DNA of 64,000 nt, taken from a virus. The position numbers and the translations under genes are program-made. Below, piece after piece: positions 1 through 64,000 of this stretch (position 1 is the first letter of the stretch; each line of letters starts with the position of its first letter). The notes under the pieces are model-generated. The model saw only the letters and a program-made list of their open reading frames with translations. It made no database searches and was not told the DNA's origin. Location of the stretch: positions 1 to 64,000 of IMG/VR virus record IMGVR_UViG_3300022752_005414. One strand, given 5' to 3'.

Positions 1-1357
1 TGCTGGGTGAGACGAGGACGGTGGCAGTGGTCGACGACATGTGCTTCCGAAGTGCCTCCTCACGGTCGTCAGCGTCGTGGAAGATGAGGCGCTTATCGCG
101 GATGTTCTTCCGGAGGAAGTTGGTGATCTTGTAGCTGTGGGAGTGGATGATGCCCTTCTGCCCCTTGTGCTCCTTCAGGATCTCCTTCACTGCCTCAGCC
201 AGCTTGGGTAGCGATGCGTCAATGTGATCAGCGCTCATCAGCCCGACGGGTGAGAAGTAGATGGGTCGGTTCTCGACTGGGAAGGGTGTGGGCTTCGAGA
301 TCGCAGTGTACTGATCCTTGGGCAACCCCAGCGACTCAGCGTAGATGTCACAGTTGATCACAGTCGCGGACATCAGGAGGACACGCTTGCCCAGCCTGAA
401 GAGATACTGCTCAGCAAAGGGTGAGATGTCGATCGGCTTGAAGGTGATCTTAGCAGTGTTCTTGCCGACTGATGGGAGGTTCTCAAACACCCAGTTGTCG
501 GGATCTTGCAGCTGGAGGAACGTCTCCACCTTCTGGATGTGGCCGTTGAGGATCTCGTATCTCCGCGCCATGTCGGCGTACTCTTTCGACTGACCCTCGA
601 GCTCCTTGAACTGCTCGAGGTCAGCTTCCATGTCTCGAAGGACACCGCGTGAAGTGGGAACATACGTGTCGCGGATCCACTTCACCGTCTGTAAGTAAGT
701 GCTCAGGTCGGGCCAGTCGAGCCCCACGGCACTCGCTGCCTTCTCAGAGATTGAGATCTCGATGAACTTCGCCAGCTCTGTCTCGGTGTTGTGACACTCA
801 TCAAGGACGAGCAAGTTCCGCTTTAGGATCTTGTCGCCGTAGTTTGCTGCTGTCAGGGCGTAGGAGAAGTTGGTCACCGACTCGGGTGCTTCAAGGAATG
901 CCTTCCGCTCCTGCTTGTAGCGGCAGCTGAACATGCACGCCTTCCAGAACTTTGAGCTCTTGTCTGCGCCACGGAGCATCTGCTGCCCCTCGCTGCAGTT
1001 GTGCTTCTTGAGGAAGTCGCAGGTGTAGTTGGTTGCAGAGCGGATTGACCGCATGGCACCCAATGGGGCGCCGAAATCCTCGCAGTACTGCTCCTGGAGG
1101 ATCTTCTGGGTCGTCATGAACCACGCGCCGGGAGCTGCTTCGTCCGGTGAAGATGGTGGTGAATGAGCATTCAGGTACCTCGCGACTGTCACCGCGATCG
1201 CCGACTTACCCACACCAGTGCCCAGGTCAGCAATGACAAAGCGCTTTCCATCTTCGAGAAATGATCGGAGGATGAAATTAATCGCGTCGACCTGCTCTGC
1301 GCGAGGCGCCTTAAACGGGAAGTACTCGACCCATGTATCTACATTAATTGTGCTCAA
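1..1357 (-). CDS. XPD/DinG-like superfamily 2 DNA helicase (3' part outside window)
   Basis: ATP-dependent helicase of the Rad3/XPD/DinG type, which unwinds DNA 5'-3' in repair or recombination. About 452 codons are visible and the C-terminus runs off the window. Seen: Walker A LGTGVGKS near residues 45-52, DECH box near 186-189 (LLVLDECHN), and between them four cysteines spaced CX7CX19CX3C (about 113, 121, 141, 145), in the place and pattern of the Fe-S cluster of this family. The start is TTG at 1357, overlapping the upstream stop as TTGA, with GGAGA a few bases before it; an ATG-only search misses the gene. It is the last gene of a cotranscribed string. The family call is firm, but the biological role is inferred. 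Confidence 0.85.
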   Translation of the reverse strand, partial: MSTINVDTWVEYFPFKAPRAEQVDAINFILRSFLEDGKRFVIADLGTGVGKSAIAVTVARYLNAHSPPSSPDEAAPGAWFMTTQKILQEQYCEDFGAPLGAMRSIRSATNYTCDFLKKHNCSEGQQMLRGADKSSKFWKACMFSCRYKQERKAFLEAPESVTNFSYALTAANYGDKILKRNLLVLDECHNTETELAKFIEISISEKAASAVGLDWPDLSTYLQTVKWIRDTYVPTSRGVLRDMEADLEQFKELEGQSKEYADMARRYEILNGHIQKVETFLQLQDPDNWVFENLPSVGKNTAKITFKPIDISPFAEQYLFRLGKRVLLMSATVINCDIYAESLGLPKDQYTAISKPTPFPVENRPIYFSPVGLMSADHIDASLPKLAEAVKEILKEHKGQKGIIHSHSYKITNFLRKNIRDKRLIFHDADDREEALRKHMSSTTATVLVSPS

Positions 1358-1935
1358 AGTGTCTCCTGCTTAATCTGGTTGAACCAGACGGGTTTTTCGC
1401 TGTGGGCCCATCGAGCTATGCGGGCCTTGTGTACAATGTAGTAGTTGCGATAAGATGCTACAGCATCACCAGGAACCTTTACATCATCAGGCATGCAGAT
1501 TGCGAATGGTGTAATTCCAACTGGATTGTCGATCACACCCTCAAAGGTGGGTGGGATGTGACGATTCAACCAGCGGTGGATCTCGTGTGCCTTATGGACC
1601 CTACCATAACGTTCAGTGTACTCGTCACATAGAGCTAGACCATGTCGGCTAAGCCACATGTAGTTGCCCCATGTGCGCTGGGCCCACTGTGTGCACGGAT
1701 GAGCAGCGTGTGTCAGCCTCCAGGGTGGGCGAAGTCGTGGATCGATCTCAGATGACAGCTTCTCCATAAATTCTTTGCGTTTTAAGCCTGTGTCAACTTT
1801 GATCATCTTTTGCCACCCGATCCAGTGGGCTGCACAAAGCATAGAACCAGCCTCTAGTATCATTTTAACTACATGCTTGTCACAGTGATCTTTTGCCGCC
1901 AAGACCGGATCTTGATTTAAAACAAAGATGTTCAT
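1354..1935 (-). CDS. Conserved phage-type protein of unknown function (193 aa)
   Basis: I do not recognise a function. The N-terminus MNIFVLNQDPVLAAKDHCDK, followed by HVVKMILEA, then an HPCTQW segment, YTERYGRVHKAHE and a C-terminal YRNYY segment, recall a family I have seen in many phages as hypothetical. It is rich in conserved His, Trp and Tyr, suggesting a small enzyme rather than a structural protein. The start ATG at 1935 has AGAGGT upstream and lies inside the 3' end of the homing endonuclease gene (56-base overlap). Its stop overlaps the TTG start of the helicase, so the two are probably translationally coupled. Confidence 0.7.
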   Translation of the reverse strand: MNIFVLNQDPVLAAKDHCDKHVVKMILEAGSMLCAAHWIGWQKMIKVDTGLKRKEFMEKLSSEIDPRLRPPWRLTHAAHPCTQWAQRTWGNYMWLSRHGLALCDEYTERYGRVHKAHEIHRWLNRHIPPTFEGVIDNPVGITPFAICMPDDVKVPGDAVASYRNYYIVHKARIARWAHSEKPVWFNQIKQETL

Positions 1936-2899
1936 TCTTTAAGACCTCTAAACGCTGTTGTATTTCTGGATTATTGACAATTTTTGTTATGTCAACAAGA
2001 TCTTTCTCTGTCAAAACCTTAAATGATGCACCATATCTTTTTTTAGCTGCATCAAATTTTAGAATGTTACTTTGTAGTGTACAAAGTCTGCTATTCTTAA
2101 TCTCTATGACCACGCCAGTTTCTGGTAAAAAGAAGTCTGGATAGTAAGTCGCTTCTCTTTCGTCTATATTGTTGTATTTGCAGGAGAACTTTTTATTGTC
2201 CGCGGGCTCAACTACCACACCTGCGTCATGCATTTCAATTAGAAATGCTAATTCGTATGAACTTCTAAAGTGCATTCCATTAAATTTACCACAAAGTGTT
2301 CTACCATTTGCAATTTTAGAAGCATTGACAAAAGTTCCATCATCTTTTCTTGCTTGGAACTTCTTGGAATTTTTAATGCTATTGGCAATTTTCTTCTTTG
2401 AGGTATCTGTATGTTTATTTGTGCCCCTAATTTTTCTACTTTCTGCAATCTTTGCAGAATGTTCTAGAGTTCTGGGACAGATTTTTCCAAGATTGCTTGA
2501 ACTAATCTTTGCTGCAACCTCAGGAATTTGTGATGTGTGTTCTACGCCATACTTTTCAATGCAAGTAGCTCTACGTCTTTCTTCTTTCGCCCGTTGATCA
2601 GTATTGGCAATTCTTTTTTGGATTGTCAGATCAGTCTGCTTCTTTCCAGATGCTTTAGCAGACATATTAACACGCGTCTTTTCACTATTGGCGAAGCATG
2701 TGTGAGAGCAAAATTCAAGGTATCCTTGACCAGCTCCTCTAAATGTTGTTTCTGTGCCGCATTCACAAATTCCTTCACCATCGCTGCGCAAAAACTCGTC
2801 ATAATACGTCTTAGTCGTGTAAGTCTTGTGCTTAAAGTGCACGTGCTTCATGACAGAGCGCATGTCTTTAAATTCTAAGTGACAAATTAAACATTGCAT
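1880..2899 (-). CDS. Free-standing homing endonuclease, PD-(D/E)XK type with zinc-finger-like N-terminus
   Basis: Probable site-specific nuclease that mobilises its own gene. Seen: an N-terminal Cys/His cluster (C3, C6 with HVHFKHKTY around 19-27; a further C45, C47, C64, C68), a middle basic segment with CIEKYGVEHTSQIPEV (about 113-128), typical of phage homing endonucleases with NUMOD-like DNA-binding repeats, and a C-terminal core FRSSYELAFL (211-220) leading to PDFFLPETGVVIEIK (254-268), a PD-(D/E)XK active site (D255, E266, K268). The gene is visibly more AT-rich than its neighbours, consistent with transfer. It starts at ATG 2899 with TGAGGT upstream. Its last 19 codons read through the start of the next gene until a chance stop. 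Confidence 0.8.
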   Translation of the reverse strand: MQCLICHLEFKDMRSVMKHVHFKHKTYTTKTYYDEFLRSDGEGICECGTETTFRGAGQGYLEFCSHTCFANSEKTRVNMSAKASGKKQTDLTIQKRIANTDQRAKEERRRATCIEKYGVEHTSQIPEVAAKISSSNLGKICPRTLEHSAKIAESRKIRGTNKHTDTSKKKIANSIKNSKKFQARKDDGTFVNASKIANGRTLCGKFNGMHFRSSYELAFLIEMHDAGVVVEPADNKKFSCKYNNIDEREATYYPDFFLPETGVVIEIKNSRLCTLQSNILKFDAAKKRYGASFKVLTEKDLVDITKIVNNPEIQQRLEVLKNEHLCFKSRSGLGGKRSL

Positions 2900-2911
2900 G
2901 ATTTACCTCAC

Positions 2912-2917
2912 ATTATA
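2912..2917 (-). promoter_or_regulatory. Possible -10 element before the homing endonuclease
   Basis: A perfect TATAAT lies 13 bases upstream of the endonuclease start, in an AT-rich 64-base gap. No -35 box sits at the expected spacing (TTGATT is only 14 bases away), and the element overlaps the GATAGTTA octamer, so promoter activity is uncertain. Confidence 0.25.
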
Positions 2918-2923
2918 ACTATC
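2916..2923 (-). promoter_or_regulatory. GATAGTTA octamer upstream of a start codon
   Basis: Copy of an octamer found seven times in the window, always on the coding strand and always within about 32 bases upstream of a start codon. Here it is 17 bases before the homing endonuclease ATG. Function unknown; promoter, processing or translation element are all possible. Confidence 0.3.
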
Positions 2924-2963
2924 ATGATGTAAATCAATTTGATTACATGCTTATCACTTAAAG

Positions 2964-3515
2964 CTAAACAGCACAAAGATGTTCACTTGCCTTCCTCACA
3001 TTTTGTTGGCGGTTGAACTCGAAGAGCATTATATTGGCGGTCTGTGCAGTGTTCAAGCAGAACCCGACACCGGGCATTGGAATGTAGACGACGTCGCTGT
3101 TGTGCAGGATCTCAGAGGGAACACCGCTGTGCTCATTGCCCACAGCGATGCAGACAGCACGCTCTGCGTCAAACTCGTAGTCGTGAACAGAGACAGCAAT
3201 GTCAGTTAATTCTGCTGAGACGACAGACACATTTTGCTGTCGCATCATCTCGAGAAAGTTGTGGGGGTTACTGTGCTGCACGATTGTGACGTAATCTATC
3301 AGGCTACCTGACACCGGCACGAGATGCTTGCGCTCTGGAACGTTTCCAATCACGTGAACTGTGTCAACACCGAAGCACGCTGCTGCTCTGATCAGATAAC
3401 CTAAATTTTCATCACATCCAAAGTTAACGGCGCAGACAGAGATGTTGCTCCGCTGCGCCGTCTCCTTCTTCTGGTCGTATCTCTGCCTACGCGTCTGGCT
3501 GCGAACGAGTGACAA
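2964..3515 (-). CDS. SpoU/TrmH-family RNA 2'-O-ribose methyltransferase
   Basis: Probable SAM-dependent methyltransferase of the SPOUT (SpoU) class, which methylates ribose 2'-OH in tRNA or rRNA. Seen: motif 1 NFGCDENLGYLIRAAACFG, motif 2 AVGNEHSGVP and motif 3 IPMPGVGFCLNTAQTANIM, where the usual SLN is CLN, in the order expected for the knotted SPOUT fold. The start is uncertain: the upstream part of this frame overlaps greA and is not conserved, and the TTG at 3515 gives about 183 residues. A strong AAGGAG just inside the gene near 3465 could serve a later non-ATG start. It lies directly downstream of greA and overlaps it. tRNA is the likelier substrate by family size. Confidence 0.75.
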   Translation of the reverse strand: MSLVRSQTRRQRYDQKKETAQRSNISVCAVNFGCDENLGYLIRAAACFGVDTVHVIGNVPERKHLVPVSGSLIDYVTIVQHSNPHNFLEMMRQQNVSVVSAELTDIAVSVHDYEFDAERAVCIAVGNEHSGVPSEILHNSDVVYIPMPGVGFCLNTAQTANIMLFEFNRQQNVRKASEHLCAV

Positions 3516-3990
3516 AGTTGCTGACACCGACACTGAGCACCTCGAATGGGATGACAGATCCGTTAGGCATCTCGATCTCAACTGAGTCGCCTGCGCGACG
3601 ACCAAGCAGTCCTGCACCGATCGGGGAGGCAGTTGAAATGATGCCTGCCTTTGCGTTCGAGTCATACTCACTGAGGAGCGTGTATGACTTCTCAACGTCA
3701 GTGTCGAGATTGCGCACTGTCACAACTGTGCCAAAATCTACCCGCCCTGTGAAGTCGATCGTCTCGACGACTTCAAAGTTCTCCAGCAGCGCACTCAGCT
3801 TTGTGATGCTTGTCTCGATCTGGTGCTGGCGCTGCTTCGCAAGCAGGAACTCATCATTCTCCTCAGAGCTCTTGCCCTCAAGTGCAGCAGCAATGTCTGC
3901 ATTGAGCTGTGTGTGTTCGCGCTTCAGATCGTTGATCTGCTTGCTAACGCGATTGTAACCTGTCTGTGTCACAGAGATAGTGTTGTCCAT
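3487..3990 (-). CDS. greA: Transcription elongation factor GreA-like
   Basis: Rescues backtracked RNA polymerase by stimulating transcript cleavage. The 167 residues match the two-domain GreA layout: an N-terminal antiparallel coiled coil (about 1-75, with acidic EGKSSEENDEF near the tip) and a C-terminal FKBP-like domain containing VDFGTVVTVRN, SPIGAGLLGRRAGD and the closing IEMPNG segment. The ATG overlaps the upstream stop as TAATG, so translation is probably coupled to the GapR-like gene. GreA is uncommon in phages; with the sigma factor nearby it suggests this operon tunes RNA polymerase. Confidence 0.9.
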   Translation of the reverse strand: MDNTISVTQTGYNRVSKQINDLKREHTQLNADIAAALEGKSSEENDEFLLAKQRQHQIETSITKLSALLENFEVVETIDFTGRVDFGTVVTVRNLDTDVEKSYTLLSEYDSNAKAGIISTASPIGAGLLGRRAGDSVEIEMPNGSVIPFEVLSVGVSNFVTRSQPDA

Positions 3991-4205
3991 TAGTTGTTGT
4001 CCAGAACTCCGAGGATGTTATCAAGCTCACCGTTGTCGACATTCTCACGCAGCTTGATGATACGAACTGCCGCCTTGAACGCCTTGATGTCGAGCTTGTC
4101 CTTGTAATCCTCAAGAAGCGTCTTGCGATCTTCCTGAAGAAGCTTGATCTCGTTGTCGATGGTTGTGATCTTCTCGATGAGCTCTTGAACGATTTCTTTG
4201 GTCAT
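3990..4205 (-). CDS. GapR-like (DUF2312) DNA-binding protein
   Basis: A 71-residue, mostly helical protein. The pattern LIEKITTIDNEIKLLQEDRK, then DIKAFKAAVRIIKLRE and a C-terminal short helix, matches the GapR/UPF0335 family: small coiled-coil proteins of alphaproteobacteria that bind overtwisted DNA ahead of polymerases. GAGAAACACAC precedes the ATG. It sits immediately before greA with overlapping stop and start. This is the main sequence hint of an alphaproteobacterial host. Similarity is judged by eye over a short helical protein, so some caution is needed. Confidence 0.7.
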   Translation of the reverse strand: MTKEIVQELIEKITTIDNEIKLLQEDRKTLLEDYKDKLDIKAFKAAVRIIKLRENVDNGELDNILGVLDNN

Positions 4206-4218
4206 GTGTGTTTCTCCT

Positions 4219-4446
4219 TTAGCTATATTCTTCGTCTTTCTTCTTAATTACAAATTCTTGGTACTCATTGCCGTCTTCGTCGGTGACTGTTCCCAATTCA
4301 AGCTCTGGATCCTCCAGCATGTCCTGCTGCAATTCTCCGATTAGATCGAAGAAATCCATGAATTCCTCAGCTGTCACCATGAAGACAGTGCGACCCACCT
4401 GGATGTAAGCTGTCTTTTGCTCGTCGTCGTACCAGCCGCTAAACAT
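4219..4446 (-). CDS. Small acidic protein of unknown function (75 aa)
   Basis: Not recognised. Start chosen at ATG 4446, which overlaps the end of the preceding gene; upstream in-frame codons run through that gene and look non-coding. The protein begins MFSGWYDDEQKTAYIQVG, has a helical FMDFFDLIGELQQDMLED segment and ends in a charged KKKDEEYS tail. It lies in the string between the HTH/sigma genes and the GapR-like gene, so it is probably expressed with the transcription-related genes. Confidence 0.6.
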   Translation of the reverse strand: MFSGWYDDEQKTAYIQVGRTVFMVTAEEFMDFFDLIGELQQDMLEDPELELGTVTDEDGNEYQEFVIKKKDEEYS

Positions 4447-4744
4447 CAGAGCCGCCTGACTTCTTTGAGCGTCGGCGCTTGGGCTTGTCATCTTGTGCGA
4501 CTGTGTCCAGGTCGTCTGGTGCAGCCTCAACCTGCTCTACAGCGGATGCGGGCGGATCGGGTGGTGCGGTTTTAATTGATGCAAAGTAATTGCGCACGTC
4601 AGCTTCATCGTTTGCTGTAACGCCCACAGAGAGGCCCCTCATGTATCTGACAAGATCTTCAGCTGACTTTGCACCCGACTTTTCTACAAGCTTGTCAAAA
4701 CTTAATCCACGCTTGATCATAAAGAACTTGAGTGAAATTGCCAT
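4439..4744 (-). CDS. Protein of unknown function with basic C-terminal tail (101 aa)
   Basis: Not recognised. The N-terminal 60 residues are helical (LSFDKLVEKSGAKSAEDLVR), followed by a low-complexity Pro/Ala/Asp linker and a KPKRRRSKKSGG tail suited to nucleic-acid contact. Start ATG 4744 has a good AGGAG five bases upstream. It overlaps the next gene by 8 bases and follows the HTH gene by 15, so it belongs to the same transcript. Confidence 0.65.
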   Translation of the reverse strand: MAISLKFFMIKRGLSFDKLVEKSGAKSAEDLVRYMRGLSVGVTANDEADVRNYFASIKTAPPDPPASAVEQVEAAPDDLDTVAQDDKPKRRRSKKSGGSDV

Positions 4745-4759
4745 GTCTTCTCCTGGTAT

Positions 4760-5035
4760 TTACTTATACAGGATCTCATAGAGGCCTGCCTGGAAGCGCG
4801 GATCTGACGCGACGCGCTTGATCTCTGCCTCCGACGGCTCTGAGCCGTACGCCTTGCAGACACCGGTCGCCAGCTTAGATAGTGCCGAGACGAGCACATT
4901 GCGGGCGGTCGAGTGGTTCATCTTGTGACCTCGAGAAGACATTGCCTCCGCGATCTCACGATAACCCAATCCGTTGTCGATCTCGGCGACAGTGGAGTAA
5001 CCATTCTCGGACTTGTGACCCATAGGCATAGCCAT
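4760..5035 (-). CDS. Helix-turn-helix protein resembling sigma region 4.2
   Basis: A 91-residue protein whose centre, GYREIAEAMSSRGHKMNHST followed by ARNVLVSALSKL, reads as a helix-turn-helix of the sigma-70 region 4 kind (helix, turn, recognition helix, then an ALxKL segment). It follows the sigma-like gene that stops just before this very element. Start ATG 5035 is preferred over the TTG further upstream because AAGGAG lies ten bases before it. The two genes are in different frames, so they make separate polypeptides. Inference: it may supply the missing promoter -35 or flap-binding module in trans. It could also be an ordinary small regulator. Confidence 0.6.
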   Translation of the reverse strand: MAMPMGHKSENGYSTVAEIDNGLGYREIAEAMSSRGHKMNHSTARNVLVSALSKLATGVCKAYGSEPSEAEIKRVASDPRFQAGLYEILYK

Positions 5036-5052
5036 TTTATTTCTGCTCCTTA

Positions 5053-5787
5053 TCAAACCTGAAGAGTGTTGGGAAGTGCGTCGATGTCAGAGATATCAGT
5101 GATGCCGAACCGAAGACGAAGTACCTGCTCCTCGCGGGGAGTGAGAAGATGCATGCACTGCTTGACCACATCAAAGACGCGAGCTCGATCGAGCAGCTCA
5201 TCGATGTGCGTCCCACGGTCGTCGACGATCGTCTCCATTAGAGTGCGATCCGACTCGTCACCTACAGGTGTGTCAAGAGAGATCGTCGAAGTGAGCCCAG
5301 TGTTGTACAGCGACTCCTTGACTGTCTCCTCAGAGACACCCAGCATCTCAGCGATCTCAGTGTTCGTGGGCCTGTTGTTGAACTCGTTCTCGTAGTCGCG
5401 GATGAAATTGCTGATCTTGTAGGCCAGCGACACGGCGTGAGAAGGCATCCGAACGTCAGACATCGAGTCAGTCACGTGTCGGCGGACGGCCTGCTTGATC
5501 CACCAGGATGCGTAGGTGCTGAACTTGAAACCCCGACGCCAATCAAATCGATCGACTGCCTTGATCAGGCCCACGTTCGACTCCTGGATGAGATCCTCCA
5601 GGTTGCAGCCGCTCCGCTGGTACTTCTTGGCGATCGAGATCGCCAGACGAAGGTTCGACTGGATCATGATCCGACGTGCCTCATTATCACCTGCCTCGAT
5701 CCGCTGTGAGAGCTCGATCTCCTCTGCGTGTGTGAGAAGCTTACCAGTTGCGATCTGCTTGAAGTATTGGTCGAGTGAGTCGTTCAT
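5053..5787 (-). CDS. Sigma-70 family RNA polymerase sigma factor lacking region 4.2
   Basis: Promoter-specificity subunit of RNA polymerase, 244 residues. Seen in order: region 1.2 (DQYFKQIATGKLLTHAEEIE), region 2 with NLRLAISIAKKYQ, LEDLIQESNVGLIKAVDRFD and FSTYASWWIKQAVRRH (core binding, -10 recognition), region 3 with a STISLDTPVGDES segment, and region 4.1 LTPREEQVLRLRFGI. It then diverges and stops 14 residues later, with no region 4.2. Start ATG 5787 is chosen for its AAGGAAG and AGGAGG and because it aligns with region 1.2. An extended -10 TATAAT precedes it, and a terminator separates it from hsp20. Likely directs phage middle or late transcription. Confidence 0.88.
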   Translation of the reverse strand: MNDSLDQYFKQIATGKLLTHAEEIELSQRIEAGDNEARRIMIQSNLRLAISIAKKYQRSGCNLEDLIQESNVGLIKAVDRFDWRRGFKFSTYASWWIKQAVRRHVTDSMSDVRMPSHAVSLAYKISNFIRDYENEFNNRPTNTEIAEMLGVSEETVKESLYNTGLTSTISLDTPVGDESDRTLMETIVDDRGTHIDELLDRARVFDVVKQCMHLLTPREEQVLRLRFGITDISDIDALPNTLQV

Positions 5788-5812
5788 TCTTGCTTCCTTG
5801 CCTCCTGTCTTT

Positions 5813-5821
5813 ATTATACCA
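5813..5821 (-). promoter_or_regulatory. Candidate extended -10 promoter of the sigma gene
   Basis: TGGTATAAT on the minus strand: perfect -10 with a TGn extension, no recognisable -35. It lies between the hsp20 terminator and the sigma gene, and would give a leader of about 19 bases carrying the Shine-Dalgarno. Confidence 0.5.
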
Positions 5822-5846
5822 TGTTGCGCTGGGCCCGCACGGGCAC

Positions 5847-5875
5847 AAAAAGGGCGCCCATAGAAGGGCGCCCTT
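5847..5875 (-). terminator. Rho-independent terminator after hsp20
   Basis: On the minus strand an AGGGCGCCC / GGGCGCCCT stem with a 5-6 base loop is followed by five T. It starts ten bases beyond the hsp20 stop and precedes the sigma promoter, so it closes the upstream operon. Confidence 0.85.
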
Positions 5876-5884
5876 AGAGTGAGA

Positions 5885-6247
5885 TCAGGCGATCTCGATG
5901 CGACGTGTCTCAAAGACGGAGTCGCTGCGGTAGGGCATCGTCAACGTGAGGATGCCTGCATCGTACGCTGCAACGATCTTGTCAACGTCGATCGACTTGG
6001 GAAGTGTCCACGACCGTGTCAAGTGGTGTGCGTTAAACTCCTGAATGCGATACTTCTCCTCGGGAGCGTCAGTGCGCTTTGCTGTCACTGTCAGTGTTGA
6101 CCCCTTCGTCTCGACAGTGATGTCACTACGGCTGAAGCCTGGTGCTTCAAGCTCGATCGTCATGCCCTTGTCGTTGCTTAGGATGTTTGCACGCGCCGTG
6201 TCAGGGTGGGGTGTGTTGTAGTCGTACTTGTAGAATGTGTATGCCAT
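5885..6247 (-). CDS. Small heat-shock protein (Hsp20/alpha-crystallin family)
   Basis: ATP-independent holdase chaperone, about 120 residues. Start ATG 6247 is chosen for its GGAGG four bases upstream. The alpha-crystallin domain spans about residues 30-115: MTIELEAPGFSRSDITVETK, a beta strand STLTVTAKR, then the LTRSWTLPKSIDVDKIVAAY segment and DAGILTLTMP, the family's A-x-x-x-G-x-L-x-x-x-x-P signature. The C-terminus is short (RRIEIA). It ends an operon (terminator just downstream). Hsp20 genes are known in marine myophages, where they are thought to aid virion protein folding. Confidence 0.92.
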   Translation of the reverse strand: MAYTFYKYDYNTPHPDTARANILSNDKGMTIELEAPGFSRSDITVETKGSTLTVTAKRTDAPEEKYRIQEFNAHHLTRSWTLPKSIDVDKIVAAYDAGILTLTMPYRSDSVFETRRIEIA

Positions 6248-6291
6248 GTTTCCTCCTGAGCTTGATTTAAACACCGTTTTGCCGGTGAAAA

Positions 6292-6513
6292 CTACTCTTG
6301 CTCACTTTTTGCAACAATGTTGCGAGCCACCCACTCGGATCGGCGCTGCCTGTCAGTAAGCTCGCGCTGGACATATGTGAGATCAATCTCAAGTGGAATG
6401 CTGTCATCGCGACGACGACGTGCTTGGTTGATACGATCCTTCAGGATGTTCTGAAGTCGCTCGAGGTCAGACGTCTCCATGCGTGCGAGATCGTCACTTG
6501 TTCCGATGTTCAT
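6292..6513 (-). CDS. Small charged protein of unknown function (73 aa)
   Basis: Not recognised. Helical and strongly charged, with SDLERLQNILKDRINQARRR and a second helix YVQRELTDRQRRSEW. No Cys and no membrane segment. Lies 44 bases upstream of hsp20 in the same direction. Coding is supported by its tight position in the string and an ATG start. Confidence 0.55.
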   Translation of the reverse strand: MNIGTSDDLARMETSDLERLQNILKDRINQARRRRDDSIPLEIDLTYVQRELTDRQRRSEWVARNIVAKSEQE

Positions 6514-6556
6514 TTCTAACTACTCTTGATACTAGCTTGTTGTTGATGATATGCAC

Positions 6557-6763
6557 CTAACGAGGTGCGACTTTAACGTAGTGCCCGAAGCGATCCGTGA
6601 GGAGTTTTTGCACTTCTGACCTATTCATCTTAGTGCGTATGGTGGCAATGTACAAGTTGCCTTCCTTTCTCTGCTCACTGACATCTTGCAGTGCTTTCTT
6701 GAGACGCAGCCAATTTAAAGCCAACTCCAGATCAGTCTGATATCCTGCGACGATGTTCATCAT
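6557..6763 (-). CDS. Small protein of unknown function (68 aa)
   Basis: Not recognised. Begins MMNIVAGYQTDLELALNWLR, helical, then a beta-like NLYIATIRTKMNRSEVQKL and a basic end. Its ATG overlaps the stop of the previous gene (ATGA arrangement), which supports real, coupled translation. Confidence 0.6.
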   Translation of the reverse strand: MMNIVAGYQTDLELALNWLRLKKALQDVSEQRKEGNLYIATIRTKMNRSEVQKLLTDRFGHYVKVAPR

Positions 6764-7104
6764 ACAACGATCGGGCGTCCCTTGAAGATCACGGGGCGGT
6801 TTCCAACGGCAGCGACGCGGACGACGCGGACGCCCGGCAGTGACTTGATCAGCTTGCAGAGCGTCATCAGGTTGTAGAAGAGGCTGCCTGGATTGGGCAG
6901 GAACTTGACGTAGATGTCCATGACCGTTCCGCCCGCTGAGGAGCGCTCAACACGATCCGATTGACCCACAACGGCAACTGTCGGAAGGACGCGGATACGT
7001 GTCATAGTGTCAGGAACGTGAGCGTCCTGGTTCATCTTCACAGACAAGGTGACCTTGATCATCTTGGACGTGAGATGCTTATTCTCCTCATTCAGCAAGC
7101 GCAT
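6760..7104 (-). CDS. Protein of unknown function (114 aa)
   Basis: Not recognised. Alternating beta strands (MIKVTLSVKM, TVMDIYVKFLPNPGS, VRVVRVAAVGNRPVIFKG) around one helix (FYNLMTLCKLIKSLPG) suggest a compact alpha/beta fold. Start ATG 7104 has GGAG seven bases upstream. It lies between groEL and a coupled small gene. Confidence 0.65.
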   Translation of the reverse strand: MRLLNEENKHLTSKMIKVTLSVKMNQDAHVPDTMTRIRVLPTVAVVGQSDRVERSSAGGTVMDIYVKFLPNPGSLFYNLMTLCKLIKSLPGVRVVRVAAVGNRPVIFKGRPIVV

Positions 7105-7128
7105 ACTACGACTCCGCTTGAATACTTA

Positions 7129-8724
7129 TCACGTTGCAGGCGCTTCATCCTCAACGAGAGCACATCCTACAGTGAGCATCATTCCTGCAGCTGAGGCGGC
7201 GTTTCTCAGCGCGCACTTGACGACTCTCGCTGGATCAACGATTCCAAGCTCAAGCATCTCGCCATATGTGCCTTGAAAGGCGTCGTAGACGTGTGTATTA
7301 CTGAGTGTGTTCAAGTGGTTGAGCACGATCTCGGGTGTTCCACCGCTATTTGCGACGATCTGTCTAAAAGGTGCGCGGCAAGCTGTCTTGACAACTTGGA
7401 AGCCTGCCTGGACAGGTGTAAAGTCACCAGCAGGAAGCGGGACATCGTTAGCTGCTCTGACGAGTGTTGTGCCACCGCCGGGGACGACACCCTCCTTCAT
7501 GGCAGCTTGCACAGCGTGCAGTGCGTCATCAGCACGGTCCTTACGCTCCTTAAGCTCAGCCTCGGTGGCACCGCCCACTCGGAGGATGGCAACACCGCCT
7601 GATAGGCGAGCAAGACGCTGCTTTGTCTGCAGCCGCTCTCCCTCATCGATCGCCTCTGCGTACTGCTTCCGGATCTCGTCGAGGCGCTCGCCTACACGGT
7701 CTCTATCAGCATTGGCACCCACTAGCACTGTCTCAGTGCGACCAATCAGAGCCTTGTTGCATGTGCCCAACTCTGTGAGTTGCACCTTTGACAGATCTTC
7801 AGCATCAGCTGCAGAGAAGACACGAGTGCCGAGCAGGACAGCAAGATCCTGCATCTGATCATATCGACCTGCGCCAGCTCCAGGAGCTCTGATGGCACAA
7901 ACGCTCAATGCACCACGAACTCTGTTAAGGACGAGTGTCTGCATTGCTTCGCCGTCGATGTCGTCTGCGATGATGAGGAGCGGGCGCTTGTTGGACAGGC
8001 TCTTCTCGAGGAGGCCCACAATGTCCTTGATCGTCTCAATCCGCCTATTCAGGAGGAGCACAGCAGGCTTCTCCATCTCACACACCATCCGATCTTGATC
8101 AGTGACGAAGTAGGGTGATGTGTAACCACGGTCGATACGAGTGCCGTCAACAACTGTCAAGCTGCTGTTGTAACCCTTTGCTTCCTCGACTGTGACGACA
8201 CCGTCCTCACCCACTGTCCTGATGGCATTCTCAATCAGCTCGCCCAAGCTCTCTTCACCGTTGGCTGAGATGACTGCAACACGACGCAGTACCTCTGGTG
8301 ATCCCGCAGGCACAGCGATCTGGTCAATCTTGCTGATGATCTGCTCGACTGCTTGGTCGATTCCCGCTTTGATGTCAGTCGATGGGTAGCCTGCTAGAAC
8401 AAGCTTTAGGCCTTCGCTGAAGATCGCCTGCGTGAGGACAGTTGCTGTGGTTGTCCCATCTCCCGCTTCATCAGCCGAACGGGACGCAGCCTCCTTGATC
8501 ATCTGCGCGCCCAAGTTCTGCAGCTTGTCACGAAGATTGATCGACTTAGCAACGGTGACACCGTCCTTAGTGACGATCGGGTGTTGACCGCGCTGCTCGA
8601 TCAGGACGTTACGACCGCGTGGTCCCATCGTCACACGGACAGCATCAGCCAAAGTATTGACACCCGCGAGGAGCTTCTCACGAGCAGCTGCATCAAAGAC
8701 GACTAACTTGTCTGTCTCTTCCAT
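7129..8724 (-). CDS. groEL: GroEL-type chaperonin (phage-encoded)
   Basis: Group I chaperonin subunit that folds proteins in a double-ring cage, 531 residues. Seen: TMGPRGRNVLIEQRGQ and VTKDGVTVAKSI near the N-terminus, the ATP-site GDGTTTATVL motif, an apical segment TSPYFVTDQDRM with KPAVLLLNRRI, and the equatorial GVVPGGGTTLVRA near the C-terminus. It ends EDEAPAT, without the usual GGM tail. It is slightly shorter than the bacterial protein and clearly divergent. No GroES-like gene is seen beside it; the upstream neighbour is a 62-residue protein that does not look like GroES. The host co-chaperonin may be used. Confidence 0.95.
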   Translation of the reverse strand: MEETDKLVVFDAAAREKLLAGVNTLADAVRVTMGPRGRNVLIEQRGQHPIVTKDGVTVAKSINLRDKLQNLGAQMIKEAASRSADEAGDGTTTATVLTQAIFSEGLKLVLAGYPSTDIKAGIDQAVEQIISKIDQIAVPAGSPEVLRRVAVISANGEESLGELIENAIRTVGEDGVVTVEEAKGYNSSLTVVDGTRIDRGYTSPYFVTDQDRMVCEMEKPAVLLLNRRIETIKDIVGLLEKSLSNKRPLLIIADDIDGEAMQTLVLNRVRGALSVCAIRAPGAGAGRYDQMQDLAVLLGTRVFSAADAEDLSKVQLTELGTCNKALIGRTETVLVGANADRDRVGERLDEIRKQYAEAIDEGERLQTKQRLARLSGGVAILRVGGATEAELKERKDRADDALHAVQAAMKEGVVPGGGTTLVRAANDVPLPAGDFTPVQAGFQVVKTACRAPFRQIVANSGGTPEIVLNHLNTLSNTHVYDAFQGTYGEMLELGIVDPARVVKCALRNAASAAGMMLTVGCALVEDEAPAT

Positions 8725-8725
8725 C

Positions 8726-8914
8726 TCAACCTCTCAACAGACGCTTGGAGCTCTCGAAGAGAGGCTGGACGGTCGCAACTTGCAGCGTCCGGCGCTCGCG
8801 GGTGATGACATTCTCAACGACTAAGAGGTCACCGGCTGCATACGCAACCTCGTTTTCCCTCATTAGGCCGTTCTCTCTCAGTAACTTCTGCTTCTCGTCG
8901 GGTAGTGCATTCAT
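8726..8914 (-). CDS. Small protein preceding groEL, unknown function (62 aa)
   Basis: Not recognised. Contains a helical charged start (LPDEKQKLLRENGLM) and a beta-rich middle (GDLLVVENVITRERRTLQV). It stops one base before the groEL start, so it is cotranscribed and probably coupled. Too short and without the mobile-loop pattern of GroES; a chaperonin-related role is only suggested by position. Confidence 0.6.
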   Translation of the reverse strand: MNALPDEKQKLLRENGLMRENEVAYAAGDLLVVENVITRERRTLQVATVQPLFESSKRLLRG

Positions 8915-8937
8915 ACCCTAAAAGTAATCACCGTATG

Positions 8938-9753
8938 CTATTTGTATACGGAGTCGAACGTCTTGCAGTACTTGGGCCAAGAGGTCGTGTTGACAATGGA
9001 GTAGAAGCCAAGATCGGTGAAAGCCTGCTTGAGTGCGTCGTAATCCACCGACGGTGTCACTCTGTTGTAACCAGGATCATCGAGGGGTGTGTACTTGAAG
9101 GCAACCAAGGTGAGGTTGCGCTCGAGCAACGGCGCCATCTCTGGGTCATCCCGTAGATTTTTTAGGAGGCGCTCGTCGGCACAGATCTTGGTCGCCTTGC
9201 CGTCAGTGATGCCAGGAAGCGCCGGGATGTTGTCTGTCTTGTCACCACGGAGTGCCTTCCAGAGGACGTAATCGTGGGGAGCCGGATCGACGAAGGCCTT
9301 GCGTACTGGGTTGTAGAGCTTGACGTTTGGGTGCCCCAGCAGCTGGATGAAGTCAGTGTCAGTTGAGACAACGACGCACTCATCCGTGTCACGGTGGGCC
9401 TGCACCCAACTGCCGATCGCGTCGTCGCACTCGAGGTGGTCGTGCTTGACAAGATCCACAGGCAGGTGTTGGAGGAGCTCGAGGATCACCCGCTTCTGCT
9501 TGCGGAACTCGGCAAGCTCAGCGTGCTGCTTTGTGCCCGGTTCAGCAACGCGGTTTGCCTTGTACTCACCGTCCAAGTTGATCCGGTGCTGCGGGACGCC
9601 CTCCAGGAAGAGCGTTACCTTGCAGGGTGCGAACTGCTCAACAAGCGGGCGGAGCGACCGGAAGAAGTTGAAGATGACGTAGTGGTCACCGTTGCGCATG
9701 CCGAAGCGTGCACGGTGCATGAGGTTGTAGCCGTCGAGAAGAAGGTGTCGCAT
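8938..9753 (-). CDS. 5'-3' exonuclease / flap endonuclease (first of two)
   Basis: Structure-specific nuclease of the T5 D15 / PolI 5'-exonuclease family that removes RNA primers and flaps, 271 residues. Acidic motifs are intact: LLLDGYNLMHRA, HLECDDAIGSW, VVVSTDTDFIQLL and LRGDKTDNIPALPGI (helix-hairpin-helix entry). The start is ATG 9753, with GGAG five bases upstream, rather than the earlier in-frame ATG. It follows small putative virion genes and precedes groEL. A second paralog lies at 44469-45440; this copy is the more divergent and may be an RNase H-like primer-removal enzyme. Confidence 0.88.
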   Translation of the reverse strand: MRHLLLDGYNLMHRARFGMRNGDHYVIFNFFRSLRPLVEQFAPCKVTLFLEGVPQHRINLDGEYKANRVAEPGTKQHAELAEFRKQKRVILELLQHLPVDLVKHDHLECDDAIGSWVQAHRDTDECVVVSTDTDFIQLLGHPNVKLYNPVRKAFVDPAPHDYVLWKALRGDKTDNIPALPGITDGKATKICADERLLKNLRDDPEMAPLLERNLTLVAFKYTPLDDPGYNRVTPSVDYDALKQAFTDLGFYSIVNTTSWPKYCKTFDSVYK

Positions 9754-9800
9754 CGTATCTCCTGCAGCCATCATACCACAGCTGTGTGAGCGCGCACGGG

Positions 9801-10115
9801 TCAGGCGGCGTCGCTCTGCGTGTTGCCCATCAGAGCACGAGCCAGTGCTTCTGAGCGCTTGATCGTACCCTCAATCGAGGCCGTGACACGCTCGAGCATC
9901 ACTTCACGTACCCTGTTGAGATCGTTGAAAGGCTCAGCGTCAAGCTCTGTCAGATCCATTACAGATCTGTCCTTGTCAGGTAGCTGGACCATGTAGGTAG
10001 TTGCCACTCCCTCAAGTGTCTTGCGGGTGATCGCCTCGACCACCCGAGTGGGAATGACCTTCATCTCGCCCTTGACGAGTAGATAGACAATTTGACCGAC
10101 TTCGTAGTTCTGCAT
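9801..10115 (-). CDS. Conserved small protein of unknown function (104 aa)
   Basis: Not recognised. N-terminal half looks like a small beta barrel (YEVGQIVYLLVKGEMKVIPT, then VVEAITRKTLEG and ATTYMVQLPD); the C-terminal half is a long helix (RVREVMLERVTASIEGTIKR). Located at the downstream end of a putative virion cluster, 49 bases after the next gene. Confidence 0.6.
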   Translation of the reverse strand: MQNYEVGQIVYLLVKGEMKVIPTRVVEAITRKTLEGVATTYMVQLPDKDRSVMDLTELDAEPFNDLNRVREVMLERVTASIEGTIKRSEALARALMGNTQSDAA

Positions 10116-10163
10116 AAACGCATAATACGAAGTCGGTCAAACTTGTTCAAAGAAGAAGTGATC

Positions 10164-10517
10164 TTACTTGAAGCCGATGCCGAGGCCACCGCGGGCGATC
10201 TGGCCCATCTTGCTGTTGCGGGGCTGATTCTCCTTGGTGCCGTAGATCCAGCGGCTGCCGTGCTCGAGGCCATTGAGGATCTGGCCGATCTCCTCACGGA
10301 CTGCCATGCGGAAGTCGTGCTCGACGAGGTTCTTCTCGGCGCGCTTCGCCTCAGCCATCAACTCACGGTCGTCGATCTCGTAGACGACGTCGAGCTGCTT
10401 GTCAGCTGACTCACGAAGTGGCTTGCGTGCGGCGGGGGCGCGTCCCTCGCGGATGACATTGGAACCAGCAGGTGCCTCAAGACCGGCGAGCTGGCAGATG
10501 CGGTTGATATCGAACAT
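10164..10517 (-). CDS. Putative virion-associated small protein (117 aa)
   Basis: Function unknown. Start ATG 10517 (GAGG nine bases upstream) gives MFDINRICQLAGLEAPAGS, a short N-terminal helix like those on structural precursors of aquatic myophages. It is followed by a basic region, an acidic helix (YEIDDRELMAEAKRAEKN) and a Gly/Lys-rich end (KENQPRNSKMGQ, GGLGIGFK). Its position among likely virion genes suggests packaging or assembly, by inference only. Confidence 0.6.
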   Translation of the reverse strand: MFDINRICQLAGLEAPAGSNVIREGRAPAARKPLRESADKQLDVVYEIDDRELMAEAKRAEKNLVEHDFRMAVREEIGQILNGLEHGSRWIYGTKENQPRNSKMGQIARGGLGIGFK

Positions 10518-10542
10518 GGTCATTATCCTCTGAGATTATCTA

Positions 10543-10911
10543 TCACTCAGCTTGAGAACTTTCCACACGTGCTCTGATATTTGACGTGATGCCCTTGCCC
10601 TTCCTTGCTGCGTCAACTCGAGGCTCAAGGCCTACTGCTGCACGCACCTGATCAAAGACGTCAGATGGAAGGCGCTCCTGGAGACGCTGCATGTCGACGA
10701 ACTGGTGGAGTGTCATGTCGACGACTGGAACTTCCTCACCCTCGAGGCCGGGCTCGACTTCGCCTGTCTTGCGTGTCAGGAAGATGAAGAGGAGGGGTGG
10801 ATCTTCGACGTCGTCAGGGACGTGGATGAATGGGATCTTAGAGGAGCCACCGCCCTCCATCTCCTCGTAGACGATCTCTGGTAGCCAATTGCGCTGATTA
10901 GTGTTGCTCAT
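10543..10911 (-). CDS. Protein of unknown function in virion cluster (122 aa)
   Basis: Not recognised. Start ATG 10911 chosen over an earlier in-frame codon because MSNTNQRNWLPEIVYEEMEG reads as a natural N-terminus; the Shine-Dalgarno is weak (AGAGAT). The middle has hydrophobic strands (PPLLFIFLTRKTG, VPVVDMTLHQFVDM), the end is basic. Neighbouring genes suggest a structural or assembly role. Confidence 0.55.
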   Translation of the reverse strand: MSNTNQRNWLPEIVYEEMEGGGSSKIPFIHVPDDVEDPPLLFIFLTRKTGEVEPGLEGEEVPVVDMTLHQFVDMQRLQERLPSDVFDQVRAAVGLEPRVDAARKGKGITSNIRARVESSQAE

Positions 10912-10944
10912 ATCTCTAATATAGTAAGACACACCTATTGTTAA

Positions 10945-11712
10945 TTAAAGTTTTTTGATCTCTGCTTTTGCGCTATTGTACGCTGCCGTCTCTTCTGTTT
11001 GCTTAATTTGAATTTGTCCTGGTAGTGAACTCAATTTTGTGTCCAACTTGAACTTAGAACTATGACCATTTGTGATTGAAATGAAGTCAGAGTGTGCAGA
11101 GTCGACAAACTTTAAGAGAAATGCTTTGAAGTCGGCGCGCTTGTTCAGCTTTTCGAGTATCATATTATCTATTTTGCCATTGTCAAGACTTGTGCTGACA
11201 AGGCACGTCTTGCTCAGCATCGTACTGACGTTAGTAACAACTTCCCCTCGCACGGCGGTGGTGTCAAGATCGCTAAATTTCTGTTTACTGTCATCAAAGC
11301 GCCACTGCGTCACTGCCATCTTTGCTGCGTCATAAGACGCGATCAGATCTGCTTTGTCGCCGTCTAAAGCAGTTATGTATGCAGCTGATTGAAAATCTCC
11401 CGCAGGTGCGGGTGTAGTGCCCGTGGTTCCAGTAGCTGCCGCTGCACCGCTGTATGCTTCAAAGAGGGGCTGTGACCTTGTGCATGGGTAGTTTGGATTG
11501 GCCATGATGCAGCCTTCACCCGTGTAGTCACCAAGCCACCCATACGCCTTCGCGAACGCTGACGCGATGATGATCTTGCCGAGCCCAGGAGCAGCAACAG
11601 GTCGAAACGTACTACCGACTGGGCCGATTACAACAGTCTGTGAGACGGGTCCGCGCTCTTCAGCGAGAACTTCGCGGATCAGCTGTCTTATTAGATCATG
11701 GTTGCGTAACAT
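10945..11712 (-). CDS. Putative virion protein with N-terminal LIRQLIRE tag (255 aa)
   Basis: Function unknown. Start ATG 11712 is chosen because AGGAGG lies seven bases upstream. The N-terminus MLRNHDLIRQLIREVLAEER carries a short amphipathic Arg/Ile helix seen at the termini of several other proteins here. A Gly/Ala-rich beta segment and a Thr/Ala/Pro-rich stretch (AAATGTTGTTPAPAG) follow, then a helical, Lys-rich C-terminal half. Two Cys (GCIMANPNYPC) may form a disulfide. It resembles secreted or virion proteins more than enzymes. Confidence 0.6.
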   Translation of the reverse strand: MLRNHDLIRQLIREVLAEERGPVSQTVVIGPVGSTFRPVAAPGLGKIIIASAFAKAYGWLGDYTGEGCIMANPNYPCTRSQPLFEAYSGAAAATGTTGTTPAPAGDFQSAAYITALDGDKADLIASYDAAKMAVTQWRFDDSKQKFSDLDTTAVRGEVVTNVSTMLSKTCLVSTSLDNGKIDNMILEKLNKRADFKAFLLKFVDSAHSDFISITNGHSSKFKLDTKLSSLPGQIQIKQTEETAAYNSAKAEIKKL

Positions 11713-11927
11713 CACACATCCTCCTCAGCGATTAAACCCAGCCGCACACCATGTCTCTTTGCCTTCACACGCAGATGTCTGATGCTGTCCATCGCTCTCG
11801 ACACGGTGTAACGCTCTTTTCTCTCATCCCGTCCCATGCAGTGGCGCAGCTCGTCCAGTGTCCTGAGGATCTTATCCATCTCCTCGAGGTACTGGATCGA
11901 ACCGTAGTGCTCGGGGCGTCGGGGCAT
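11712..11927 (-). CDS. Small basic protein of unknown function (71 aa)
   Basis: Not recognised. Helical and rich in Arg/His (MDKILRTLDELRHCMGRDER, MDSIRHLRVKAKRHGVRLG). Its stop overlaps the next ATG, and it starts four bases after the upstream stop, so it is part of a coupled string of virion-type genes. Confidence 0.6.
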   Translation of the reverse strand: MPRRPEHYGSIQYLEEMDKILRTLDELRHCMGRDERKERYTVSRAMDSIRHLRVKAKRHGVRLGLIAEEDV

Positions 11928-11931
11928 GAGC

Positions 11932-12660
11932 TTACTTGTTGGCTCTGATCAGCTGCCTGATCCGCTCACGGAATGCCTCGGTGACTGGGCTGCCCACCTG
12001 GATTGGGCCGGCTGGTGCCGGTGGTTCCTCGGGAGCTGCGGGTGCTGCTGGGGGTGTTGCACCTGCTGCAGGCTCCTCAGCTGGGGGTGCCTCGGGAGCG
12101 GCCTCTTCCTCACCTGCGCGGCTGATGGTGATGCCGTGGGGCACATCACCGGGTTCAGCTGCTTGGGCACCTGTCATCTTGCCGGTGACGATGCCCGACA
12201 GGGCACGGAGGAAGATGATCATCGCGTAGCGCTCGGCGTCCTGGAGGCGGTCATAGTAGGCCTCAAGCTCCGTCTCGATCGCGCTGTCCCGCACTGACTT
12301 ACCGCTGCGGAGGTCGAGGATCGCGCGTGTCATCGCGTCGAAGGAGGGCTCAAGTGGATCCTCCTCGCCAGGGGTGGGTGCTGGTGCGGGTGCCGCCTTC
12401 TCCTTGGGTGGAGCAGCCATGGTGGGATCAGCAGCGAGGTCGGCGGGCGGCTCAGGGGCGGGTGCCGCAGCGGGTGCTGCTCCGGGCGCGTCCTCTTCCT
12501 GCATGAAGCGTCCCAGATCGCGCTTGGCGGCGCTTGCAGCGCTCTTCTGCCGGCGACGCTCGTCGTCGATGTCGACCTGCGCCGTGGTGACGCTCTCCTC
12601 AGCGAGCACCTTCAGAAACTGCGCCAACTGGCTGGCGTTCTTGATCTTGATCGTGCTCAT
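11932..12660 (-). CDS. Ala/Pro/Glu-rich protein, possible scaffold or virion protein (242 aa)
   Basis: Start ATG 12660, overlapping the upstream stop. Two long low-complexity Ala/Pro/Glu segments (about 55-95 and 175-220) flank a helical core (FDAMTRAILDLRSGKSVRDS, then AIETELEAYYDRLQDAERYA). The C-terminus FRERIRQLIRANK repeats the Arg/Ile tag of the neighbouring protein, at the opposite end. Low-complexity acidic regions with a helical core are common in scaffolding or internal head proteins. Function unproven. Confidence 0.6.
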   Translation of the reverse strand: MSTIKIKNASQLAQFLKVLAEESVTTAQVDIDDERRRQKSAASAAKRDLGRFMQEEDAPGAAPAAAPAPEPPADLAADPTMAAPPKEKAAPAPAPTPGEEDPLEPSFDAMTRAILDLRSGKSVRDSAIETELEAYYDRLQDAERYAMIIFLRALSGIVTGKMTGAQAAEPGDVPHGITISRAGEEEAAPEAPPAEEPAAGATPPAAPAAPEEPPAPAGPIQVGSPVTEAFRERIRQLIRANK

Positions 12661-12830
12661 CGTCCGCTCCACTTTGTGCGGTTCTGGGGAAGCTCTCTGT
12701 AGAGCTTGTTGTAGATGCGGGCAGGATGCTGATCCTGGTCGCGCTGCCACTCAACGACGCGCTCGGCTTGGTGCTCCTCGCGCTCAACGATGTCTTCCAT
12801 AAACTTACTGAAGTCGAACTCTTGGCTCAT
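12657..12830 (-). CDS. Small protein of unknown function (57 aa)
   Basis: A short gene overlapping both neighbours by four bases (ATGA at each end). Sequence MSQEFDFSKFMEDIVEREEH, then a charged helix and an NKLYRELPQNRTKWSGR end. AGGAG precedes the ATG by seven bases. Both overlaps and the Shine-Dalgarno support that it is real. Confidence 0.6.
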   Translation of the reverse strand: MSQEFDFSKFMEDIVEREEHQAERVVEWQRDQDQHPARIYNKLYRELPQNRTKWSGR

Positions 12831-13192
12831 TCAGATCTCCTAGCATGCTGCTCTAATCTATTAACTATCGTGCAAAGTTGCTTTCCTTCCGTATTATCCC
12901 ACGTGACTGCACAGTTTTTCAGGTCAAAATCTAACGTGTGGTGACCTGCAGTGACGACGCACTTCACGGCGCCCACATGCTGGTGCAGCATGACGGGTAG
13001 AGCAGGTACTGCTGTGAAGGACAATGCGATCTCATCAGTCGAGAAGATCATCTTCTTGAGCGGAATGGTGATTTGTGAACCGTCGAGGTGGAATGTGACG
13101 TCAACAGACGTGATGGTGTCGACTTGGCCGTCATCATCTTCGTCGTGTGCCAAAATTATTCGATCTGTCAGATCGTCACTCATTAGTAGCAT
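12827..13192 (-). CDS. Protein of unknown function, beta-rich (121 aa)
   Basis: Not recognised. An acidic N-terminus (HDEDDDGQVDTITS) is followed by many beta strands (VDVTFHLDGSQITIPLKKMI, FSTDEIALSF, VGAVKCVVTAGHHTL). The ATG overlaps the upstream stop, with AAGG before it; a second ATG nine bases in is an alternative. Sits in the virion-type cluster next to a DCoH-like protein. Confidence 0.6.
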   Translation of the reverse strand: MLLMSDDLTDRIILAHDEDDDGQVDTITSVDVTFHLDGSQITIPLKKMIFSTDEIALSFTAVPALPVMLHQHVGAVKCVVTAGHHTLDFDLKNCAVTWDNTEGKQLCTIVNRLEQHARRSE

Positions 13193-13527
13193 CAGGCGAC
13201 CTTATCAGTGCCGTAGTAGTAACGGACGTCGTTGTAGAGATCGTCACAGAACCGTGACAGGACGAGATCTTGCTCTGACACATCGTCGATCACACGGGTC
13301 TGCAGCGTGATCGTGACCTTCAGCCCCTCGAGCTCGATGTGCGGCTCGTGGTGCATCTGTCGTGCCTTGACGAGCAACTCTGAGACGAAGGAGTGGAAAG
13401 CTCTGAACTTGACAAACTCGTATGTCTTCCTCAGCTTTCTGCCATCGTCGAAGTGCGCCCATGTGCTCTGGTCGACCTTGACGGGAAGCCCCTCCTCGCG
13501 GAAGGGAAGTTTAAATCCAAAGCTCAC
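13192..13527 (-). CDS. Pterin-4a-carbinolamine dehydratase-like protein
   Basis: 111 residues. The segment FVKFRAFHSFVSELLVKARQ, then MHHEPHIELEGLKVTITLQT and ERxDL-like VSEQDLVLSRFCDDLY, follows the DCoH/PCD pattern (helix, HHP-type motif, beta strand, C-terminal helix beginning near the family's Thr/Asp region). The HHP is HHE-P here. PCD-like genes occur in T4-like cyanophages inside structural clusters, as here. Enzymatic pterin recycling or a protein-interaction role are both possible; the family call is by eye. Confidence 0.65.
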   Translation of the reverse strand: MSFGFKLPFREEGLPVKVDQSTWAHFDDGRKLRKTYEFVKFRAFHSFVSELLVKARQMHHEPHIELEGLKVTITLQTRVIDDVSEQDLVLSRFCDDLYNDVRYYYGTDKVA

Positions 13528-13539
13528 AGCGCCTCCTAA

Positions 13540-15798
13540 TCAGCGGATTGCACGCCTGATTATACTGCGCAGGATGGCAGCTTCACTCACGGGTTCACCC
13601 TTTTTCTTCTTCTCAGGCTGCTTCTTGACGAAACCCATACCGCTGTCCTCGATCATGTCCTCGACTTTCTTGAGTAACTTGAGAGGCTCTGGGTCGCCAT
13701 CCTTGATGCCATCGATGACGTCTTTCTCCAGGTAATTTTTGAAAGATTTGACAATATTAAATTCATCATCTTGTGTCTTTCCAACAAGCGAGTGCACCAT
13801 GGTAGGTTCACGAAGCTTTGTCTTAGCATATGCAGCTGCCATATTGACGATGAAGACGAGTGTGATGTCTTTATCAAAGAAGGCTGTTGATGCACGACTA
13901 AGATCTGACACTCCTGTTGCACCTGTCTGATTTTCAACGAACGCCTTAAATCCAGGATCTTGCAAGATCTTTTCATAGGTTCTAAAGAACTTTGACACCT
14001 GCATCTTTCTGCTACTTCCGAACATCTTCAAGACGTCTGTGTACATGCTGAAGACGGGATCTTTGTCTGCAATCTGGTTGAGTGGCTTCAATGCGGCATT
14101 CTGGAATTCCCTACTTACTCTGGTGCTATCCTCAAATGACTTAGAAGCAAGGAAGATTACAGGCCCCATGAATTCTTCAATAAAAGCCTGATAGAGGCCT
14201 ACCCTCATGTCAAAGCGCTCTCTGCTAAGGACGTCTGACGCAAAGAGTGCATCAAACTGCCGGCGCTCGATCTCCTCAGGCGTCTGTCCCTCCTCCTCAC
14301 CCGACTGACTGATGTCTCTCATGAGCAAATTAACTTTCTCAGCAGGTATGTCTGCTCTTGATCCACCCATGCGTCGAAGTATGTCAGATGCTAAGTTGCG
14401 GCCTTCTATGCCTGCTGCGAACTTGTCACGCTTGACCTTGACAAATTTTTCCAACAGATCTTCAATGTTTGTCATGATGGATTGAGCAAGTTCATTCTTG
14501 AAGAATTCAGCTGTGTTGACACGACCGATCTGCATCTGTCCTATTGCTGTCATGTCACCGCGTGAATAGGCACCAGCTTCTGCAGGAAGTTGCTGTATGT
14601 CATCGGCAACTTTAGACAAGTCAATGATGACCTGCTTGACTGTGCTTACTTCATCTGCATCTTCTTCCTCTTCTTCTGTTGCTTCTTGACCCTTCTTGCC
14701 CTTTTTCACCTTGATAACAAGATCAGCAAATGTGTAGGAAAACTGATTATTCTCTGGGCTGAGTGTATTCTTAATAAATTCACCCAATTCAGTACCAAAA
14801 CTTCTAAGTGTGTCATCTGGTACACTTGCACTGATTGGGAGCTGTTCACCAAGTTGGATTAAAATCTCTTTAGCAAGGTCGCCCGCTTCAGTTCTAAGCG
14901 ATCCTTCACGTTCGCGCTTGATGCCGCTGGATGGGTCACCCATCAGGTGACCTGTCGTGATGAACTCAACAAGCTCATCGAAGTGGTCGTTTATTGCCTT
15001 CTCTGCTGCAGCAATCATCTGCTCTTTTGAGACATTGTGCAGGGCCGTTCCAAAGCCGCCCACTTCTGCTGTGGTTCCACGAGCGCGCAGCTTCATCTTC
15101 CGTTTGTCATCAGACAGTGTTATTGCACCTGGTTGAAGAAGCTCTGCCTTGATGTCTGCAAGATCTTGTGGGCGCTTAAACTGCTCGCCAGATTTCTTGG
15201 CAATCGCAGCAAGCAGTGAGTAGACAACACTCATCGTTAGTGAAGGAACGCGACTTAGGCTGACTGATCCGGATTGCCGTCTATCTTGTCTCTCAATATT
15301 TCCTGTAAATCTATCGACGTTAGCATCAGCAGCTTTAATCTGTGCGTCAATCGCAATCCCCTCGGGCGACCGTGGATCGATGTCACCTTTGCGGGCTTCA
15401 CGGAGATGCACAGGACGATCGAGCAGGAATGAGAGGATGCTGGCCATCTTTCTCTCACTCAACATGCTGTCGTCTGTTTCTTTTCCGTCGACTGTCTGTT
15501 GTGCAAGATCCTTAAGCTGCTTGTAGAACTTCTGCACCTTGTCCTGAGGCACCTTCTCTGCGACAGCTGACGCAGCCTTTGTAAGCTCTGACGTATTGAC
15601 GGGCTTATAGGCGTCATCGTCAACGTTAGGCTTCTGCGTCGAGAGCTGTGTGGCCATCTCCTCAGTGGGCTTGACGACGTCCTCGTCATCGAGCTTGGCT
15701 GGGATCTCATCTATTCTTACGCTGTGAAAAGAGCTGACCTCGCGAACAACTTGGTCAATCATCTCCTCAAGAACTTTCTTCTTGACGACAATCTGCAT
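13540..15798 (-). CDS. Large putative virion protein of unknown function (752 aa)
   Basis: Not recognised. The protein is mostly helical, with an acidic KKGKKGQEATEEEEEDADE hinge in the middle. The N-terminus KKKVLEEMIDQVVREV and C-terminus EAAILRSIIRRAIR both resemble the Arg/Ile helix tags on other proteins of this cluster. No enzymatic motif and no transmembrane segment are evident. Size, repeated amphipathic helices and neighbours suggest a head or internal virion protein. AGAGG lies upstream of ATG 15798. Confidence 0.65.
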   Translation of the reverse strand: MQIVVKKKVLEEMIDQVVREVSSFHSVRIDEIPAKLDDEDVVKPTEEMATQLSTQKPNVDDDAYKPVNTSELTKAASAVAEKVPQDKVQKFYKQLKDLAQQTVDGKETDDSMLSERKMASILSFLLDRPVHLREARKGDIDPRSPEGIAIDAQIKAADANVDRFTGNIERQDRRQSGSVSLSRVPSLTMSVVYSLLAAIAKKSGEQFKRPQDLADIKAELLQPGAITLSDDKRKMKLRARGTTAEVGGFGTALHNVSKEQMIAAAEKAINDHFDELVEFITTGHLMGDPSSGIKREREGSLRTEAGDLAKEILIQLGEQLPISASVPDDTLRSFGTELGEFIKNTLSPENNQFSYTFADLVIKVKKGKKGQEATEEEEEDADEVSTVKQVIIDLSKVADDIQQLPAEAGAYSRGDMTAIGQMQIGRVNTAEFFKNELAQSIMTNIEDLLEKFVKVKRDKFAAGIEGRNLASDILRRMGGSRADIPAEKVNLLMRDISQSGEEEGQTPEEIERRQFDALFASDVLSRERFDMRVGLYQAFIEEFMGPVIFLASKSFEDSTRVSREFQNAALKPLNQIADKDPVFSMYTDVLKMFGSSRKMQVSKFFRTYEKILQDPGFKAFVENQTGATGVSDLSRASTAFFDKDITLVFIVNMAAAYAKTKLREPTMVHSLVGKTQDDEFNIVKSFKNYLEKDVIDGIKDGDPEPLKLLKKVEDMIEDSGMGFVKKQPEKKKKGEPVSEAAILRSIIRRAIR

Positions 15799-15839
15799 CT
15801 AAAACCTCTGCAGATAAATATATCGCGCCGATCGTAAAG

Positions 15840-16136
15840 CTAGTTAATGAAATCGTCACCTTTTGATGACGTTGTGTGAGAAGTCATCTTGGTGCGCTTC
15901 AAGCTCGCGTTCTTAGCTGCGCGCTCCATCTCAGCCAGCAGATTTGTCTGTATCATCGCAAGTGCAGCGATCGTCTTGTGGTGGTCGATTAAGATGGCAT
16001 CTTGATCAACTAGCTTTCTCTCAAGCAGGGAAATTCTATCACATGCTTCTTTCAGCTGGTTCTCTAGTGCATCTGTCTTATCTTTGACCTCATCAACGAT
16101 GAAGAGAGATCTTAGTTTGTTGAACAATGTCATCAT
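15840..16136 (-). CDS. Small coiled-coil protein (98 aa)
   Basis: Not recognised. A central coiled coil (KTDALENQLKEACDRISLLE continuing to RKLVDQDAILIDHHKTI) makes up most of the protein, with a Ser/Thr/Lys-rich tail. The ATG overlaps the upstream stop. Possibly an oligomerising assembly factor; nothing more specific can be said. Confidence 0.6.
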   Translation of the reverse strand: MMTLFNKLRSLFIVDEVKDKTDALENQLKEACDRISLLERKLVDQDAILIDHHKTIAALAMIQTNLLAEMERAAKNASLKRTKMTSHTTSSKGDDFIN

Positions 16137-16435
16137 CCGTCTGAGAGTGGATTGTTATCTTCTATAATATTGAATATAGATTCTGCATCTGACGCTGAAA
16201 GGCGTTTTATTGATGCATCTCTCTTTTTCATTGCCAAGTTCGACATCATCTCCAGCGCATCGGGATCTTCAGCAGCAATCATCTGCGCGAGCTCCTCAAA
16301 TACGTCCTGCATTGTCAGGCTGTACTTGAAGCACTGTGCTCTAACTAATCCGTGTGTCTCTCTGGGGATGTTGATGTGAACCGACTTCTTTGTCTCAAAA
16401 CTGATCAGACGCTGCGTGTCGATCTGCTTCTTCAT
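16133..16435 (-). CDS. Possible ribbon-helix-helix DNA-binding protein (100 aa)
   Basis: The segment KKSVHINIPRETHGLVRAQC followed by FKYSLTMQDVFEELAQMI has the beta strand-helix-helix arrangement of Arc/MetJ-type repressors, close to residues 16-55. A C-terminal helical acidic region follows. Overlapping ATGA junctions on both sides. If RHH is right it could be a small autoregulator, but similarity is by pattern only. Confidence 0.5.
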   Translation of the reverse strand: MKKQIDTQRLISFETKKSVHINIPRETHGLVRAQCFKYSLTMQDVFEELAQMIAAEDPDALEMMSNLAMKKRDASIKRLSASDAESIFNIIEDNNPLSDG

Positions 16436-17055
16436 GCGCCGCCAGTACCGCCTGTGGGCTTGCCTTCTGAGCCGGGTGCGTCAGGTGCGTACAGGAAATC
16501 TTGATCGTCCATATTGAAGTCAAACTGCGTATCCAACACTTCCTTCATGCGATCCACGTACTCTTGGCTGTAGTTCTTCTTGAGGAAGAGCATCGCGCGG
16601 TTGATGATGACCGACTCGACGTCAAGCAGCCGCTTATTATTCATCACTAAGCGAGCCAGCTTCTTTGTGAACAGGTCGATGTCTATCGCTGACTTAACGA
16701 GAGGCGCAGGCTTCAGATCATCTTTCATCTCTGAGCTGTCTTCGGGCTCAGGCGCCTCATCATCTGGAGCGGGAGCAGCAGGATCTCCTGTGAACAAGTC
16801 GGTGGGAGCCTCGTCCTGCTCATAGAGCAAACCTAAAAGCGACCTGCGCTTGAGCGCCTCAAAGATCATTTCCTCTTCTGACTCAGCCGCTTCGGCAGCT
16901 TCTGCCTCGAACTTAATGATGTATGAGTCGATCTGGTCGTCGACTGAGTCGAGTGAAAGGCGGGTGCTGCCTGTCATCTTATCAACAACTGACACACTTT
17001 CTACGTCGCTTTCCTCGTAGAGCCTGCGGCGCCTGCTTGTCTGCCTTGATCTCAT
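16432..17055 (-). CDS. Acidic putative virion protein (207 aa)
   Basis: Not recognised. Starts with an Arg-rich patch (RSRQTSRRRRLYEE), then helical acidic stretches (FEAEAAEAAESEEEMIFEAL), a Pro/Asp/Glu low-complexity linker, and a helical C-terminal domain (DLFTKKLARLVMNNKRLLDV, YSQEYVDRMKEVLDT). The arrangement recalls T4-like scaffold or prohead-associated proteins. Overlaps its neighbours by four bases on each side. Confidence 0.6.
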   Translation of the reverse strand: MRSRQTSRRRRLYEESDVESVSVVDKMTGSTRLSLDSVDDQIDSYIIKFEAEAAEAAESEEEMIFEALKRRSLLGLLYEQDEAPTDLFTGDPAAPAPDDEAPEPEDSSEMKDDLKPAPLVKSAIDIDLFTKKLARLVMNNKRLLDVESVIINRAMLFLKKNYSQEYVDRMKEVLDTQFDFNMDDQDFLYAPDAPGSEGKPTGGTGGA

Positions 17056-17753
17056 AGTGACCTCATTGCTTGTGCGACGCGCTCAGATTGCTTGAAGCGA
17101 TCCTCGATGACTCGCCAGTTGAGCTCCTTCATCATCGCGATGCTGTATGTCTTCACATCCCGGAGGTAATCCTTGTAGTAGGCGTGCTGCCACACGTCCA
17201 TCACGATCACTGGAAAGCACCCAACCGGGATCTCAATGCTGTGTAGATCGACGACAGCATTCATGTATGTCTGTGTGAAGAGGTTGTAGTATGTGACTGC
17301 CCAACCGCAGCGGGATGCCTGACAGCAGGCGAGGAAATCCTCCTGCCACTTGTCGAACGTGCCAAAGTCACGCTGGAGCCGCATGTAAGTGAGCGAGTCC
17401 ATTGTGATCTTGCTGTGTAGATCACTGATGTTGGCAAAGTAGAGCTCGTGGAGGAAGATCGCGTTCATATTGTACGTTTCATCGATCTTCAACGAGCGAA
17501 ACTGACTGTTGTTGGAATTAACTTCTGACCTATCGGCGCTGTCTAGTTCTGCGCTGATGCGGTTGAAGGCCTTGATGTAGTTTTCATACAGCTCAAAGTG
17601 AGCACGTTTTGTGCCAGCACTCTGGAACTCTGTGGGAAGATTGAAGGGCTTAGGGTCGGCAACAAGCGCCTCGTCGAGCCGCTTTGAGCTCTTGGCTGTC
17701 TCACCGCTTAAGCCAAGTGTCTGACGGACAATTTGTGTGATGTCTTTACTCAT
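17052..17753 (-). CDS. Fe/Mn superoxide dismutase-like protein with N-terminal extension
   Basis: Superoxide dismutase family: dismutes superoxide at an Fe or Mn centre. Seen: first ligand His region RAHFELYENYIKAFN, second AIFLHELYFANI, and the C-terminal ligands in VMDVWQHAYYKDYLRDV (D and H; the family's DVWEHAYY has E replaced by Q here). About 40 extra residues precede the domain and include MSKDITQIVRQTLGLSGE, similar to the Arg/Ile terminal tags on neighbouring proteins. Located between putative structural genes with four-base overlaps. The E-to-Q change touches the dimer interface position, so activity is uncertain. Confidence 0.85.
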   Translation of the reverse strand: MSKDITQIVRQTLGLSGETAKSSKRLDEALVADPKPFNLPTEFQSAGTKRAHFELYENYIKAFNRISAELDSADRSEVNSNNSQFRSLKIDETYNMNAIFLHELYFANISDLHSKITMDSLTYMRLQRDFGTFDKWQEDFLACCQASRCGWAVTYYNLFTQTYMNAVVDLHSIEIPVGCFPVIVMDVWQHAYYKDYLRDVKTYSIAMMKELNWRVIEDRFKQSERVAQAMRSL

Positions 17754-18052
17754 TATGCCAGCTCGTATTGGTCAAATTCATCTTGTGTCACTGCCGTCTC
17801 GATAGGCTCTGGGCTGTCATCGTCGTAGTACTTCATCTTCAATTGGAGCACTCCGTCGACGTTGTCAATCCCAGTGATTGTGTAAAGATACTTAGAGCCC
17901 TCAATTTTGTTGTTTCCAACGTGACGGATCTTAAGCTCAGGTGAGACGACGACCTCTTTGCCCACTTTCACTGTTAGCTTTTCAAGCACAACCTTGGTCA
18001 GAGATCGTCTGATCAGTTTGTTTACATCTTGTGGAGTTAACTTTTTCATCAT
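17753..18052 (-). CDS. Small putative virion protein (99 aa)
   Basis: Not recognised. The N-terminus LTPQDVNKLIRRSLTKVVLE again shows an Arg/Leu-rich amphipathic helix; the rest is beta-rich (KEVVVSPELKIRHVGNNKIE, KYLYTITGI, VLQLKMKYYDDD). Stop overlaps the SOD start (TAATG). Likely expressed and perhaps packaged with it. Confidence 0.6.
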   Translation of the reverse strand: MMKKLTPQDVNKLIRRSLTKVVLEKLTVKVGKEVVVSPELKIRHVGNNKIEGSKYLYTITGIDNVDGVLQLKMKYYDDDSPEPIETAVTQDEFDQYELA

Positions 18053-18065
18053 CTATATCTATCCG

Positions 18066-18476
18066 CTAAGTTTGAGTTATTTTTCTAACTTTTATCCCAG
18101 CGCCTGTGAGAATGTCAATACCGCTGAGATCTCTATAATCTTCGCCGTACACGAGCTCGTTGATACCTGCATTGATGATTGCTTTAGCGCACATCTTACA
18201 GGGCGACAACGTTACGTACATAACACGTCGCTTTAGGTTATTGTAGTCAAGCTTGATCAGCGCGTTCATCTCGGCATGGATAAAACCTGACTCGCCAGGG
18301 TCACTCGACTCTCTGCAATTTGGGCCACCTGCGTGGTCGCCGTTGTATCCTAGCGACAGCACTTGTGTGTTGTCTCCAGTGACTATCACAGTTCCGACCT
18401 TGTACTTGTCGTCTGCTGACCTGCGTGATACTTCACGTGCGATGTTCATCCACACTTCATCCCAGCCTGGACGCAT
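18066..18476 (-). CDS. dCMP/deoxycytidylate deaminase
   Basis: Zinc enzyme that converts dCMP to dUMP, feeding thymidylate synthesis. 136 residues. Seen: zinc and catalytic motif GFIHAEMNALIKLD (H and E), then the second zinc motif TLSPCKMCAKAIINAGI (PCxxC), and the substrate region LSLGYNGDHAGGPNCRE. Length fits short phage dCMP deaminases. It sits downstream of the DHH phosphoesterase and thymidine kinase, forming a nucleotide-salvage block. dCMP rather than cytidine is preferred from the family pattern. Confidence 0.92.
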   Translation of the reverse strand: MRPGWDEVWMNIAREVSRRSADDKYKVGTVIVTGDNTQVLSLGYNGDHAGGPNCRESSDPGESGFIHAEMNALIKLDYNNLKRRVMYVTLSPCKMCAKAIINAGINELVYGEDYRDLSGIDILTGAGIKVRKITQT

Positions 18477-18478
18477 CT

Positions 18479-19315
18479 CTACTCCTTGTCGAAGATTGTC
18501 TCAATACTGATGTTGGGCGCAAGCGCGAAACCTGCTGCTTTGCGATGTCCTCCTCCGCCGTACTTCTTGGCGACCTCGCTCACATCAGCGTCATCATGGT
18601 GCGCCCGGAGGCTGACCTTCACCTGGTGTGTGTCGTGGTCGTAGTACCAGATCACCGCGAAGTCACACTTAGGTGACAACGCATTTCCGATCTCGGACAT
18701 CCAGTGGGGTGAGTTCACCACCAGGACATCCTTGCCGTTCAGCTTGCGTGGTGCTGCGTGCTTGGAGATCTTGGAGATCACTGTCTTAGAATATGCGAGG
18801 ATGTAGGCACCACGCTCCTGAGCATCGTCAACTGCTGAGTCGTCGAGGTACTTGTCAAATTCCTCGAAGTCGAAGGGTACCATGTCAAATGCTGCTGAGA
18901 ACTCCTTCGAGTAAGGGATCTCCCACTTCCAGAGGTCACGATCCTCGATGTGCTTGATCATCCGAGGTGCTTCCTTACCGGGATGGAAGAACTTCCAGGC
19001 CAGCATTGCACCGCTGTGGTTCATGTCGAAGTGTGTGCAGGACACATCGTGGAGCTCTACCATCGCCGACTTGTGGTGGTCAAGGACGAAAAACCCCTTT
19101 GCCTCCTTCATCAAGCGCTTAGTAGTAGCATTATCATATGAGAAATCTACGACGATGACGTTCTTCCCAGTCACATCTGGCGGTGCCTCTCCGTACTTTG
19201 CAGCGTAGTATTCAGCACGGTCGCCAAGTAACTTCCATGCTGCCCAAGCTGCTCCAAATCCATCTGTGCAACTCGCATGATAAATGACCAGATTGATGCT
19301 GTTAGGATCTAGCAT
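18479..19315 (-). CDS. DHH-family phosphoesterase
   Basis: Metal-dependent phosphoesterase of the DHH/DHHA1 superfamily (NrnA/RecJ relatives), 278 residues. Seen: N-terminal YHASCTDGFGAAWAAW (DHH motif I variant), VIVVDFSYD, the signature FFVLDHHKSA, an ERGAYILAY hinge and the C-terminal DHHA1 motif YGGGGHRKAAGFAL. Such proteins hydrolyse short oligonucleotides or cyclic dinucleotides. Role in a phage could be nucleotide scavenging or removal of signalling molecules; the sequence does not decide. Start ATG 19315 has GAGGT upstream. Confidence 0.88.
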   Translation of the reverse strand: MLDPNSINLVIYHASCTDGFGAAWAAWKLLGDRAEYYAAKYGEAPPDVTGKNVIVVDFSYDNATTKRLMKEAKGFFVLDHHKSAMVELHDVSCTHFDMNHSGAMLAWKFFHPGKEAPRMIKHIEDRDLWKWEIPYSKEFSAAFDMVPFDFEEFDKYLDDSAVDDAQERGAYILAYSKTVISKISKHAAPRKLNGKDVLVVNSPHWMSEIGNALSPKCDFAVIWYYDHDTHQVKVSLRAHHDDADVSEVAKKYGGGGHRKAAGFALAPNISIETIFDKE

Positions 19316-19335
19316 GCTACCTCGATACTAATGTA

Positions 19336-19890
19336 TCACGCTTCGCGCGCGGTCGCATGATGTGACCAGCATCGAGGCTCATAGAGCTCAGAACCCCCAA
19401 CTGTGATCTCTGCGATGTCATTGATCTTCTTCTGTGTGTACGGTGCATCCTCGCCGCATACAACACAGACGGCAGTGCACTTCTCAACCTTTGTCGCCCA
19501 GGGAAGGATCTTCTCAATCTCTGGGAAAGAGTTGCAGCTGGCAGACATCTCGATCGACGACACAACGACAGACACGCCTCTACGGTAGATCTGAATGAGT
19601 GCGTCTGCAGAGCCGTCAATCATGAAAGCTTCGTCAACTGCTACAACGTCTGGTTCATATACGTCAACGTGGCGTAGTATCTCATCACCAGTGCTAACAA
19701 TGAGAGCTTCAAGCTTTCCACCGTTGTGTGTAGTAATCTCTTCTTTTGCATACCTTCTATCCATCTTTGGTTTAAATGCAAGGACGCGCTGGTTCTGATA
19801 TCGAAAGCGGTCGACCGCGCCGATCAGTCGTGTCGTCTTAGACGACATCATAGGCCCACAGAAGACAGTGAATGTTGGTGGGATGCGCAT
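19336..19890 (-). CDS. tdk: Thymidine kinase (TK1 type)
   Basis: Phosphorylates thymidine with ATP. 184 residues from ATG 19890, which overlaps the upstream stop (TAATG). Seen: P-loop FCGPMMSSKTTRLI (usual GPMFSGKT), DEAxF-like VAVDEAFMID, a lasso region, and a C-terminal zinc ribbon with CTAVCVVCGE and RCWSHH. Adjacent to dCMP deaminase, DHH and kinase genes that process deoxynucleotides. The G to S change inside the P-loop is unusual but the rest is canonical. Confidence 0.9.
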   Translation of the reverse strand: MRIPPTFTVFCGPMMSSKTTRLIGAVDRFRYQNQRVLAFKPKMDRRYAKEEITTHNGGKLEALIVSTGDEILRHVDVYEPDVVAVDEAFMIDGSADALIQIYRRGVSVVVSSIEMSASCNSFPEIEKILPWATKVEKCTAVCVVCGEDAPYTQKKINDIAEITVGGSELYEPRCWSHHATAREA

Positions 19891-20882
19891 TACTTGAGCT
19901 CCCACCAGGCGAGTGTCTTCTCAAGCCCATCCCAGAACTTAACTAGTGGTTGGTATCCGAAGTCACGATTTGCTGCTGTCCAGTCACCCAGTGTGTGCTT
20001 AACATCACCTGGACGCCAGGGAGCGTGACGAACTTCAACTGTTGGAAATGCTCCTGTGAGGTGCTGGAGGATCTCAAGGTTTGTCGTCCGCTCACCACAG
20101 CAGATGTTGTACCCTTTGCCCATGAGGCGGTTCGGCGTCTTGGCAGCAAGAATATTGGCACTTACGACGTTGTCAACATGACACATGTCACGAGATTGAG
20201 ATCCGTCACCATCGGATCTAAGAGTGCGCCCGCTCTTGATTGCATCACACCAAGCAGACACGGCTGTGGAATAAGGTGAGTCGCCATACTGGCCTGCACC
20301 GAAAACGTTGAAATAGCGTAGGCAGACGGTGTCTAGATCATAGAGCTCACCAAATAGTCGACAGAAATCCTCAAGAGCACTCTTCTGGAGGCCGTATGGA
20401 GATCTTGGGTTACGTGGTGTCTCTTCGGTTGTCGGCAGTGCCTCCGTGTTACCATAGACAGCTGATGATGATGCAACAACCACCTTGTCGACGTTGCCGA
20501 CGCAAGAATGGAGAAGCTCAATGCTTCTCAGAAGATTGACGTCTGTCGTCTTCGTAGGCTGCTCGACAGAGTAGGAAACTTGCGGAACAGCTGCCTGGTG
20601 GAAGACGATGTCGTATTGCTTCCGAGCAATTCTGTCTAAGATGACTGGATGCGCAAAGTCGCACTCATGCACGTAAACTTCTTTCGAAGCTCTCTGCTTC
20701 TGTGCCTCATAGATTTCTGCCATGCCCGGCAGAAAAACTCGATAGTTCAAACCATCAAGAAGGTTGAGATGACCGTTCGACATGTCGTCTACTACGTCAA
20801 CTGTCCAGCCATCATCGACAAGCGCGTGCGTCAGATTTGACCCAATGAAGCCGGCGCCGCCCGTTACTAATGCTCTCTTCAT
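19890..20882 (-). CDS. NAD-dependent sugar-nucleotide epimerase/dehydratase (extended SDR)
   Basis: Extended short-chain dehydrogenase acting on a nucleotide sugar, resembling UDP-glucose 4-epimerase. 330 residues. Seen: Rossmann VTGGAGFIGSN at residues 6-16, the catalytic Ser region VVASSSAVYG, YGLQK catalytic Tyr/Lys, and the C-terminal RYFNVFG and RDMCHVDNV motifs that bind the sugar nucleotide. Phages use such enzymes to alter host surface glycans or to make sugars for DNA or virion decoration. A second SDR lies across the dnaE locus at 26724-27704; no glycosyltransferase is visible in the window. Confidence 0.9.
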   Translation of the reverse strand: MKRALVTGGAGFIGSNLTHALVDDGWTVDVVDDMSNGHLNLLDGLNYRVFLPGMAEIYEAQKQRASKEVYVHECDFAHPVILDRIARKQYDIVFHQAAVPQVSYSVEQPTKTTDVNLLRSIELLHSCVGNVDKVVVASSSAVYGNTEALPTTEETPRNPRSPYGLQKSALEDFCRLFGELYDLDTVCLRYFNVFGAGQYGDSPYSTAVSAWCDAIKSGRTLRSDGDGSQSRDMCHVDNVVSANILAAKTPNRLMGKGYNICCGERTTNLEILQHLTGAFPTVEVRHAPWRPGDVKHTLGDWTAANRDFGYQPLVKFWDGLEKTLAWWELK

Positions 20883-20899
20883 TTATGCCTCTAAGTACT

Positions 20900-21808
20900 T
20901 TAATGCGTAGGTTGAAAGATTACATGCGCTGAGTCGAGTGTGAGATTAAACCTCACGGGTGTCTCAACGGTGAGGCCGAGCTCACGTCGGGCTGTCTGAC
21001 CCATGTGACCGATGAAGTGGATGTCATTTGGGAAGATACGCGACACCTCAGAAGATCTGCACACGATGTTGGCGTGAAGCACACCGCCACGATACATGAA
21101 GTGGGCATAGGAGATGCAACTATCCTGTGTCATGACAAACCGTCGCGACTTGAGATCCTGCTTCATCTCGTACTCATTCTGGCCAGCCAGCTCTGCTTGG
21201 ATCTTTTCAATAAGCTTCTTGCGTGTTGCTTCGTAGTACTCAAGCTCAGGTTCGTAGAAGAGAGCCTTTGTGCTGAGTGTCTTGAAGTCAGTGTCTTCCC
21301 ACGTCATCTTTAGGAAAGGCGCCTCACCAGACAGCTTGATCCTCGCATGATCATGCGTCATCTCAGCGAGACGTCCATATGTCTGACGTTCGTAGTTTAG
21401 TACCCACCGTGCAATGTCATCACTGGAAGCTTTTGATTGCGCGCAAACTAAGACGTTAGGGTACGCGCTGAGACGTGTCACCTCATCCTCGAAGATTGTG
21501 TACAACTTCTCAATCGTCTCTTGATCTTGAAACTCGTCGCCTCTTTCTGCAAGGCGATCCTTGATGGTGGTCAGTGGGGGCATGAGCACAACGATCACAT
21601 TGTTCAGATCGCTGATCTCTTCCAAGAGGAGCTGCCGCCAGTGGTCAACATCTCTTCCGTACATGACTGCATAGCAGAGCATAGAAAGTGCGCTTCGATC
21701 GTGGATGTTCCACTTGAAGCCTGTTGCACGATGCAAGCTCCTAAACAACGTGGTCTTGCCGCTGCAATCCACACCTTCTAGCACAACTGTCTTTAGATTG
21801 AACTTCAA
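20900..21808 (-). CDS. P-loop (d)NMP kinase fused to a thymidylate synthase/dCMP hydroxymethylase-fold domain
   Basis: 302 residues, two domains. Residues 1-150: thymidylate-kinase-like P-loop LEGVDCSGKTTLF (about 10-22) with a lid-type RLAERGDEFQD. Residues 185-302 resemble the C-terminal half of ThyA: Cys231 sits exactly 20 residues before Arg251 (RSSEV), the spacing of catalytic Cys146 and phosphate-binding Arg166 of E. coli ThyA. Pro260 and Asp262 fall at the Pro175/Asn177 positions, and SAHV carries His295 for His207. Asp in place of Asn177 is the feature linked to dCMP-type substrates. The N-terminal half of ThyA is missing. It directly follows the dnaE C-part. Confidence 0.7.
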   Translation of the reverse strand: MKFNLKTVVLEGVDCSGKTTLFRSLHRATGFKWNIHDRSALSMLCYAVMYGRDVDHWRQLLLEEISDLNNVIVVLMPPLTTIKDRLAERGDEFQDQETIEKLYTIFEDEVTRLSAYPNVLVCAQSKASSDDIARWVLNYERQTYGRLAEMTHDHARIKLSGEAPFLKMTWEDTDFKTLSTKALFYEPELEYYEATRKKLIEKIQAELAGQNEYEMKQDLKSRRFVMTQDSCISYAHFMYRGGVLHANIVCRSSEVSRIFPNDIHFIGHMGQTARRELGLTVETPVRFNLTLDSAHVIFQPTH

Positions 21809-21809
21809 A

Positions 21810-22883
21810 TTACACCTCGATCTTTCGCATTTTCATTGCTGAGGTTGACATACCCCAGTTAGCATCATATTCTACCTCAGCTAGCCACATAGTGTATCGC
21901 TCGGGCTCTTCTTTAAATGTACCCCACACGCGAATTCTTGCAGTGTCGCTGTTATTGTCAACAGCAAATGCTGTGTAGAATGTCTTGCCGTTCTTTGTCT
22001 GCTTCTTGACCCAATCCTGGGCACAGAACCAGACAACTGCTTTCGATCCTGGTGAGATCTGCATTGCAGACGGGACGTTAGAACGATCAATCTTTGCCAT
22101 CACGGTGGGTGGGAATAGCAGTTCTTCTGACGCCGTGGTCAAGATCTCTACGAAGTTCTTGATCTTCTCGTAGCGGTTCCAATCTTGGACATCTGCCGTT
22201 GCCTCGATCAACTGGTCGATGATCACAGGCTCCTTGCCGTGCTCCTTTACCCACTTCTTGGTGGCCGTCTTGGTCATTCCTGTGCGACCCTTGCGGAGCG
22301 TGTCATAGTTCTCGATGATCATCTTGTGTAGCTGATTGTGGTTGTTGAGACGCTCGTCCTTGAACTCCTGCAGTGAACCTAGGCTCTCAGTGAGGATCAG
22401 CGACTCAAGGCAGCTCTTGTTCAGCTTGGAGTGGCGCCACTCACCTTCTGCATCGAACAGGAGGTCATCCAGCGCACGGTAGGGCCTGTTCTCCATGATC
22501 TCACTCACTGCTGAGTCGCCCAGGCCCTTGACAGATGTCAGCGGTGGAACGAATGCCTGGATCTCATCAGAGTACGTCCACTCTGTTCCTGAGTAGTTGA
22601 TGTCAACCTGCGAGAACTTGTAACCAATTGCCTTGATCTCCGCGATAGCCTTTGCCAGCCCCTTGGGATTACCTGTCTCAGACTGCAGGATCGTTGCCAA
22701 CCACTCCTTCTCGTAGTGGGTGTGTAGCCAACCTGCGTAGTATGAGTCGATCGCGTAGGACACGGAGTGTGAGTTTGACGTCAACGCACCGTTTGACAAA
22801 TAGAACTGATGATCTGGGTGCGCGACTTCAAGGTCGTATGCTCTCTGCATCCCGACAAACTCAATCGATGTAATTGCGCTCAA
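21810..22883 (-). CDS. dnaE: DNA polymerase III alpha, C-terminal part, preceded by split intein IntC
   Basis: 357 residues: 37 residues of C-intein followed by a 320-residue C-extein. The C-extein begins SHSVSYAIDSYYAGWLHTHY, continuing the alpha-subunit sequence FNK/SHSV, then HhH-type helical segments (LTSVKGLGDSAVSEIMENRP) and an OB-fold near the end (AVVWFCAQDWV, FYTAFAVDNNSDTARIRVWG). Translation starts at TTG 22883, with GGAGA nine bases upstream inside the 3' end of the homing endonuclease. Splicing with the product of 23691-26717 would give an alpha subunit of about 1187 residues. Confidence 0.88.
   Translation of the reverse strand: MSAITSIEFVGMQRAYDLEVAHPDHQFYLSNGALTSNSHSVSYAIDSYYAGWLHTHYEKEWLATILQSETGNPKGLAKAIAEIKAIGYKFSQVDINYSGTEWTYSDEIQAFVPPLTSVKGLGDSAVSEIMENRPYRALDDLLFDAEGEWRHSKLNKSCLESLILTESLGSLQEFKDERLNNHNQLHKMIIENYDTLRKGRTGMTKTATKKWVKEHGKEPVIIDQLIEATADVQDWNRYEKIKNFVEILTTASEELLFPPTVMAKIDRSNVPSAMQISPGSKAVVWFCAQDWVKKQTKNGKTFYTAFAVDNNSDTARIRVWGTFKEEPERYTMWLAEVEYDANWGMSTSAMKMRKIEV
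22773..22883 (-). other. Split intein C-part (IntC)
   Basis: 37 residues ending QFYLSNGALTSN before Ser+1 of the extein. Block F RAYDLEVAHPDHQFYL and block G ALTSN/S are visible: terminal Asn, penultimate Ser rather than His (as in cyanobacterial DnaE inteins, ASN/C), and Ser+1 as the second nucleophile. It has its own start codon and Shine-Dalgarno, so it is a separate polypeptide. Confidence 0.88.
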
Positions 22884-23907
22884 GGTACATTTCTCCGATT
22901 AGAACTAATTTAGGTTCTTTTTTCTCTATTGCTTCGCAGATCAATTTTACGCATGCATCGTCGAATTTACCACCGTTTTTGTACGTAAACATGTCGAAAG
23001 ATACACGTATAACAACGTAACCTTCGTCAACTAGCACGCGATTAAGCTCTTGATCTTTATTCCTGGTGTTTGAAAGTCGGTCATCTTTTGTTAGATTGAC
23101 AAAATGTCGTGGGCCATCAAATTCAATGACAATTTTGCTGACTGCATCAAGTATGTCTATCTGGCGGGTTCCTGACTTAACAGAAGTAAATTTTCCTATT
23201 CTCCTAATTTGCTGACCGCGCTTAAAACGATTAGGATATAGCTTGTCAACCAGCTCAAAGAGATTTTTCTCTGGTACACTTTGGTAAGCTGTAATCATCT
23301 TTGTAACACAAGACTGATAAAATACGTCAGGGTTTTCTTCTCTCCACTTTTTAAGTGTAGCTGCTCGACGTTCCTGTATGTCGCGTCTTGCTGACGTCTT
23401 CTTTGCAGTATCAGATGATCTTTTTCTGAAGTTGTCTGTCTTATTTAACTTCGTTAAGTTGTCTCTTCTTGCATTACGGGCCGTTGCAGAGTTCATGATA
23501 CCTTTCGATATGCCCGATGAGAGTTTACCTTTCCACTCAGATAAATCATCTCCTGCTATTTTTGCCCGATTTATCCAGTCATAGTTGTTTGATGATTTGT
23601 ACTTCTGTTTAGATGCCGAACAAACAACTGGGCCATAATTCTGCTCGTATTCTGTCTTAGAAATTCCATGTGCTTTCAAGATATGAGATTTCAGGCTGCG
23701 TCCGAGATGTCCGCAAATTTGACACCTGACATAGTCAGTTCTCTCAGAATGTCGTTCAAGCCATGCTGCACATTTGAGATTGTGTGCGTTGATCTGCTTT
23801 TCACTGAATTTCTTCCCACAGTCGCAATCTCTAACTCTTCCTGCAGGATGTACCACAGTGGCATCATCTCTCCGCATGTCGTCCTGAACTTGTGATGCAT
23901 TGAACAC
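22861..23907 (-). CDS. Homing endonuclease in the break of a split-intein dnaE (Vsr/DUF559-like)
   Basis: 348 codons from GTG 23907 (AAGGAGG 12 bases upstream); ATG 23877 is the alternative start. N-terminal zinc fingers: CDCGKKFSEKQINAHNLKC (28-46) and RCQICGHLGRSLKSHILKAH (61-80), the latter like the finger of the other endonuclease in this window. The middle is basic. The C-terminal nuclease core reads DILDAVSKIVIEFDGPRH (251-268), then DQELNRVLVDEGYVVIRVS, as in Vsr/DUF559 endonucleases of the EDxHD group. It overlaps IntN by 217 bases and IntC by 23, in other frames. AT-rich relative to dnaE. Likely cuts intein-less dnaE alleles. Confidence 0.85.
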   Translation of the reverse strand: MFNASQVQDDMRRDDATVVHPAGRVRDCDCGKKFSEKQINAHNLKCAAWLERHSERTDYVRCQICGHLGRSLKSHILKAHGISKTEYEQNYGPVVCSASKQKYKSSNNYDWINRAKIAGDDLSEWKGKLSSGISKGIMNSATARNARRDNLTKLNKTDNFRKRSSDTAKKTSARRDIQERRAATLKKWREENPDVFYQSCVTKMITAYQSVPEKNLFELVDKLYPNRFKRGQQIRRIGKFTSVKSGTRQIDILDAVSKIVIEFDGPRHFVNLTKDDRLSNTRNKDQELNRVLVDEGYVVIRVSFDMFTYKNGGKFDDACVKLICEAIEKKEPKLVLIGEMYLERNYID

Positions 23908-26717
23908 CTTATTTCTTCGCCTCCTTCAAGTGTAATCTTGAAGATAGGAACTTCACCGTGGTCATGATTGGCAACAACTTTGACAAAGATGTCGCACTGC
24001 GACTTTTCATCTCGTGTTTTGACGTAGCACCCGGGTACAACCTTGCCAATGTTAACTGCACGAATAAAGTTTCCATCTCTATCGTACATATCAACATCCT
24101 GATCATGCTGTAAACTTTTATTAAACCCGTACACCGAGAACGCCTCGATCGTGTCCCAGAGCGGGCCAGTCACCTTCTCAGGCACACCGTGCAGTGCCAG
24201 AGCACCGTCGATGAACTGCTTCCGCGCTGCCTCCTTCTCAGATGACTTCTTGCCCAGCGTGTCCAGCGACTTCTTGACCAGCGTCTTGCGGAGCTGGTCA
24301 GCCTCGCCAGGAGAGAACCCTGCCAGCTTTTGGGCCAGCATCATGAACTGTTCCTGAAAGACAACGTAACCGAACGTGGGCCCTAGCACTTCCTGGATGA
24401 CTGGATGGTCGTACTTGATCTTCGAGGCATCCCGCTTTGCCTGGACGTACAGCTTGTGGACGTTTGCCTTCAGTGGGCCTGGTCGGTAGATTGCAGTCAG
24501 TGCTGCCAGCTCACCGATGTTTGTAGGCTTCGCATCGAGGCAGAACTTACGTGCACCGTCTGCCGTGAACTGGAAGACACCGACGAACCGACCCTCGTGA
24601 TAGACGTGCTTCCAAACCTGCTGGTCATCCTGCTTGACCGTGCGGCAGTTGAGATGCTCATCGAAGAAATCCTTGATCTGACTAAATGTCGGGTTCTTGA
24701 CACCCTGCTTGATCAGGATCCGCTTGATGCAGTTCTCTACGTCCTTGAGCAGCGTTAGGCCGAGGAAGTCGAACTTGAGGAAGCCGTTGTCCTCCAGGTT
24801 GCGGAAGTTCATACCTTCTGTCCACGGCGTCTGCAATTCACCGCGAACACCGATGATGGGCATGCCTTCAGCCAACGCCTTGGGTTCTGCAACGAGGACG
24901 CCGCCTGCATGACGACCGATCGAACGGTTCTCCATGAAGAGCGCATTAACGTGCTCCTCCACCTCGGGGTACTTCGTCATGAATGCATTGTAAGCAGGTG
25001 AGTACTTCATGCAGTCATCGTGCTTGAGGACGAAGACCGACTTCTCCTGGTCATCATCCTTAGCGTGAGGCATGACTTCATCCTGGAGTGGTCCTGTCAC
25101 CGCATTGACCTCATCGAACGGGACGTTGAAGAACTTCGCGACGTCCTTCACCAGCGACTTCAGCTTCAGGGTGTTGAAGTTTGAGACGGGAATGACAGCG
25201 TCGTCACCGAAGAGCTCACGTGCCGCGTCAATAAGAACGTCACGATCACCAGCATCGGAGTCGATATCGGGCCAAGACACACGATGCCGACCAAGGAAGC
25301 GGTTCCAGAGGAGGCCGAACGGAAGCGGATCGATCTGAGTGATGCCGAGGATGTAGTTGACGAGAGATCCGGGAGCAGATCCACGACCTGGGCCGAGGAG
25401 AGTGCGCTCCTTAGCACGGTGGAAGATCTTGTACATCGTGAGGAAGTAAGAGGCGTGACCCAGGTGCTTAATGTCTGAGAGTTCTTCCTTCACGCGGGCC
25501 ATGTACTCGGGCTTTTCATGTAGCCCCATCTCGCCCATCCGCTCCTTGACGAGATCCACCAGCTGCTGGAACTCTGTCTTCTCAGGCGTGGCGAAAACTG
25601 GGAGCTTGGCGCCTGTATCGACCCAGACGTCCTCACACTGCTGCCATGCGATGTCGTGCGTCCGCTCGATCGCATCTCGAACCAGCTCCTCGTTGCCTTG
25701 ATAGAATGTGTAGGCATCAGTGTGTCGGTTGAACTCCTCCCACATCTGCTCGGCGTTCTTTGGGTAGAGCTCGCACTTCAGCTCATCGAATGCTGGGAGG
25801 GGCTTGGGTTCCTCCTTCGCGTTCATCCACGCCAACTTCTTGTAGAGCTCACGTGTCTTCCACTTATCAGGAGTGGGATAGTGACTATCGCAGGTCGCCA
25901 CCAGCGGGACGCCTGTGCTCTTGTGCAGATCGATCAGGTGCCGATTGACGTCGTGCTGCGCCTGCAGCTTGTTGAACTGGATCTCGAGGTTGAAGTTCTC
26001 GAGGCCGACGGCGTCCACAAACCGATCCGTCAGGTTCTTGAGCTCGTGCTGGATCTCAGCATCTGACTTGTGCATCGCCTGTCCGCGGAGGACGCGGTTC
26101 GCCATGATGCCACCGATGCAGGCCGTGCTGACGACAAGCCCTTCACCGTGCTGCTTGAGCATGTCGAAGTCAATCCGTGGGAAGCGATAGTACCCCTCCT
26201 TGAATGACCGCTTGACCAGCGTGAAGAGGTTGGACAGGCCACGCTTGTCCTTAGCAATCACGACAAGGTGGTAGCGACGCTTCCACTCGTCATCCTTCAC
26301 TTCGAGAGATGACGCGTCCTTTGTCTCATCCTCATTCTCGATGATGTGACCCGCCCCTGCCTCATCGTCGGCGTCGATGTCAGTCGCCTCCTTCGACTTC
26401 TTCTCAGAGCGGGCAGCAGCGACTGCATCCTTGTGATCCTGGTACTGCTCTGCCCAGTTCTTCAGCGATGGAACGAAGTAGAACTCGACCCCGTTCAGCT
26501 GGCGGTACTTCTGCCCTGCCTTCTTCATCTTCTTGGCATGTGACTGCGCGTGGGCAAGGCCGCTGCCGTTGCCGTGGTCAGTCAGCGCCCAGGCATCCAT
26601 GCCGTTCTTCAGCACGAAGTCGATGTGCTGTGCAGGATAGCCGAGCCCGTCCATGGTCGAGAAACCGGAGTGGGCATGAAGGCCCACAAACCGATCCGGA
26701 GGTCGAATGATACTCAT
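23691..26717 (-). CDS. dnaE: DNA polymerase III alpha, N-terminal part, ending in split intein IntN
   Basis: 1008 codons. Residues 1-867 are the N-extein of a DnaE-type replicative polymerase: PHP domain FVGLHAHSGFSTMDGLGY and ALTDHGNGSG, an acidic insertion near 115-150, the GPGRGSAPGSLVNYILGIT motif, the catalytic WPDIDSDAGDRDVLID aspartates, and GFSPGEADQLRKTLVKK. The extein ends VYGFNK; Ser868 begins IntN. The last 41 codons after IntN lie in the frame overlapped by the endonuclease and are probably non-functional tail. DnaE replicases are unusual in T4-like phages; no proofreading or clamp subunit is visible in the window. Confidence 0.92.
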   Translation of the reverse strand: MSIIRPPDRFVGLHAHSGFSTMDGLGYPAQHIDFVLKNGMDAWALTDHGNGSGLAHAQSHAKKMKKAGQKYRQLNGVEFYFVPSLKNWAEQYQDHKDAVAAARSEKKSKEATDIDADDEAGAGHIIENEDETKDASSLEVKDDEWKRRYHLVVIAKDKRGLSNLFTLVKRSFKEGYYRFPRIDFDMLKQHGEGLVVSTACIGGIMANRVLRGQAMHKSDAEIQHELKNLTDRFVDAVGLENFNLEIQFNKLQAQHDVNRHLIDLHKSTGVPLVATCDSHYPTPDKWKTRELYKKLAWMNAKEEPKPLPAFDELKCELYPKNAEQMWEEFNRHTDAYTFYQGNEELVRDAIERTHDIAWQQCEDVWVDTGAKLPVFATPEKTEFQQLVDLVKERMGEMGLHEKPEYMARVKEELSDIKHLGHASYFLTMYKIFHRAKERTLLGPGRGSAPGSLVNYILGITQIDPLPFGLLWNRFLGRHRVSWPDIDSDAGDRDVLIDAARELFGDDAVIPVSNFNTLKLKSLVKDVAKFFNVPFDEVNAVTGPLQDEVMPHAKDDDQEKSVFVLKHDDCMKYSPAYNAFMTKYPEVEEHVNALFMENRSIGRHAGGVLVAEPKALAEGMPIIGVRGELQTPWTEGMNFRNLEDNGFLKFDFLGLTLLKDVENCIKRILIKQGVKNPTFSQIKDFFDEHLNCRTVKQDDQQVWKHVYHEGRFVGVFQFTADGARKFCLDAKPTNIGELAALTAIYRPGPLKANVHKLYVQAKRDASKIKYDHPVIQEVLGPTFGYVVFQEQFMMLAQKLAGFSPGEADQLRKTLVKKSLDTLGKKSSEKEAARKQFIDGALALHGVPEKVTGPLWDTIEAFSVYGFNKSLQHDQDVDMYDRDGNFIRAVNIGKVVPGCYVKTRDEKSQCDIFVKVVANHDHGEVPIFKITLEGGEEIRCSMHHKFRTTCGEMMPLWYILQEELEIATVGRNSVKSRSTHTISNVQHGLNDILRELTMSGVKFADISDAA
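23817..24116 (-). other. Split intein N-part (IntN)
   Basis: About 100 residues from SLQHDQDVDMYDRDGNFIRA to LQEELEIATV. The first residue is Ser instead of the usual Cys. Block B is EEIRCSMHHKF, with Ser for the usual Thr and the conserved His three residues on. The length matches known IntN fragments. The insertion point FNK/SHS lies in the same conserved segment used by cyanobacterial split DnaE inteins. Confidence 0.85.
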
Positions 26718-26723
26718 GTTATT

Positions 26724-27704
26724 TCACCGGTTGAAGAATTGTGTGAGGTCGATGCCACGCTTCTTGGCATCTTCCAGATATCGCAGAGGATTATAATCCG
26801 TGGAACCCAGATTACGCTGGATGTCATTCCACGACTTTTCCAAGCCACCATATAGGTCGAACTTTGGTGTCCAACCAGAAGCATCCCTGAACTTCTGTGA
26901 GCTTAGTCGATGGTTACCCAAGTAGTCGGTTCCTGGGTGCCATTTTACCACACCCTTTAGATCCTTGCACGAGATCTCACTCATCATCTCGACGATCCTG
27001 CCTGTGTTCTCAGGCGTCTCCGCAGCGACGTTCCAGTCATCGTTCCAGAGCTCCTTATCGACCACAGTTGCCACCGCATCGCAGAAATCCTCGACGCGCA
27101 TGTAATCCTTGATCTTCTTGGGATCGAGGAACATGTCGATCTTCTCCTTGCCGTGTGCAGCGCCGAAGAACCCCTTCGCGATCAGCGAGTTGTTGTCACC
27201 CACGCCACCGTAGCAGAAGAGGGGCCGGACGATCGACCACTTTGTGCTGTGTGCGCGGACGATGTACTCACCTGCCAGCTTCAGAGATCCGTAGAGCGTC
27301 TGTGGGCCGTGCGAGGAGCGCTCAGCGATCCAGGAGCCCTGATACAGATCTGTGTTATAGATGACTGTCGTTCCGAGGTAGAGGACGGCTGCGCGTGCTT
27401 TCTCAGCAGCGCGGCAGATGTTGTAGGTTCCTGTCACGTTGGACAGCGTCGCCTCATTGGGATTGAGCGCGACGACATCGGTGCCCACTGCTGCTGCATT
27501 GTGGACAACTACATCGACGCCGAGACGCTTGATTTCACGTGCCCAGTCATCCTCACTGTTGCGATAGACGCAGTGCTCACCTGTCGGCAGCTTGTGTGTC
27601 AGCCTGAGCTGGCTGGGATCGACAACTTCGTGATCGAGATCAGCGAATGCAGATGGAAGGTTAGATGCAATGAAACCTCGGTGACCAGTAATGAGTATCT
27701 TCAT
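26724..27704 (-). CDS. NAD(P)-dependent sugar-nucleotide epimerase/reductase (extended SDR)
   Basis: 326 residues. Seen: ITGHRGFIASN at the N-terminus (Rossmann glycine motif), VVHNAAAVGTD, VLYLGTTVIYN, the catalytic LYGSLKLAGEYI (Tyr and Lys), RPLFCYGGVGDN and DYMRVEDFCDAV. Closest in layout to GDP-fucose synthase or dTDP-sugar epimerase/reductases; substrate not decidable. Six bases separate it from dnaE. With the other SDR at 19890-20882 it may build a modified sugar for surface or DNA glycosylation. Confidence 0.88.
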   Translation of the reverse strand: MKILITGHRGFIASNLPSAFADLDHEVVDPSQLRLTHKLPTGEHCVYRNSEDDWAREIKRLGVDVVVHNAAAVGTDVVALNPNEATLSNVTGTYNICRAAEKARAAVLYLGTTVIYNTDLYQGSWIAERSSHGPQTLYGSLKLAGEYIVRAHSTKWSIVRPLFCYGGVGDNNSLIAKGFFGAAHGKEKIDMFLDPKKIKDYMRVEDFCDAVATVVDKELWNDDWNVAAETPENTGRIVEMMSEISCKDLKGVVKWHPGTDYLGNHRLSSQKFRDASGWTPKFDLYGGLEKSWNDIQRNLGSTDYNPLRYLEDAKKRGIDLTQFFNR

Positions 27705-27765
27705 GAACTCATTATAATCACCGAGGCCTCTATTTACACCAGCGACCGCTGGTTATCTAACTACC

Positions 27766-28485
27766 TCAACCGCGCTTCTTACCCTTCGCTTTAGGCGCTG
27801 GGTAGTCGGTGCCCTCTTCGTCCTCGAAGAACATGATGCCAGTTGACTGACGCAGTGGTTCCCAGCTGTCGTTCTCGTCGAGGTCATCTTCCTCGTCGTC
27901 GCGGGACATTGGCTTGCCCTTTGCCACGATCTTTGCTGCCTGGACGACTGCAGCGGGTTCATCAGCCCACTTGGCGAGCTTTGCGAGCTGGTTGTAGGAT
28001 GCACCCTTCTTGACTGCACTTACCATCGCAGGTGTCGCGCGGTACTCCTTGCCCTTGTACTTGCGGCTCTTGGTGCGCCCATCCTTCTTCTCGTGGAGGT
28101 CATCCTTGACCATCTCGTACATGAGGTAGTCGTGAACTGTGTCCATCATGTAGGATGCGACTGCAATCTTCTCCTGCACCCACTCAGGAAGATCATCACG
28201 ATCTCCGATCTCGTCATGGAGCTCATGTGCCTTCTTGGACAGCATGTAGAGGTTTGACTTGATCATCCCAGTTTCTTCGTAGACGTTCGAATCCTCGTAG
28301 TCGAAGTTGCCCTCTTCATCTACGTCGGTGTCGTAATCTTCCTCTGGAACATCTTCGTCTTCGTGCTCTTCATCTTCCTCATCGTCGATGATCTCAGCTT
28401 CAATCTCTGGCATATCCTCATCTTGCATGTGATCATGCATCTCTCTGAGGATCATCTTACGCAGGGCTAATCTATTCATACGCAT
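27766..28485 (-). CDS. Acidic putative virion/assembly protein with N-terminal LRKMILRE tag
   Basis: About 239 residues. The N-terminus MRMNRLALRKMILREMHDH is followed by a highly acidic stretch (residues about 25-75, including IDDEEDEEHEDEDVPEEDYD), then a helical domain (NLYMLSKKAHELHDEIGDRD, VQEKIAVASYMMDTVHDYL) and a Lys/Gly-rich basic end. Start ATG 28485 is chosen because AGGAG is five bases upstream; ATG 28479 is also possible. The Shine-Dalgarno is buried in a perfect hairpin. The family appears in other aquatic phages as a structural-type hypothetical; function unknown. Confidence 0.65.
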   Translation of the reverse strand: MRMNRLALRKMILREMHDHMQDEDMPEIEAEIIDDEEDEEHEDEDVPEEDYDTDVDEEGNFDYEDSNVYEETGMIKSNLYMLSKKAHELHDEIGDRDDLPEWVQEKIAVASYMMDTVHDYLMYEMVKDDLHEKKDGRTKSRKYKGKEYRATPAMVSAVKKGASYNQLAKLAKWADEPAAVVQAAKIVAKGKPMSRDDEEDDLDENDSWEPLRQSTGIMFFEDEEGTDYPAPKAKGKKRG

Positions 28486-28524
28486 GTGCGCTCCTAGCAG
28501 ATAACTATCCACCAGGAGCGCACA
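28485..28524 (-). promoter_or_regulatory. Hairpin sequestering the ribosome binding site
   Basis: Perfect 11-bp inverted repeat (TGTGCGCTCCT / AGGAGCGCACA on the minus strand, 18-base loop). The 3' arm contains the AGGAG Shine-Dalgarno and ends at the A of the ATG. No T-tract follows, so translational control is likelier than termination. The loop carries a GATAGTTA octamer (28502-28509). Confidence 0.6.
28502..28509 (-). promoter_or_regulatory. GATAGTTA octamer upstream of a start codon
   Basis: Octamer copy, 17 bases before ATG 28485, placed in the loop of the hairpin that buries the ribosome binding site. Confidence 0.3.
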
Positions 28525-28533
28525 ATATCCTCA

Positions 28534-28977
28534 TTACTCGATCAAACCGGTGTAGTTGCGTGTGATTAGCTTGCCTTCACGCTTGCAGTGTGTCAGATAC
28601 TCGCGGAGATCATCGAGAGAAGTGCAGACAGCGACGCCGCTTGCTGACAGCATGAGATTGAACTTGGCACCGGGTGGAAGGCCTGCGCAGAAGTAGACGA
28701 TGGGCTTGTTGCGAGCGTAGAAATAGCCCGCCTCCCAGATCGAACCCATGTCCTTGTTGCGGGTGTTGCAGATCATCCAGTCGCAGATGTCAAGGTGCTT
28801 GACGTTACCGTCAAAGATCTGCTTCTGCGTGTCATTGCTTGCAGTCGCCTCAGCGATCGCATAATCCTTGGGAGAGAAGTAATCGAGCTTGAGATCCTCG
28901 AGGACAGCCTTGATGTCCTCAACTTCCTGGAGCCACTCTGGAGAAAACCAACCACTTGCGATATAGACGTTGTTCAT
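28534..28977 (-). CDS. Nucleoside 2-deoxyribosyltransferase-like protein
   Basis: 147 residues from ATG 28977 (AGAGG upstream). N-terminus NNVYIASGWFSPEWLQEVED matches the substrate-loop start of NDT-fold enzymes; the motif DWMICNTRNKDMGSIWEAGY carries the catalytic Glu (WEAGY), followed by FYARNKPIVYF. These enzymes cleave or exchange the N-glycosidic bond of deoxynucleosides; related phage proteins hydrolyse nucleotides during modified-DNA synthesis. It could alternatively be a TIR/MazG-like nucleotide hydrolase, but the WEAGY pattern favours NDT. Confidence 0.75.
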   Translation of the reverse strand: MNNVYIASGWFSPEWLQEVEDIKAVLEDLKLDYFSPKDYAIAEATASNDTQKQIFDGNVKHLDICDWMICNTRNKDMGSIWEAGYFYARNKPIVYFCAGLPPGAKFNLMLSASGVAVCTSLDDLREYLTHCKREGKLITRNYTGLIE

Positions 28978-29019
28978 GTTATTGCCTCTAAGCAATACTA
29001 CATGTGACCAGTGCGGTGT

Positions 29020-29721
29020 TCAAGTAATCCTGCGTCGTTCCTGCATCATCTTGCGGGCTCGGGCACGGACATCTTCTCTAGTGCCTGGATGCATTCCAGA
29101 CGCGTACCTGACGCTCTCGACGATCTGCTCATCAGTGACGTAGAGCCAGCCGTTTCGCCTGCACAGTTCCTTGATCACCTCGACGCGTTTTGCTTCGTCA
29201 GAGTGCATCCACAGCCACTCGACTGAACCCTTGACCTGCTGGATCTGGATCTCGAGTGCCTTGCTGCGCGTCAGAAGGGATGCAACGATCTTCTCAACCT
29301 CGAGGCCTGTGTCAAGTTCGAGGTCGAGCGCGATCTCCACAAGGTTGTCCCTGTCTGATGCTTGAAATGCCTTGACGGCGTCCATGTACAGCTTGACGCG
29401 CTTCTCGCGCTCTTTTTGACCGTGATCTGACTGTGCCAACTTGTCGGGATGTGTCTCCTGGACGATCTTCTTGTAGAGCTTCTTGACGTCTGCAGCAACA
29501 TCGTCGGGCACAGGAGGTTTCTCTGGCTCAGCAGGCTGCTGCTGGGGCGGTGCGCTCTGTTGCTGATTTTGCTGGCGAGGCTGAGCATTTGGGTCAACCT
29601 TCACGTACTTCAGGGCTTCAAGTAGCTGCTGCTTTCCGCGCTCAAGCAACTCGATGTGGTGAGCGTGCTCTTCTCTAATGTACTTAAAGAAGAGCGTCGC
29701 GCGCTGAAGCTCGCGGCTCAT
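29020..29721 (-). CDS. J-domain (DnaJ-like) protein
   Basis: 233 residues. A Gln/Pro-rich linker (RQQNQQQSAPPQQQPAEPE, about 55-75) separates an N-terminal helix region from a J-domain: VKKLYKKIVQETHPDKLAQ includes the HPD tripeptide, followed by AFQASDRDNLVEIALDLELD. The C-terminal helical half (EDVRARARKMMQERR) is basic. It may recruit host DnaK, complementing the phage GroEL, Hsp20 and ClpP. The HPD-containing J-domain is clear; the substrate is unknown. Confidence 0.8.
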   Translation of the reverse strand: MSRELQRATLFFKYIREEHAHHIELLERGKQQLLEALKYVKVDPNAQPRQQNQQQSAPPQQQPAEPEKPPVPDDVAADVKKLYKKIVQETHPDKLAQSDHGQKEREKRVKLYMDAVKAFQASDRDNLVEIALDLELDTGLEVEKIVASLLTRSKALEIQIQQVKGSVEWLWMHSDEAKRVEVIKELCRRNGWLYVTDEQIVESVRYASGMHPGTREDVRARARKMMQERRRIT

Positions 29722-29725
29722 GGAG

Positions 29726-29971
29726 CTACTCTGGCTTCAACCAGGCGAGTGCTGTCTTGACCTTGCTGGGAAGGTGTTTGATCCAGAGCAGATCGCTCTT
29801 GAAGCCGCCCTTCAATACAATCGCATGGGCTCTGATGTGTGACTTCTGCTCACGTGAGCGGATGAATGTGTACTCTTCGTGCAGATCAGTGATCTTCAAT
29901 GCACGCTTGGCGACGAGCACACCGGCGACGGCAGCGTAACTACCGACGACTGCGAATAATGCTGATAACAT
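29726..29971 (-). CDS. Small protein with N-terminal membrane segment (81 aa)
   Basis: One hydrophobic segment at the N-terminus (LSALFAVVGSYAAVAGVLV, residues 2-20) followed by a basic soluble tail (REQKSHIRAHAIVLKGG, LPSKVKTALAWLKPE). Strong GGAGG before the ATG. Probably anchored in the inner membrane; not recognised. Confidence 0.65.
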   Translation of the reverse strand: MLSALFAVVGSYAAVAGVLVAKRALKITDLHEEYTFIRSREQKSHIRAHAIVLKGGFKSDLLWIKHLPSKVKTALAWLKPE

Positions 29972-29973
29972 CT

Positions 29974-30498
29974 TTACCTCCTGGTGGATCTAAGCAAGCT
30001 ACGAAGGTCATCAGCCGTGATCTTGCGACCATCAACCTCGGCGATGAAGTCATCCTCCCGAGCTGCGACCTTCTGTTGTGGACGAGGCGCGGCGGGGCGG
30101 GTTGCTGACTCAAGCACGGGGCGTGCCGTCTCAGGAGCACGTGCTGTGACAATAGAAGCTGTGACGGCCGGCTTCTTCTGCACGGTTCGGGTCACTGCCT
30201 CTGCTCTAACTTTAACTGACTCCTCAAACGTCGCGTCGAACGACAAGGGTGTAAAGTAACGGTCATCGATCATCACCTCGAGGTCGGCGTGGTAAGCGCC
30301 CTCCTTCATGAGGTTCTTCATGGTCGGGATCGTGAAGGACACCTCGCCAGGTGCCGTCTGCTGGCCACTGAAGGTGTAGGAGAAGTTCTTGCCCTCAAAC
30401 ACGAGGCGGTACTTGGGCGCGCCGGGCTTTGATCCCTCTATCGCCACGTTGAAACGAAGTTCATTGTCCTGGTCGAGGTAAAGTGCTATATCACTCAT
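29974..30498 (-). CDS. Putative virion protein with C-terminal LRSLLRS tag (174 aa)
   Basis: N-terminal domain is beta-rich (IALYLDQDNELRFNVAIEG, KYRLVFEGKNFSYTFSG, GEVSFTIPTMKNLMKEG, ADLEVMIDDRYFTPLSF). An Ala/Pro/Arg linker follows, and the last residues ITADDLRSLLRSTRR resemble the short Arg-rich helix on other proteins here. The start overlaps the upstream gene end by 8 bases. Likely structural. Confidence 0.6.
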   Translation of the reverse strand: MSDIALYLDQDNELRFNVAIEGSKPGAPKYRLVFEGKNFSYTFSGQQTAPGEVSFTIPTMKNLMKEGAYHADLEVMIDDRYFTPLSFDATFEESVKVRAEAVTRTVQKKPAVTASIVTARAPETARPVLESATRPAAPRPQQKVAAREDDFIAEVDGRKITADDLRSLLRSTRR

Positions 30499-30871
30499 CT
30501 GTCTCTCTTATGATGCGGTGCTCCCCTATAACTATCCTGTACGGTTCGCTCTTTCGTGCTTTCTGCTCGACAAGCTCGGCATCGATCTGCACCTTCTTCT
30601 CGATGATCAGCCGTGTCATCTTGCTGTATAGGGGGTTAGCTAGCGGTTGGCGATTGACTTCAGTGAGCAGTGCGACGATCTTGTAGACGTTGATGTCATC
30701 GTCGAGGAGGGGATCAGCACCGTCACCACGAAGTGCCTTCTTGACAGCTTCGACGATGAGGATGAAGTACTCAACAGTTCCAGCGACAGCCATCGCAGGT
30801 TCCGTCAGCTCCTCTTGCCCCATGCCCATCGTCACAATGAGCGGGTTGCCAAGCGGCACCATCTGCGACAT
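30491..30871 (-). CDS. Protein of unknown function in virion cluster (126 aa)
   Basis: Not recognised. N-terminus MSQMVPLGNPLIVTMGMGQE, then helices (AMAVAGTVEYFILIVEAVKK, KMTRLIIEKKVQIDAELVEQ) and a basic end. Overlaps the next gene by 8 bases; cotranscribed with the beta-rich genes either side. Perhaps a small assembly factor. Confidence 0.55.
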   Translation of the reverse strand: MSQMVPLGNPLIVTMGMGQEELTEPAMAVAGTVEYFILIVEAVKKALRGDGADPLLDDDINVYKIVALLTEVNRQPLANPLYSKMTRLIIEKKVQIDAELVEQKARKSEPYRIVIGEHRIIRETDE

Positions 30872-30872
30872 A

Positions 30873-31358
30873 TCAAGTCACTCTGTTGCGATGGAACACG
30901 GACAAGTAGCTGGGATCGTCGTTCTTGTCGCGGAGGTCAAACCGCGCGACCTCAGTCGAGTTGTCGTGCTTGTAGAAGATCATCTGAAAGTTCTCGTGAT
31001 CGATCTTCCAGCGCCCGCCGATCATATCCTTGACGAACGTGAGATCAGCATCGAGCGAAGTTTTGATCGACGTGAGATCAGTCGTCAATGAGGCAGCTGA
31101 GTCGGCAAAGTTCTGCTCCTCAGACGCGTAAATTGTATCAGCACCCTGTCCTGTGTCCCACAGTACAGAACCAGCAAAACTGTCTGGAAATGTGACAGAA
31201 GCTGCGTAGATCCCTGTGCCTGTACCGAGCTCGTGGACACCCACCGTGCTGCGAGCTGCAACTTCAGAGCCTGCTGCGTTGTACAGAGTGTAACCGACAG
31301 TTGCTAATCCGCCGCGTGTCTTACCAAAGTTTGCTGACTTGACGACTGTGAGGGGCAT
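30873..31358 (-). CDS. Beta-rich putative fibre/baseplate accessory protein (161 aa)
   Basis: The N-terminal 90 residues look like an immunoglobulin-type or BppU-like beta domain (LATVGYTLYNAAGSEVAARS, GIYAASVTFPDSFAGSVLWD), then a coiled-coil stretch (LTTDLTSIKTSLDADLTFVK) and a C-terminal beta segment (KIDHENFQMIFYKHDNSTEV) often seen in phage accessory proteins. Lies two bases upstream of the next gene. Structural role inferred. Confidence 0.6.
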   Translation of the reverse strand: MPLTVVKSANFGKTRGGLATVGYTLYNAAGSEVAARSTVGVHELGTGTGIYAASVTFPDSFAGSVLWDTGQGADTIYASEEQNFADSAASLTTDLTSIKTSLDADLTFVKDMIGGRWKIDHENFQMIFYKHDNSTEVARFDLRDKNDDPSYLSVFHRNRVT

Positions 31359-31363
31359 GCAGC

Positions 31364-31852
31364 TTACTTATCCTCGGGCTTCTCGACGTAGTTGCGGATG
31401 TCCTTCAGCTTGTCGGGCCTTTCACCGGGCTTTCTACGCTTTCCCAGCTCACCTGCATCGGCGCGTGTCTGCAGATCTCTTGCTTTAGAGAGCTCGACGT
31501 CAAGTGTGGCAGGTAAGCTTTGAAACTGGTCAGCAGCGATCTCATATGCATATGAAGCGCCCTGCTGCTTCAGCGCCTCTTCCTTGATCTCAGTAATGAT
31601 CTTGTTGACCTTCAACATGAGATCAGACATCTCTTTTTCATAGAACTCCCTGCTGACTGTCTCTTGCTGGCGTCCCCTTGCTATGATGTCTGCCAGTGAC
31701 GTTCTAAGAAATTGAGTAAATTCGCCGTAGTGCTTATCACGTGCAACAAGCCCAGCCAACTTCTCTTTTGCATCATTTCCTAAACTAACAATTCGATTTT
31801 GAACATCTGCAGAAGCAGTTCTAAAGATATTCTTGATTATCTCATCAGACAT
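31364..31852 (-). CDS. Helical protein of unknown function (162 aa)
   Basis: Not recognised. Almost fully helical, with coiled-coil potential (FYEKEMSDLMLKVNKIITEI) and a Lys/Arg/Pro-rich charged tail (RKPGERPDKLKDIRNYVEK). First gene after the strong terminator at 31913, so it may head a new operon, although I see no clear promoter in the 61 bases between. Confidence 0.6.
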   Translation of the reverse strand: MSDEIIKNIFRTASADVQNRIVSLGNDAKEKLAGLVARDKHYGEFTQFLRTSLADIIARGRQQETVSREFYEKEMSDLMLKVNKIITEIKEEALKQQGASYAYEIAADQFQSLPATLDVELSKARDLQTRADAGELGKRRKPGERPDKLKDIRNYVEKPEDK

Positions 31853-31912
31853 GGTTGAAGTATATTCTTGTGCAAGATTGAGTTAAATAGCGGTGACATG
31901 CAGTAATAATGC

Positions 31913-31943
31913 AAAAAGGGGCGGGATCAAGAGATCCCGCCCC
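31913..31943 (-). terminator. Strong Rho-independent terminator after the 591-aa fibre gene
   Basis: 11-bp perfect GC-rich stem (GGGGCGGGATC / GATCCCGCCCC), 4-base loop, then TTTTT on the minus strand. Located 38 bases beyond the fibre-like gene stop. Confidence 0.93.
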
Positions 31944-31981
31944 AGCTTTAGCAGATTAGATCTGCCGAAGCGTTTGCTCTA

Positions 31982-33757
31982 TCAGGCCTTCTGGATGACG
32001 ACCACGTCACCGGGCTGGAGTGCGAAGGCGAACGAGATCGTGCCTGCGCCAGCGTTGAGTGTGTAGTCGAGACCGCCGGCCTGCATGAGCATGCCGTTGA
32101 CGAACACGAGAGAGTTCTGTCCGGTGAGCTCGGACACCCAGCTTCCACTTCCTGGCCATGTGATCAGAGCTGCGATGTCGGTTCCAGCAGCAATCGCTGA
32201 AGCGCCTGAGTTGGTGTAGGCTGCCTTCTTTGATGCATTTGTGGCTGTTGCCTTGAGCTCGTTGAGGGCGCCCATGATTGTGGTGGCGACGAAGCCGCTG
32301 AGGGCTGCTGTGCCGAGGGAGATTGTCTTGCCAGCATCGTACTCGAAGACGATGGAGTCACCAGCTGCGTCAGCGTGAAGGACGAGGCCGTCGCCGCTAG
32401 CGTCGACGTAGTTGCCTGTGCCATCGAGCTCAACGCGAGCGAACTGAATCGTTGCGGAAGAGCGGATGTCCTGAGCAAGACCGATCTCTGCCTTGAAGCC
32501 GTTCTGGACGAGCTCGAGACCGACGTTGGACTCGATTGCAACGAACTCGTTCCAAGCAGCCTGGACCACGGCGCCGTCGGTGCCCACCTTGAGTGCCTTG
32601 CCGACGTGGACGGGAGCGAGGTCGCCCAGCTTGAGGGTGTCGAACTCGACGTCTGCGTTGGTGTCGATGCTCTGGGGGAGGCTGAGGGTTGACATGCCAG
32701 AAGCATCGACTGCTCCGACGATGACCTGGTTAGCTGTTCCCTGCACGAAGTCAGTGATCTCGGCATTGACGAGCTTGCCACCTGCTGTGGACTTGGCGAG
32801 GCGTGAAGCGAGGTTGAGGAAGCTGCCGCTAGGTGCAACAACGGGCTCAGAGAACTCGAAGCTGTCTGATGCGTCCACCCAGAGGATGGTCTTGTCAGTT
32901 GTGCCCTTGATGGTGATACCTGCACCGTCTGCCAATGCATCAGAAGGTGATGCAACGTTGGCGATGAGGATGTTCTTGTCCTCGACTGTGAGCTCGCCCA
33001 CGTTCACGGTGACAGTGTCGCCGCTGACGAGGAGGTTGCCTGCGACAGTCAGGTCACCGCTGAATGAGCCGCTGCGTGCCTGGAGATCCTTGGCGAGGGT
33101 GAGGCCACCTGCGCCGAAGGTCATCTCTGCACTGTCGACGAGAGCGCCGTCAGTGCCTGCGTAGACCACGCGTGTTGCGGTGAGGTCAGACACCTTGGCT
33201 GAGGCCATGGTGAGGTCTGTGCCGTCGAAGGTGAGGCTTGCACTGTCACCAAGCGCGCCAGCTGCGCCTGCAACGACCACGCGACCTGAGCTGAGGTCGG
33301 AGACTGTTGCTGAAGGTGCAACGAACTCGCCGGCGCTGAAGGTGAAGCCTGAGTGATCTGCGAGCTCGCCAGATGCGCCTGCAACGACGATGCGACCGCT
33401 TGTGAGATCCTCGACGTTGGCGGAGGCGAAGGTTGCCTGGCCGTTGACGTCGAGTGTTCCTGCGATCGAGCCTGAGCCTACGACAGCGATGTTCTTCTTG
33501 ACTGAGAGAGCTGCTGCACCCTGTGATGCATCGAGGTGGTCGGCAAGGTCAACGATCTGAACCTTGGCATACTCGCCTGTGATCTCTTCCTTGTAGTCAG
33601 CTGCGCCGATGATGTCCTTGACCTGGCCACGGAGGGCCTCGAGGTCAACGGCGAGTGAGTTGAAGCCGTCCTCAGACTTGACCTGCTCGGCGCGGATCTT
33701 TGTTGTTGGGCGACCTGCTTCGACGCCTGCGGCGCCGCTGTATGTCTTTGTTGCCAT
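31982..33757 (-). CDS. Repeat-containing fibre-like virion protein (591 aa)
   Basis: Beta-rich, Gly/Ala/Ser/Thr/Val-dominated, with few Cys or Trp. Three tandem repeats of about 37 residues (113-221), each of the form VxDLTSGRVVVAGAxGxLxD. A 40-residue C-terminal domain LVFVNGMLMQAGGLDYTLNA resembles a module in the fibre-like protein at 34206-35291. It has its own predicted promoter, a hairpin or terminator in the leader, and a strong terminator downstream, so it is probably an abundant single-gene transcript. Likely a tail fibre or surface decoration protein; receptor specificity unknown. Confidence 0.75.
   Translation of the reverse strand: MATKTYSGAAGVEAGRPTTKIRAEQVKSEDGFNSLAVDLEALRGQVKDIIGAADYKEEITGEYAKVQIVDLADHLDASQGAAALSVKKNIAVVGSGSIAGTLDVNGQATFASANVEDLTSGRIVVAGASGELADHSGFTFSAGEFVAPSATVSDLSSGRVVVAGAAGALGDSASLTFDGTDLTMASAKVSDLTATRVVYAGTDGALVDSAEMTFGAGGLTLAKDLQARSGSFSGDLTVAGNLLVSGDTVTVNVGELTVEDKNILIANVASPSDALADGAGITIKGTTDKTILWVDASDSFEFSEPVVAPSGSFLNLASRLAKSTAGGKLVNAEITDFVQGTANQVIVGAVDASGMSTLSLPQSIDTNADVEFDTLKLGDLAPVHVGKALKVGTDGAVVQAAWNEFVAIESNVGLELVQNGFKAEIGLAQDIRSSATIQFARVELDGTGNYVDASGDGLVLHADAAGDSIVFEYDAGKTISLGTAALSGFVATTIMGALNELKATATNASKKAAYTNSGASAIAAGTDIAALITWPGSGSWVSELTGQNSLVFVNGMLMQAGGLDYTLNAGAGTISFAFALQPGDVVVIQKA
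33095..33421 (-). repeat. Three tandem ~37-residue repeats in the fibre-like protein
   Basis: Residues 113-148, 149-184 and 186-221 align as VEDLTSGRIVVAGASGELAD, VSDLSSGRVVVAGAAGALGD and VSDLTATRVVYAGTDGALVD, each followed by a xxTFxxxxL strand. This pattern is typical of beta-solenoid or beta-prism shafts. Confidence 0.8.
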
Positions 33758-33781
33758 GATGTTTTATCCTTTATCTTCAAG

Positions 33782-33816
33782 AAAAAATCCCGCACGTGAA
33801 CACCACTTACGGGATC
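33782..33816 (-). terminator. Terminator or attenuator in the leader of the fibre gene
   Basis: ATCCCG / CGGGAT stem with inner GTG/CAC pairs and six T after it, ending 25 bases before the fibre ATG. It lies downstream of the predicted promoter at 33893-33922, so it would act on the fibre transcript itself unless it only stops read-through from 33930-34148. Confidence 0.6.
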
Positions 33817-33892
33817 AAACTCTAACAGCTAACTGTTTAAACTGAACTGGTGATTATTCGGATCACCAAAAACTGCGTTACGCGCCTGTCTC

Positions 33893-33922
33893 TATATATG
33901 CTTGACATTCTAAAACATTCAA
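33893..33922 (-). promoter_or_regulatory. Candidate sigma-70 promoter of the fibre gene
   Basis: TTGAAT (-35) and TATATA (-10) with an 18-base spacer on the minus strand, in the longest gap of the window (33758-33929). Predicted start about 130 bases before the ATG; the leader contains a GGTGAT/ATCACC hairpin near 33845-33867 and the terminator-like element at 33782. Confidence 0.5.
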
Positions 33923-33929
33923 TAAAAAA

Positions 33930-34148
33930 TCACTTCGAGTAGATCATTTTCTTCAACGACTTGAGGTTCGAGTCGTATGTGCTGAACTCACCATTGAGGA
34001 AGTCAACGAAGTGCCCGGCACATACCCCTGTCTTATCGTCGAACACGAACTCAAATTTCCCTGTGGGTGTCTTACCTGCGCTGATCAACCTCACGCCACG
34101 CATCTTTAGATACGCAGCTAGTGCCAGCTCTGATGTTGTGTACGTCAC
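33930..34148 (-). CDS. DUF5659-like small protein (72 aa)
   Basis: MTYTTSELALAAYLKMRGVR, then GKFEFVFDDKTG and FVDFLNGEFSTYDSNLKSL follow the DUF5659 pattern (helix LAAYL, Gly, beta strand FVF, WNG-like FLNG). Function of the family is unknown. Lies between two fibre-type genes, bounded by a hairpin upstream and a T-rich segment downstream. Confidence 0.65.
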   Translation of the reverse strand: MTYTTSELALAAYLKMRGVRLISAGKTPTGKFEFVFDDKTGVCAGHFVDFLNGEFSTYDSNLKSLKKMIYSK

Positions 34149-34185
34149 TTCCTGCCTCGTAAACTACAAAGCTAAATATCACGAA

Positions 34186-34203
34186 GCTTGTCTCTTGACA
34201 AGC
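34186..34203 (-). terminator. Hairpin after the 361-aa fibre-like gene
   Basis: 7-bp stem GCTTGTC / GACAAGC with a 4-base loop, two bases beyond the stop. Only a weak T-rich tail (TTCGTGATATTT) follows, so termination may be partial. Confidence 0.4.
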
Positions 34204-34205
34204 AC

Positions 34206-35291
34206 TCAGCTCAAATAAGAGTAGGTCGCAAGAACCACGTCGCTGTCTTGAATGAAGCCGTTTGTGACTGTCACACTTCTTGTCGACAGTGTGTAGTCAC
34301 TGCCCTGCGTGAGCAGTTGACCGTTCAAGAAGAGCATTAGGGAGCTTGACGGTGACGGTGTGTTAGCCAGCTCAAACCCGATGACACCCGCCGCGACCAC
34401 CTTTGTAGCAGCTTCGTTCATCGCGAAGAGCTTCGTCTGTGATGACTTTGTGTACATCGTCAGCAGGATGTCGCCCGATTGAGGCGGGAAGCTCATTGTC
34501 AGCGTCTGGGATGCGACAGTGAAGTCATTGCTTACACCCTGCGTGAGCAACTGGCCGTTCAGCCACAGCATGACAGATGACGCAGAAGTTGGTGCGTGAG
34601 CTAGCGTGAAAGTTGCATTTGTTCCGTCGATTGCACCGACAGGAGCTTCATTGAGGATAAGCTCTGTGATTAGGGAAGTGCTCTGTGATCTGTCACCGCC
34701 ACCTGCACCTGTCGCAGAGATCGTTATCTGCCCTAACGATCCCGTTACGATCGAGATCCCATCACCAGCGACGAGGTAGGGAGAACCGTCTGCCAGCTGT
34801 GTTAGCGACCCTGTTAGGCCACTAAGCGCTGTAACTGAACCCAGCGCGTTTATGTCACTTGCAATGTCAAGGGGCGACCCACCGTAAAGTGTTCCCTCAA
34901 TGTACACGTCGCCGTTGAACGTGACAGATGAAGCTGACGCAAGGCTGTCAAGTGTTAGAAAGGATCCTGATGTTGAGATCGTGATGCTACCGTCTGACCC
35001 GGACGTAACATTGATCCCGTCGGAGCCCCTAATGAAGGGCGAACCATCGGGAAGTGTCTGGATTGACCCTGTTGCACCAGACAAAAAAGAGACAGGACCG
35101 GAAAAGACCGATCCTGTCAAGGCAGCAACTAAGTTGAAGTCGTTCTTGACGACGAGCAAGCTGCCGATCTGCTCTCTTAAGATACCACCTTGTGTATCAA
35201 ACTGGAGCTCATTATCAAAAACACCTCCTGAGCCCGAATACACAAGTACCGGGGCCAGGAGGTGTTCATCTACTACTCTAACTGCAGACAT
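34206..35291 (-). CDS. Fibre-like virion protein with two C-terminal repeats (361 aa)
   Basis: Beta-rich Ser/Thr/Gly protein. The first 190 residues contain repeated LxDGSPxxxxGDGI elements (LPDGSPFIRGSDGINVTSGS and LADGSPYLVAGDGISIVTGS). The C-terminal half holds two copies of a roughly 70-residue module, SVMLWLNGQLLTQGVSNDFT and SLMLFLNGQLLTQGSDYTLS, each followed by a GDxxLxxY strand; a diverged copy ends the 591-residue protein downstream. Such modules occur at tips of phage fibres. Start ATG 35291 lies just after a stem-loop. Confidence 0.7.
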   Translation of the reverse strand: MSAVRVVDEHLLAPVLVYSGSGGVFDNELQFDTQGGILREQIGSLLVVKNDFNLVAALTGSVFSGPVSFLSGATGSIQTLPDGSPFIRGSDGINVTSGSDGSITISTSGSFLTLDSLASASSVTFNGDVYIEGTLYGGSPLDIASDINALGSVTALSGLTGSLTQLADGSPYLVAGDGISIVTGSLGQITISATGAGGGDRSQSTSLITELILNEAPVGAIDGTNATFTLAHAPTSASSVMLWLNGQLLTQGVSNDFTVASQTLTMSFPPQSGDILLTMYTKSSQTKLFAMNEAATKVVAAGVIGFELANTPSPSSSLMLFLNGQLLTQGSDYTLSTRSVTVTNGFIQDSDVVLATYSYLS

Positions 35292-35293
35292 TC

Positions 35294-35329
35294 AGTTGGG
35301 CTCTTCTCTTTAATATAAAGTGCCCAACT
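35294..35329 (-). promoter_or_regulatory. Stem-loop directly upstream of the fibre-like gene start
   Basis: 8-bp stem AGTTGGGC / GCCCAACT with a 20-base AT-rich loop, ending two bases before the ATG. The loop contains AGAGAAGAG, the likely ribosome binding site. It lies five bases after the upstream thyX-like stop; no T-tract. Confidence 0.45.
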
Positions 35330-35334
35330 AAGTA

Positions 35335-36285
35335 TTAAATGCCTCGAGTGTTCTTGTAGTTGGTGACGATCGTATCAATTTCACCAAGCACTTCGTTCCA
35401 GAGCTTGCGGAAGTGTGGGACGCCGCCTTCAGTGCCGTTCATGTCGTCACGTGTTGCCTGATAGATCGTGTCGTTCGGGTGGTAGGTGAGGTGCTTCTCA
35501 CTATCCTCATCGGGCCAGTAGAGGTTTGTACCAGTACCGTTCCGGAATGTCTTGATGTAGTGCCAAGCAGGCTCGCGAAGGTTGATCGCCACATGTGCCT
35601 CAGGGAAAACCTTGAGGATCTCACGTGCCATGAGTGCTGCAAGCATGTTGTCCTCCTCAGGCTGGATCTGCTTGTCCTGACGCTGCTTGATGAAACCAAA
35701 TGCGTCGCGGATGTTCATACGCATGTAGTAGAACGTCTCGAGGCACTTGGGCAGGATGTGACGTGCGTCCATGAGACTGATCTGCTTGGAGTCGACCATG
35801 TCAGTGTAGAGCTGCTTTGCCTCCTGGACGTGAGCTTGCCAACGTGCATAGAACTCTGGGCTGTTCTCAATTGAGCCAGGAACAAGGCTGCGCTCGTGAG
35901 AGAGCCATCGGTCACCAGTACACTGCGCTGCGAAGGAGCCTGCACGATGACGGATGAGATGGGTCACAGTCTGTGTGTCGATGCCGCCGACGAGGAAGGT
36001 GAGGCCGATCAGCTCCATCGCTGCTGGGAGCGCACGACCTGCGAAGACGTCCTCAAGTGTCTTGCTAAGCTCGGCCTCAGTTGCGTCCTTGTAAGGAACG
36101 TGCTGGTCTGCCCAGGTCGACTTAACGAAGCAGTAGACAGCCTGGCGGATCGACTTAGGATCTGGTGCATCAACAAGCTCGAGCTTGAGTGCATCGAGGC
36201 TATTGACGAACTCTGTAGTTGGCTCTTCGCCGAAACGAATTGCCATAGGAAGGGTAATAGGCTTGAGATTAGTGTCTTGTGGCAT
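35335..36285 (-). CDS. ThyX-like flavoprotein with altered signature motif
   Basis: 316 residues of the flavin-dependent thymidylate synthase fold. The signature reads LIRHRAGSFAAQCTGDRWLS: the RHR is intact but the canonical RHRxxSxNxxSxR is replaced by RHRxxSxxxxCTGDR, two residues longer. Downstream RYxLPR-like DARHILPKCLETFYYMRMN and FIKQRQDKQIQPEEDNM match a phage ThyX-like subgroup. A canonical ThyX is also encoded (39050-39718). It may be an additional thymidylate synthase or may make a modified pyrimidine. Start overlaps the upstream gene by 17 bases. Confidence 0.8.
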   Translation of the reverse strand: MPQDTNLKPITLPMAIRFGEEPTTEFVNSLDALKLELVDAPDPKSIRQAVYCFVKSTWADQHVPYKDATEAELSKTLEDVFAGRALPAAMELIGLTFLVGGIDTQTVTHLIRHRAGSFAAQCTGDRWLSHERSLVPGSIENSPEFYARWQAHVQEAKQLYTDMVDSKQISLMDARHILPKCLETFYYMRMNIRDAFGFIKQRQDKQIQPEEDNMLAALMAREILKVFPEAHVAINLREPAWHYIKTFRNGTGTNLYWPDEDSEKHLTYHPNDTIYQATRDDMNGTEGGVPHFRKLWNEVLGEIDTIVTNYKNTRGI

Positions 36286-37219
36286 TGATTTCCTCGTGAA
36301 TTTGATTTAAATGTGCAAGTAGTTGATCGGGATCTTCGTATCGAATGACACCAGAAGTGCCAGCCAATGATGCATTATAAGACAGCGCAGGTGAGAGTAC
36401 AAGCAAACCGTGATTTGCGTACTCTGCAGCGTGCTTTGGTGAGTCGTCGATGCATGCTGCAACGTGTCCGTAGAACTGGCTCTGCACGATCCACCTGTAC
36501 TTCTCACCGCTGAAGGCAAGGCCGTCGAAGGGAACCCGCATCTCTGAGATCCAGTGGTATGTGTCGTAGAGGCAGATCAAGTTCTGATCGGGCCTTGCAG
36601 TCAGCAACTGAACCCAAAAACCCATGTCTTGGGCTGCTTTTAGCACAGCACGGACGCCTTCGATCGGATCAATCTTACGGAGCCTGCGCTCACTGATGAA
36701 ATCCTTAAACGACGCCTCTGGATTGATCCCGCGTTCCTTCAAGGGAGAGGACGCATAGTACTCAGGATAATCAAGAGGAATGTCAATGTCATGACTGTCT
36801 CGAAGCCACTCAAAGTAATCCTTCCTGAAGTGTGCGATGACATCATCGACATCGACAATTAATACAGGACGACCATCCCACTTTGCGTTTTCGACTCGAT
36901 GACGCATGTGCAGGAAGGTGTCCTTGTCGTTGAAAGCTGTCTCAACTTCATCAGCTTCATACCCCCACACATTCATGATTGCTAGGAGGTACCGCATCAC
37001 ATCAATTGACTCGTACAGGATCTTCTCCCGATCCGGTGTCCGTCGATTTGCGTGGTGATCTTTGAAGTTGATCGAGCTGACGAGGTCAGCCACTTCAGCG
37101 TGGAGTGCCAGTGCAAATGACTTTGTCATCTCCTCACGCTTGTCGTCGTCAAACTGAGACGAGTCATAGAAGAGATCAGAGAACTCCTTCTGACGCTGCA
37201 GTATCTTCTTGATGTCCAT
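36269..37219 (-). CDS. All-alpha NTP pyrophosphatase (dUTPase/MazG-like) fused to HAD-type nucleotidase
   Basis: 316 residues, two domains. Residues 1-110: helical NTP-pyrophosphatase with the ExxD pairs ALHAEVADLVS (E42, D45) and LYESIDVMRYL (E70, D73), as in dimeric dUTPases and MazG. Residues 118-316: HAD phosphatase with VLIVDVDDVIAHFRKD (motif I D123, D125), LLTARPDQN and AACIDDSPKHAAEY, resembling 5'(3')-deoxyribonucleotidases. Together these could degrade unwanted dNTPs to nucleosides. The stop of the preceding paralog overlaps the start. Substrate (dUTP, dCTP or damaged dNTP) not determined. Confidence 0.8.
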   Translation of the reverse strand: MDIKKILQRQKEFSDLFYDSSQFDDDKREEMTKSFALALHAEVADLVSSINFKDHHANRRTPDREKILYESIDVMRYLLAIMNVWGYEADEVETAFNDKDTFLHMRHRVENAKWDGRPVLIVDVDDVIAHFRKDYFEWLRDSHDIDIPLDYPEYYASSPLKERGINPEASFKDFISERRLRKIDPIEGVRAVLKAAQDMGFWVQLLTARPDQNLICLYDTYHWISEMRVPFDGLAFSGEKYRWIVQSQFYGHVAACIDDSPKHAAEYANHGLLVLSPALSYNASLAGTSGVIRYEDPDQLLAHLNQIHEEINATRH

Positions 37220-37593
37220 TAGTACCTGTTCTTGATACGGTCGTGAATGATCTGATCCTTCTTCTTGAACACCTCGTAGAGGTCATCAGCTTCGACGTCC
37301 ATCAGGATTAGAAGTGTGAAGAAGAAGTTGAAAGCATCGACCATCTCTTCCTTGAACGCCTCAACATCGACTGGATCTGTGATGTCAGTCACACGATGCG
37401 GCTTCGTGTTCTTCAGGTGCTGAAGTGCCTCGAAGATCTCCTCAACACCTCGGAGAGCAAGATCTCTGAAGTGTTGCTGCGACTGCTTGCTGCTGAGATC
37501 GATCGGTTGCTGTGGGTATGCATTAGGAACGTGAGCAGACAGCGCTGCCATGAACTCCTTACGCATCTGGAACATCTGGTCGAGCTTATCCAT
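37219..37593 (-). CDS. Dimeric dUTPase-like all-alpha NTP pyrophosphatase
   Basis: About 124 residues from ATG 37593 (a GTG six bases upstream is possible). The ALRGVEEIFEALQHLKN and EAFKEEMVDAFNFFFTLLIL helices carry the metal-binding Glu/Asp of the all-alpha NTP-PPase fold, followed by ADDLYEVFKKKDQIIHDR, typical of dimeric dUTPases. Immediately followed by the fused paralog, suggesting tandem duplication. Probably removes dUTP (or dCTP) to supply dUMP to ThyX and keep uracil out of DNA. Confidence 0.82.
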   Translation of the reverse strand: MDKLDQMFQMRKEFMAALSAHVPNAYPQQPIDLSSKQSQQHFRDLALRGVEEIFEALQHLKNTKPHRVTDITDPVDVEAFKEEMVDAFNFFFTLLILMDVEADDLYEVFKKKDQIIHDRIKNRY

Positions 37594-37595
37594 TG

Positions 37596-37823
37596 TCACT
37601 CACTCTGGTTAGTGTTCGTCTGCTCTGCGAGTGACTCGATCATCCTGTTGAGATTGCGCTCGAAGTTCTCGAGGTAATCTGCAGTGGGCTCAAGCTGCTC
37701 ACCGTCACCTACACGCAGGCGGATCGTGCGAAGGTTGTCAACGATGTCAGTGCCCGTGATGATCGCGACCTGTAGAAGCTTAGCGATCTGTCCAATTGTC
37801 TCATCTGATAGCCTGTAACTCAT
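37596..37823 (-). CDS. Small conserved phage-type protein (75 aa)
   Basis: Start ATG 37823 (GAGGAGC four bases upstream) inside the end of the Nei-like gene. Sequence MSYRLSDETIGQIAKLLQVA followed by IITGTDIVDNLRTIRLRV and a helical acidic end. I associate this pattern with small phage hypotheticals that sit near replication genes; no function known. Overlaps its neighbours by four bases on each side. Confidence 0.65.
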   Translation of the reverse strand: MSYRLSDETIGQIAKLLQVAIITGTDIVDNLRTIRLRVGDGEQLEPTADYLENFERNLNRMIESLAEQTNTNQSE

Positions 37824-38629
37824 GTTTGCTCCTCTGGAACCCAGAATGTTGTGCGGCCCTCGGGTGAGGTGAAGGATTTCACATCCCACCCTTTAGGATC
37901 CTTGTCTTGATTATAAACAGCGAAGCGGCGACTGTATTGTCCTTTCTCGCCGTCGAACCCCTGGAACGTGTAGATCGTTGCACCACCTGTCTGGTAGGAT
38001 GCACGGATGACTGCCTTGATCGTCTGGTTGAGCCGCGCCAGTTCTTCATCTGACATAGTGTTGACGTGGCGCATAGGGGAGATGCCTGCGAAGTAGAGGC
38101 TCTCAGATTTAAGGTAGTTACCCACACCGCAGATCACTTTCTGATCCATCAGGTTCTCTGTGATCACCCGCTTGTTCTTCTTACGCATCCTCCTGATGAA
38201 CACGTCATCTGCCACATCCTCAGCCAGCATATCAGGTCCGAGCTCGTCCAACTTCTCCTGGAGAGCGTCAAGGCCATGGACATACTTCAACGTGCCGAAG
38301 TTACGTGGGTCGTTGAAGAAGACAGATGACCCATCATCAAGCACAAACTGTGCCCGACTGTGCTTGTGCTGCGTCTTTGACCAGCCACCCGTCATACCCA
38401 GAGTGTTCCAGATTACCCAATTATTCTGGAGTGTTAGGTATATAAACTTGCCCTTACAAGATGTGACAGACACATTCTGGGGCAGCTCCGATGAAATTTC
38501 TGCATGACCCTCAGGAGGTCCGTGCTTCGTGTATCGACCACCCAAATAGTTGATGCCGACGATTGCCCGACCTTGCAACGCACGGCCAAGCGACTCAGAT
38601 ACGATCTTGACTTCCGGTCCTTCAGGCAA
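37820..38629 (-). CDS. Fpg/Nei-family DNA glycosylase with zinc-less finger
   Basis: Base-excision glycosylase/AP lyase for oxidised bases. 269 residues; start TTG 38629 (GGAGG nine bases upstream) encodes the initiator of MPEGPEVKIVSESLG, whose Pro2/Glu3 are catalytic. Lys in CKGKFIYLTL and the H2TH segment ENLMDQKVICGVGNYLKSE are present. The C-terminal region (YSRRFAVYNQDKDPKGWDVK, TSPEGRTTFWVPEEQT) has the length of the zinc finger but none of its four Cys, like the zinc-less finger of NEIL1 and Mimivirus Nei1. Overlaps the MBD4-like gene by 8 bases. Confidence 0.9.
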   Translation of the reverse strand: MPEGPEVKIVSESLGRALQGRAIVGINYLGGRYTKHGPPEGHAEISSELPQNVSVTSCKGKFIYLTLQNNWVIWNTLGMTGGWSKTQHKHSRAQFVLDDGSSVFFNDPRNFGTLKYVHGLDALQEKLDELGPDMLAEDVADDVFIRRMRKKNKRVITENLMDQKVICGVGNYLKSESLYFAGISPMRHVNTMSDEELARLNQTIKAVIRASYQTGGATIYTFQGFDGEKGQYSRRFAVYNQDKDPKGWDVKSFTSPEGRTTFWVPEEQT

Positions 38630-39053
38630 CTTGACTTTCCTCCTTTCCGTTAATCCACTTCCAGTAGTTCTTCAACGCGCCGTCCTTGGGCTCTGGGATC
38701 TGTGCCCAGCGGTGCAGGCAGAAGATGTCGTAAGCTGCTGCAGCGTACTCACCCACGCCTGGTAGAGATCTTACATCAACCCCGTCCCACTGCACGTACG
38801 CCTGCGATAGCTTGACCAGCGTCTTGCTTCGTCGATCTGCAAGTCCAAGAATAGCGATCATGTCGCGGATCTCGGCAGGATCTGCATGGGATGCTGCCGC
38901 TGCTGTGGGCCATCGATCGAAGAACTGCCACATGTAGGGCTCTGCGACGACACGCTTCGTTAGATTACAGAAAATGCAGACGACCAGGACACGCCATGGA
39001 TCGTACTGCACTGTCTCTTGGATCAGGTTGTAGGGTGACTTAGGTGCGTTCAC
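38622..39053 (-). CDS. HhH-GPD DNA glycosylase, MBD4-like
   Basis: 143 residues, GTG start overlapping the thyX stop. QETVQYDPWRVLVVCIFCN, TKRVVAEPYMWQFFDRWP, ILGLADRRSKTLVKLSQAY, the helix-hairpin-helix LPGVGEYAAAAYDIFC (97-112) and the Asp124 region EPKDGALKNYWKW follow the glycosylase domain of vertebrate MBD4 nearly step by step. That enzyme removes T or U opposite G; Asp124 is the expected catalytic residue. No Fe-S cluster cysteines as in Nth/MutY. Next to dUTPase, ThyX and Nei genes, it suggests a uracil or deaminated-base repair role. Confidence 0.85.
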   Translation of the reverse strand: MNAPKSPYNLIQETVQYDPWRVLVVCIFCNLTKRVVAEPYMWQFFDRWPTAAAASHADPAEIRDMIAILGLADRRSKTLVKLSQAYVQWDGVDVRSLPGVGEYAAAAYDIFCLHRWAQIPEPKDGALKNYWKWINGKEESQVA

Positions 39054-39718
39054 ACACTATGGTAGAATATTTCTTTAGGTTTTACAACATAACCAAACGC
39101 TTCTAGCGTGTGCTTGAACGGGTTACCAGGAATGTCACGGACAAGCTGGAGCATCTGCTCTGATAACTCACGAACCTCGAGCTGTGCATCGGGCTTCATG
39201 CGTAGCTCGAGGAAGTGGTGGAACGAGCGCCAGTTGAACATGATGTCCATCGTGATCTGGTTGCCGTAAGGAAGGTAGAACCGGGCACTTTCTTTGGCCC
39301 GCTTGCGGCTCATGCCGTCCTCGACGAAGCGTTCAAGGGCATCGTGGTAACGCATGAGTGCGTCCTCCATGAAGGCGATGTACTTCGCCTGCTCTTCGAG
39401 TGACCAATCCTTCGGGAGGTAGTACTTGTCATCTCGAAGCTCCTTGTACCGCGCTGATTCGCCGTTGATCGAGACACCGATCCTGTGCTTCAGGAGATGG
39501 ATGTGAGTTGCAGCATCGACTGTGACCAGGAAGTGCAGGCTTGACTTCTCGAAGGGTGTCTCATGTCCATTCTCGGCCAGCATTTTCAGGAGAGTTGGGA
39601 TCCTTCCACGTTTCTCCTCCGTCAGATCCCTGCTGGTGCTCGTCCATGCCGAGAGGGCGTGAGCCTCGTCTCCACCGTAGTAACCGATCAATTCTACCTT
39701 GTTGTCCTGAAAGGGCAT
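39050..39718 (-). CDS. thyX: Flavin-dependent thymidylate synthase (canonical ThyX)
   Basis: Converts dUMP to dTMP with FAD, NADPH and methylene-tetrahydrofolate. 222 residues. Signature HLLKHRIGVSINGESARYKE matches the (R/K)HRxxSxNxxSxRY motif. Upstream NGHETPFEKSSLHFLV and downstream ARFYLPYGNQITMDIMFNWR complete the active site. Start ATG 39718 lies inside the 3' half of the DUF2061 gene. Central enzyme of the phage thymidylate pathway with dCMP deaminase and dUTPases. Confidence 0.95.
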   Translation of the reverse strand: MPFQDNKVELIGYYGGDEAHALSAWTSTSRDLTEEKRGRIPTLLKMLAENGHETPFEKSSLHFLVTVDAATHIHLLKHRIGVSINGESARYKELRDDKYYLPKDWSLEEQAKYIAFMEDALMRYHDALERFVEDGMSRKRAKESARFYLPYGNQITMDIMFNWRSFHHFLELRMKPDAQLEVRELSEQMLQLVRDIPGNPFKHTLEAFGYVVKPKEIFYHSV

Positions 39719-39920
39719 GTCTCAATCTGCTCCGTATAAACGTGTCCCACGTCATCTCAAACAGCCACTGGGACACTATTCCTATGCTTGTTCCGATTGC
39801 AAGTGCGTGCGTTGTTGTCGCCACGCTACCTGTAAAATGATAGATGACAAAGAAGCTAAGCGTGGTGGATACAATCCGCCACGCAATAACCTTTATAAAG
39901 ATCTCAGCTCTTCTACTCAA
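39561..39920 (-). CDS. DUF2061-like membrane protein (119 aa), overlapping thyX
   Basis: The first 55 residues fit DUF2061: IKVIAWRIVSTTLSFFVIYH, TGSVATTTHALAIGTSIGIV and WLFEMTWDTF, two probable transmembrane helices. The last 53 codons (arginine-rich, low complexity) overlap thyX in another frame by 158 bases and are probably poorly constrained. The ATG overlaps the clpP end by 8 bases. Function of the family unknown; possible membrane protein of infection. Confidence 0.65.
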   Translation of the reverse strand: MSRRAEIFIKVIAWRIVSTTLSFFVIYHFTGSVATTTHALAIGTSIGIVSQWLFEMTWDTFIRSRLRHALSGQQGRIDRLLRWRRGSRPLGMDEHQQGSDGGETWKDPNSPENAGREWT

Positions 39921-40515
39921 ACTTGTACTTCACATCCACTGTTAACATCATCTCTGGTACTTTGACATGGTTAACAAGGCCGATCTCTTTTGCTTCCTCG
40001 GGCTCGAGGTACCAGTCAGCGTGCTTCTTGGTGTGGATCTCGTCGAGGAAATAATCCTCATCCTTGCCGATGTTCTGAGCCATGATCTTGAGGATCTTCT
40101 CATTGAGACGATCGGTCTCCTTCGCATCTGCCTTGATCTCTTCAACCTTGCCGCGATTGCCGCTCGCGACCTCGTGGATCATGATTGTGGAGTGAGGAGA
40201 CGCATAACGCATACCAGGCGCGCCACATGTGAGCAGGACTGCACCACAGGACATTGCCTTGCCCTCGACGATGGTTGCGACTGGGATACGTGACGACTTG
40301 ATCGCGTCGATCATAGTCATGAGTGAGTATACCTCGCCGCCATAGCTATCAATGACAACTGGAATGACGCTCTGGCCAGATGACTGGGCGATCGACATGT
40401 GCTGATTGAACTCCTTGGCAGCATCCTCATCAAACTTGTTGACGCGGATGACGATGGGAGGAGCGCGAAGTTCGCACTCCTTAACGAGGGGGGATACGCG
40501 TGTGATGATGTTCAT
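39913..40515 (-). CDS. clpP: ClpP-like serine protease
   Basis: ATP-dependent Clp protease proteolytic subunit, 200 residues. PVVIDSYGGEVYSLMTMID, the nucleophile-serine region EGKAMSCGAVLLTCG, the catalytic-His region STIMIHEVASG and a C-terminal EPEEAKEIGLVNHV with the expected Asp-bearing loop are visible. Phage ClpP-like proteases can act in prohead maturation or host-protein degradation; here it lies among nucleotide genes, not structural ones. Follows the RNR gene after a hairpin terminator. Confidence 0.88.
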   Translation of the reverse strand: MNIITRVSPLVKECELRAPPIVIRVNKFDEDAAKEFNQHMSIAQSSGQSVIPVVIDSYGGEVYSLMTMIDAIKSSRIPVATIVEGKAMSCGAVLLTCGAPGMRYASPHSTIMIHEVASGNRGKVEEIKADAKETDRLNEKILKIMAQNIGKDEDYFLDEIHTKKHADWYLEPEEAKEIGLVNHVKVPEMMLTVDVKYKFE

Positions 40516-40545
40516 GTAGTTATCTTAACTCCTGTGTTGTTTGTT

Positions 40546-40575
40546 TACAAGAAAGGCTGCCCGAAAGCAGCCTTT
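40546..40575 (-). terminator. Hairpin terminator after the RNR gene
   Basis: Perfect 9-bp stem AAAGGCTGC / GCAGCCTTT with a 6-base loop, 18 bases beyond the RNR stop, followed by CTTGT. The T-tract is partly inside the stem. Confidence 0.75.
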
Positions 40576-40593
40576 CAATGCGCTCTTCTTAGA

Positions 40594-43068
40594 TCAAGAG
40601 CACTTAGAGGCACCGCAGCTGCTACATGTTAGGCAACCTTCCATGTAGAAGACCTGGTCGCTACCGCACTCCTTGCACTTCTTCTCTGACGTGGACTTTG
40701 TACCATCTGGGATGTAACCCTTAAGGACGCGGGCGACGCACCGAGAGAAGGCGAACATGTCTGACTCCTTGTCCTTCTGGAGCTGATCCACCACGAAGTT
40801 GACCGGAATGCCGTGTCGAAGTGCCAGAGAGATCGTCCTTGTGAATGCACCTTGCGTCGGATTGGCGAATAGGTTTACAACATCCTTGAAGAGGATCTCA
40901 TCGTCATTTCCAACGGGAACGCGGAGGTTGTATGTGGCGACGCCGTCCTTCTTGCCGTTCCTGATGAGAACACCACTCTTGGTCTTCTTGGGGACCTCGA
41001 TGTGATCTGCAAGACCGCTGAAGACTTCATACGGGACACCGTCATTGAGACCGACAAGGACCATCCAAGATTGTGACTTACCACTCTCATCCTTGATGTT
41101 GACGCGGTGAATGTCGCAGGGGAGCTCCTTGGGACGCTTTGGGTGGAAGTCTGCTGCTGTCTTGGGTGCCTCTTTCTTCTCCTCTGTGGAGATGAGGACA
41201 CCAGTGCGGCAGCCATCACGATAGACCGTAAAGCCCTTGCAACCCTCCTTCCATGCACGCATGTAGACGTCGTTGACTGTCTCACGAGTTGCAGAGTTTG
41301 GAAGGTTGCAGGTCTTGCTGATGCTGTGGTCGATCCATCGCTGTGCTGCTGCCTGGATGTCGACCGACTTCACCCAGTCAATGTCATTTGCCGTGCCGCC
41401 CCAGTATGGGCTCTCCTGTGGGTCAGTCTTGCCAGTGACGTCCATCCACTTCTTGAACCAGTGGTGGTAGACAGTGTACTCCTGCCACTTGTCACCTAGC
41501 TGGTCGACGAAGTCGGGCACGGTCTTCGTGTCGCCCTGCGTGATCTTGCGACGGCGCTTGTAGGAGAGGAGGAAGGCGGGCTCAATGCCGCTAGTTGTCT
41601 GTGTGAGACAGGAGATGGAACCGACAGGAGCAGTCGTAGTGAGCGCAATGTTGCGTCGGCCAGTTGTCTCCCACATGTCGTGGTATTCACCGTTGCATGT
41701 GTTGATCACCTTCTGCAGGTAGTCGTGGTTCTTCTCCTTCTGGTAGTCCCAAACCGGGAATGCACCGCGCTCCTTTGCCATGATGAGAGAGGAACGATGT
41801 GCACCGACGGCGAGTGCCTTGTAGATCTCCTCGGTCACTTCGATCGAGCACTTGCTACCGTACTGGATGTTCAGAGCAGCAAGAGTATCGCCAAGTCCTG
41901 TTACACCGAGACCAGTTCTACGACCGTTGAGACCTGCCGCGCGGATCTTGTTCCAAAGATCACGCTCCACACACTTGACGTGCTCAGGTTGTGGGTCTCT
42001 CTCGATCTTCTCGAGGATCCGATCGACGCACTCAACCTCGAGATCCACCAGGTCGTCCATGAGGCGCTGTGCCTTCATGACAATCGTGTTAAATCGACCA
42101 AAGTCGAAGGTGGGGTTCGAGCCGAACGGGTCATTGACGAATGAAGTCAGATTAACTACCATCAAGCGACAGGAGTCATATGGGCTGAGCGGGATCTCGC
42201 CGCAAGGATTGGTGGAGATCGTCTTGTAACCGACATCTCGGTAGCAATCCACGATGCCCTGGTTCACTACTGTGTCCCAGAAGAGAGCACCGGGCTCAGC
42301 AGATGCCCATGCTGCGTCGATGAACTTATCCCAGACCTGCTTTGCATTGATCGTCTTGGTGATCTGTGCTGCCTCGACGGGAACCTCAACGGGCCAACGA
42401 AGTGTAAAGTCAGAACCGCGCTCGACGGCCTGCATGAACTCGTCGGTGAAGCGGATGGAGATGTTGGCACCAGTGACCTTCTTCAGGTCTCGCTTGATGT
42501 CGATGAAGGTCTCAATCTCTGGGTGTCGACAGTCGATGGTGAGCATGAGAGCCCCACGTCGACCACCCTGCGCGACCTCACGGCAGGAGTTCGAGAACCG
42601 CTCCATGAAGACGCCGATTCCGTCTGTTGTGCGAGCCGCGTTGGAGGTCGGCTGACCCTTGGGCCGGATAGTGGAGATGTCAAAGCCCACGCCGCCTCGG
42701 CGCTTCATAATCTGAACCTGCTCCTGGTCTGTGAAGAGGATGCCGGCGTAGCTGTCGTGGGGCTGGTCGACAACGAAGCAATTCGACAGGCTCTGGTGCT
42801 GGTAGTGGTTTCCAATACCTGATAGCGGTGAACCCTGTGGGACGACCTGTTTGAAGCCGTCAAGAAGATCGAAGATCTCCTCCTCAGACATTGGGTTGGG
42901 ATACTTCGCCTCGATGCGAGCAAACTCCTTAGCGAGACGACGGAATGTCTCGGTAGGAAGCAGCTCAATCCTATTGCCCGCATTATCACGTAAGGCGTAC
43001 TTGTTGAAGACGTCAGCAGCGAGATCGTCGCCCCTGAAGTATTCCGCAACACTCTGATTTAAAGACAT
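40594..43068 (-). CDS. nrdJ: Class II (B12-dependent) ribonucleotide reductase
   Basis: Reduces ribonucleotides to deoxyribonucleotides with adenosylcobalamin, 824 residues. Seen: QSLSNCFVVDQPHDSY (first redox Cys), MKRRGGVGFDISTIRPKG, TISTNPCGEIPLSPYDSC (NPCGE catalytic Cys/Glu), TTAPVGSISCLTQTTSGIEP, and a C-terminal Cys-rich domain CKECGSDQVFYMEGCLTCSS that shuttles electrons. No separate NrdB-like subunit is seen nearby, which fits class II. No intein interrupts it, although NrdJ is a known target of phage split inteins. Good AAGGAG before ATG. Confidence 0.95.
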   Translation of the reverse strand: MSLNQSVAEYFRGDDLAADVFNKYALRDNAGNRIELLPTETFRRLAKEFARIEAKYPNPMSEEEIFDLLDGFKQVVPQGSPLSGIGNHYQHQSLSNCFVVDQPHDSYAGILFTDQEQVQIMKRRGGVGFDISTIRPKGQPTSNAARTTDGIGVFMERFSNSCREVAQGGRRGALMLTIDCRHPEIETFIDIKRDLKKVTGANISIRFTDEFMQAVERGSDFTLRWPVEVPVEAAQITKTINAKQVWDKFIDAAWASAEPGALFWDTVVNQGIVDCYRDVGYKTISTNPCGEIPLSPYDSCRLMVVNLTSFVNDPFGSNPTFDFGRFNTIVMKAQRLMDDLVDLEVECVDRILEKIERDPQPEHVKCVERDLWNKIRAAGLNGRRTGLGVTGLGDTLAALNIQYGSKCSIEVTEEIYKALAVGAHRSSLIMAKERGAFPVWDYQKEKNHDYLQKVINTCNGEYHDMWETTGRRNIALTTTAPVGSISCLTQTTSGIEPAFLLSYKRRRKITQGDTKTVPDFVDQLGDKWQEYTVYHHWFKKWMDVTGKTDPQESPYWGGTANDIDWVKSVDIQAAAQRWIDHSISKTCNLPNSATRETVNDVYMRAWKEGCKGFTVYRDGCRTGVLISTEEKKEAPKTAADFHPKRPKELPCDIHRVNIKDESGKSQSWMVLVGLNDGVPYEVFSGLADHIEVPKKTKSGVLIRNGKKDGVATYNLRVPVGNDDEILFKDVVNLFANPTQGAFTRTISLALRHGIPVNFVVDQLQKDKESDMFAFSRCVARVLKGYIPDGTKSTSEKKCKECGSDQVFYMEGCLTCSSCGASKCS

Positions 43069-43099
43069 TCCTGACTCCTTTCATTACAATACATGTCGA

Positions 43100-44467
43100 T
43101 CACTTACCGTTAATCTCTTCCCACTTCTCTTTGAGAAGCTTCTTCATACTAGAGCCGTCAGCTTTGACAACATCGTCAACAGACATCTCATTTGTGTCCA
43201 TCAGCTCGAACTTAGACATTGACGTGTCGATCCGCATTGGATAGAGCATTCCATCTCGACCAGCGCGATTCTTGGCAACGAAGATGCGTCCAGCCCCTGT
43301 TGCCTTTTCGTTAGGCTTTCGAGAGATTGAGAGCACAACGTCAGCAACCATCGCCTTTCCATATGCTTCCGACATATTCTCAAGACCTACAACTTCTGAG
43401 TTAGACGCTTCACGATTTGCCTGAGATGCTGTCCAGATTGGAACATTGAGATCCATGGACAGATTACGAAGCTCCTCATAGACGAGCTTTAATTCGTGTC
43501 GAAGCGAATCGAATTTACGTGATGACTTCATGATGTCTGCGTAGTCGATGATGATCACACTGGGAACGAACGACTTCAGAAGAAGCTTCTCAATGTGATT
43601 TCTGAGTGTCTGAACAGACGGTGTGCCTGTTGGATACTCTTTGATAATTAGACGACCAAGCGAGTTGTTCTTGTAGAATTCGATGACTTCTTCTTTTCTG
43701 TCTATGACATCACTGCTTGGAATGCCGCAGAGATTAGAGTCATAACGTAGACCAACAGCAGTCTCAGATAGCTCAAAGGTATAGTGAACGACATTCTTAC
43801 CGACACGCAAAGCCTCCGCGCCCATTTGAACAAGGAAGTGTGACTTACCCACACCTGTCGGTGCGATGACTACACCCAGCTCGCCACGACCCAGCCCGCC
43901 ATTAAGGACATCCTGTGCATCAATCTGCGGCAGTCCAGTTGGGCATGTGAGACGACGCGTCCTGATGAACCGTGCCTCAGTGTCTTCGAAGAAGTCATGA
44001 CCAATTGCAGCTGGTGTGCCTGCAGACAGAGCATTCTTCATCAGGTCCATGACGGAGTCGAGATTGTCTGTCGCAATCATCTCGACAGCCTTCTCCAGCG
44101 CCTCCTTCATCGCCTGCTTCTTGCAGAAGTCAAGTGTCTTATCCTTAACGTACTGCACATCACCCATGTCTGGGTTGACGCGGATGCGCTGGAGGAACTC
44201 AACGATCTGGTCGCGGAGGACAATGTCCTTACCTTCCTTCAGGTCGTCACGAATAATTGTGACAAGAAGGCTTAGAGTTGGAAAGTCCTTGTACTTCTGG
44301 TAGTAGCCAAAGTACCGCTGTGTGAGGAACTGCAGGTACTTCAGCTCAAAGAAGGTGGGCGACATGATCTCAATCATTTGAGTCGCCCAAGATCGGTCAG
44401 TCAGCAGTCCTTGGAAAATCTTCTCCTGGAACTGCTTACCGTACTGTTTAAAGTGCGGATCGTGCAT
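43100..44467 (-). CDS. Replicative DNA helicase (DnaB/gp41 family)
   Basis: Hexameric 5'-3' helicase at the replication fork. 455 residues: helical N-terminal domain (1-160) and RecA-like motor with Walker A VIAPTGVGKSHFLVQMGAEA, VVHYTFELSETAVGLRYDS, Walker B SVIIIDYADIMKSS and IWTASQANREASN (motif with arginine and Gln). C-terminal acidic helix. Follows the exonuclease by one base. A primase is not seen in the window. No intein is inserted in its P-loop, unlike in some other phage gp41 genes. Confidence 0.93.
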   Translation of the reverse strand: MHDPHFKQYGKQFQEKIFQGLLTDRSWATQMIEIMSPTFFELKYLQFLTQRYFGYYQKYKDFPTLSLLVTIIRDDLKEGKDIVLRDQIVEFLQRIRVNPDMGDVQYVKDKTLDFCKKQAMKEALEKAVEMIATDNLDSVMDLMKNALSAGTPAAIGHDFFEDTEARFIRTRRLTCPTGLPQIDAQDVLNGGLGRGELGVVIAPTGVGKSHFLVQMGAEALRVGKNVVHYTFELSETAVGLRYDSNLCGIPSSDVIDRKEEVIEFYKNNSLGRLIIKEYPTGTPSVQTLRNHIEKLLLKSFVPSVIIIDYADIMKSSRKFDSLRHELKLVYEELRNLSMDLNVPIWTASQANREASNSEVVGLENMSEAYGKAMVADVVLSISRKPNEKATGAGRIFVAKNRAGRDGMLYPMRIDTSMSKFELMDTNEMSVDDVVKADGSSMKKLLKEKWEEINGK

Positions 44468-44468
44468 T

Positions 44469-45440
44469 TTATCCTGTCTGGATGTGTGAGAGGGCTAGGA
44501 AGAATTGGTCGACGTTGAACGTCTGGATGCCTTCGTGAATGAGGGCCCTTATGAACTCTATCTTATTGCGTGTGGGCTTAAAAGTATCACAGATCCCGTT
44601 GATCCTATCGATCTGGTAAGCAGCCAAGTTCGCTGTGTCTAAGTGGACAAGCGAGAAGTTCCGATTGATGAGGATCTCATTCTCTGCAATGTGCTGGTAG
44701 GCTTGCACCTTGGATCCACACTCAACTTTTGCTCTCGCTTCCTGCAGAATATCCTGCACTGTGACTTCATTCGTCTGAGATAGGCTTGGAAAACGCTTAG
44801 CCAGTGTCTTGAACCCTACACCGTCGACACCTGGTATGTTGTCTGAGTCGTCACCGCAGATCGCTTTGGCAACTGAGAAGTTGACAGGATGGACGCCGAA
44901 CCTCTCGAGAACATCCTGCTCCTGCACCAGCTTCTTCCAGGTGGGTGAGTAGATGATCGATCCCTCAGAGATCAACTGGTAGTAATCTTTGTCAGCTGAC
45001 AATATGATCTTCAGCGCATCCTTGCAGTGGTATCGTGACATGTAACCGATGACATCATCTGCCTCACAGTCAGGTACATAGATCTGACATATTGGCGTTA
45101 ATTTCAACAATCTTACCAGTGTCTTGATCTGGTTGTCTCGATCTGACACTGTATTCGGGATATCATTCTCGTAGAACCTGTTCAGCCGTTCAGGTCGGCG
45201 ATGACTTTTGTAATCCTTGTATATCGCTCTTCGACGAGGTGATCCACCACCCTCCCAGACAACGTAGATGGGATTAGGCTTAAAGCGCTCCACGATCCGT
45301 TTTAGATCGAGGAGAAAGCCCACAATCCCACCTACGTGCTGGCCGTCCTTACCCATTGCTGGATGAGCGACGAAGTGTCTCAAGTACAACCCCATCGCAT
45401 CCACGAGTAGGACAGTCTGTGATCGGCTCAGATCACTCAT
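44469..45440 (-). CDS. 5'-3' exonuclease (second, gp-type FEN/RNase H family)
   Basis: 323 residues. Acidic motifs: VLLVDAMGLYLRHF, PSRRR-like SPRRRAIYKDYKSHRR (substrate arginines), VPDCEADDVIGYMSRY, ILSADKDYYQLISEGS and CGDDSDNIPGVDGVG (H3TH). Operonic with the helicase downstream and RecA upstream (8-base overlap). Likely removes RNA primers at lagging strands. A divergent paralog lies at 8938-9753, suggesting split duties. Confidence 0.92.
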   Translation of the reverse strand: MSDLSRSQTVLLVDAMGLYLRHFVAHPAMGKDGQHVGGIVGFLLDLKRIVERFKPNPIYVVWEGGGSPRRRAIYKDYKSHRRPERLNRFYENDIPNTVSDRDNQIKTLVRLLKLTPICQIYVPDCEADDVIGYMSRYHCKDALKIILSADKDYYQLISEGSIIYSPTWKKLVQEQDVLERFGVHPVNFSVAKAICGDDSDNIPGVDGVGFKTLAKRFPSLSQTNEVTVQDILQEARAKVECGSKVQAYQHIAENEILINRNFSLVHLDTANLAAYQIDRINGICDTFKPTRNKIEFIRALIHEGIQTFNVDQFFLALSHIQTG

Positions 45441-46587
45441 TGTCCTCAGCTGCCGCGTCAGTCAAGTCTGAGTCGTTGCGTGTCCGCACCATCACCGCCT
45501 CGATCAGATCATCGAGGAAAGTCTTGTACTCTGGGTGACTGAGTAGTTCGCCAAACTCTGCCTTGTGGAACTTCTTCTCGATGACTGTGACGCCTCTCTC
45601 GACATCGGTAACCGTGAAGACCTTCCAGGCACCATCACCAGACACGCAGATGATATGCTTACCGACTTGACGTTCACCAGCATCACGGAGCTCATCAAAG
45701 ATCTCCTCGTGCTCAATGATACCCTTACCGAAGTGGATCTGGAAGTTTGCCGTCCTGAAGGGTGGTGACACCTTATTCTTCACTGTCTTGGCTGAAACGT
45801 GGATACCGACAACGTCACCATTCTTGTTCTGGATCTGCTGCCCCGCGCCCAGCTTGAGACGAACTGATGCGTGGAATGGAATTGCCATGCCGCCAGGGAC
45901 GGTTGTAGGATCGCCATGCATGACGCCGATCTTTGTGCGCGTCTGATTGAGACAGACCATCAGCACACTCTGGTCGCCGATGACGCCTGTGATCTTACGC
46001 ATGCCCTTTGAGATCGCTCGAGCCTGCAGACCGATGCTGTCCTTGTCGTAGTCACCCAACAGCTCTGCCTTCGGTGATGACGCTGCAACACTGTCCCAGA
46101 TGATGGTGATCGGGACATCTTTCTGCATCGCCTTCGCCTTCAAGATCGTCTTCTCGGCGACGTCAAACACCTCTTCAGTACAGTGTGTATCAACGTAGAC
46201 GAATCGACGTGTGACATCAACACCCAGCGCCTGGAGGTTCTCGACAGATGTTGCATTCTCCGTGTCAATGTAGACGCAGATGCCACCCATCTGTTGGGTT
46301 GAGCGAGCGATCTGAGTTGCAATGTGGCTCTTACCGATCGACGGCGGACCGAAGATCTCAACGATTCGACCCTCAGGGAGGCCACCGCTACGTCGGTTTG
46401 CAACAATGTAGTCGAGCAGCGTTGATCCTGTCGAGACCCACCGCTTGACATGTGTGGGCGACTCATCCTCCGCCAGGTTGTAAGCGATGCGTGAGCCGTT
46501 CTCTTTATTGAGTGATGTGATCAGCTCAGCAGTAAAATCACCGCTTGCGCTGTCATCACTCCTGCGTTCTTTTGCTTGTCTTGCCAT
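45433..46587 (-). CDS. RecA/UvsX-family recombinase
   Basis: Strand-exchange ATPase, 384 residues. Walker A EIFGPPSIGKSHIATQIARS, GGICVYIDTENATS, Walker B PITIIWDSVAAS, QARAISKGMRKITGVI and LMVCLNQTRTKIGVMHGDP (loop L2) are intact. The C-terminal acidic tail (SDLTDAAAEDNE) is typical. Works with the gp32-like SSB encoded just upstream; a hairpin lies between. RecA- versus UvsX-type cannot be separated without alignment. Confidence 0.93.
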   Translation of the reverse strand: MARQAKERRSDDSASGDFTAELITSLNKENGSRIAYNLAEDESPTHVKRWVSTGSTLLDYIVANRRSGGLPEGRIVEIFGPPSIGKSHIATQIARSTQQMGGICVYIDTENATSVENLQALGVDVTRRFVYVDTHCTEEVFDVAEKTILKAKAMQKDVPITIIWDSVAASSPKAELLGDYDKDSIGLQARAISKGMRKITGVIGDQSVLMVCLNQTRTKIGVMHGDPTTVPGGMAIPFHASVRLKLGAGQQIQNKNGDVVGIHVSAKTVKNKVSPPFRTANFQIHFGKGIIEHEEIFDELRDAGERQVGKHIICVSGDGAWKVFTVTDVERGVTVIEKKFHKAEFGELLSHPEYKTFLDDLIEAVMVRTRNDSDLTDAAAEDNE

Positions 46588-46611
46588 TTTTGTCCTCTAC
46601 AAATACTATAA

Positions 46612-46644
46612 CAGGACGTGAGCCAGATTACAACTCACGTCCTG
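46612..46644 (-). terminator. Inverted repeat between SSB and recA genes
   Basis: 11-bp perfect stem CAGGACGTGAG / CTCACGTCCTG, 11-base loop. Lies 20 bases after the SSB stop and 25 before the recA start. No T-run follows (TTATAGTATTT), so it may be a weak terminator or a processing/stability element keeping SSB mRNA abundant. Confidence 0.5.
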
Positions 46645-46663
46645 CTCAGATGACCTAGTTAGG

Positions 46664-47494
46664 TCAGTTGCCCATTAGATCTTCGAAGGCGTCGTCGATC
46701 GAGGAGTAGTTACCACCTGTCTTCTTGGTCGACGAAGTTGTAGTGTTCTGGACAGCAGATGTCTTCTGCGTTGTTGCAGGAGTGTCATCGTCGTCAGAAG
46801 CAGCTGGACCACCACGTGGAGTGCCGTCGCCGTCCTGCATGCCGCCGTTGATCCAGTCGTTGACGATCTTCGTGAGCTCGTCGCTGGACTTGAGCTCGAA
46901 CATCGAGCCCACATCGGGGATGTTGCTGAGCCACTGCTTGGCAGTTGCTGCGTTGGTGGTGAGATTTGAAGACTTACCGCGTGGCATGACCTCAGTCTCA
47001 GAGTACTTCTTGCCGGGTGGCTTGAAGCACTTCACCTTTACGTCGCGACCGGTCTCTGGATCAGTGATGTCGCCGTAATCCTCGTCAAGCATGATGCCGA
47101 GGAGCGACTGGTAGACCTGCTTGCCGAACGCCCAGATCTGCACACCCTTCTCCTCCTCGCCGCGGACGACGACGGGAGCGTAGCAGCGCATCTTAGGGTA
47201 GAGCTTCTTGGCGAGCTCGTAGCTCTCCTTGGTGCCCTCATCACGAAGCTTGTTGATCAGATCCTGGATGGGGTCTGCCTTGCCAAACTGGTAGGGAGCG
47301 AGAAGGCCTGGGTTGTTGCCGATGTTGTAGTAGAACCAGAGCTCCTTGAAGGGCTGGCCCTCGTTGTTTGGGAAAGAGAGGAGGCGAACCGTGTACTCCT
47401 CGCCCTCCTTGGGCTTCCAGGAGGCGTTGCTCTTCTTGTTGTTGCCAGACAGATTGTCAAGACGCTTACGCAGTGCGTCGAAGTTGATACCCAT
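46664..47494 (-). CDS. gp32-like single-stranded DNA-binding protein
   Basis: 276 residues with the T4-like SSB layout: basic N-terminus (FDALRKRLDNLSGNNKKSNA) for cooperativity, an OB-fold core (EEYTVRLLSFPNNEGQPFKE, RCYAPVVVRGEEEKGVQIWA, VKCFKPPGKKYSE), and an acidic, Ser/Thr-rich C-terminal tail ending SSIDDAFEDLMGN, which recruits replication proteins. The zinc site of T4 gp32 is not apparent, as in cyanophage homologs. A roughly 110-base leader precedes it. Confidence 0.88.
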   Translation of the reverse strand: MGINFDALRKRLDNLSGNNKKSNASWKPKEGEEYTVRLLSFPNNEGQPFKELWFYYNIGNNPGLLAPYQFGKADPIQDLINKLRDEGTKESYELAKKLYPKMRCYAPVVVRGEEEKGVQIWAFGKQVYQSLLGIMLDEDYGDITDPETGRDVKVKCFKPPGKKYSETEVMPRGKSSNLTTNAATAKQWLSNIPDVGSMFELKSSDELTKIVNDWINGGMQDGDGTPRGGPAASDDDDTPATTQKTSAVQNTTTSSTKKTGGNYSSIDDAFEDLMGN

Positions 47495-47605
47495 GTTGTG
47501 ATGTCCTAACGTTTAATGGTTAATGCTTAACTTCTAAAAGAAAGAGAGTTCTTTTTCGTAGAAGGGAAGCGAAGGTATCGTACGAACCCGCGCTTCATTT
47601 TATAA

Positions 47606-48151
47606 TTATGGCCTGCCTTTTGCTGTTTTCAGTGGGTCCTGCAAATATTTTGCGCCGTAGGGCTTCGCCATCCTGTCGTAGAACTTGCGGCGGCTCTGTG
47701 CAGGCCCACCTGGGCCGTGGAGTGGCTCGACGTATCCTGCGATCGCGCCGACCCCTGAGATCTCTTCCAGGTCTGCCTCGAGCTCCTCGTGCTTCTCGAG
47801 GTCGATGTCATCCGTGATCATCTCGCTGAGCGGACGCTGGAAGTACTGCTTCTTTTTCAACTTAAACCACCGTGGAAGCCTCCGTGGTCCTGCCAGCTTG
47901 CTGGTGTTGATGCTGTCGATGTTGAGCCCGTCCAATCCATCGTCCTGCGGATCTGGTACGGTGTTTCCCATCGAAATCGAAAAGGTGGTATCAGCACTTG
48001 TGCTCATACCACCCTGTGAGGGACGCCCTGGTATATATGGCTTGGCTATTCTCTGCGCGAAGTCGTCCCCGCCTCCGATAGCACCAGCTACGGGGACACC
48101 CGTTGTGCGACCGGAATACCAACCTGATTTGGGCTCTTGCGTCTTACTCAC
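47606..48151 (-). CDS. Protein of unknown function (181 aa)
   Basis: Not recognised. N-terminal half is Gly/Ser/Pro-rich (SGWYSGRTTGVPVAGAIGGG), middle basic (RRLPRWFKLKKKQYFQRP), then an acidic helix (DDIDLEKHEELEADLEEISG) and GVGAIAGYVEPLHGPGGPA. GTG start overlaps the HD gene stop (TAGTG). Sits between replication genes but looks structural; I have seen the GAIAGYxxPL end in small phage hypotheticals. Confidence 0.6.
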   Translation of the reverse strand: MSKTQEPKSGWYSGRTTGVPVAGAIGGGDDFAQRIAKPYIPGRPSQGGMSTSADTTFSISMGNTVPDPQDDGLDGLNIDSINTSKLAGPRRLPRWFKLKKKQYFQRPLSEMITDDIDLEKHEELEADLEEISGVGAIAGYVEPLHGPGGPAQSRRKFYDRMAKPYGAKYLQDPLKTAKGRP

Positions 48152-48155
48152 ACTA

Positions 48156-48743
48156 CTAACTATCTCCCACCTTTTCCTTCTGCGAGATTATCCGAACTGC
48201 TGTCTGTGTGAGCATCGTGAGCGGTGTCTCTCCGCCATTGTAGAACTTATTCTCGTCAAGCGCTGGGCCCTGAGCTGTTGAGATTGCAATCCACTCGTCT
48301 GTTGTTAGGGCCACTCCTGCTGATTGCAGCAGTGCGAGTGATCGATGACTGTGGGGCATCTTGGGCAGTTCTGGGTTATAGACGTAGAGGATGCCTGCCT
48401 TGTCACGGTGCCAGTCAGACGTCTGTGTGAGGTAGTAGTCTGATGTCATGTCGCCTACGCGTCCGATGTCATGGAACAGCCCGACAATCAACATGCTCTC
48501 AGGATCGACACCGAATGTTGATGAGCTCTCCAGCGCTCGCATCGTCTTGACGACATTGAGGCTGTGCTCGATGAGCCCGCCCGGCTTTGCTGTTGACTTC
48601 TCCCTGCGATCGTGCCCAGGACAGACGACAAGACGCTCTCCAAGGTCGTCGACCAGTTTAAGAAGTGCATCTGATCTACTGCCGCACTTCTGCGTCAGCT
48701 TGCGGAAGACATTGTAGTTACTTTCGAGATTATCGGTGCTCAT
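48156..48743 (-). CDS. HD-domain phosphohydrolase
   Basis: 195 residues. Metal ligands: PGGLIEHSLNVVKTMRAL, SMLIVGLFHDIGRVGDM (HD), and MPHSHRSLALLQS, in the usual order for HD nucleotidases/phosphohydrolases. Substrate is unknown; placement beside the PolA-like gene and nucleotide enzymes suggests nucleotide turnover. The stop is four bases before the next gene; its start overlaps the polymerase stop. Confidence 0.83.
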   Translation of the reverse strand: MSTDNLESNYNVFRKLTQKCGSRSDALLKLVDDLGERLVVCPGHDRREKSTAKPGGLIEHSLNVVKTMRALESSSTFGVDPESMLIVGLFHDIGRVGDMTSDYYLTQTSDWHRDKAGILYVYNPELPKMPHSHRSLALLQSAGVALTTDEWIAISTAQGPALDENKFYNGGETPLTMLTQTAVRIISQKEKVGDS

Positions 48744-49915
48744 GCGTCTATTGTCTTCAACTTGAGGGGCATTTTACAATCGAGTGTGGGAATGAGGATC
48801 CCATCCTTGACGCGCTCTTCGAGATGCTGCACCGCTTCAGGTGCCAGATCAACCATGAGCGCGTCGTGGATGAGGTAGAGCGGTGTCATCTGGATCTTGT
48901 CGCGTTCAAGCTCATCAAGCAGATGTGTGAAGCCTTGACAGACGACATCCACCGCAGTTGACTGGACATCGTAAGCTACAAAGGGTGACTTCTTCTCACA
49001 CTTGATGATCCGTCCGAAGTAGTTTGTGATGTGCCCCTCAGCGTCGAACTGCTCTCGTAGTCGCTTGGTCAGAGCATCAACACCGAAGGCATCACGCACT
49101 TGGAAGAGGAGATCGTTGGCGTGCGGGATGTCGGCAAACTTCTTCGCAAAGTTGGAAGGTGTCATGCCGTACAGTGCAGACATGATAGCTGTCTTGAGCA
49201 CTTCACGCGGAACCTGCACTTCAATTTGCTCAGCTGCCCATGCATAAGCGTCGCCATCAAACTTCTTGCCCTGCATTGCCAAGCAGACGCAGGGTTCGAG
49301 TGACGTGAAGTCAACCTGGAGGATCTTGCCGCCTGCATAGCGGCTCTTAAAGATCTTACGGTACTGCTTGTCGAGCGTGAGGATGTTTGGGCCTTCACAG
49401 ATCGACATACGTCCGGTGACTGATGACCAGATGTCGTATGTGGATCTGGGTGCTAGCACACCATCAGTAGGCTTGAATGTAGAAACACGATCGTCGTCAA
49501 TCTGCTTGATGACATTAATGTCGACGTGAGGTTGCTGCAATCTCTGCAGTAGCCTCTGTTGAACTTGGTAATCACGGCCATAGTAACTGTCAGCCCAACG
49601 GTCACGAAGTTCTAGGAGATCAGCAGAGAACTTCTGGAGCCATTTCTTGAAGACGTGGGGAGGAAGCGCTTGCGCCCAGGGAGGCGTTGATCCAATTAAT
49701 TGCCAAGCATTTACGTGACTGCCTTGAGGTGCATCAGCAACATGGCTATTCGTCGCAAGAGAAATGTGCCGCAAACTTTTCTGCACATTATTGGATGACC
49801 AGCACCATGCCTCGTCAGGGACGTCGTCCAATAGTACACAAGCGCCGTTCTGCTTTAAACCTAAGCAGAGATTTGTTCCTACTATGCTTTTGTCTACAAT
49901 TAGATCGAGTGACAT
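48740..49915 (-). CDS. Short family-A DNA polymerase
   Basis: 391 residues, only the polymerase domain plus a short N-terminal part. Seen: SVTGRMSICEGPNILTL (TGR, 165-181), motif A KILQVDFTSLEPCVC (D202), motif B REVLKTAIMSALYGMTPSN (K241, Y249), QSTAVDVV (319-326) and motif C LYLIHDALMVDL (H350, D351, with Ala where HDE is usual). No 3'-5' or 5'-3' exonuclease domain. A DnaE replicase is also encoded, so this may act in gap filling or repair rather than as main replicase. Confidence 0.87.
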   Translation of the reverse strand: MSLDLIVDKSIVGTNLCLGLKQNGACVLLDDVPDEAWCWSSNNVQKSLRHISLATNSHVADAPQGSHVNAWQLIGSTPPWAQALPPHVFKKWLQKFSADLLELRDRWADSYYGRDYQVQQRLLQRLQQPHVDINVIKQIDDDRVSTFKPTDGVLAPRSTYDIWSSVTGRMSICEGPNILTLDKQYRKIFKSRYAGGKILQVDFTSLEPCVCLAMQGKKFDGDAYAWAAEQIEVQVPREVLKTAIMSALYGMTPSNFAKKFADIPHANDLLFQVRDAFGVDALTKRLREQFDAEGHITNYFGRIIKCEKKSPFVAYDVQSTAVDVVCQGFTHLLDELERDKIQMTPLYLIHDALMVDLAPEAVQHLEERVKDGILIPTLDCKMPLKLKTIDA

Positions 49916-49947
49916 CGCATAAATCTAACCAGAGGCAATTAGATTTA

Positions 49948-52900
49948 TTACAGTTCACTAATTGCAGCTTCATATTCACGACGCGCTTGAAGTGGATCAT
50001 CAGATGCTTTTGTAGGTGATGATGTCTTAGCTTTATCTGCAGGGGTTGCTTTCTCTGCTTGTGTCAGCGTGTCATTAAACTGCTTGAGCATTGTATCCAA
50101 ACTCATCACTGAGCCTTGTCCCTTGTAAGTCAGTGTGAGGTTAGTAGTGAACTCTCCTGGTCGGAAGTCGTGTTTGACTGATGTAACGTAGTAGAGAGCG
50201 TCGAGAGTTGTCCCTGTGCCCAAGTCAAGGTAGACTTCCTGACCACGTTCGATGATGGGCAGTCCTATCATTGATATCGTCACTGAGCCTGGAAAGAGAG
50301 AAATCTCACTCACGTCAGTTGACGCATCTGACTTACTGCGCCCCAGATAGATATCCTTTCCCATGTCGAGGATGTTCTGTTGAGAGATTGCGTTGTTAAT
50401 GTCAGTTGAGACGTTGACTGACTTTAACATTGAATTTGTGGCACCGTAGACAATGCTTGGAAAAGCGCGCTTGAAGACATCTTTGGCGAAGTCAGGTGTG
50501 ATCGTTTCTCCGTCCTTACCTTTCAGCTTACCGTAGCTGTACGCGCCGATGATCTTGTTGTAATTTGGCGATGAGTTTGCGTCGTAGATGATGACTTGTG
50601 CGACCAGTTTTTCAGGATTGACAACGTAATCAGCGATCGTCTTCTTACTCTCATTCGTATACTCTTTGGCAGGAATGCTTCTGATGATGTATCTAATGTT
50701 GGGTGTTGTGAAGTCGTCGGGCTTTTTAAAACTATCTGGTTTATCTTGTGCCTTTTGATCGGGCGCAGCAGCAGGATCTTTATCATCCTTCTTTGGCTCG
50801 TCAACTTTTATTTTTGAATACTCTGTAGATGATGAAATTTCATACAGCGGCTGTTTGGGATTGCTGAGATAATTTGCAAGAAGAGACAGTGCGTTTGAGA
50901 TGCTTGTATTCTGTGCAAGAGAGCCTTCTTGGTCAGAATTTTTAATAACATCGGCAACTCTGATAGGCGCGTCAGAGATCTGCATTCCTGCCATCGCGCC
51001 TGCTGCATCATTAAATTTAAAAGTGTGTATCTGAACTTCGGAGTAAAGGCCTGTTGATGCAAGTGGCGAGCCAATCAAGAGAGCAAGGTAACTAGCCACA
51101 GAAGTGAAATCCTTGACATCGACTTGAGATCCGTATCTACTCTTCAGCGCTTCAAATTTTACAGATGATGGAGAGTAGCTTGTCACAAGAGGTATATTAT
51201 TTCTGATTACGCTAAATACCTCTTCGTTCTTGTAGTAATCACTTTGTTCCAAGATAGATTGAAGATTTTTGATTAAAGTCGCTCTTGATTCGGGCGTTCT
51301 GGCTTCGTAATCAACATACGACCACAGCTCTTTCACAAAAGATCCGTCCACCATGTGCGCTGTTCTAGATTTATCAACTAGAACTTTAGTCACAGCTCTA
51401 ATCTCTTCTGTGGCTGCTTCATCGCCTTCTTCGGCAGCAATCTCTGATTTAATCAGCTTGTCAAGCATCTGCGATGCGTATGTTCTTGTTAAGAACCCAC
51501 CGTTCAAGACCGAGCCGTTAACTGCGTCGAGTGAACCGCCACCGATAAGACGTATAGAAATGTTCATTGCACCGCCGTCTGCCATTGTCATGTTGTAGGA
51601 CGTAGGTGAAAAAACTTCACGATATCTCAGTGAGTTGAGGTAGCGTGCAACAGGATTATCAAACTTTGCTTCACCGTGTGGGTGTGTCCAACCCCACTCG
51701 ATCTCAAAGTACAAAGATGAGAAGTTACCCACTGAGACAAGCGGTGATATGTCCGTTAGCCTTGAGCGATCGTGCAGTGTAATAGACAGATCTGCCGTCT
51801 TCCTTGATAAAAGAGCAATGCCCACAGTTTCAATTCCAATACTGAAGCTGTTGAGCGACATCAACGGGACAGACGTATCAAGACGACGAGGATTTGACAA
51901 GATCTCTGTGGGATCAGGTAACAGTGTCTGTGGCGCAAAAAATGCTTCTGTACTTATAACTTTTCCACTTTTTAATTTTTTTGCTACAGATACAGATGTG
52001 TTTGTTGTGAAAGGTTCTGCCTCATAGAAGATCTTGTCACCCATTTTGTCGGTTGATTGCTTCAAAAAAGCTGATAGCGACAGCTTTGAGTGGCGCCCTT
52101 TCTTCTTTGCAAATCGATCGATGATGTTGAGCCGAAAAAATGGAACGCACATTGACATGTTAATGCTGTCGATGGCGTTAAAGAAGATATTGCAATAGTC
52201 AGAAGCTGCTGATGCGGGGTCGAGATACTGCCCAACGTGTCTATAGAGAGACACATGTGTATTGTTAAAATTAGGTGTATCACCATTTTTGTTGATGTCT
52301 CTTAACAAGACGGCTTTTCTTTTGTCTTTTGCATCTTTAAGTGCGTCAGATCTTTTTCTATTTTGACGACGTTCGGAGCTTAGTTTCAGCAGTTGTCCTA
52401 TTAGGCTTGCATCTTCTTTATTTAACGCAGTAAACTTTGCTGCAAGGTCGGCAGGCGGCGGTGAAATGCTTCTTAAAACATCACGATCTGCTTCTATCTG
52501 CGCGCGTCTTAAGTCAATCTCTGCGAGTTTGCTAGAAATGTCAACACTTACTTCACTAACAGCTGCAGCGACGCTGTGGGAACTTACTTCAAATTTGTCG
52601 ACTTTAATGCCGACGGCATCAAACAATTTTTCTCCATAATCACTATCAACTGCGCCGTACACATTAATATCGCCTGTGTCTTTTACACCAGTTTGAGTAG
52701 CAGGTTGCAGATTTAACTGCTTTAGAATGTCAGGAATATCTTTTGAGAAAAATGCACCATCGGGTGATAGAATTGTTGATATTCCAAGCGTATTATTGGA
52801 TTGATTGTTACTTGTCTTTGATGAAGATGCGCTGGCTGATGTGTCTTCGAGTAACTCATTGTTACTTCTCAGCATCAGGTACTCACGTAGATCTTTGTAA

Positions 52901-52968
52901 GCAACCTGCAGCTCAGAGGTTGGCGTGAAGTTTGTGTTGTTTAGAGAGGGGTTGACAGTCTTGCCCAT
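49948..52968 (-). CDS. Baseplate hub-type large structural protein (1006 aa)
   Basis: Large tail protein. The C-terminal part, SLFPGSVTISMIGLPIIERG, QEVYLDLGTGT and YYVTSVKHDFRPGEFTTNLT, matches the end of phage hub/late-control (gpD, gp27-like) proteins. A middle region contains SLYFEIEWGWTHPHGEAKFD and multiple beta strands; the N-terminal 250 residues are helical and Ser-rich. It follows the LysM protein by one base at the promoter-distal end of the tail module. More AT-rich than its neighbours in places. Confidence 0.75.
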   Translation of the reverse strand: MGKTVNPSLNNTNFTPTSELQVAYKDLREYLMLRSNNELLEDTSASASSSKTSNNQSNNTLGISTILSPDGAFFSKDIPDILKQLNLQPATQTGVKDTGDINVYGAVDSDYGEKLFDAVGIKVDKFEVSSHSVAAAVSEVSVDISSKLAEIDLRRAQIEADRDVLRSISPPPADLAAKFTALNKEDASLIGQLLKLSSERRQNRKRSDALKDAKDKRKAVLLRDINKNGDTPNFNNTHVSLYRHVGQYLDPASAASDYCNIFFNAIDSINMSMCVPFFRLNIIDRFAKKKGRHSKLSLSAFLKQSTDKMGDKIFYEAEPFTTNTSVSVAKKLKSGKVISTEAFFAPQTLLPDPTEILSNPRRLDTSVPLMSLNSFSIGIETVGIALLSRKTADLSITLHDRSRLTDISPLVSVGNFSSLYFEIEWGWTHPHGEAKFDNPVARYLNSLRYREVFSPTSYNMTMADGGAMNISIRLIGGGSLDAVNGSVLNGGFLTRTYASQMLDKLIKSEIAAEEGDEAATEEIRAVTKVLVDKSRTAHMVDGSFVKELWSYVDYEARTPESRATLIKNLQSILEQSDYYKNEEVFSVIRNNIPLVTSYSPSSVKFEALKSRYGSQVDVKDFTSVASYLALLIGSPLASTGLYSEVQIHTFKFNDAAGAMAGMQISDAPIRVADVIKNSDQEGSLAQNTSISNALSLLANYLSNPKQPLYEISSSTEYSKIKVDEPKKDDKDPAAAPDQKAQDKPDSFKKPDDFTTPNIRYIIRSIPAKEYTNESKKTIADYVVNPEKLVAQVIIYDANSSPNYNKIIGAYSYGKLKGKDGETITPDFAKDVFKRAFPSIVYGATNSMLKSVNVSTDINNAISQQNILDMGKDIYLGRSKSDASTDVSEISLFPGSVTISMIGLPIIERGQEVYLDLGTGTTLDALYYVTSVKHDFRPGEFTTNLTLTYKGQGSVMSLDTMLKQFNDTLTQAEKATPADKAKTSSPTKASDDPLQARREYEAAISEL

Positions 52969-52969
52969 A

Positions 52970-53266
52970 TTAACGTCCGATGCTCAACGCTGCGTCGAGG
53001 TTTTTGGGGATCTTAACAACGGTGCCGGGCGGGCACTGCAATGACCAACCAATTCCACTTGCTGCTGCGATGATCCACCAGTATCTACCGTTGCCGTAGT
53101 ACTGACCTGCGAGGTGGTCAAGTCGCTGCCCCTGTGTCAGGACAATTGTATCAGCTTCAAGCTCACCTGACAGCACGGCGTTGAAGATCGTCGTCCCGCC
53201 CAGCCAGTTGGCGATCCCTTGCCCGTTGTTGATGCGGCTCACGAATGTGTATCTGCTTCTTGCCAT
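52970..53266 (-). CDS. LysM-domain baseplate wedge protein (gp53-like)
   Basis: 98 residues. TIVLTQGQRLDHLAGQYYGN, then RYWWIIAAASGIGWSLQCPP and GTVVKIPKNLDAAL correspond to the LysM-type segment of T4 gp53 and related baseplate proteins (GxRLDxLAxxYYGxxxYWWxIA). Stop and start overlap with the neighbours (TAATG). Role: baseplate wedge or tail-tube attachment. Confidence 0.87.
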   Translation of the reverse strand: MARSRYTFVSRINNGQGIANWLGGTTIFNAVLSGELEADTIVLTQGQRLDHLAGQYYGNGRYWWIIAAASGIGWSLQCPPGTVVKIPKNLDAALSIGR

Positions 53267-56200
53267 TACTTCTTCACCACGCTAGAGGCACCCTGCCTTG
53301 AGAAGTTCGCCCGAGAGATCGTGCCACCATCGTCATACGGGTCACCTGCGATTGTGTTCATGATAGAGCCAACGTTATGGGTCGGAGCACGCATGTAACC
53401 GCTCTCATCAAGGCCAGGTGGGAGGTCGTGGATGCACTCGAAGGAGATCGTCACTTTCGTGCCCATCGGGGCGCGGGCACCCCAGTCGGTTTCCCAGTTG
53501 AAGTCAATCCAGTTGAAGGAAAGCTGCTTGATGACGCCTGCGAGACCGCGACCCTTGTTGTGCTCAAATGATCTGACTATTGTGTTGTTCTCGGGAGACA
53601 TGAAACCCTTGACGCCTGTGTCAGTTGCATTGTCAATGAGGCTTGAGACATTTAAATTGCCAACTGCAGCTACTGTGTCTGCACCTGTTAGAAGTGCATC
53701 TAACAAAGTTTCAGCTGGATTAATGACTAAAGCGGCAGGTGAGAAGACACTGCCAAGATCTGGCTGCAGGTCATCATGAGTGACTAAAATTCTCTCGCCT
53801 GTTGCATTGTCACTCTCACCATCTCGCTTGATGGGAATAAACTGGGAAGGATCGACTACAGACACAATGTATCTTGTCTCTCTTGTCGGTGTGTCTTCAT
53901 CAGCAATAGCATTTATTGTGCCCCATGGCGGATCGCGGAACGTTGATCTATTAGTAGTAGGTTCTTGACGTAAAACGAAAACTTTTAGCGATCTTCTCGC
54001 AGTGAATTTACCGATGATATTTCCAGTAGCGTCAACTGTGTCATATGCACGCTCTCTGGGCTTTAGATACGCGATCGTTAGATTGGGCGCAAATCCTCTA
54101 TTTTGTGTTCCTTGAATATCAGATAGACCTACAATGCCCTCTAGATCCGTGGTCGACGTATTGTCAGGATTTTGTGTAAATGCAGTCATTAATCCGTAGC
54201 CTAGTGGATTAACAAAGCCATTGACTAAAAAGTTTGATGCAGCGTTTGTCACTGTAGTGTTTATAACATTTCCAGAATTTGTTTCGCCTCGACCGGCTGC
54301 AGCAGCTACACTCTTAACAGGAGATCCAAACAGAGCATAAAATTTTATCATTGATAAGCTTTCTGCACGTTTTCCAAGGCCAAAGAACCCTGCCAAACCA
54401 CTTGCTACGGCCTGCCCTCGTGTCTCTGTGGACGATGGCGGTGTTACTGCTGAAGCTTTGCTTTTGTTTTTGCCAAACTTGCTCACATCTGTGCCTTCAC
54501 TACCGATACCGAAGAAGCGAGCAAGATTAAAGCGTGAGTAGTTGCTCTTGACAACGTCGCCGATGCGCAACCGTGTGATCGGAGTTGCACCGATGACCTG
54601 ACTGAAGGGTTGCTCAAACTCAATTCCGCTCGCTAAGTTTTCTACGCTCTGTCCCTTCGTGTACTTGGGATAGGTCGAAGCAATTAGACGATTGACCTTA
54701 TACCACATCTCATCAAAGTCATCACGGGATGTCGCTGCGATCGTGAACGATAGCGATAGTGTGCGGGTGGTAGATGAGTACATCTGGATCGGGTCGGCGC
54801 GTCCGTACGTCTTATAGGCGGTGTAGTTAGCTGCAAATGCATCAGATAGCTGCTCCAGGAACGCGTGGAAGGAGATGATCTCGTTGGTGCGGAGGTCGTG
54901 GAAGTAGAAAGGGACGTACTCGGCGTCGAGCTTGTCCTCGATGATCTTGACGATGTCACCTGGAATACGTGCCTTGGAGCCCTTCAGCGTGGGATCAGTG
55001 TACGTCTTGTCGATCAACGAGGAGGCGAGCATGCCTCGTGCTGGGTTCTCACCTGTTAGCAGGTTACCCATCTGAAGCGACGCTCGCACGACGTCGTCTG
55101 ACAGCATGTAGAGGCCGGGTAGGCTACTGCCACGCCAGCTGAGCGCGAGGGGCGACCTGCCCGAGCCCTCTCTGCTCTTTGAGATGCGTGTGCCCGCCGT
55201 CACGGGTAGATCGTCAACTTGCTCGATCCCAGCAGCCGTCCTTATGTCAGATCCAATCGTCTCTGGGTCGAACGTCTTGCCTGTCACCTGCAGGATGATG
55301 TCACCGACTGTGGCGAACGCATTCATCATCTTGACGGCCTTGCTCCTGCTCAGATCGACGTAGTACTGCGGAGAGAGCGCGTCAGCGATGTCACCTGTCA
55401 CACGCATCTGTCTGATAGTGTCAACAGCTGACTTTGCGACTGCCTCCCAGAAGCCAGGCGATACTGGCATCGCACCGTAGTAATCGCCGATCTGGCGGGG
55501 TGACCCACTCTTGCTCAGATCCTTACCTAGCATGACCCCCATGCCAGCGACGACAGCGTCCTTGTACGCGTTGCGAGTTGGAACATATGTGACACCTAAG
55601 ATCATCCTGTGCATCGCGTTGACGCGCCCATAGATAGATCCGCCCATGAAGTAGGGCCCTAAACTCTTCAACTCACTTGTTAACCCCAAAGCACCTTGAG
55701 GATCCTGCACAAGATCAGCGTTGACTAGCTCTGCCAAGCGGTTGATCGCGAGGAGCGCCTTTGCTTGTGCCAGCTTTGCATTACCTTGTCGGGACGTGTC
55801 AGAGAAGGGCGTCTCAGACGTATAAGACGTCGTTGTCTGCTCAGAGTAGGGTGCATCTTCATCGGGTGGCTTGACCACGCCACGGTCGGCGCGCATGGAG
55901 GCACCCGACGCTTGCTTGGGATAGCCCGGTGCGTTGGATGCCACCGTGTCGTCCAGTGTGATCGTGTCGTTGCCTCGTTTGGATGCAAGCTGGTTGGCGA
56001 CGGTGCTGATGCGAGCGTCGGGATTGATGCCCTGTGTGAAGAACTGCTCGATATCTTGGGGCTCATTCTCACCTGCAGCCATGTTGTAACCCGCTGCAGA
56101 CGCGATCAACCAAGCACCTACATTCCGCAACCTGTCATATGTGTAAGCTTGGGATGTGGCACCGTCATCCTTGACGTAGTCACCAAACGCTCGCTGTGCC

Positions 56201-56877
56201 GATTGCAGCGGTTGTTGGTCGATCTCGTTGATCGTTATCCGATTTGGTATCGCGACTGTCGACAGTGAGCCGGGCTCAATCGGAGGTGCAGCCCTGTTAT
56301 TGTTGTCAAGCGTCTGCAGGACGCCTGTCTGCATCTTTCCACTCTGCGTGGCAGTGTTGACTGGCGTGTCAATCTCTGGATTACCTGTCAAATCCAGAGG
56401 TCGACCCAAAACTGACGCAAGTAATCCGTCGCCGCTCAGATCAGGATTGCCGCCCGTCTTGTCGAGGTAAGATGCGATGGGATAGTCAGTGGCATCTTGT
56501 ATGCCGCTGTTGGACAGCTGCATCGCCTGTCCCAGCGTCGTACCTGGCCTGACAAAGACGCGAGCAGCACCTTGCTGACTAGGATCTTGGAGCTGATCAC
56601 CGCGGTTAGATGAGGGTGCTTCCTCACCTTGCGGTGTGATCTCGTAGAGGTTGCCACTCTGCTGTGTTAGGAAGGCGACATATGCTGCCGCCAAGCCGTC
56701 GAGCCCGAGCAGCGGCTCTGCAGTGTTCGGATCAACGCCGAGGTCGTCGCCTTCATTGAAGGCACCGCCTGGAGGTGAGCTGGATGCATCAGGTGTCAGT
56801 GTGATAGATGACGCACTCGACCCACGGGCGGCGAGAAAATCTCTAAGCGTTGCTCTTGTTTGCCTGCTTTCTGCCAC
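53266..56877 (-). CDS. Large tail/baseplate structural protein (1203 aa)
   Basis: Not assigned to a named family. Features: Pro/Ser/Gly-rich N-terminal third, then an alpha/beta core with AEYVPFYFHDLRTNEIISFH, SSTTRTLSLSFTIAATSRDD and FDEMWYKVNRLIASTYPKYT, a pattern (LSFxIxAxSxxDxxxMWxKxNxL) recurrent in baseplate-associated proteins of T4-like aquatic phages, and a C-terminal MGTKVTISFECIHDLPPGLD. Located between a small gene downstream of the tape measure and the LysM baseplate gene, so a hub or wedge component. Confidence 0.75.
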   Translation of the reverse strand: MAESRQTRATLRDFLAARGSSASSITLTPDASSSPPGGAFNEGDDLGVDPNTAEPLLGLDGLAAAYVAFLTQQSGNLYEITPQGEEAPSSNRGDQLQDPSQQGAARVFVRPGTTLGQAMQLSNSGIQDATDYPIASYLDKTGGNPDLSGDGLLASVLGRPLDLTGNPEIDTPVNTATQSGKMQTGVLQTLDNNNRAAPPIEPGSLSTVAIPNRITINEIDQQPLQSAQRAFGDYVKDDGATSQAYTYDRLRNVGAWLIASAAGYNMAAGENEPQDIEQFFTQGINPDARISTVANQLASKRGNDTITLDDTVASNAPGYPKQASGASMRADRGVVKPPDEDAPYSEQTTTSYTSETPFSDTSRQGNAKLAQAKALLAINRLAELVNADLVQDPQGALGLTSELKSLGPYFMGGSIYGRVNAMHRMILGVTYVPTRNAYKDAVVAGMGVMLGKDLSKSGSPRQIGDYYGAMPVSPGFWEAVAKSAVDTIRQMRVTGDIADALSPQYYVDLSRSKAVKMMNAFATVGDIILQVTGKTFDPETIGSDIRTAAGIEQVDDLPVTAGTRISKSREGSGRSPLALSWRGSSLPGLYMLSDDVVRASLQMGNLLTGENPARGMLASSLIDKTYTDPTLKGSKARIPGDIVKIIEDKLDAEYVPFYFHDLRTNEIISFHAFLEQLSDAFAANYTAYKTYGRADPIQMYSSTTRTLSLSFTIAATSRDDFDEMWYKVNRLIASTYPKYTKGQSVENLASGIEFEQPFSQVIGATPITRLRIGDVVKSNYSRFNLARFFGIGSEGTDVSKFGKNKSKASAVTPPSSTETRGQAVASGLAGFFGLGKRAESLSMIKFYALFGSPVKSVAAAAGRGETNSGNVINTTVTNAASNFLVNGFVNPLGYGLMTAFTQNPDNTSTTDLEGIVGLSDIQGTQNRGFAPNLTIAYLKPRERAYDTVDATGNIIGKFTARRSLKVFVLRQEPTTNRSTFRDPPWGTINAIADEDTPTRETRYIVSVVDPSQFIPIKRDGESDNATGERILVTHDDLQPDLGSVFSPAALVINPAETLLDALLTGADTVAAVGNLNVSSLIDNATDTGVKGFMSPENNTIVRSFEHNKGRGLAGVIKQLSFNWIDFNWETDWGARAPMGTKVTISFECIHDLPPGLDESGYMRAPTHNVGSIMNTIAGDPYDDGGTISRANFSRQGASSVVKK

Positions 56878-57049
56878 GGTCGACGATCTCCTCGATGATG
56901 CTGGTTAACGATGTCTCAATCTTACTTATCTCTGTCGCTGAGATCACGGGAGGTGAGGAGGCTGCGAGGCGATCGAGCTCCTTCTCAAAATGCTGCAGTG
57001 CTGCCTGCTCTTCAACTGTCAGATCAAGGAGATCTCTGACGTGCATCAT
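56843..57049 (-). CDS. Small helical protein between tape measure and baseplate genes (68 aa)
   Basis: MMHVRDLLDLTVEEQAALQH begins a fully helical protein, with ISKIETSLTSIIEEIVDRGR and a basic end. It overlaps the tape-measure stop by four bases and its last 35 bases overlap the 1203-residue gene. Perhaps a tail assembly factor. Confidence 0.6.
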   Translation of the reverse strand: MMHVRDLLDLTVEEQAALQHFEKELDRLAASSPPVISATEISKIETSLTSIIEEIVDRGRKQANKSNA

Positions 57050-59286
57050 CCTATTCCTCCGAAGACGTTAGGTTTGTTCATCATGATATCGCGGAGGACG
57101 AGGTCGGTCAGCTGGCCCACGTCCAACTCGATTCGCAGTGATGTTCCCACACCCTGCAGAGACGCACGGATGGCGTCAGTCACGGCTGGTAGGCCAGCAC
57201 GAGGTGCGGGAGCCGGTGCGGGAGGAGGCTCAGGCGGCGGCTTGGCAACGAGCTCGTCCCGCTTGTCAAGCGAGAACGTCTTCTCATTCATCTCACCGAA
57301 GTTTGCAGTGACGACTGTGCTTCCTCCCGGTGAGACGTAGAGATCTCTGGCAGGAGTGACATCACCAGCACTCCTTGCTTGCTGCAAACCCTGTCTAATT
57401 CTTACAAGCTCTGGTGATTCTTTACCGCCTGGTCCAACCATCATAGCACTTAATTGAGACATCACCTCTTTCTCGAACGTTGCAAAGACCTGATCTAGGA
57501 TGGCAGTTGCAATTTTTGATGCATTTTCTCCGACTGTCAATAGTGCTTTCTCAGCTGTTGCTTCACCTAACATGACAACGCCTGCCTCGACAGCTCTAAT
57601 GCCCTTCGCGACACGCTCGTATGCAGGTGCAACTTTTTCAAGGTAGTTTGACGCAAACTTTGAGACTGCATCATTTGTGCGCTCAGCTGTCTCTGACAAT
57701 TCGAGGCCAACGTTGGCATACTGTTTAGCAGCACGTTCAGCTTGACGCGATAGATCTTCAGCAGACGATATTAACTCTGACGACATCTTCACACGCATCT
57801 CGACACGGGCATCGAGTGCCTTTTGCTGTGCGCCCGCGTCCATCTTGCCCATCTCATCTTGCTGCTGCTGTTGTGCCTGTGTGAGCTCTTCTAATGACTG
57901 CACGGAACCGTCCATCAAGCCGCGTAAAGCCTCATGAGATATGCTGAGCTGTTGAGTGATCATGCGCTTGTATGTGATTGGAATATCCTCAAATGACTTG
58001 CCTGTTGACATGAGGCCTTCACGTAGCCTTTCTAGCATCATCGCAGGATCTTCGTACTTCAGATGCATTAGCTCCATGGCATCAAAATTTGTACCTAATG
58101 CAGCGTTGAGTTGACCTACTGTCTGTGCAGCTGACTCAAATGTGTCAAACTTGCCCATTACGCCTTGCAACTCTGATACGCTTATATGAACATCATGCGC
58201 TTTTGCTGCTATCTTGGCAAACTCATCTGCTGTCCTAAAACCGAACGTGTCAATATTCTGCGACATGCGTGAGATGTCGTGGATGATGAGCTGTGCGTTG
58301 TAGCCAAACGCATTCTGTCCCATCTCGGCTGCTTTCACGACTTCATTGAAGTAATCTGTGTTTGCCTTACCAGTTCGGATGTATGACTCACGGACAAATT
58401 GCGTCACTTGATCATTAGACAAGTTGAATGCTTTGATGGCAACGTCCATTCGCTTCAGCTCTTTGAGCGACTCTTCTGTGTCTTGCGGGTTGAGCATGTC
58501 ACGAGTGAACGGTTTACGCAGGTTGTCATCCTGTAACAGATCTAGAAAGGGACGAAATGCTTCAATTGTTCCACCCATGACATCCATAAGTGGGACACCT
58601 TGCACCTTGAAGAACGAGTCCGAGACAAGTTGGCCATCTTGACCTCGTCTAAATCCTGTTGCAAGACCGTAAAATTCAGTCATTGCGCCTTGAGCGTTCA
58701 AAAATGCGTCGTCTGTAGCATTGACACCACCGATGAATTTTGCCTGTGCATCAGTAAATGCGCCTGTTTCGCCAGCGAGGCCGCCCAAAGTTTTAACATA
58801 GTCATTTACTTTCTCAGTGGTACCAGCTAAAGAACTTGCAATCTGTTCTCCGGCACTTGTAGCATCATTTGCCATAAACATGAAAGCACGTGATGAACCA
58901 CCAACGATCTCTGCAATGGCTCTAACTGACTCGCGACGCTCGGCAGAAAAATCCATGAGTCGCTGACGGGCTTCAAACAAGCCTGACGCAAGACCTTCTG
59001 TCATCTTGCGAAGGCCCTCGAAAGCGTCTGTTCCAGCCTGTGCTTCCTGCCTGAGAGCGCCGCGATACTGTGTGCTCTCTTGACGATACTGAGCTGTGCG
59101 CGTATTTAAGTGCCCTGTTGCTCTGTCTGTTTGTTCAATATCTGCCAGTAGACGTTTTCTTTGATCATCAGCAGCTGCTTCTGTCACTCTACCGCTTTGT
59201 ATTGATTGCAGCTTAATTTGATCTGCTATAGCCCGATTAATTCCTTTTCGTAGCTCTAGCTCTTCTTTAAGTTGGTCGTTCGCCAT
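57046..59286 (-). CDS. Tail tape measure protein
   Basis: 746 residues. Long helical and coiled-coil stretches (ELRKGINRAIADQIKLQSIQ and following), a central region with hydrophobic segments (VGGSSRAFMFMANDATSAGE) and a C-terminal Pro-rich linker (KPPPEPPPAPAPAPRAG) leading to a small folded end. Its position directly after the tube and frameshift chaperone genes is diagnostic of tape measure genes. Sets tail length and may aid DNA passage. The start follows the frameshift ORF stop by 15 bases. Confidence 0.85.
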   Translation of the reverse strand: MANDQLKEELELRKGINRAIADQIKLQSIQSGRVTEAAADDQRKRLLADIEQTDRATGHLNTRTAQYRQESTQYRGALRQEAQAGTDAFEGLRKMTEGLASGLFEARQRLMDFSAERRESVRAIAEIVGGSSRAFMFMANDATSAGEQIASSLAGTTEKVNDYVKTLGGLAGETGAFTDAQAKFIGGVNATDDAFLNAQGAMTEFYGLATGFRRGQDGQLVSDSFFKVQGVPLMDVMGGTIEAFRPFLDLLQDDNLRKPFTRDMLNPQDTEESLKELKRMDVAIKAFNLSNDQVTQFVRESYIRTGKANTDYFNEVVKAAEMGQNAFGYNAQLIIHDISRMSQNIDTFGFRTADEFAKIAAKAHDVHISVSELQGVMGKFDTFESAAQTVGQLNAALGTNFDAMELMHLKYEDPAMMLERLREGLMSTGKSFEDIPITYKRMITQQLSISHEALRGLMDGSVQSLEELTQAQQQQQDEMGKMDAGAQQKALDARVEMRVKMSSELISSAEDLSRQAERAAKQYANVGLELSETAERTNDAVSKFASNYLEKVAPAYERVAKGIRAVEAGVVMLGEATAEKALLTVGENASKIATAILDQVFATFEKEVMSQLSAMMVGPGGKESPELVRIRQGLQQARSAGDVTPARDLYVSPGGSTVVTANFGEMNEKTFSLDKRDELVAKPPPEPPPAPAPAPRAGLPAVTDAIRASLQGVGTSLRIELDVGQLTDLVLRDIMMNKPNVFGGIG

Positions 59287-59301
59287 CTAGTGCACCTAAC
59301 G

Positions 59302-59514
59302 CTACTTATCGCGCTTTAGAAGAGACGTGATTGGAACGTCCATGTTCTGCATTGGATCAGATTGTTCAGGTGTCCTCAACTTAATCATCTTTTTGATCAT
59401 CCAGCGACGCACGTTTATTGGCATCTTGTAGAAGTCAGAGAAAGAGATTGAGAAGTTCGTGGTCAGGATGTAGAACTCCTCAAGCTGAACTTCTTTATCC
59501 TCAGTCTTGAGGCC
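59302..59514 (-). CDS. Frameshift extension of the tail chaperone/hub protein (70 aa)
   Basis: In the +1 (equivalently -2) frame after the T7 run, a 70-codon coding stretch with no plausible start before residue 31: GLKTEDKEVQLEEFYILTTN, FSISFSDFYKMPINVRRWMI, KKMIKLRTPEQSDPMQNMD. The FSxxDxxxMPxxxRRWxIxKxI pattern resembles small hub/chaperone proteins (gp51-like). Product, if fused to the zero-frame protein, is about 351 residues. Translation by coupling alone is possible but would need an internal start. Confidence 0.65.
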   Translation of the reverse strand, partial: GLKTEDKEVQLEEFYILTTNFSISFSDFYKMPINVRRWMIKKMIKLRTPEQSDPMQNMDVPITSLLKRDK

Positions 59515-60358
59515 AAAAAAAGTTTGCGCCTAGTGGTAAGGCCACCTCGCTTGTCTCACCACAGTGTGAGCATCTATATGGGACACGCATCTTTAAACCT
59601 GGCTCATTCTTTAAAACGAAGTCACGCAGGAACTTACTGTCTCTTGCGGGCATATTGATAGCAAACATGTTAATCTTATTCTTATCTGTCACACCATCGA
59701 TGCTGATGATCTGGTGGGCCAATCTAGACGTAATCGTATTCTCTGCTTGGTCACCGAAGATCTTGCGGCGGCGTTCTACCGTAGTCGAAAGCTCTTCCTC
59801 ATCGCGTCCTGTCATAAATTTAATAATAACGCGCTTCTTAGAGATCGGGAGGATAACTTCAAATTCATTTACACCAGGTGTTACGGGATCAACTTTGATA
59901 TTCTCAACTTCAAGTGTGCTTAAGTCAAACGTGTCTGTGCCTCTCTTGTCACATGCGCCGCAATTTACGTCACACTTATAATCCTGACCATAACCTGTAA
60001 CTCTGATTGCAACGATCAACGCTTGTCGATCACCAATTAGAAGATCTGCAGGATCGAAAGTCTTATCAATAAGACAAGAACGAATCAGTTCCGTGATTGT
60101 AGTTCCCATCTTATTGTAAGCACGTGACATGAGGATGTCTTCCTCTTTTGCCGTCATTGACTTAATTTCAACAGACTGCTTACCGTGCAATCCAGAACTC
60201 TTTGGGTAGACAACACCTTGTGATGGCAGTGGCGCAATATCGACAGGAACTTCCCATCCTAGCTCTTTTAAGACATCTTGCCTCATCACGCCCTCAATCG
60301 GCGCAGCTCTCTGTGTTGTTGCCTGGTTACCGGCAAAAATCTCGTTCTTACGTGCCAA
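59501..60358 (-). CDS. Tail assembly chaperone / baseplate hub assembly protein (gp26-like), zero frame
   Basis: 285 residues from TTG 60358 (TGGGAG eight bases upstream); an earlier GTG at 60373 lies inside a hairpin stem and lacks a binding site. ELGWEVPVDIAPLPSQGVVY, SMTAKEEDILMSRAYNKMGT, CDVNCGACDKRGTDTFDLST, ISKKRVIIKFMTGRDEEEL and the end CSHCGETSEVALPLGANFFW resemble T4 gp26-like hub assembly proteins; two CxxC pairs may bind zinc. Position between tube and tape measure matches the frameshifting chaperone genes of P2 and Mu. Confidence 0.75.
   Translation of the reverse strand: MARKNEIFAGNQATTQRAAPIEGVMRQDVLKELGWEVPVDIAPLPSQGVVYPKSSGLHGKQSVEIKSMTAKEEDILMSRAYNKMGTTITELIRSCLIDKTFDPADLLIGDRQALIVAIRVTGYGQDYKCDVNCGACDKRGTDTFDLSTLEVENIKVDPVTPGVNEFEVILPISKKRVIIKFMTGRDEEELSTTVERRRKIFGDQAENTITSRLAHQIISIDGVTDKNKINMFAINMPARDSKFLRDFVLKNEPGLKMRVPYRCSHCGETSEVALPLGANFFWPQD
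59515..59521 (-). promoter_or_regulatory. T7 ribosomal frameshift site
   Basis: Seven T on the coding strand, read AAC TTT TTT TGG in the zero frame, four codons before its stop (TGG CCT CAA GAC TGA). A +1 slip of the Phe tRNA on TTTT re-pairs perfectly and enters the 70-codon downstream frame. A homopolymer sequencing error of one T would instead fuse the frames directly and must be excluded. Confidence 0.6.
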
Positions 60359-60364
60359 AGTAAA

Positions 60365-60394
60365 ATCTCCCACTTACAAGTATAAGTGGGAGAT
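60365..60394 (-). promoter_or_regulatory. Perfect hairpin over the ribosome binding site of the chaperone gene
   Basis: 12-bp perfect stem ATCTCCCACTTA / TAAGTGGGAGAT with a 6-base loop on the minus strand. The 3' arm contains TGGGAG, the Shine-Dalgarno of TTG 60358, and is followed by TTTTAC, so it could also work as a partial terminator after the abundant tube gene. Confidence 0.6.
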
Positions 60395-60416
60395 CATCGT
60401 TGTTAAAGAATAAAAA

Positions 60417-60905
60417 TCAGAACTGGAGAACGCAGTTGTCAAATCGAAGTGTAAGCTCAATCTTCATGATTTCATCTGTGCCGTAGTCAACAGCGCCGTA
60501 GGTTGCAGTCGTAATAAACGCGCCTTTGAAATCCCAAAGTTCGACGACCGTGCCGACTGGATCGATCATCTTAAGCTGGCAGTCGCGCTTGTAGAAGTCA
60601 GCGTAACCGGCCCGGCCGCTCACCATCTCCTGGTGCGTGCGCAACCACTCCATCACCTGCTGTGCACCTGAGGGGGCGATAGGATCGTGCAGTGTGATAC
60701 CAATCGTTCCGAAAGTGAACTTCTTTGCGAGGTAACGCGTGCTGTTGATCCATGGGATGGCGATCTCACCGCCTGTGAACGTGGGGCGTGATGCTTTCGA
60801 CACGAGGTAGGAGTCGATACCCTCAAGTGCGAAAACCCATCGATGCTGACGCTTCGGCTCAAACTTATTGGGAAGCATGTCGGTGACTGAGAGTGTCTCT
60901 GCCAT
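60417..60905 (-). CDS. Tail tube protein (gp19-like)
   Basis: 162 residues. KRQHRWVFALEGIDSYLVSK, FTGGEIAIPWINSTRYLAKK, TIGITLHDPIAPSGAQQVME, and the C-terminal IMKIELTLRFDNCVLQF match the T4 gp19/P2 FII-type tube fold. Polymerises inside the sheath. Strong GGAG seven bases before the ATG. Followed by a hairpin; preceded by sheath and a GATAGTTA octamer. Confidence 0.9.
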   Translation of the reverse strand: MAETLSVTDMLPNKFEPKRQHRWVFALEGIDSYLVSKASRPTFTGGEIAIPWINSTRYLAKKFTFGTIGITLHDPIAPSGAQQVMEWLRTHQEMVSGRAGYADFYKRDCQLKMIDPVGTVVELWDFKGAFITTATYGAVDYGTDEIMKIELTLRFDNCVLQF

Positions 60906-60923
60906 ATTAAATTCTCCTGTCTT

Positions 60924-60931
60924 TAACTATC
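60924..60931 (-). promoter_or_regulatory. GATAGTTA octamer upstream of the tube gene
   Basis: Octamer copy in the 28-base gap between sheath and tube genes, 19 bases before the tube ATG. Confidence 0.3.
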
Positions 60932-60933
60932 TA

Positions 60934-63903
60934 TCAAGTGAGTGTAACGCCTGCATTGGTAAGTTCAAAGCTAAGTGCGATGAACTCGATGCTGCGGGTA
61001 GGTTGAATGAAGATCTTGCCACGGATCGTGTTGTTGTTGATGTCGGCCTGAGTTGTGGTTGTCGAGTCGATCACAACCTTGTAGCGGTCGAGGCCGCCCT
61101 TCGCGCGGATCGATGCAAGGATGGGGTTGACGAGGCTGTTGAAGCGCTCCAGCGTTGCTGCTGTGTTGGGCTCGAAGATGATCTGATTGGACACGGCGCG
61201 GACCTGACGGCGGAGCGTGATAAGCAGACGACGAACGTTGACGCGGTCGAGTGCTGATGCCTTAGCGAGCAGCGTCCGCTGTCCGTAGATCACCAGCTTG
61301 CGATCGGAGTTGGACGTGATGTCGAGGATGGGGTTGATGTGTGCGTCGTAGATCGAGTCAGCGAGTGTGCCCTGCTTGATCTGCGTCGCAGCTGAACCGA
61401 CTGTCGTGATGACACCGCGATTTGCTCCAGCGGGCGCGAACCAGGGATATGATACGCGGTCGTTGTAAGCAAATGCACCCAAGACGCCGACGCTGGGTGG
61501 GACGCGTGTGGTCGATCCCTGGAAAGGAATGTTGATGTCAGGGAAGTATGCTGCTGCAAACGATGTGTTGAGCCCACGATTGCTGAAGGCGTTGATCGTA
61601 TTTGTGATGCTCACTGTGGCGCCGTCATAAGAGCCTGTCAGGACGACGTTGTAGCTGTCACGCTCCTCGATGTCCATCAAGTAGAGTGTGTCAAAGCGGT
61701 TCTCGACTGCGCTGATCGCGTAGTCAGTGATGACACTGTTTCTGATGCCTGGAATTGTCAGGAGTGTGATGTCAGCGTCATCCTTGCTGCCCATGATGTC
61801 GACTGCCTTGCGGTAGGCCGCCACAGTGGGCCCTGCGGTTCCACCCTGTCCTGCTGTGTCGTCGATCTCTCTCTTGACGGCGTCGTTTGTGAGTGCTGCC
61901 TTGTCAGCATTGAAGATGTTGGTGCCGTCGAAGCCACCCTGGGCGATGAACAGGAACGATGCAAACTGCCTGTTGCCCGTCTCGCGGAGGTCGTCTACCT
62001 GGAAAGCACGTGTCTTTGCTACGTCGTCAGGAGAGATGTTGCCATTTCTAACGTATGTTGCATTCGCCCACTGTGAGCTATCAGCGCGATTGTTGATTGC
62101 TGACGATCCTGTCACAACTTTTATCCTCTCAAGTGAGAAGAAGTTGCTGTTGAAGACGTCGACATCGAGGACGTTGCCATTTGTTGTTGCTGCGCCAGGA
62201 TTGTTGTCAACGAAGACGTTCATGTTTGCGGGAGCAAATGATGGGAAGAACTTCGTGTGACTGTCAATGTAGGACAGCTTAGCTGTTGTTGAGTTAAAGT
62301 CAGAGACGCTTGGCACGTCTGTGAACTGGATGCCCCATGCCAGAGATGTATCCACCACACCGCCGTTTGAGATGTTTCTACGGTATGGGATGGGTGGCTC
62401 AATGACGCGCTTGAGGACGTCTGTCTGACCTGATGCAAAGCGGGCGGTGTCAGAGAGATTTGTGAGCAGCGCGCTACCTGATGTGACTAAGTGTCCGTAG
62501 CCTCTGTGACCAATGGGGAGCGCTGCGACTGGAACTTCACCTGCGAGGAACTGGTCAGACATCTCAACACGAATGTAGGGATTGATGACTGGATAGTCGC
62601 CATCTGTGACGATCTTCTGAGATGTGATGCCCTTGTCGAAGTCGAAGTACGTGTTCTGGTCACCGATGCGAAGTGCAATGTAGTTGGGTGAGTCGGGATC
62701 AAGCGTCAATCCAGTGAAGTCAACGCCTGCGACCGGTGTGAGGTTGAACACCTGGCCTACAGGATAGCTGTAGAGCACGAGATCAAACGTTCCGTATGTG
62801 TCGTTGTCTACACCTGGAACGATGTTCTGGATGTTGAACACAAAGCGCGTGTTATTGTAAGCACCGTCACCAAGCGTGTGTATCCTGAAGAGGTCGTACT
62901 TTGTTCCACCAAAATCTTGCGAGACAACGAAGGGCGTCTTGGGGTGTGTAAACCGCTCGCTAAAGTTCTCGTAGTTGGGTGTTGTTGCTGAGCTTGTGTC
63001 TCTTGTGAGGCTGCCTGTCGTAATGAATGCCGCGTCCTCAAGTCCTGTAAAGATACGTGCCGATGCTGCGTCAAGGATACCTGATCCCGTCACAACTGCA
63101 AGTGACGCAGGAACATCATAGTAAGCGTAGAGGTAGTGACCCTTCTCCTCGATCTTTGTAGGATTACGGTTGATGCTGGCGTTGACGGCAAAGTGATTAG
63201 AATTTGCAGGATCAAACGAGGCCGTGATAGTATTGACCGTTCCTGTGTAGCCATTTAGCAGCATTACGAACGTTGAGTCGCCGATGCTGACTGACCCCGT
63301 CAGCGCACCATTTGGGCCGCCTTCTGTTGCTGCTGTTGCTGCAGGTGTATTAGAAGTATTAAAATTACCTGATAATGTGAGTGTTACACCTGATGGTGCG
63401 AGAACAACGGCACGAAGTATAGGATGTGCTTTAGGACTTGTCTGGATACCCGCCTCAGAGAAGACTGTGCTGCCAGCGCTCTCTGACATGTAACATCCAA
63501 GGAAGTACGTCCGGCCTGGGACGCCACCATCGACAGCAGAGATATTTCTGCTAACTGCGCCGTTGCTTTGAACCTGCTTGCTACCTACAACAAAACCTGC
63601 ATTCGTCACTTGACCTGTTGATGTGCTTCTCTTGAGGCCATCACCGGCTCCCAAAGTGCGCAGGAACGTGACTGAGGCGGGAGAGGCGGCATTGGCAAAG
63701 TACTGCTGCCCTGCGAGAGCACCAAAATTTGTGCTTGTTGCGTCGCCAAAGACACGGTTGAAGTCAGATACGGATCCTACAGCAACAGGAACGAACGCTG
63801 GACCTGACTGTGCCGTACCGATGATACCTGCAGATGGGCCTGACGGGGGTGTTGAAGTCACACCCGTTAGGTCAACTTCGCCGGAGTATACGCCTGGGAT
63901 CAT
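60934..63903 (-). CDS. Contractile tail sheath protein
   Basis: 989 residues, larger than T4 gp18. N-terminus MIPGVYSGEVDLTGVTSTPP, GPSAGIIGTAQSGPAFVPVA and DFNRVFGDATSTN is the classic sheath opening; the C-terminal core contains GVLGAFAYNDRVSYPWFAPA, VNRGVI-like GANRGVITTVGSA, LVIYGQRTLLAKASALDRVN, RRLLITLRRQVRAVSNQIIF and the closing RSIEFIALSFELT. A long central insertion (about 200-550) probably forms surface domains. Contracts to drive the tube through the envelope. A paralog end lies just upstream. Confidence 0.93.
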   Translation of the reverse strand: MIPGVYSGEVDLTGVTSTPPSGPSAGIIGTAQSGPAFVPVAVGSVSDFNRVFGDATSTNFGALAGQQYFANAASPASVTFLRTLGAGDGLKRSTSTGQVTNAGFVVGSKQVQSNGAVSRNISAVDGGVPGRTYFLGCYMSESAGSTVFSEAGIQTSPKAHPILRAVVLAPSGVTLTLSGNFNTSNTPAATAATEGGPNGALTGSVSIGDSTFVMLLNGYTGTVNTITASFDPANSNHFAVNASINRNPTKIEEKGHYLYAYYDVPASLAVVTGSGILDAASARIFTGLEDAAFITTGSLTRDTSSATTPNYENFSERFTHPKTPFVVSQDFGGTKYDLFRIHTLGDGAYNNTRFVFNIQNIVPGVDNDTYGTFDLVLYSYPVGQVFNLTPVAGVDFTGLTLDPDSPNYIALRIGDQNTYFDFDKGITSQKIVTDGDYPVINPYIRVEMSDQFLAGEVPVAALPIGHRGYGHLVTSGSALLTNLSDTARFASGQTDVLKRVIEPPIPYRRNISNGGVVDTSLAWGIQFTDVPSVSDFNSTTAKLSYIDSHTKFFPSFAPANMNVFVDNNPGAATTNGNVLDVDVFNSNFFSLERIKVVTGSSAINNRADSSQWANATYVRNGNISPDDVAKTRAFQVDDLRETGNRQFASFLFIAQGGFDGTNIFNADKAALTNDAVKREIDDTAGQGGTAGPTVAAYRKAVDIMGSKDDADITLLTIPGIRNSVITDYAISAVENRFDTLYLMDIEERDSYNVVLTGSYDGATVSITNTINAFSNRGLNTSFAAAYFPDINIPFQGSTTRVPPSVGVLGAFAYNDRVSYPWFAPAGANRGVITTVGSAATQIKQGTLADSIYDAHINPILDITSNSDRKLVIYGQRTLLAKASALDRVNVRRLLITLRRQVRAVSNQIIFEPNTAATLERFNSLVNPILASIRAKGGLDRYKVVIDSTTTTQADINNNTIRGKIFIQPTRSIEFIALSFELTNAGVTLT

Positions 63904-63925
63904 TTCGTTAAACCTCTCTTATTCC

Positions 63926-63933
63926 TAACTATC
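63926..63933 (-). promoter_or_regulatory. GATAGTTA octamer upstream of the sheath gene
   Basis: Octamer copy in the 32-base gap between the two sheath-type genes, 23 bases before the sheath ATG. Confidence 0.3.
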
Positions 63934-63935
63934 AA

Positions 63936-64000
63936 TTACACGAAGCTCGCGCCGTTATCTGTCACAATGAAGTCGATCGAGATGAACTCCACGGCGCGGG
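63936..64000 (-). CDS. C-terminal end of a second tail-sheath-like protein (partial)
   Basis: Only the last 20 or so codons are in the window: RAVEFISIDFIVTDNGASFV then stop. This aligns residue by residue with the end of the sheath protein downstream (RSIEFIALSFELTNAGVTLT), so the upstream gene is a sheath paralog in tandem. Multiple sheath-type genes occur in some large myoviruses. Confidence 0.7.
   Translation of the reverse strand, partial: RAVEFISIDFIVTDNGASFV

Follow-up and report, generated by a model that had tools for sequence, protein, structure and literature searches.

The closest described counterparts of the protein reported here are members of the thymidylate synthase (TS) superfamily that act on cytosine nucleotides. 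The gp42-like gene of Mosigvirus p000v specifies 5-hydroxy-dCMP (5-hodCMP) synthase activity, and the product of this TS-superfamily enzyme is a precursor of arabinosylated cytosine (PMC13390438), while in TS itself replacement of Asn by Asp at residue 177 shifts the substrate from dUMP to dCMP (PMC8670742). The PDB entries 9iqu and 9iqc fall in the same protein family as the Mosigvirus p000v gene product, and the 5-hodCMP synthases or dCMP hydroxylases of this group (AfhB, 9iqu, 9iqc, and those of Mosigvirus and relatives) are stand-alone proteins of about 230 aa which carry Asp at position 177 and have kept the Y94 (FYGP) segment. The T4-type dCMP hydroxymethylase (gp42, 1b49) also has the dCMP-type Asp, but is folate-dependent and longer than the domain reported here, and in T4 the kinase gp1 is encoded about 49 kb away; according to its record annotation gp1 phosphorylates HMdCMP and not dCMP, which may serve as a precedent for a kinase of modified dCMP. 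The CMP hydroxymethylase MilA (5b6d, 5jp9), a TS-superfamily protein of about 320 aa from antibiotic synthesis, uses CMP and has no kinase fused to it. In ThyA, W80, Y94 and the C-terminal lid belong to the folate side of the active site. The nucleotide kinases YorR (2axp, 3kb2) and TMPK stand alone, without a TS-type domain.

In the 64,000 nucleotides analysed here (the window), which derive from a 65-kb viral contig, a kinase and a TS-superfamily domain are joined in a single gene (Table 1). The limits of this ORF had been read exactly from the sequence, and it lies on the minus strand (the plus strand is filled with stop codons at this position). Its TTG startcodon is backed by a relative (L005) with ATG at the same site, and it starts immediately past the stopcodon of the C-terminal exon of the gene for the PolIII alpha subunit.

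Table 1. Positions in the window of the fusion gene, its domains and active-site residues, of neighbouring genes, and of a divergent ThyX gene
Feature	Position	Strand	Support or occurrence
dCMP deaminase	18066..18476	minus	65/79 loci
Thymidine kinase	19336..19905	minus	67/79 loci
NAD-dependent nucleotide-sugar epimerase (GalE/TviC-like)	19890..20882	minus	64/79 loci
Kinase/TS-superfamily fusion gene	20900..21808	minus	302 aa, TTG start
Compact domain of the TS superfamily (residues 158-302, ~145 aa)	20903..21337	minus	profiles, predicted fold
H295, invariant; ThyA His207, in SAH motif shared with 5-hodCMP synthase	20924..20926	minus	
D262, invariant; the Asp of dCMP-acting enzymes in place of ThyA Asn177	21023..21025	minus	
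R251, invariant; phosphate-binding Arg166	21056..21058	minus	
C231, invariant; nucleophile Cys146	21116..21118	minus	
R222-R223, invariant; ThyA Arg126/Arg127, phosphate ligands from other dimer subunit	21140..21145	minus	
E188, invariant; matched in alignment to the catalytic Glu60 of T4 gp42/Glu58 of E. coli ThyA	21245..21247	minus	
Residues 1-140, TMPK/YorR-type P-loop dNMP kinase domain	21389..21808	minus	phrog_761, PDB fold matches
P-loop, residues 11-19 (EGVDCSGKT)	21752..21778	minus	E11, G12, D14, G17, K18 invariant 74/74
Divergent ThyX, QCTGDR replacing NExSxRY	35335..36285	minus	10/10 large fusion-carrying contigs

A search with the window protein alone returned five contigs. Loci were also fetched via the adjacent PolIII gene, which gave diverse homologues encoded directly behind PolIII, and their alignment led to relatives encoded in about 140 viral contigs or stretches. 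The search patterns were taken from the kinase half and would miss unfused versions of the C-terminal domain; conserved-peptide scans using the C-terminal domain alone gave no further relatives. All conservation figures refer to 74 non-redundant sequences, mostly with 30-38% identity to the window protein. Three queries run against 50,697 phage records brought up no such fusion, none of them being matched over 80% of its length, and our literature search found no paper on such a kinase-TS fusion. The carriers form a widespread and uncultured group of viruses, probably phages; the PolIII alpha subunit of the window has about 29% identity to the polymerase of the best-ranked cultured phages. The sole near-full-length homologue among the genome contigs (L201:5001-5885, PBHZ01000014.1) belongs to a 26-kb contig that binning assigned to a Euryarchaeota MAG; this contig is possibly viral, with Euryarchaeota as a possible hint at the host.

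The N-terminal half had been read as resembling thymidylate kinase, and this was borne out by a match to the phrog_761 thymidylate kinase family (E 5.5e-14) and by fold matches in the PDB to YorR (2axp/3kb2) and Aquifex TMPK (2pbr), while Pfam gave only generic AAA/TMK matches. With YorR and TMPK it shares the kinase fold, the P-loop (ExxDxxGK[TS]) and the DR motif, and it also has the LID Arg residues; next to the P-loop positions listed in Table 1, residues D37, R38, R52, R85, R89, G90 and D91 are invariant in all 74 sequences. The score against the NCBIfam dTMP kinase equivalog TIGR00041 was 21.2 bits, below the cut-off of 83.25, and the kinase is therefore not assigned to dTMP.

Standard domain models overlook the TS part of the protein: PF00303 (ThyA) has no match in it at E≤10, and DUF1599 was looked for and not found. 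Comparison of profiles with profiles did place the resemblance to ThyA beyond chance (probability 91-96%, E 1e-6 to 2e-9), with hhalign probabilities of 95-96% both for the dCMP hydroxymethylases, at E 2.3e-9, and for the hydroxylases, at E 4.1e-8. An AlphaFold2 model built with 15 sequences (pLDDT 91.8, pTM 0.87) superseded an earlier one from four sequences (pLDDT 61), which was too weak, as was the fold search made with it. The best fold matches of the new model are TS-superfamily structures, and in a Foldseek search of the PDB these were headed by 9iqu ('phage HY126 dCMP hydroxylase-AfhB', E 3.2e-6, probability 1.00) and 9iqc ('monooxygenase dependent on riboflavin with dCMP and FAD', E 9.3e-6, probability 1.00), followed by TS and by MilA with CMP/dCMP, and by YorR/TMPK for the kinase half. 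The TM-scores of 0.35 (9iqu) and 0.29 (9iqc) are low, which is to be expected with normalisation by the whole query and a two-domain protein set against one-domain targets. In BFVD the leading matches were T4-type dCMP hydroxymethylases, TS and phage kinases.

The active-site residues named in the sequence-only reading (C231, R251 20 residues further on, D262 another 11 on, and H295) were all confirmed, as was the loss of Tyr209, the position of which is taken by I297 in the window protein and by I, L, R or V among the homologues. Nine residues of the C-terminal half are invariant in the 74 sequences (E188, R222, R223, C231, R240, R251, S252, D262 and H295), with S293 (73/74) and E162 (72/74) nearly so, and the spacing is equally constant: 9 residues from R222 to C231 and 11 from R251 to D262 in every homologue, and 20 from C231 to R251 in 71/74. 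The Cys, the three Arg residues and the His of the ThyA site are all present, while the Asn177 that confers dUMP specificity is always Asp. R240, an Arg in the IRDGKL turn, is common to the hydroxylase, gp42 and MilA and is missing from E. coli ThyA. Together, the profiles, the predicted fold and the invariant catalytic residues strongly support a fusion of a kinase with a TS-superfamily domain, and D262 and the nearest profiles, which are those of dCMP-acting enzymes, do the same for a dCMP-type site; we hold this assignment with high confidence.

Which branch of the superfamily is nearest was addressed with several profile searches. Against PDB sequences, the C-terminal profile matched T4 dCMP hydroxymethylase best (E 0.0027); the dCMP hydroxylase entries 9iqu/9iqc came next (E 0.14), with TS only at E>1. 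In a panel scored with the family profile and including shuffled sequences, a relative of 5-hodCMP synthase (L171) was best at 33.5 bits and T4 gp42 had 22.1, whereas the 9.4 bits of E. coli ThyA, and the 4.2 and 2.2 bits of two further TS, were at the level of the decoys, of which the best reached 8.6 bits; most dCMP-type phage enzymes scored above all shuffles. Hydroxylase and hydroxymethylase are not told apart by sequence profiles, the hydroxylase profile being the better one in 30 of the 74 sequences. Further likenesses to 5-hodCMP synthase are the S-A-H motif without Tyr209, the Arg of the IRDGKL turn and a short C-terminal tail, and with gp42 the Cys, Arg, His and Glu60 positions can be aligned.

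The domain had also been described as half a ThyA of which the first half is absent, and this is wrong: in the predicted domain the Arg-Arg strand comes only after a first helix at the N-terminus, a long strand and a second helix, and the alignment with the dCMP hydroxymethylase profile spans 158-162 columns and puts E188 on Glu60 of gp42. What has changed is the distance between the landmarks, with 34 residues from E58 to R126 against 68 in E. coli ThyA (34 missing), 9 from R126 to C146 against 20 (11 missing), and a tail after His207 of 7 residues against 57, which makes this a tail-less TS fold with an internal deletion. As a consequence W80, Y94 and the C-terminal lid are gone, so that the parts lost from the TS fold are mostly those of the folate side, while the known hydroxylases and hydroxymethylases retain the Y94 segment. 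The catalytic Glu58 of ThyA is likely to have been retained as E188, an assignment from alignment which is qualified by E188 falling one residue off the equivalent Glu in the hydroxylase profile. We also considered that the helix with E188 might be the one preceding Arg126 in ThyA, and rejected this since the gp42 and hydroxylase alignments put E188 on or beside the Glu58 position.

The sequence-only reading had proposed that the polypeptide could make and phosphorylate a modified pyrimidine nucleotide, or bind one, and this remains the leading inference. Support for it comes from the genes for stand-alone enzymes: in 20/20 loci examined, the 5-hodCMP synthase gene has a gene for a TMK-like kinase no further than 2.3 kb away, on one side or the other, compared with only 2/47 loci for gp42, although loci within each group are related and the counts are not independent. 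The fusion also suggests why 5-hodCMP synthase genes of T4-like phages sit near a kinase gene. A bifunctional synthase and kinase for 5-modified dCMP, in whichever version, is the probable function, with an even chance for the version in which dCMP is hydroxylated to 5-hydroxy-dCMP. The C-terminal domain, probably as a dimer, would bind dCMP, with R222, R223, R251 and S252 holding the phosphate and D262 reading the cytosine. Addition of Cys231 to C6 would then activate C5 to take the new group, for which we slightly favour a hydroxyl, as with the phage dCMP hydroxylase, over a hydroxymethyl. The loss of the W80/Y94 region and of the tail speaks against this reading of the domain, as does the failure to recognise a DNA glycosyltransferase in these contigs (see below). 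The TMPK-type kinase would phosphorylate the modified product to the diphosphate, from which modified dCTP could be formed for the viral DNA. Of a more tentative nature, and rather doubtful as a whole, is the proposal that a minimal TS-superfamily enzyme of about 145 aa, working without folate, makes and hands 5-hydroxy-dCMP or another C5-modified dCMP directly to its own fused kinase, giving modified-cytosine genomes in a large uncultured group of PolIII-encoding viruses. If active, the TS domain would to our knowledge be an unusually small catalyst for its superfamily, it would show which parts of the TS fold are needed without folate, and it would predict cytosine modification in the viruses represented by the roughly 140 contigs.

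The loss of the folate-side segment and tail and the replacement of Y209 would also fit a TS-type domain which has no C5 chemistry, and which senses or captures dCMP in order to regulate or feed a plain dNMP kinase for dTMP or dCMP, with ThyX proteins able to supply dTMP. We consider this unlikely, as pure binding would not require an invariant Cys and Glu, and C231, E188 and R240 have not changed in any of 74 such diverse sequences. Less likely still is a bifunctional enzyme which, like T4 gp42, transfers a hydroxymethyl group from methylene-tetrahydrofolate to give 5-hmdCMP: while T4 gp42 is the best match among PDB sequences, the gp42 group has the slightly better hhalign E-value and gp1 offers the matching kinase activity, most of the folate-contacting parts are missing, position 254 (the equivalent of Asp169) varies between D, N and E, and in 45/47 loci gp42 has no kinase gene as neighbour. 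The intact kinase motifs and the silence of Pfam on the TS domain might suggest that the protein is a plain viral thymidylate kinase which carries the remains of a decaying TS and plays no part in modification. This is very improbable, since the catalytic residues are invariant and the C-terminal domain is under purifying selection, with dN as low as that of the kinase domain (dN 0, dS 0.09 compared with L002).

The fusion gene is part of a conserved cluster for nucleotide metabolism, with PolIII (77/79 related loci) and the thymidine kinase, dCMP deaminase and sugar epimerase genes of Table 1 as its neighbours, while ThyA (PF00303) was found in none of 14 related contigs. The window also encodes a nucleoside deoxyribosyltransferase and two all-alpha NTP pyrophosphohydrolase domains, one of them fused to a 5'-nucleotidase. 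At 36269-37219 (minus strand), adjoining the divergent ThyX, an all-alpha domain of the dUTPase type is joined to an NT5C 5'-deoxynucleotidase. The divergent ThyX, in which RHRAG[ST]xAAQCTGDR takes the place of RHRxxSxNExSxRY and a Cys is conserved, may be another modified-pyrimidine enzyme; of the 10 large contigs, some also have a canonical ThyX (39050-39718) and others do not. Glycosyltransferases were considered as support for glycosylated cytosine and rejected for lack of a consistent presence, with TAGT in 0/10 contigs, GT2 in 5/10, and no consistent DNA glycosyltransferase recognised, nor any in the 164-kb nearest relative.

Upstream of the fusion gene, the PolIII alpha gene is split (21810-26717, minus strand): its N-terminal part ends in an intein-like segment, and a homing-endonuclease-like ORF (22861-23907) is followed by a C-intein-like start and the C-terminal exon, an arrangement suggestive of gene fracture and a split intein. 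The same conserved cluster contains the C-terminal domain of an Fe/Mn superoxide dismutase (17052-17753, minus strand; Pfam 5e-15) in 52/79 loci. Finally, a cupin-like ORF, recognised by eye and without NCBIfam match (L098:9910-10359), and an IMP-dehydrogenase-like ORF are located near the fusion gene in 22 and 21 related loci, respectively, and could have a role in the supply of nucleotides or nucleotide sugars.
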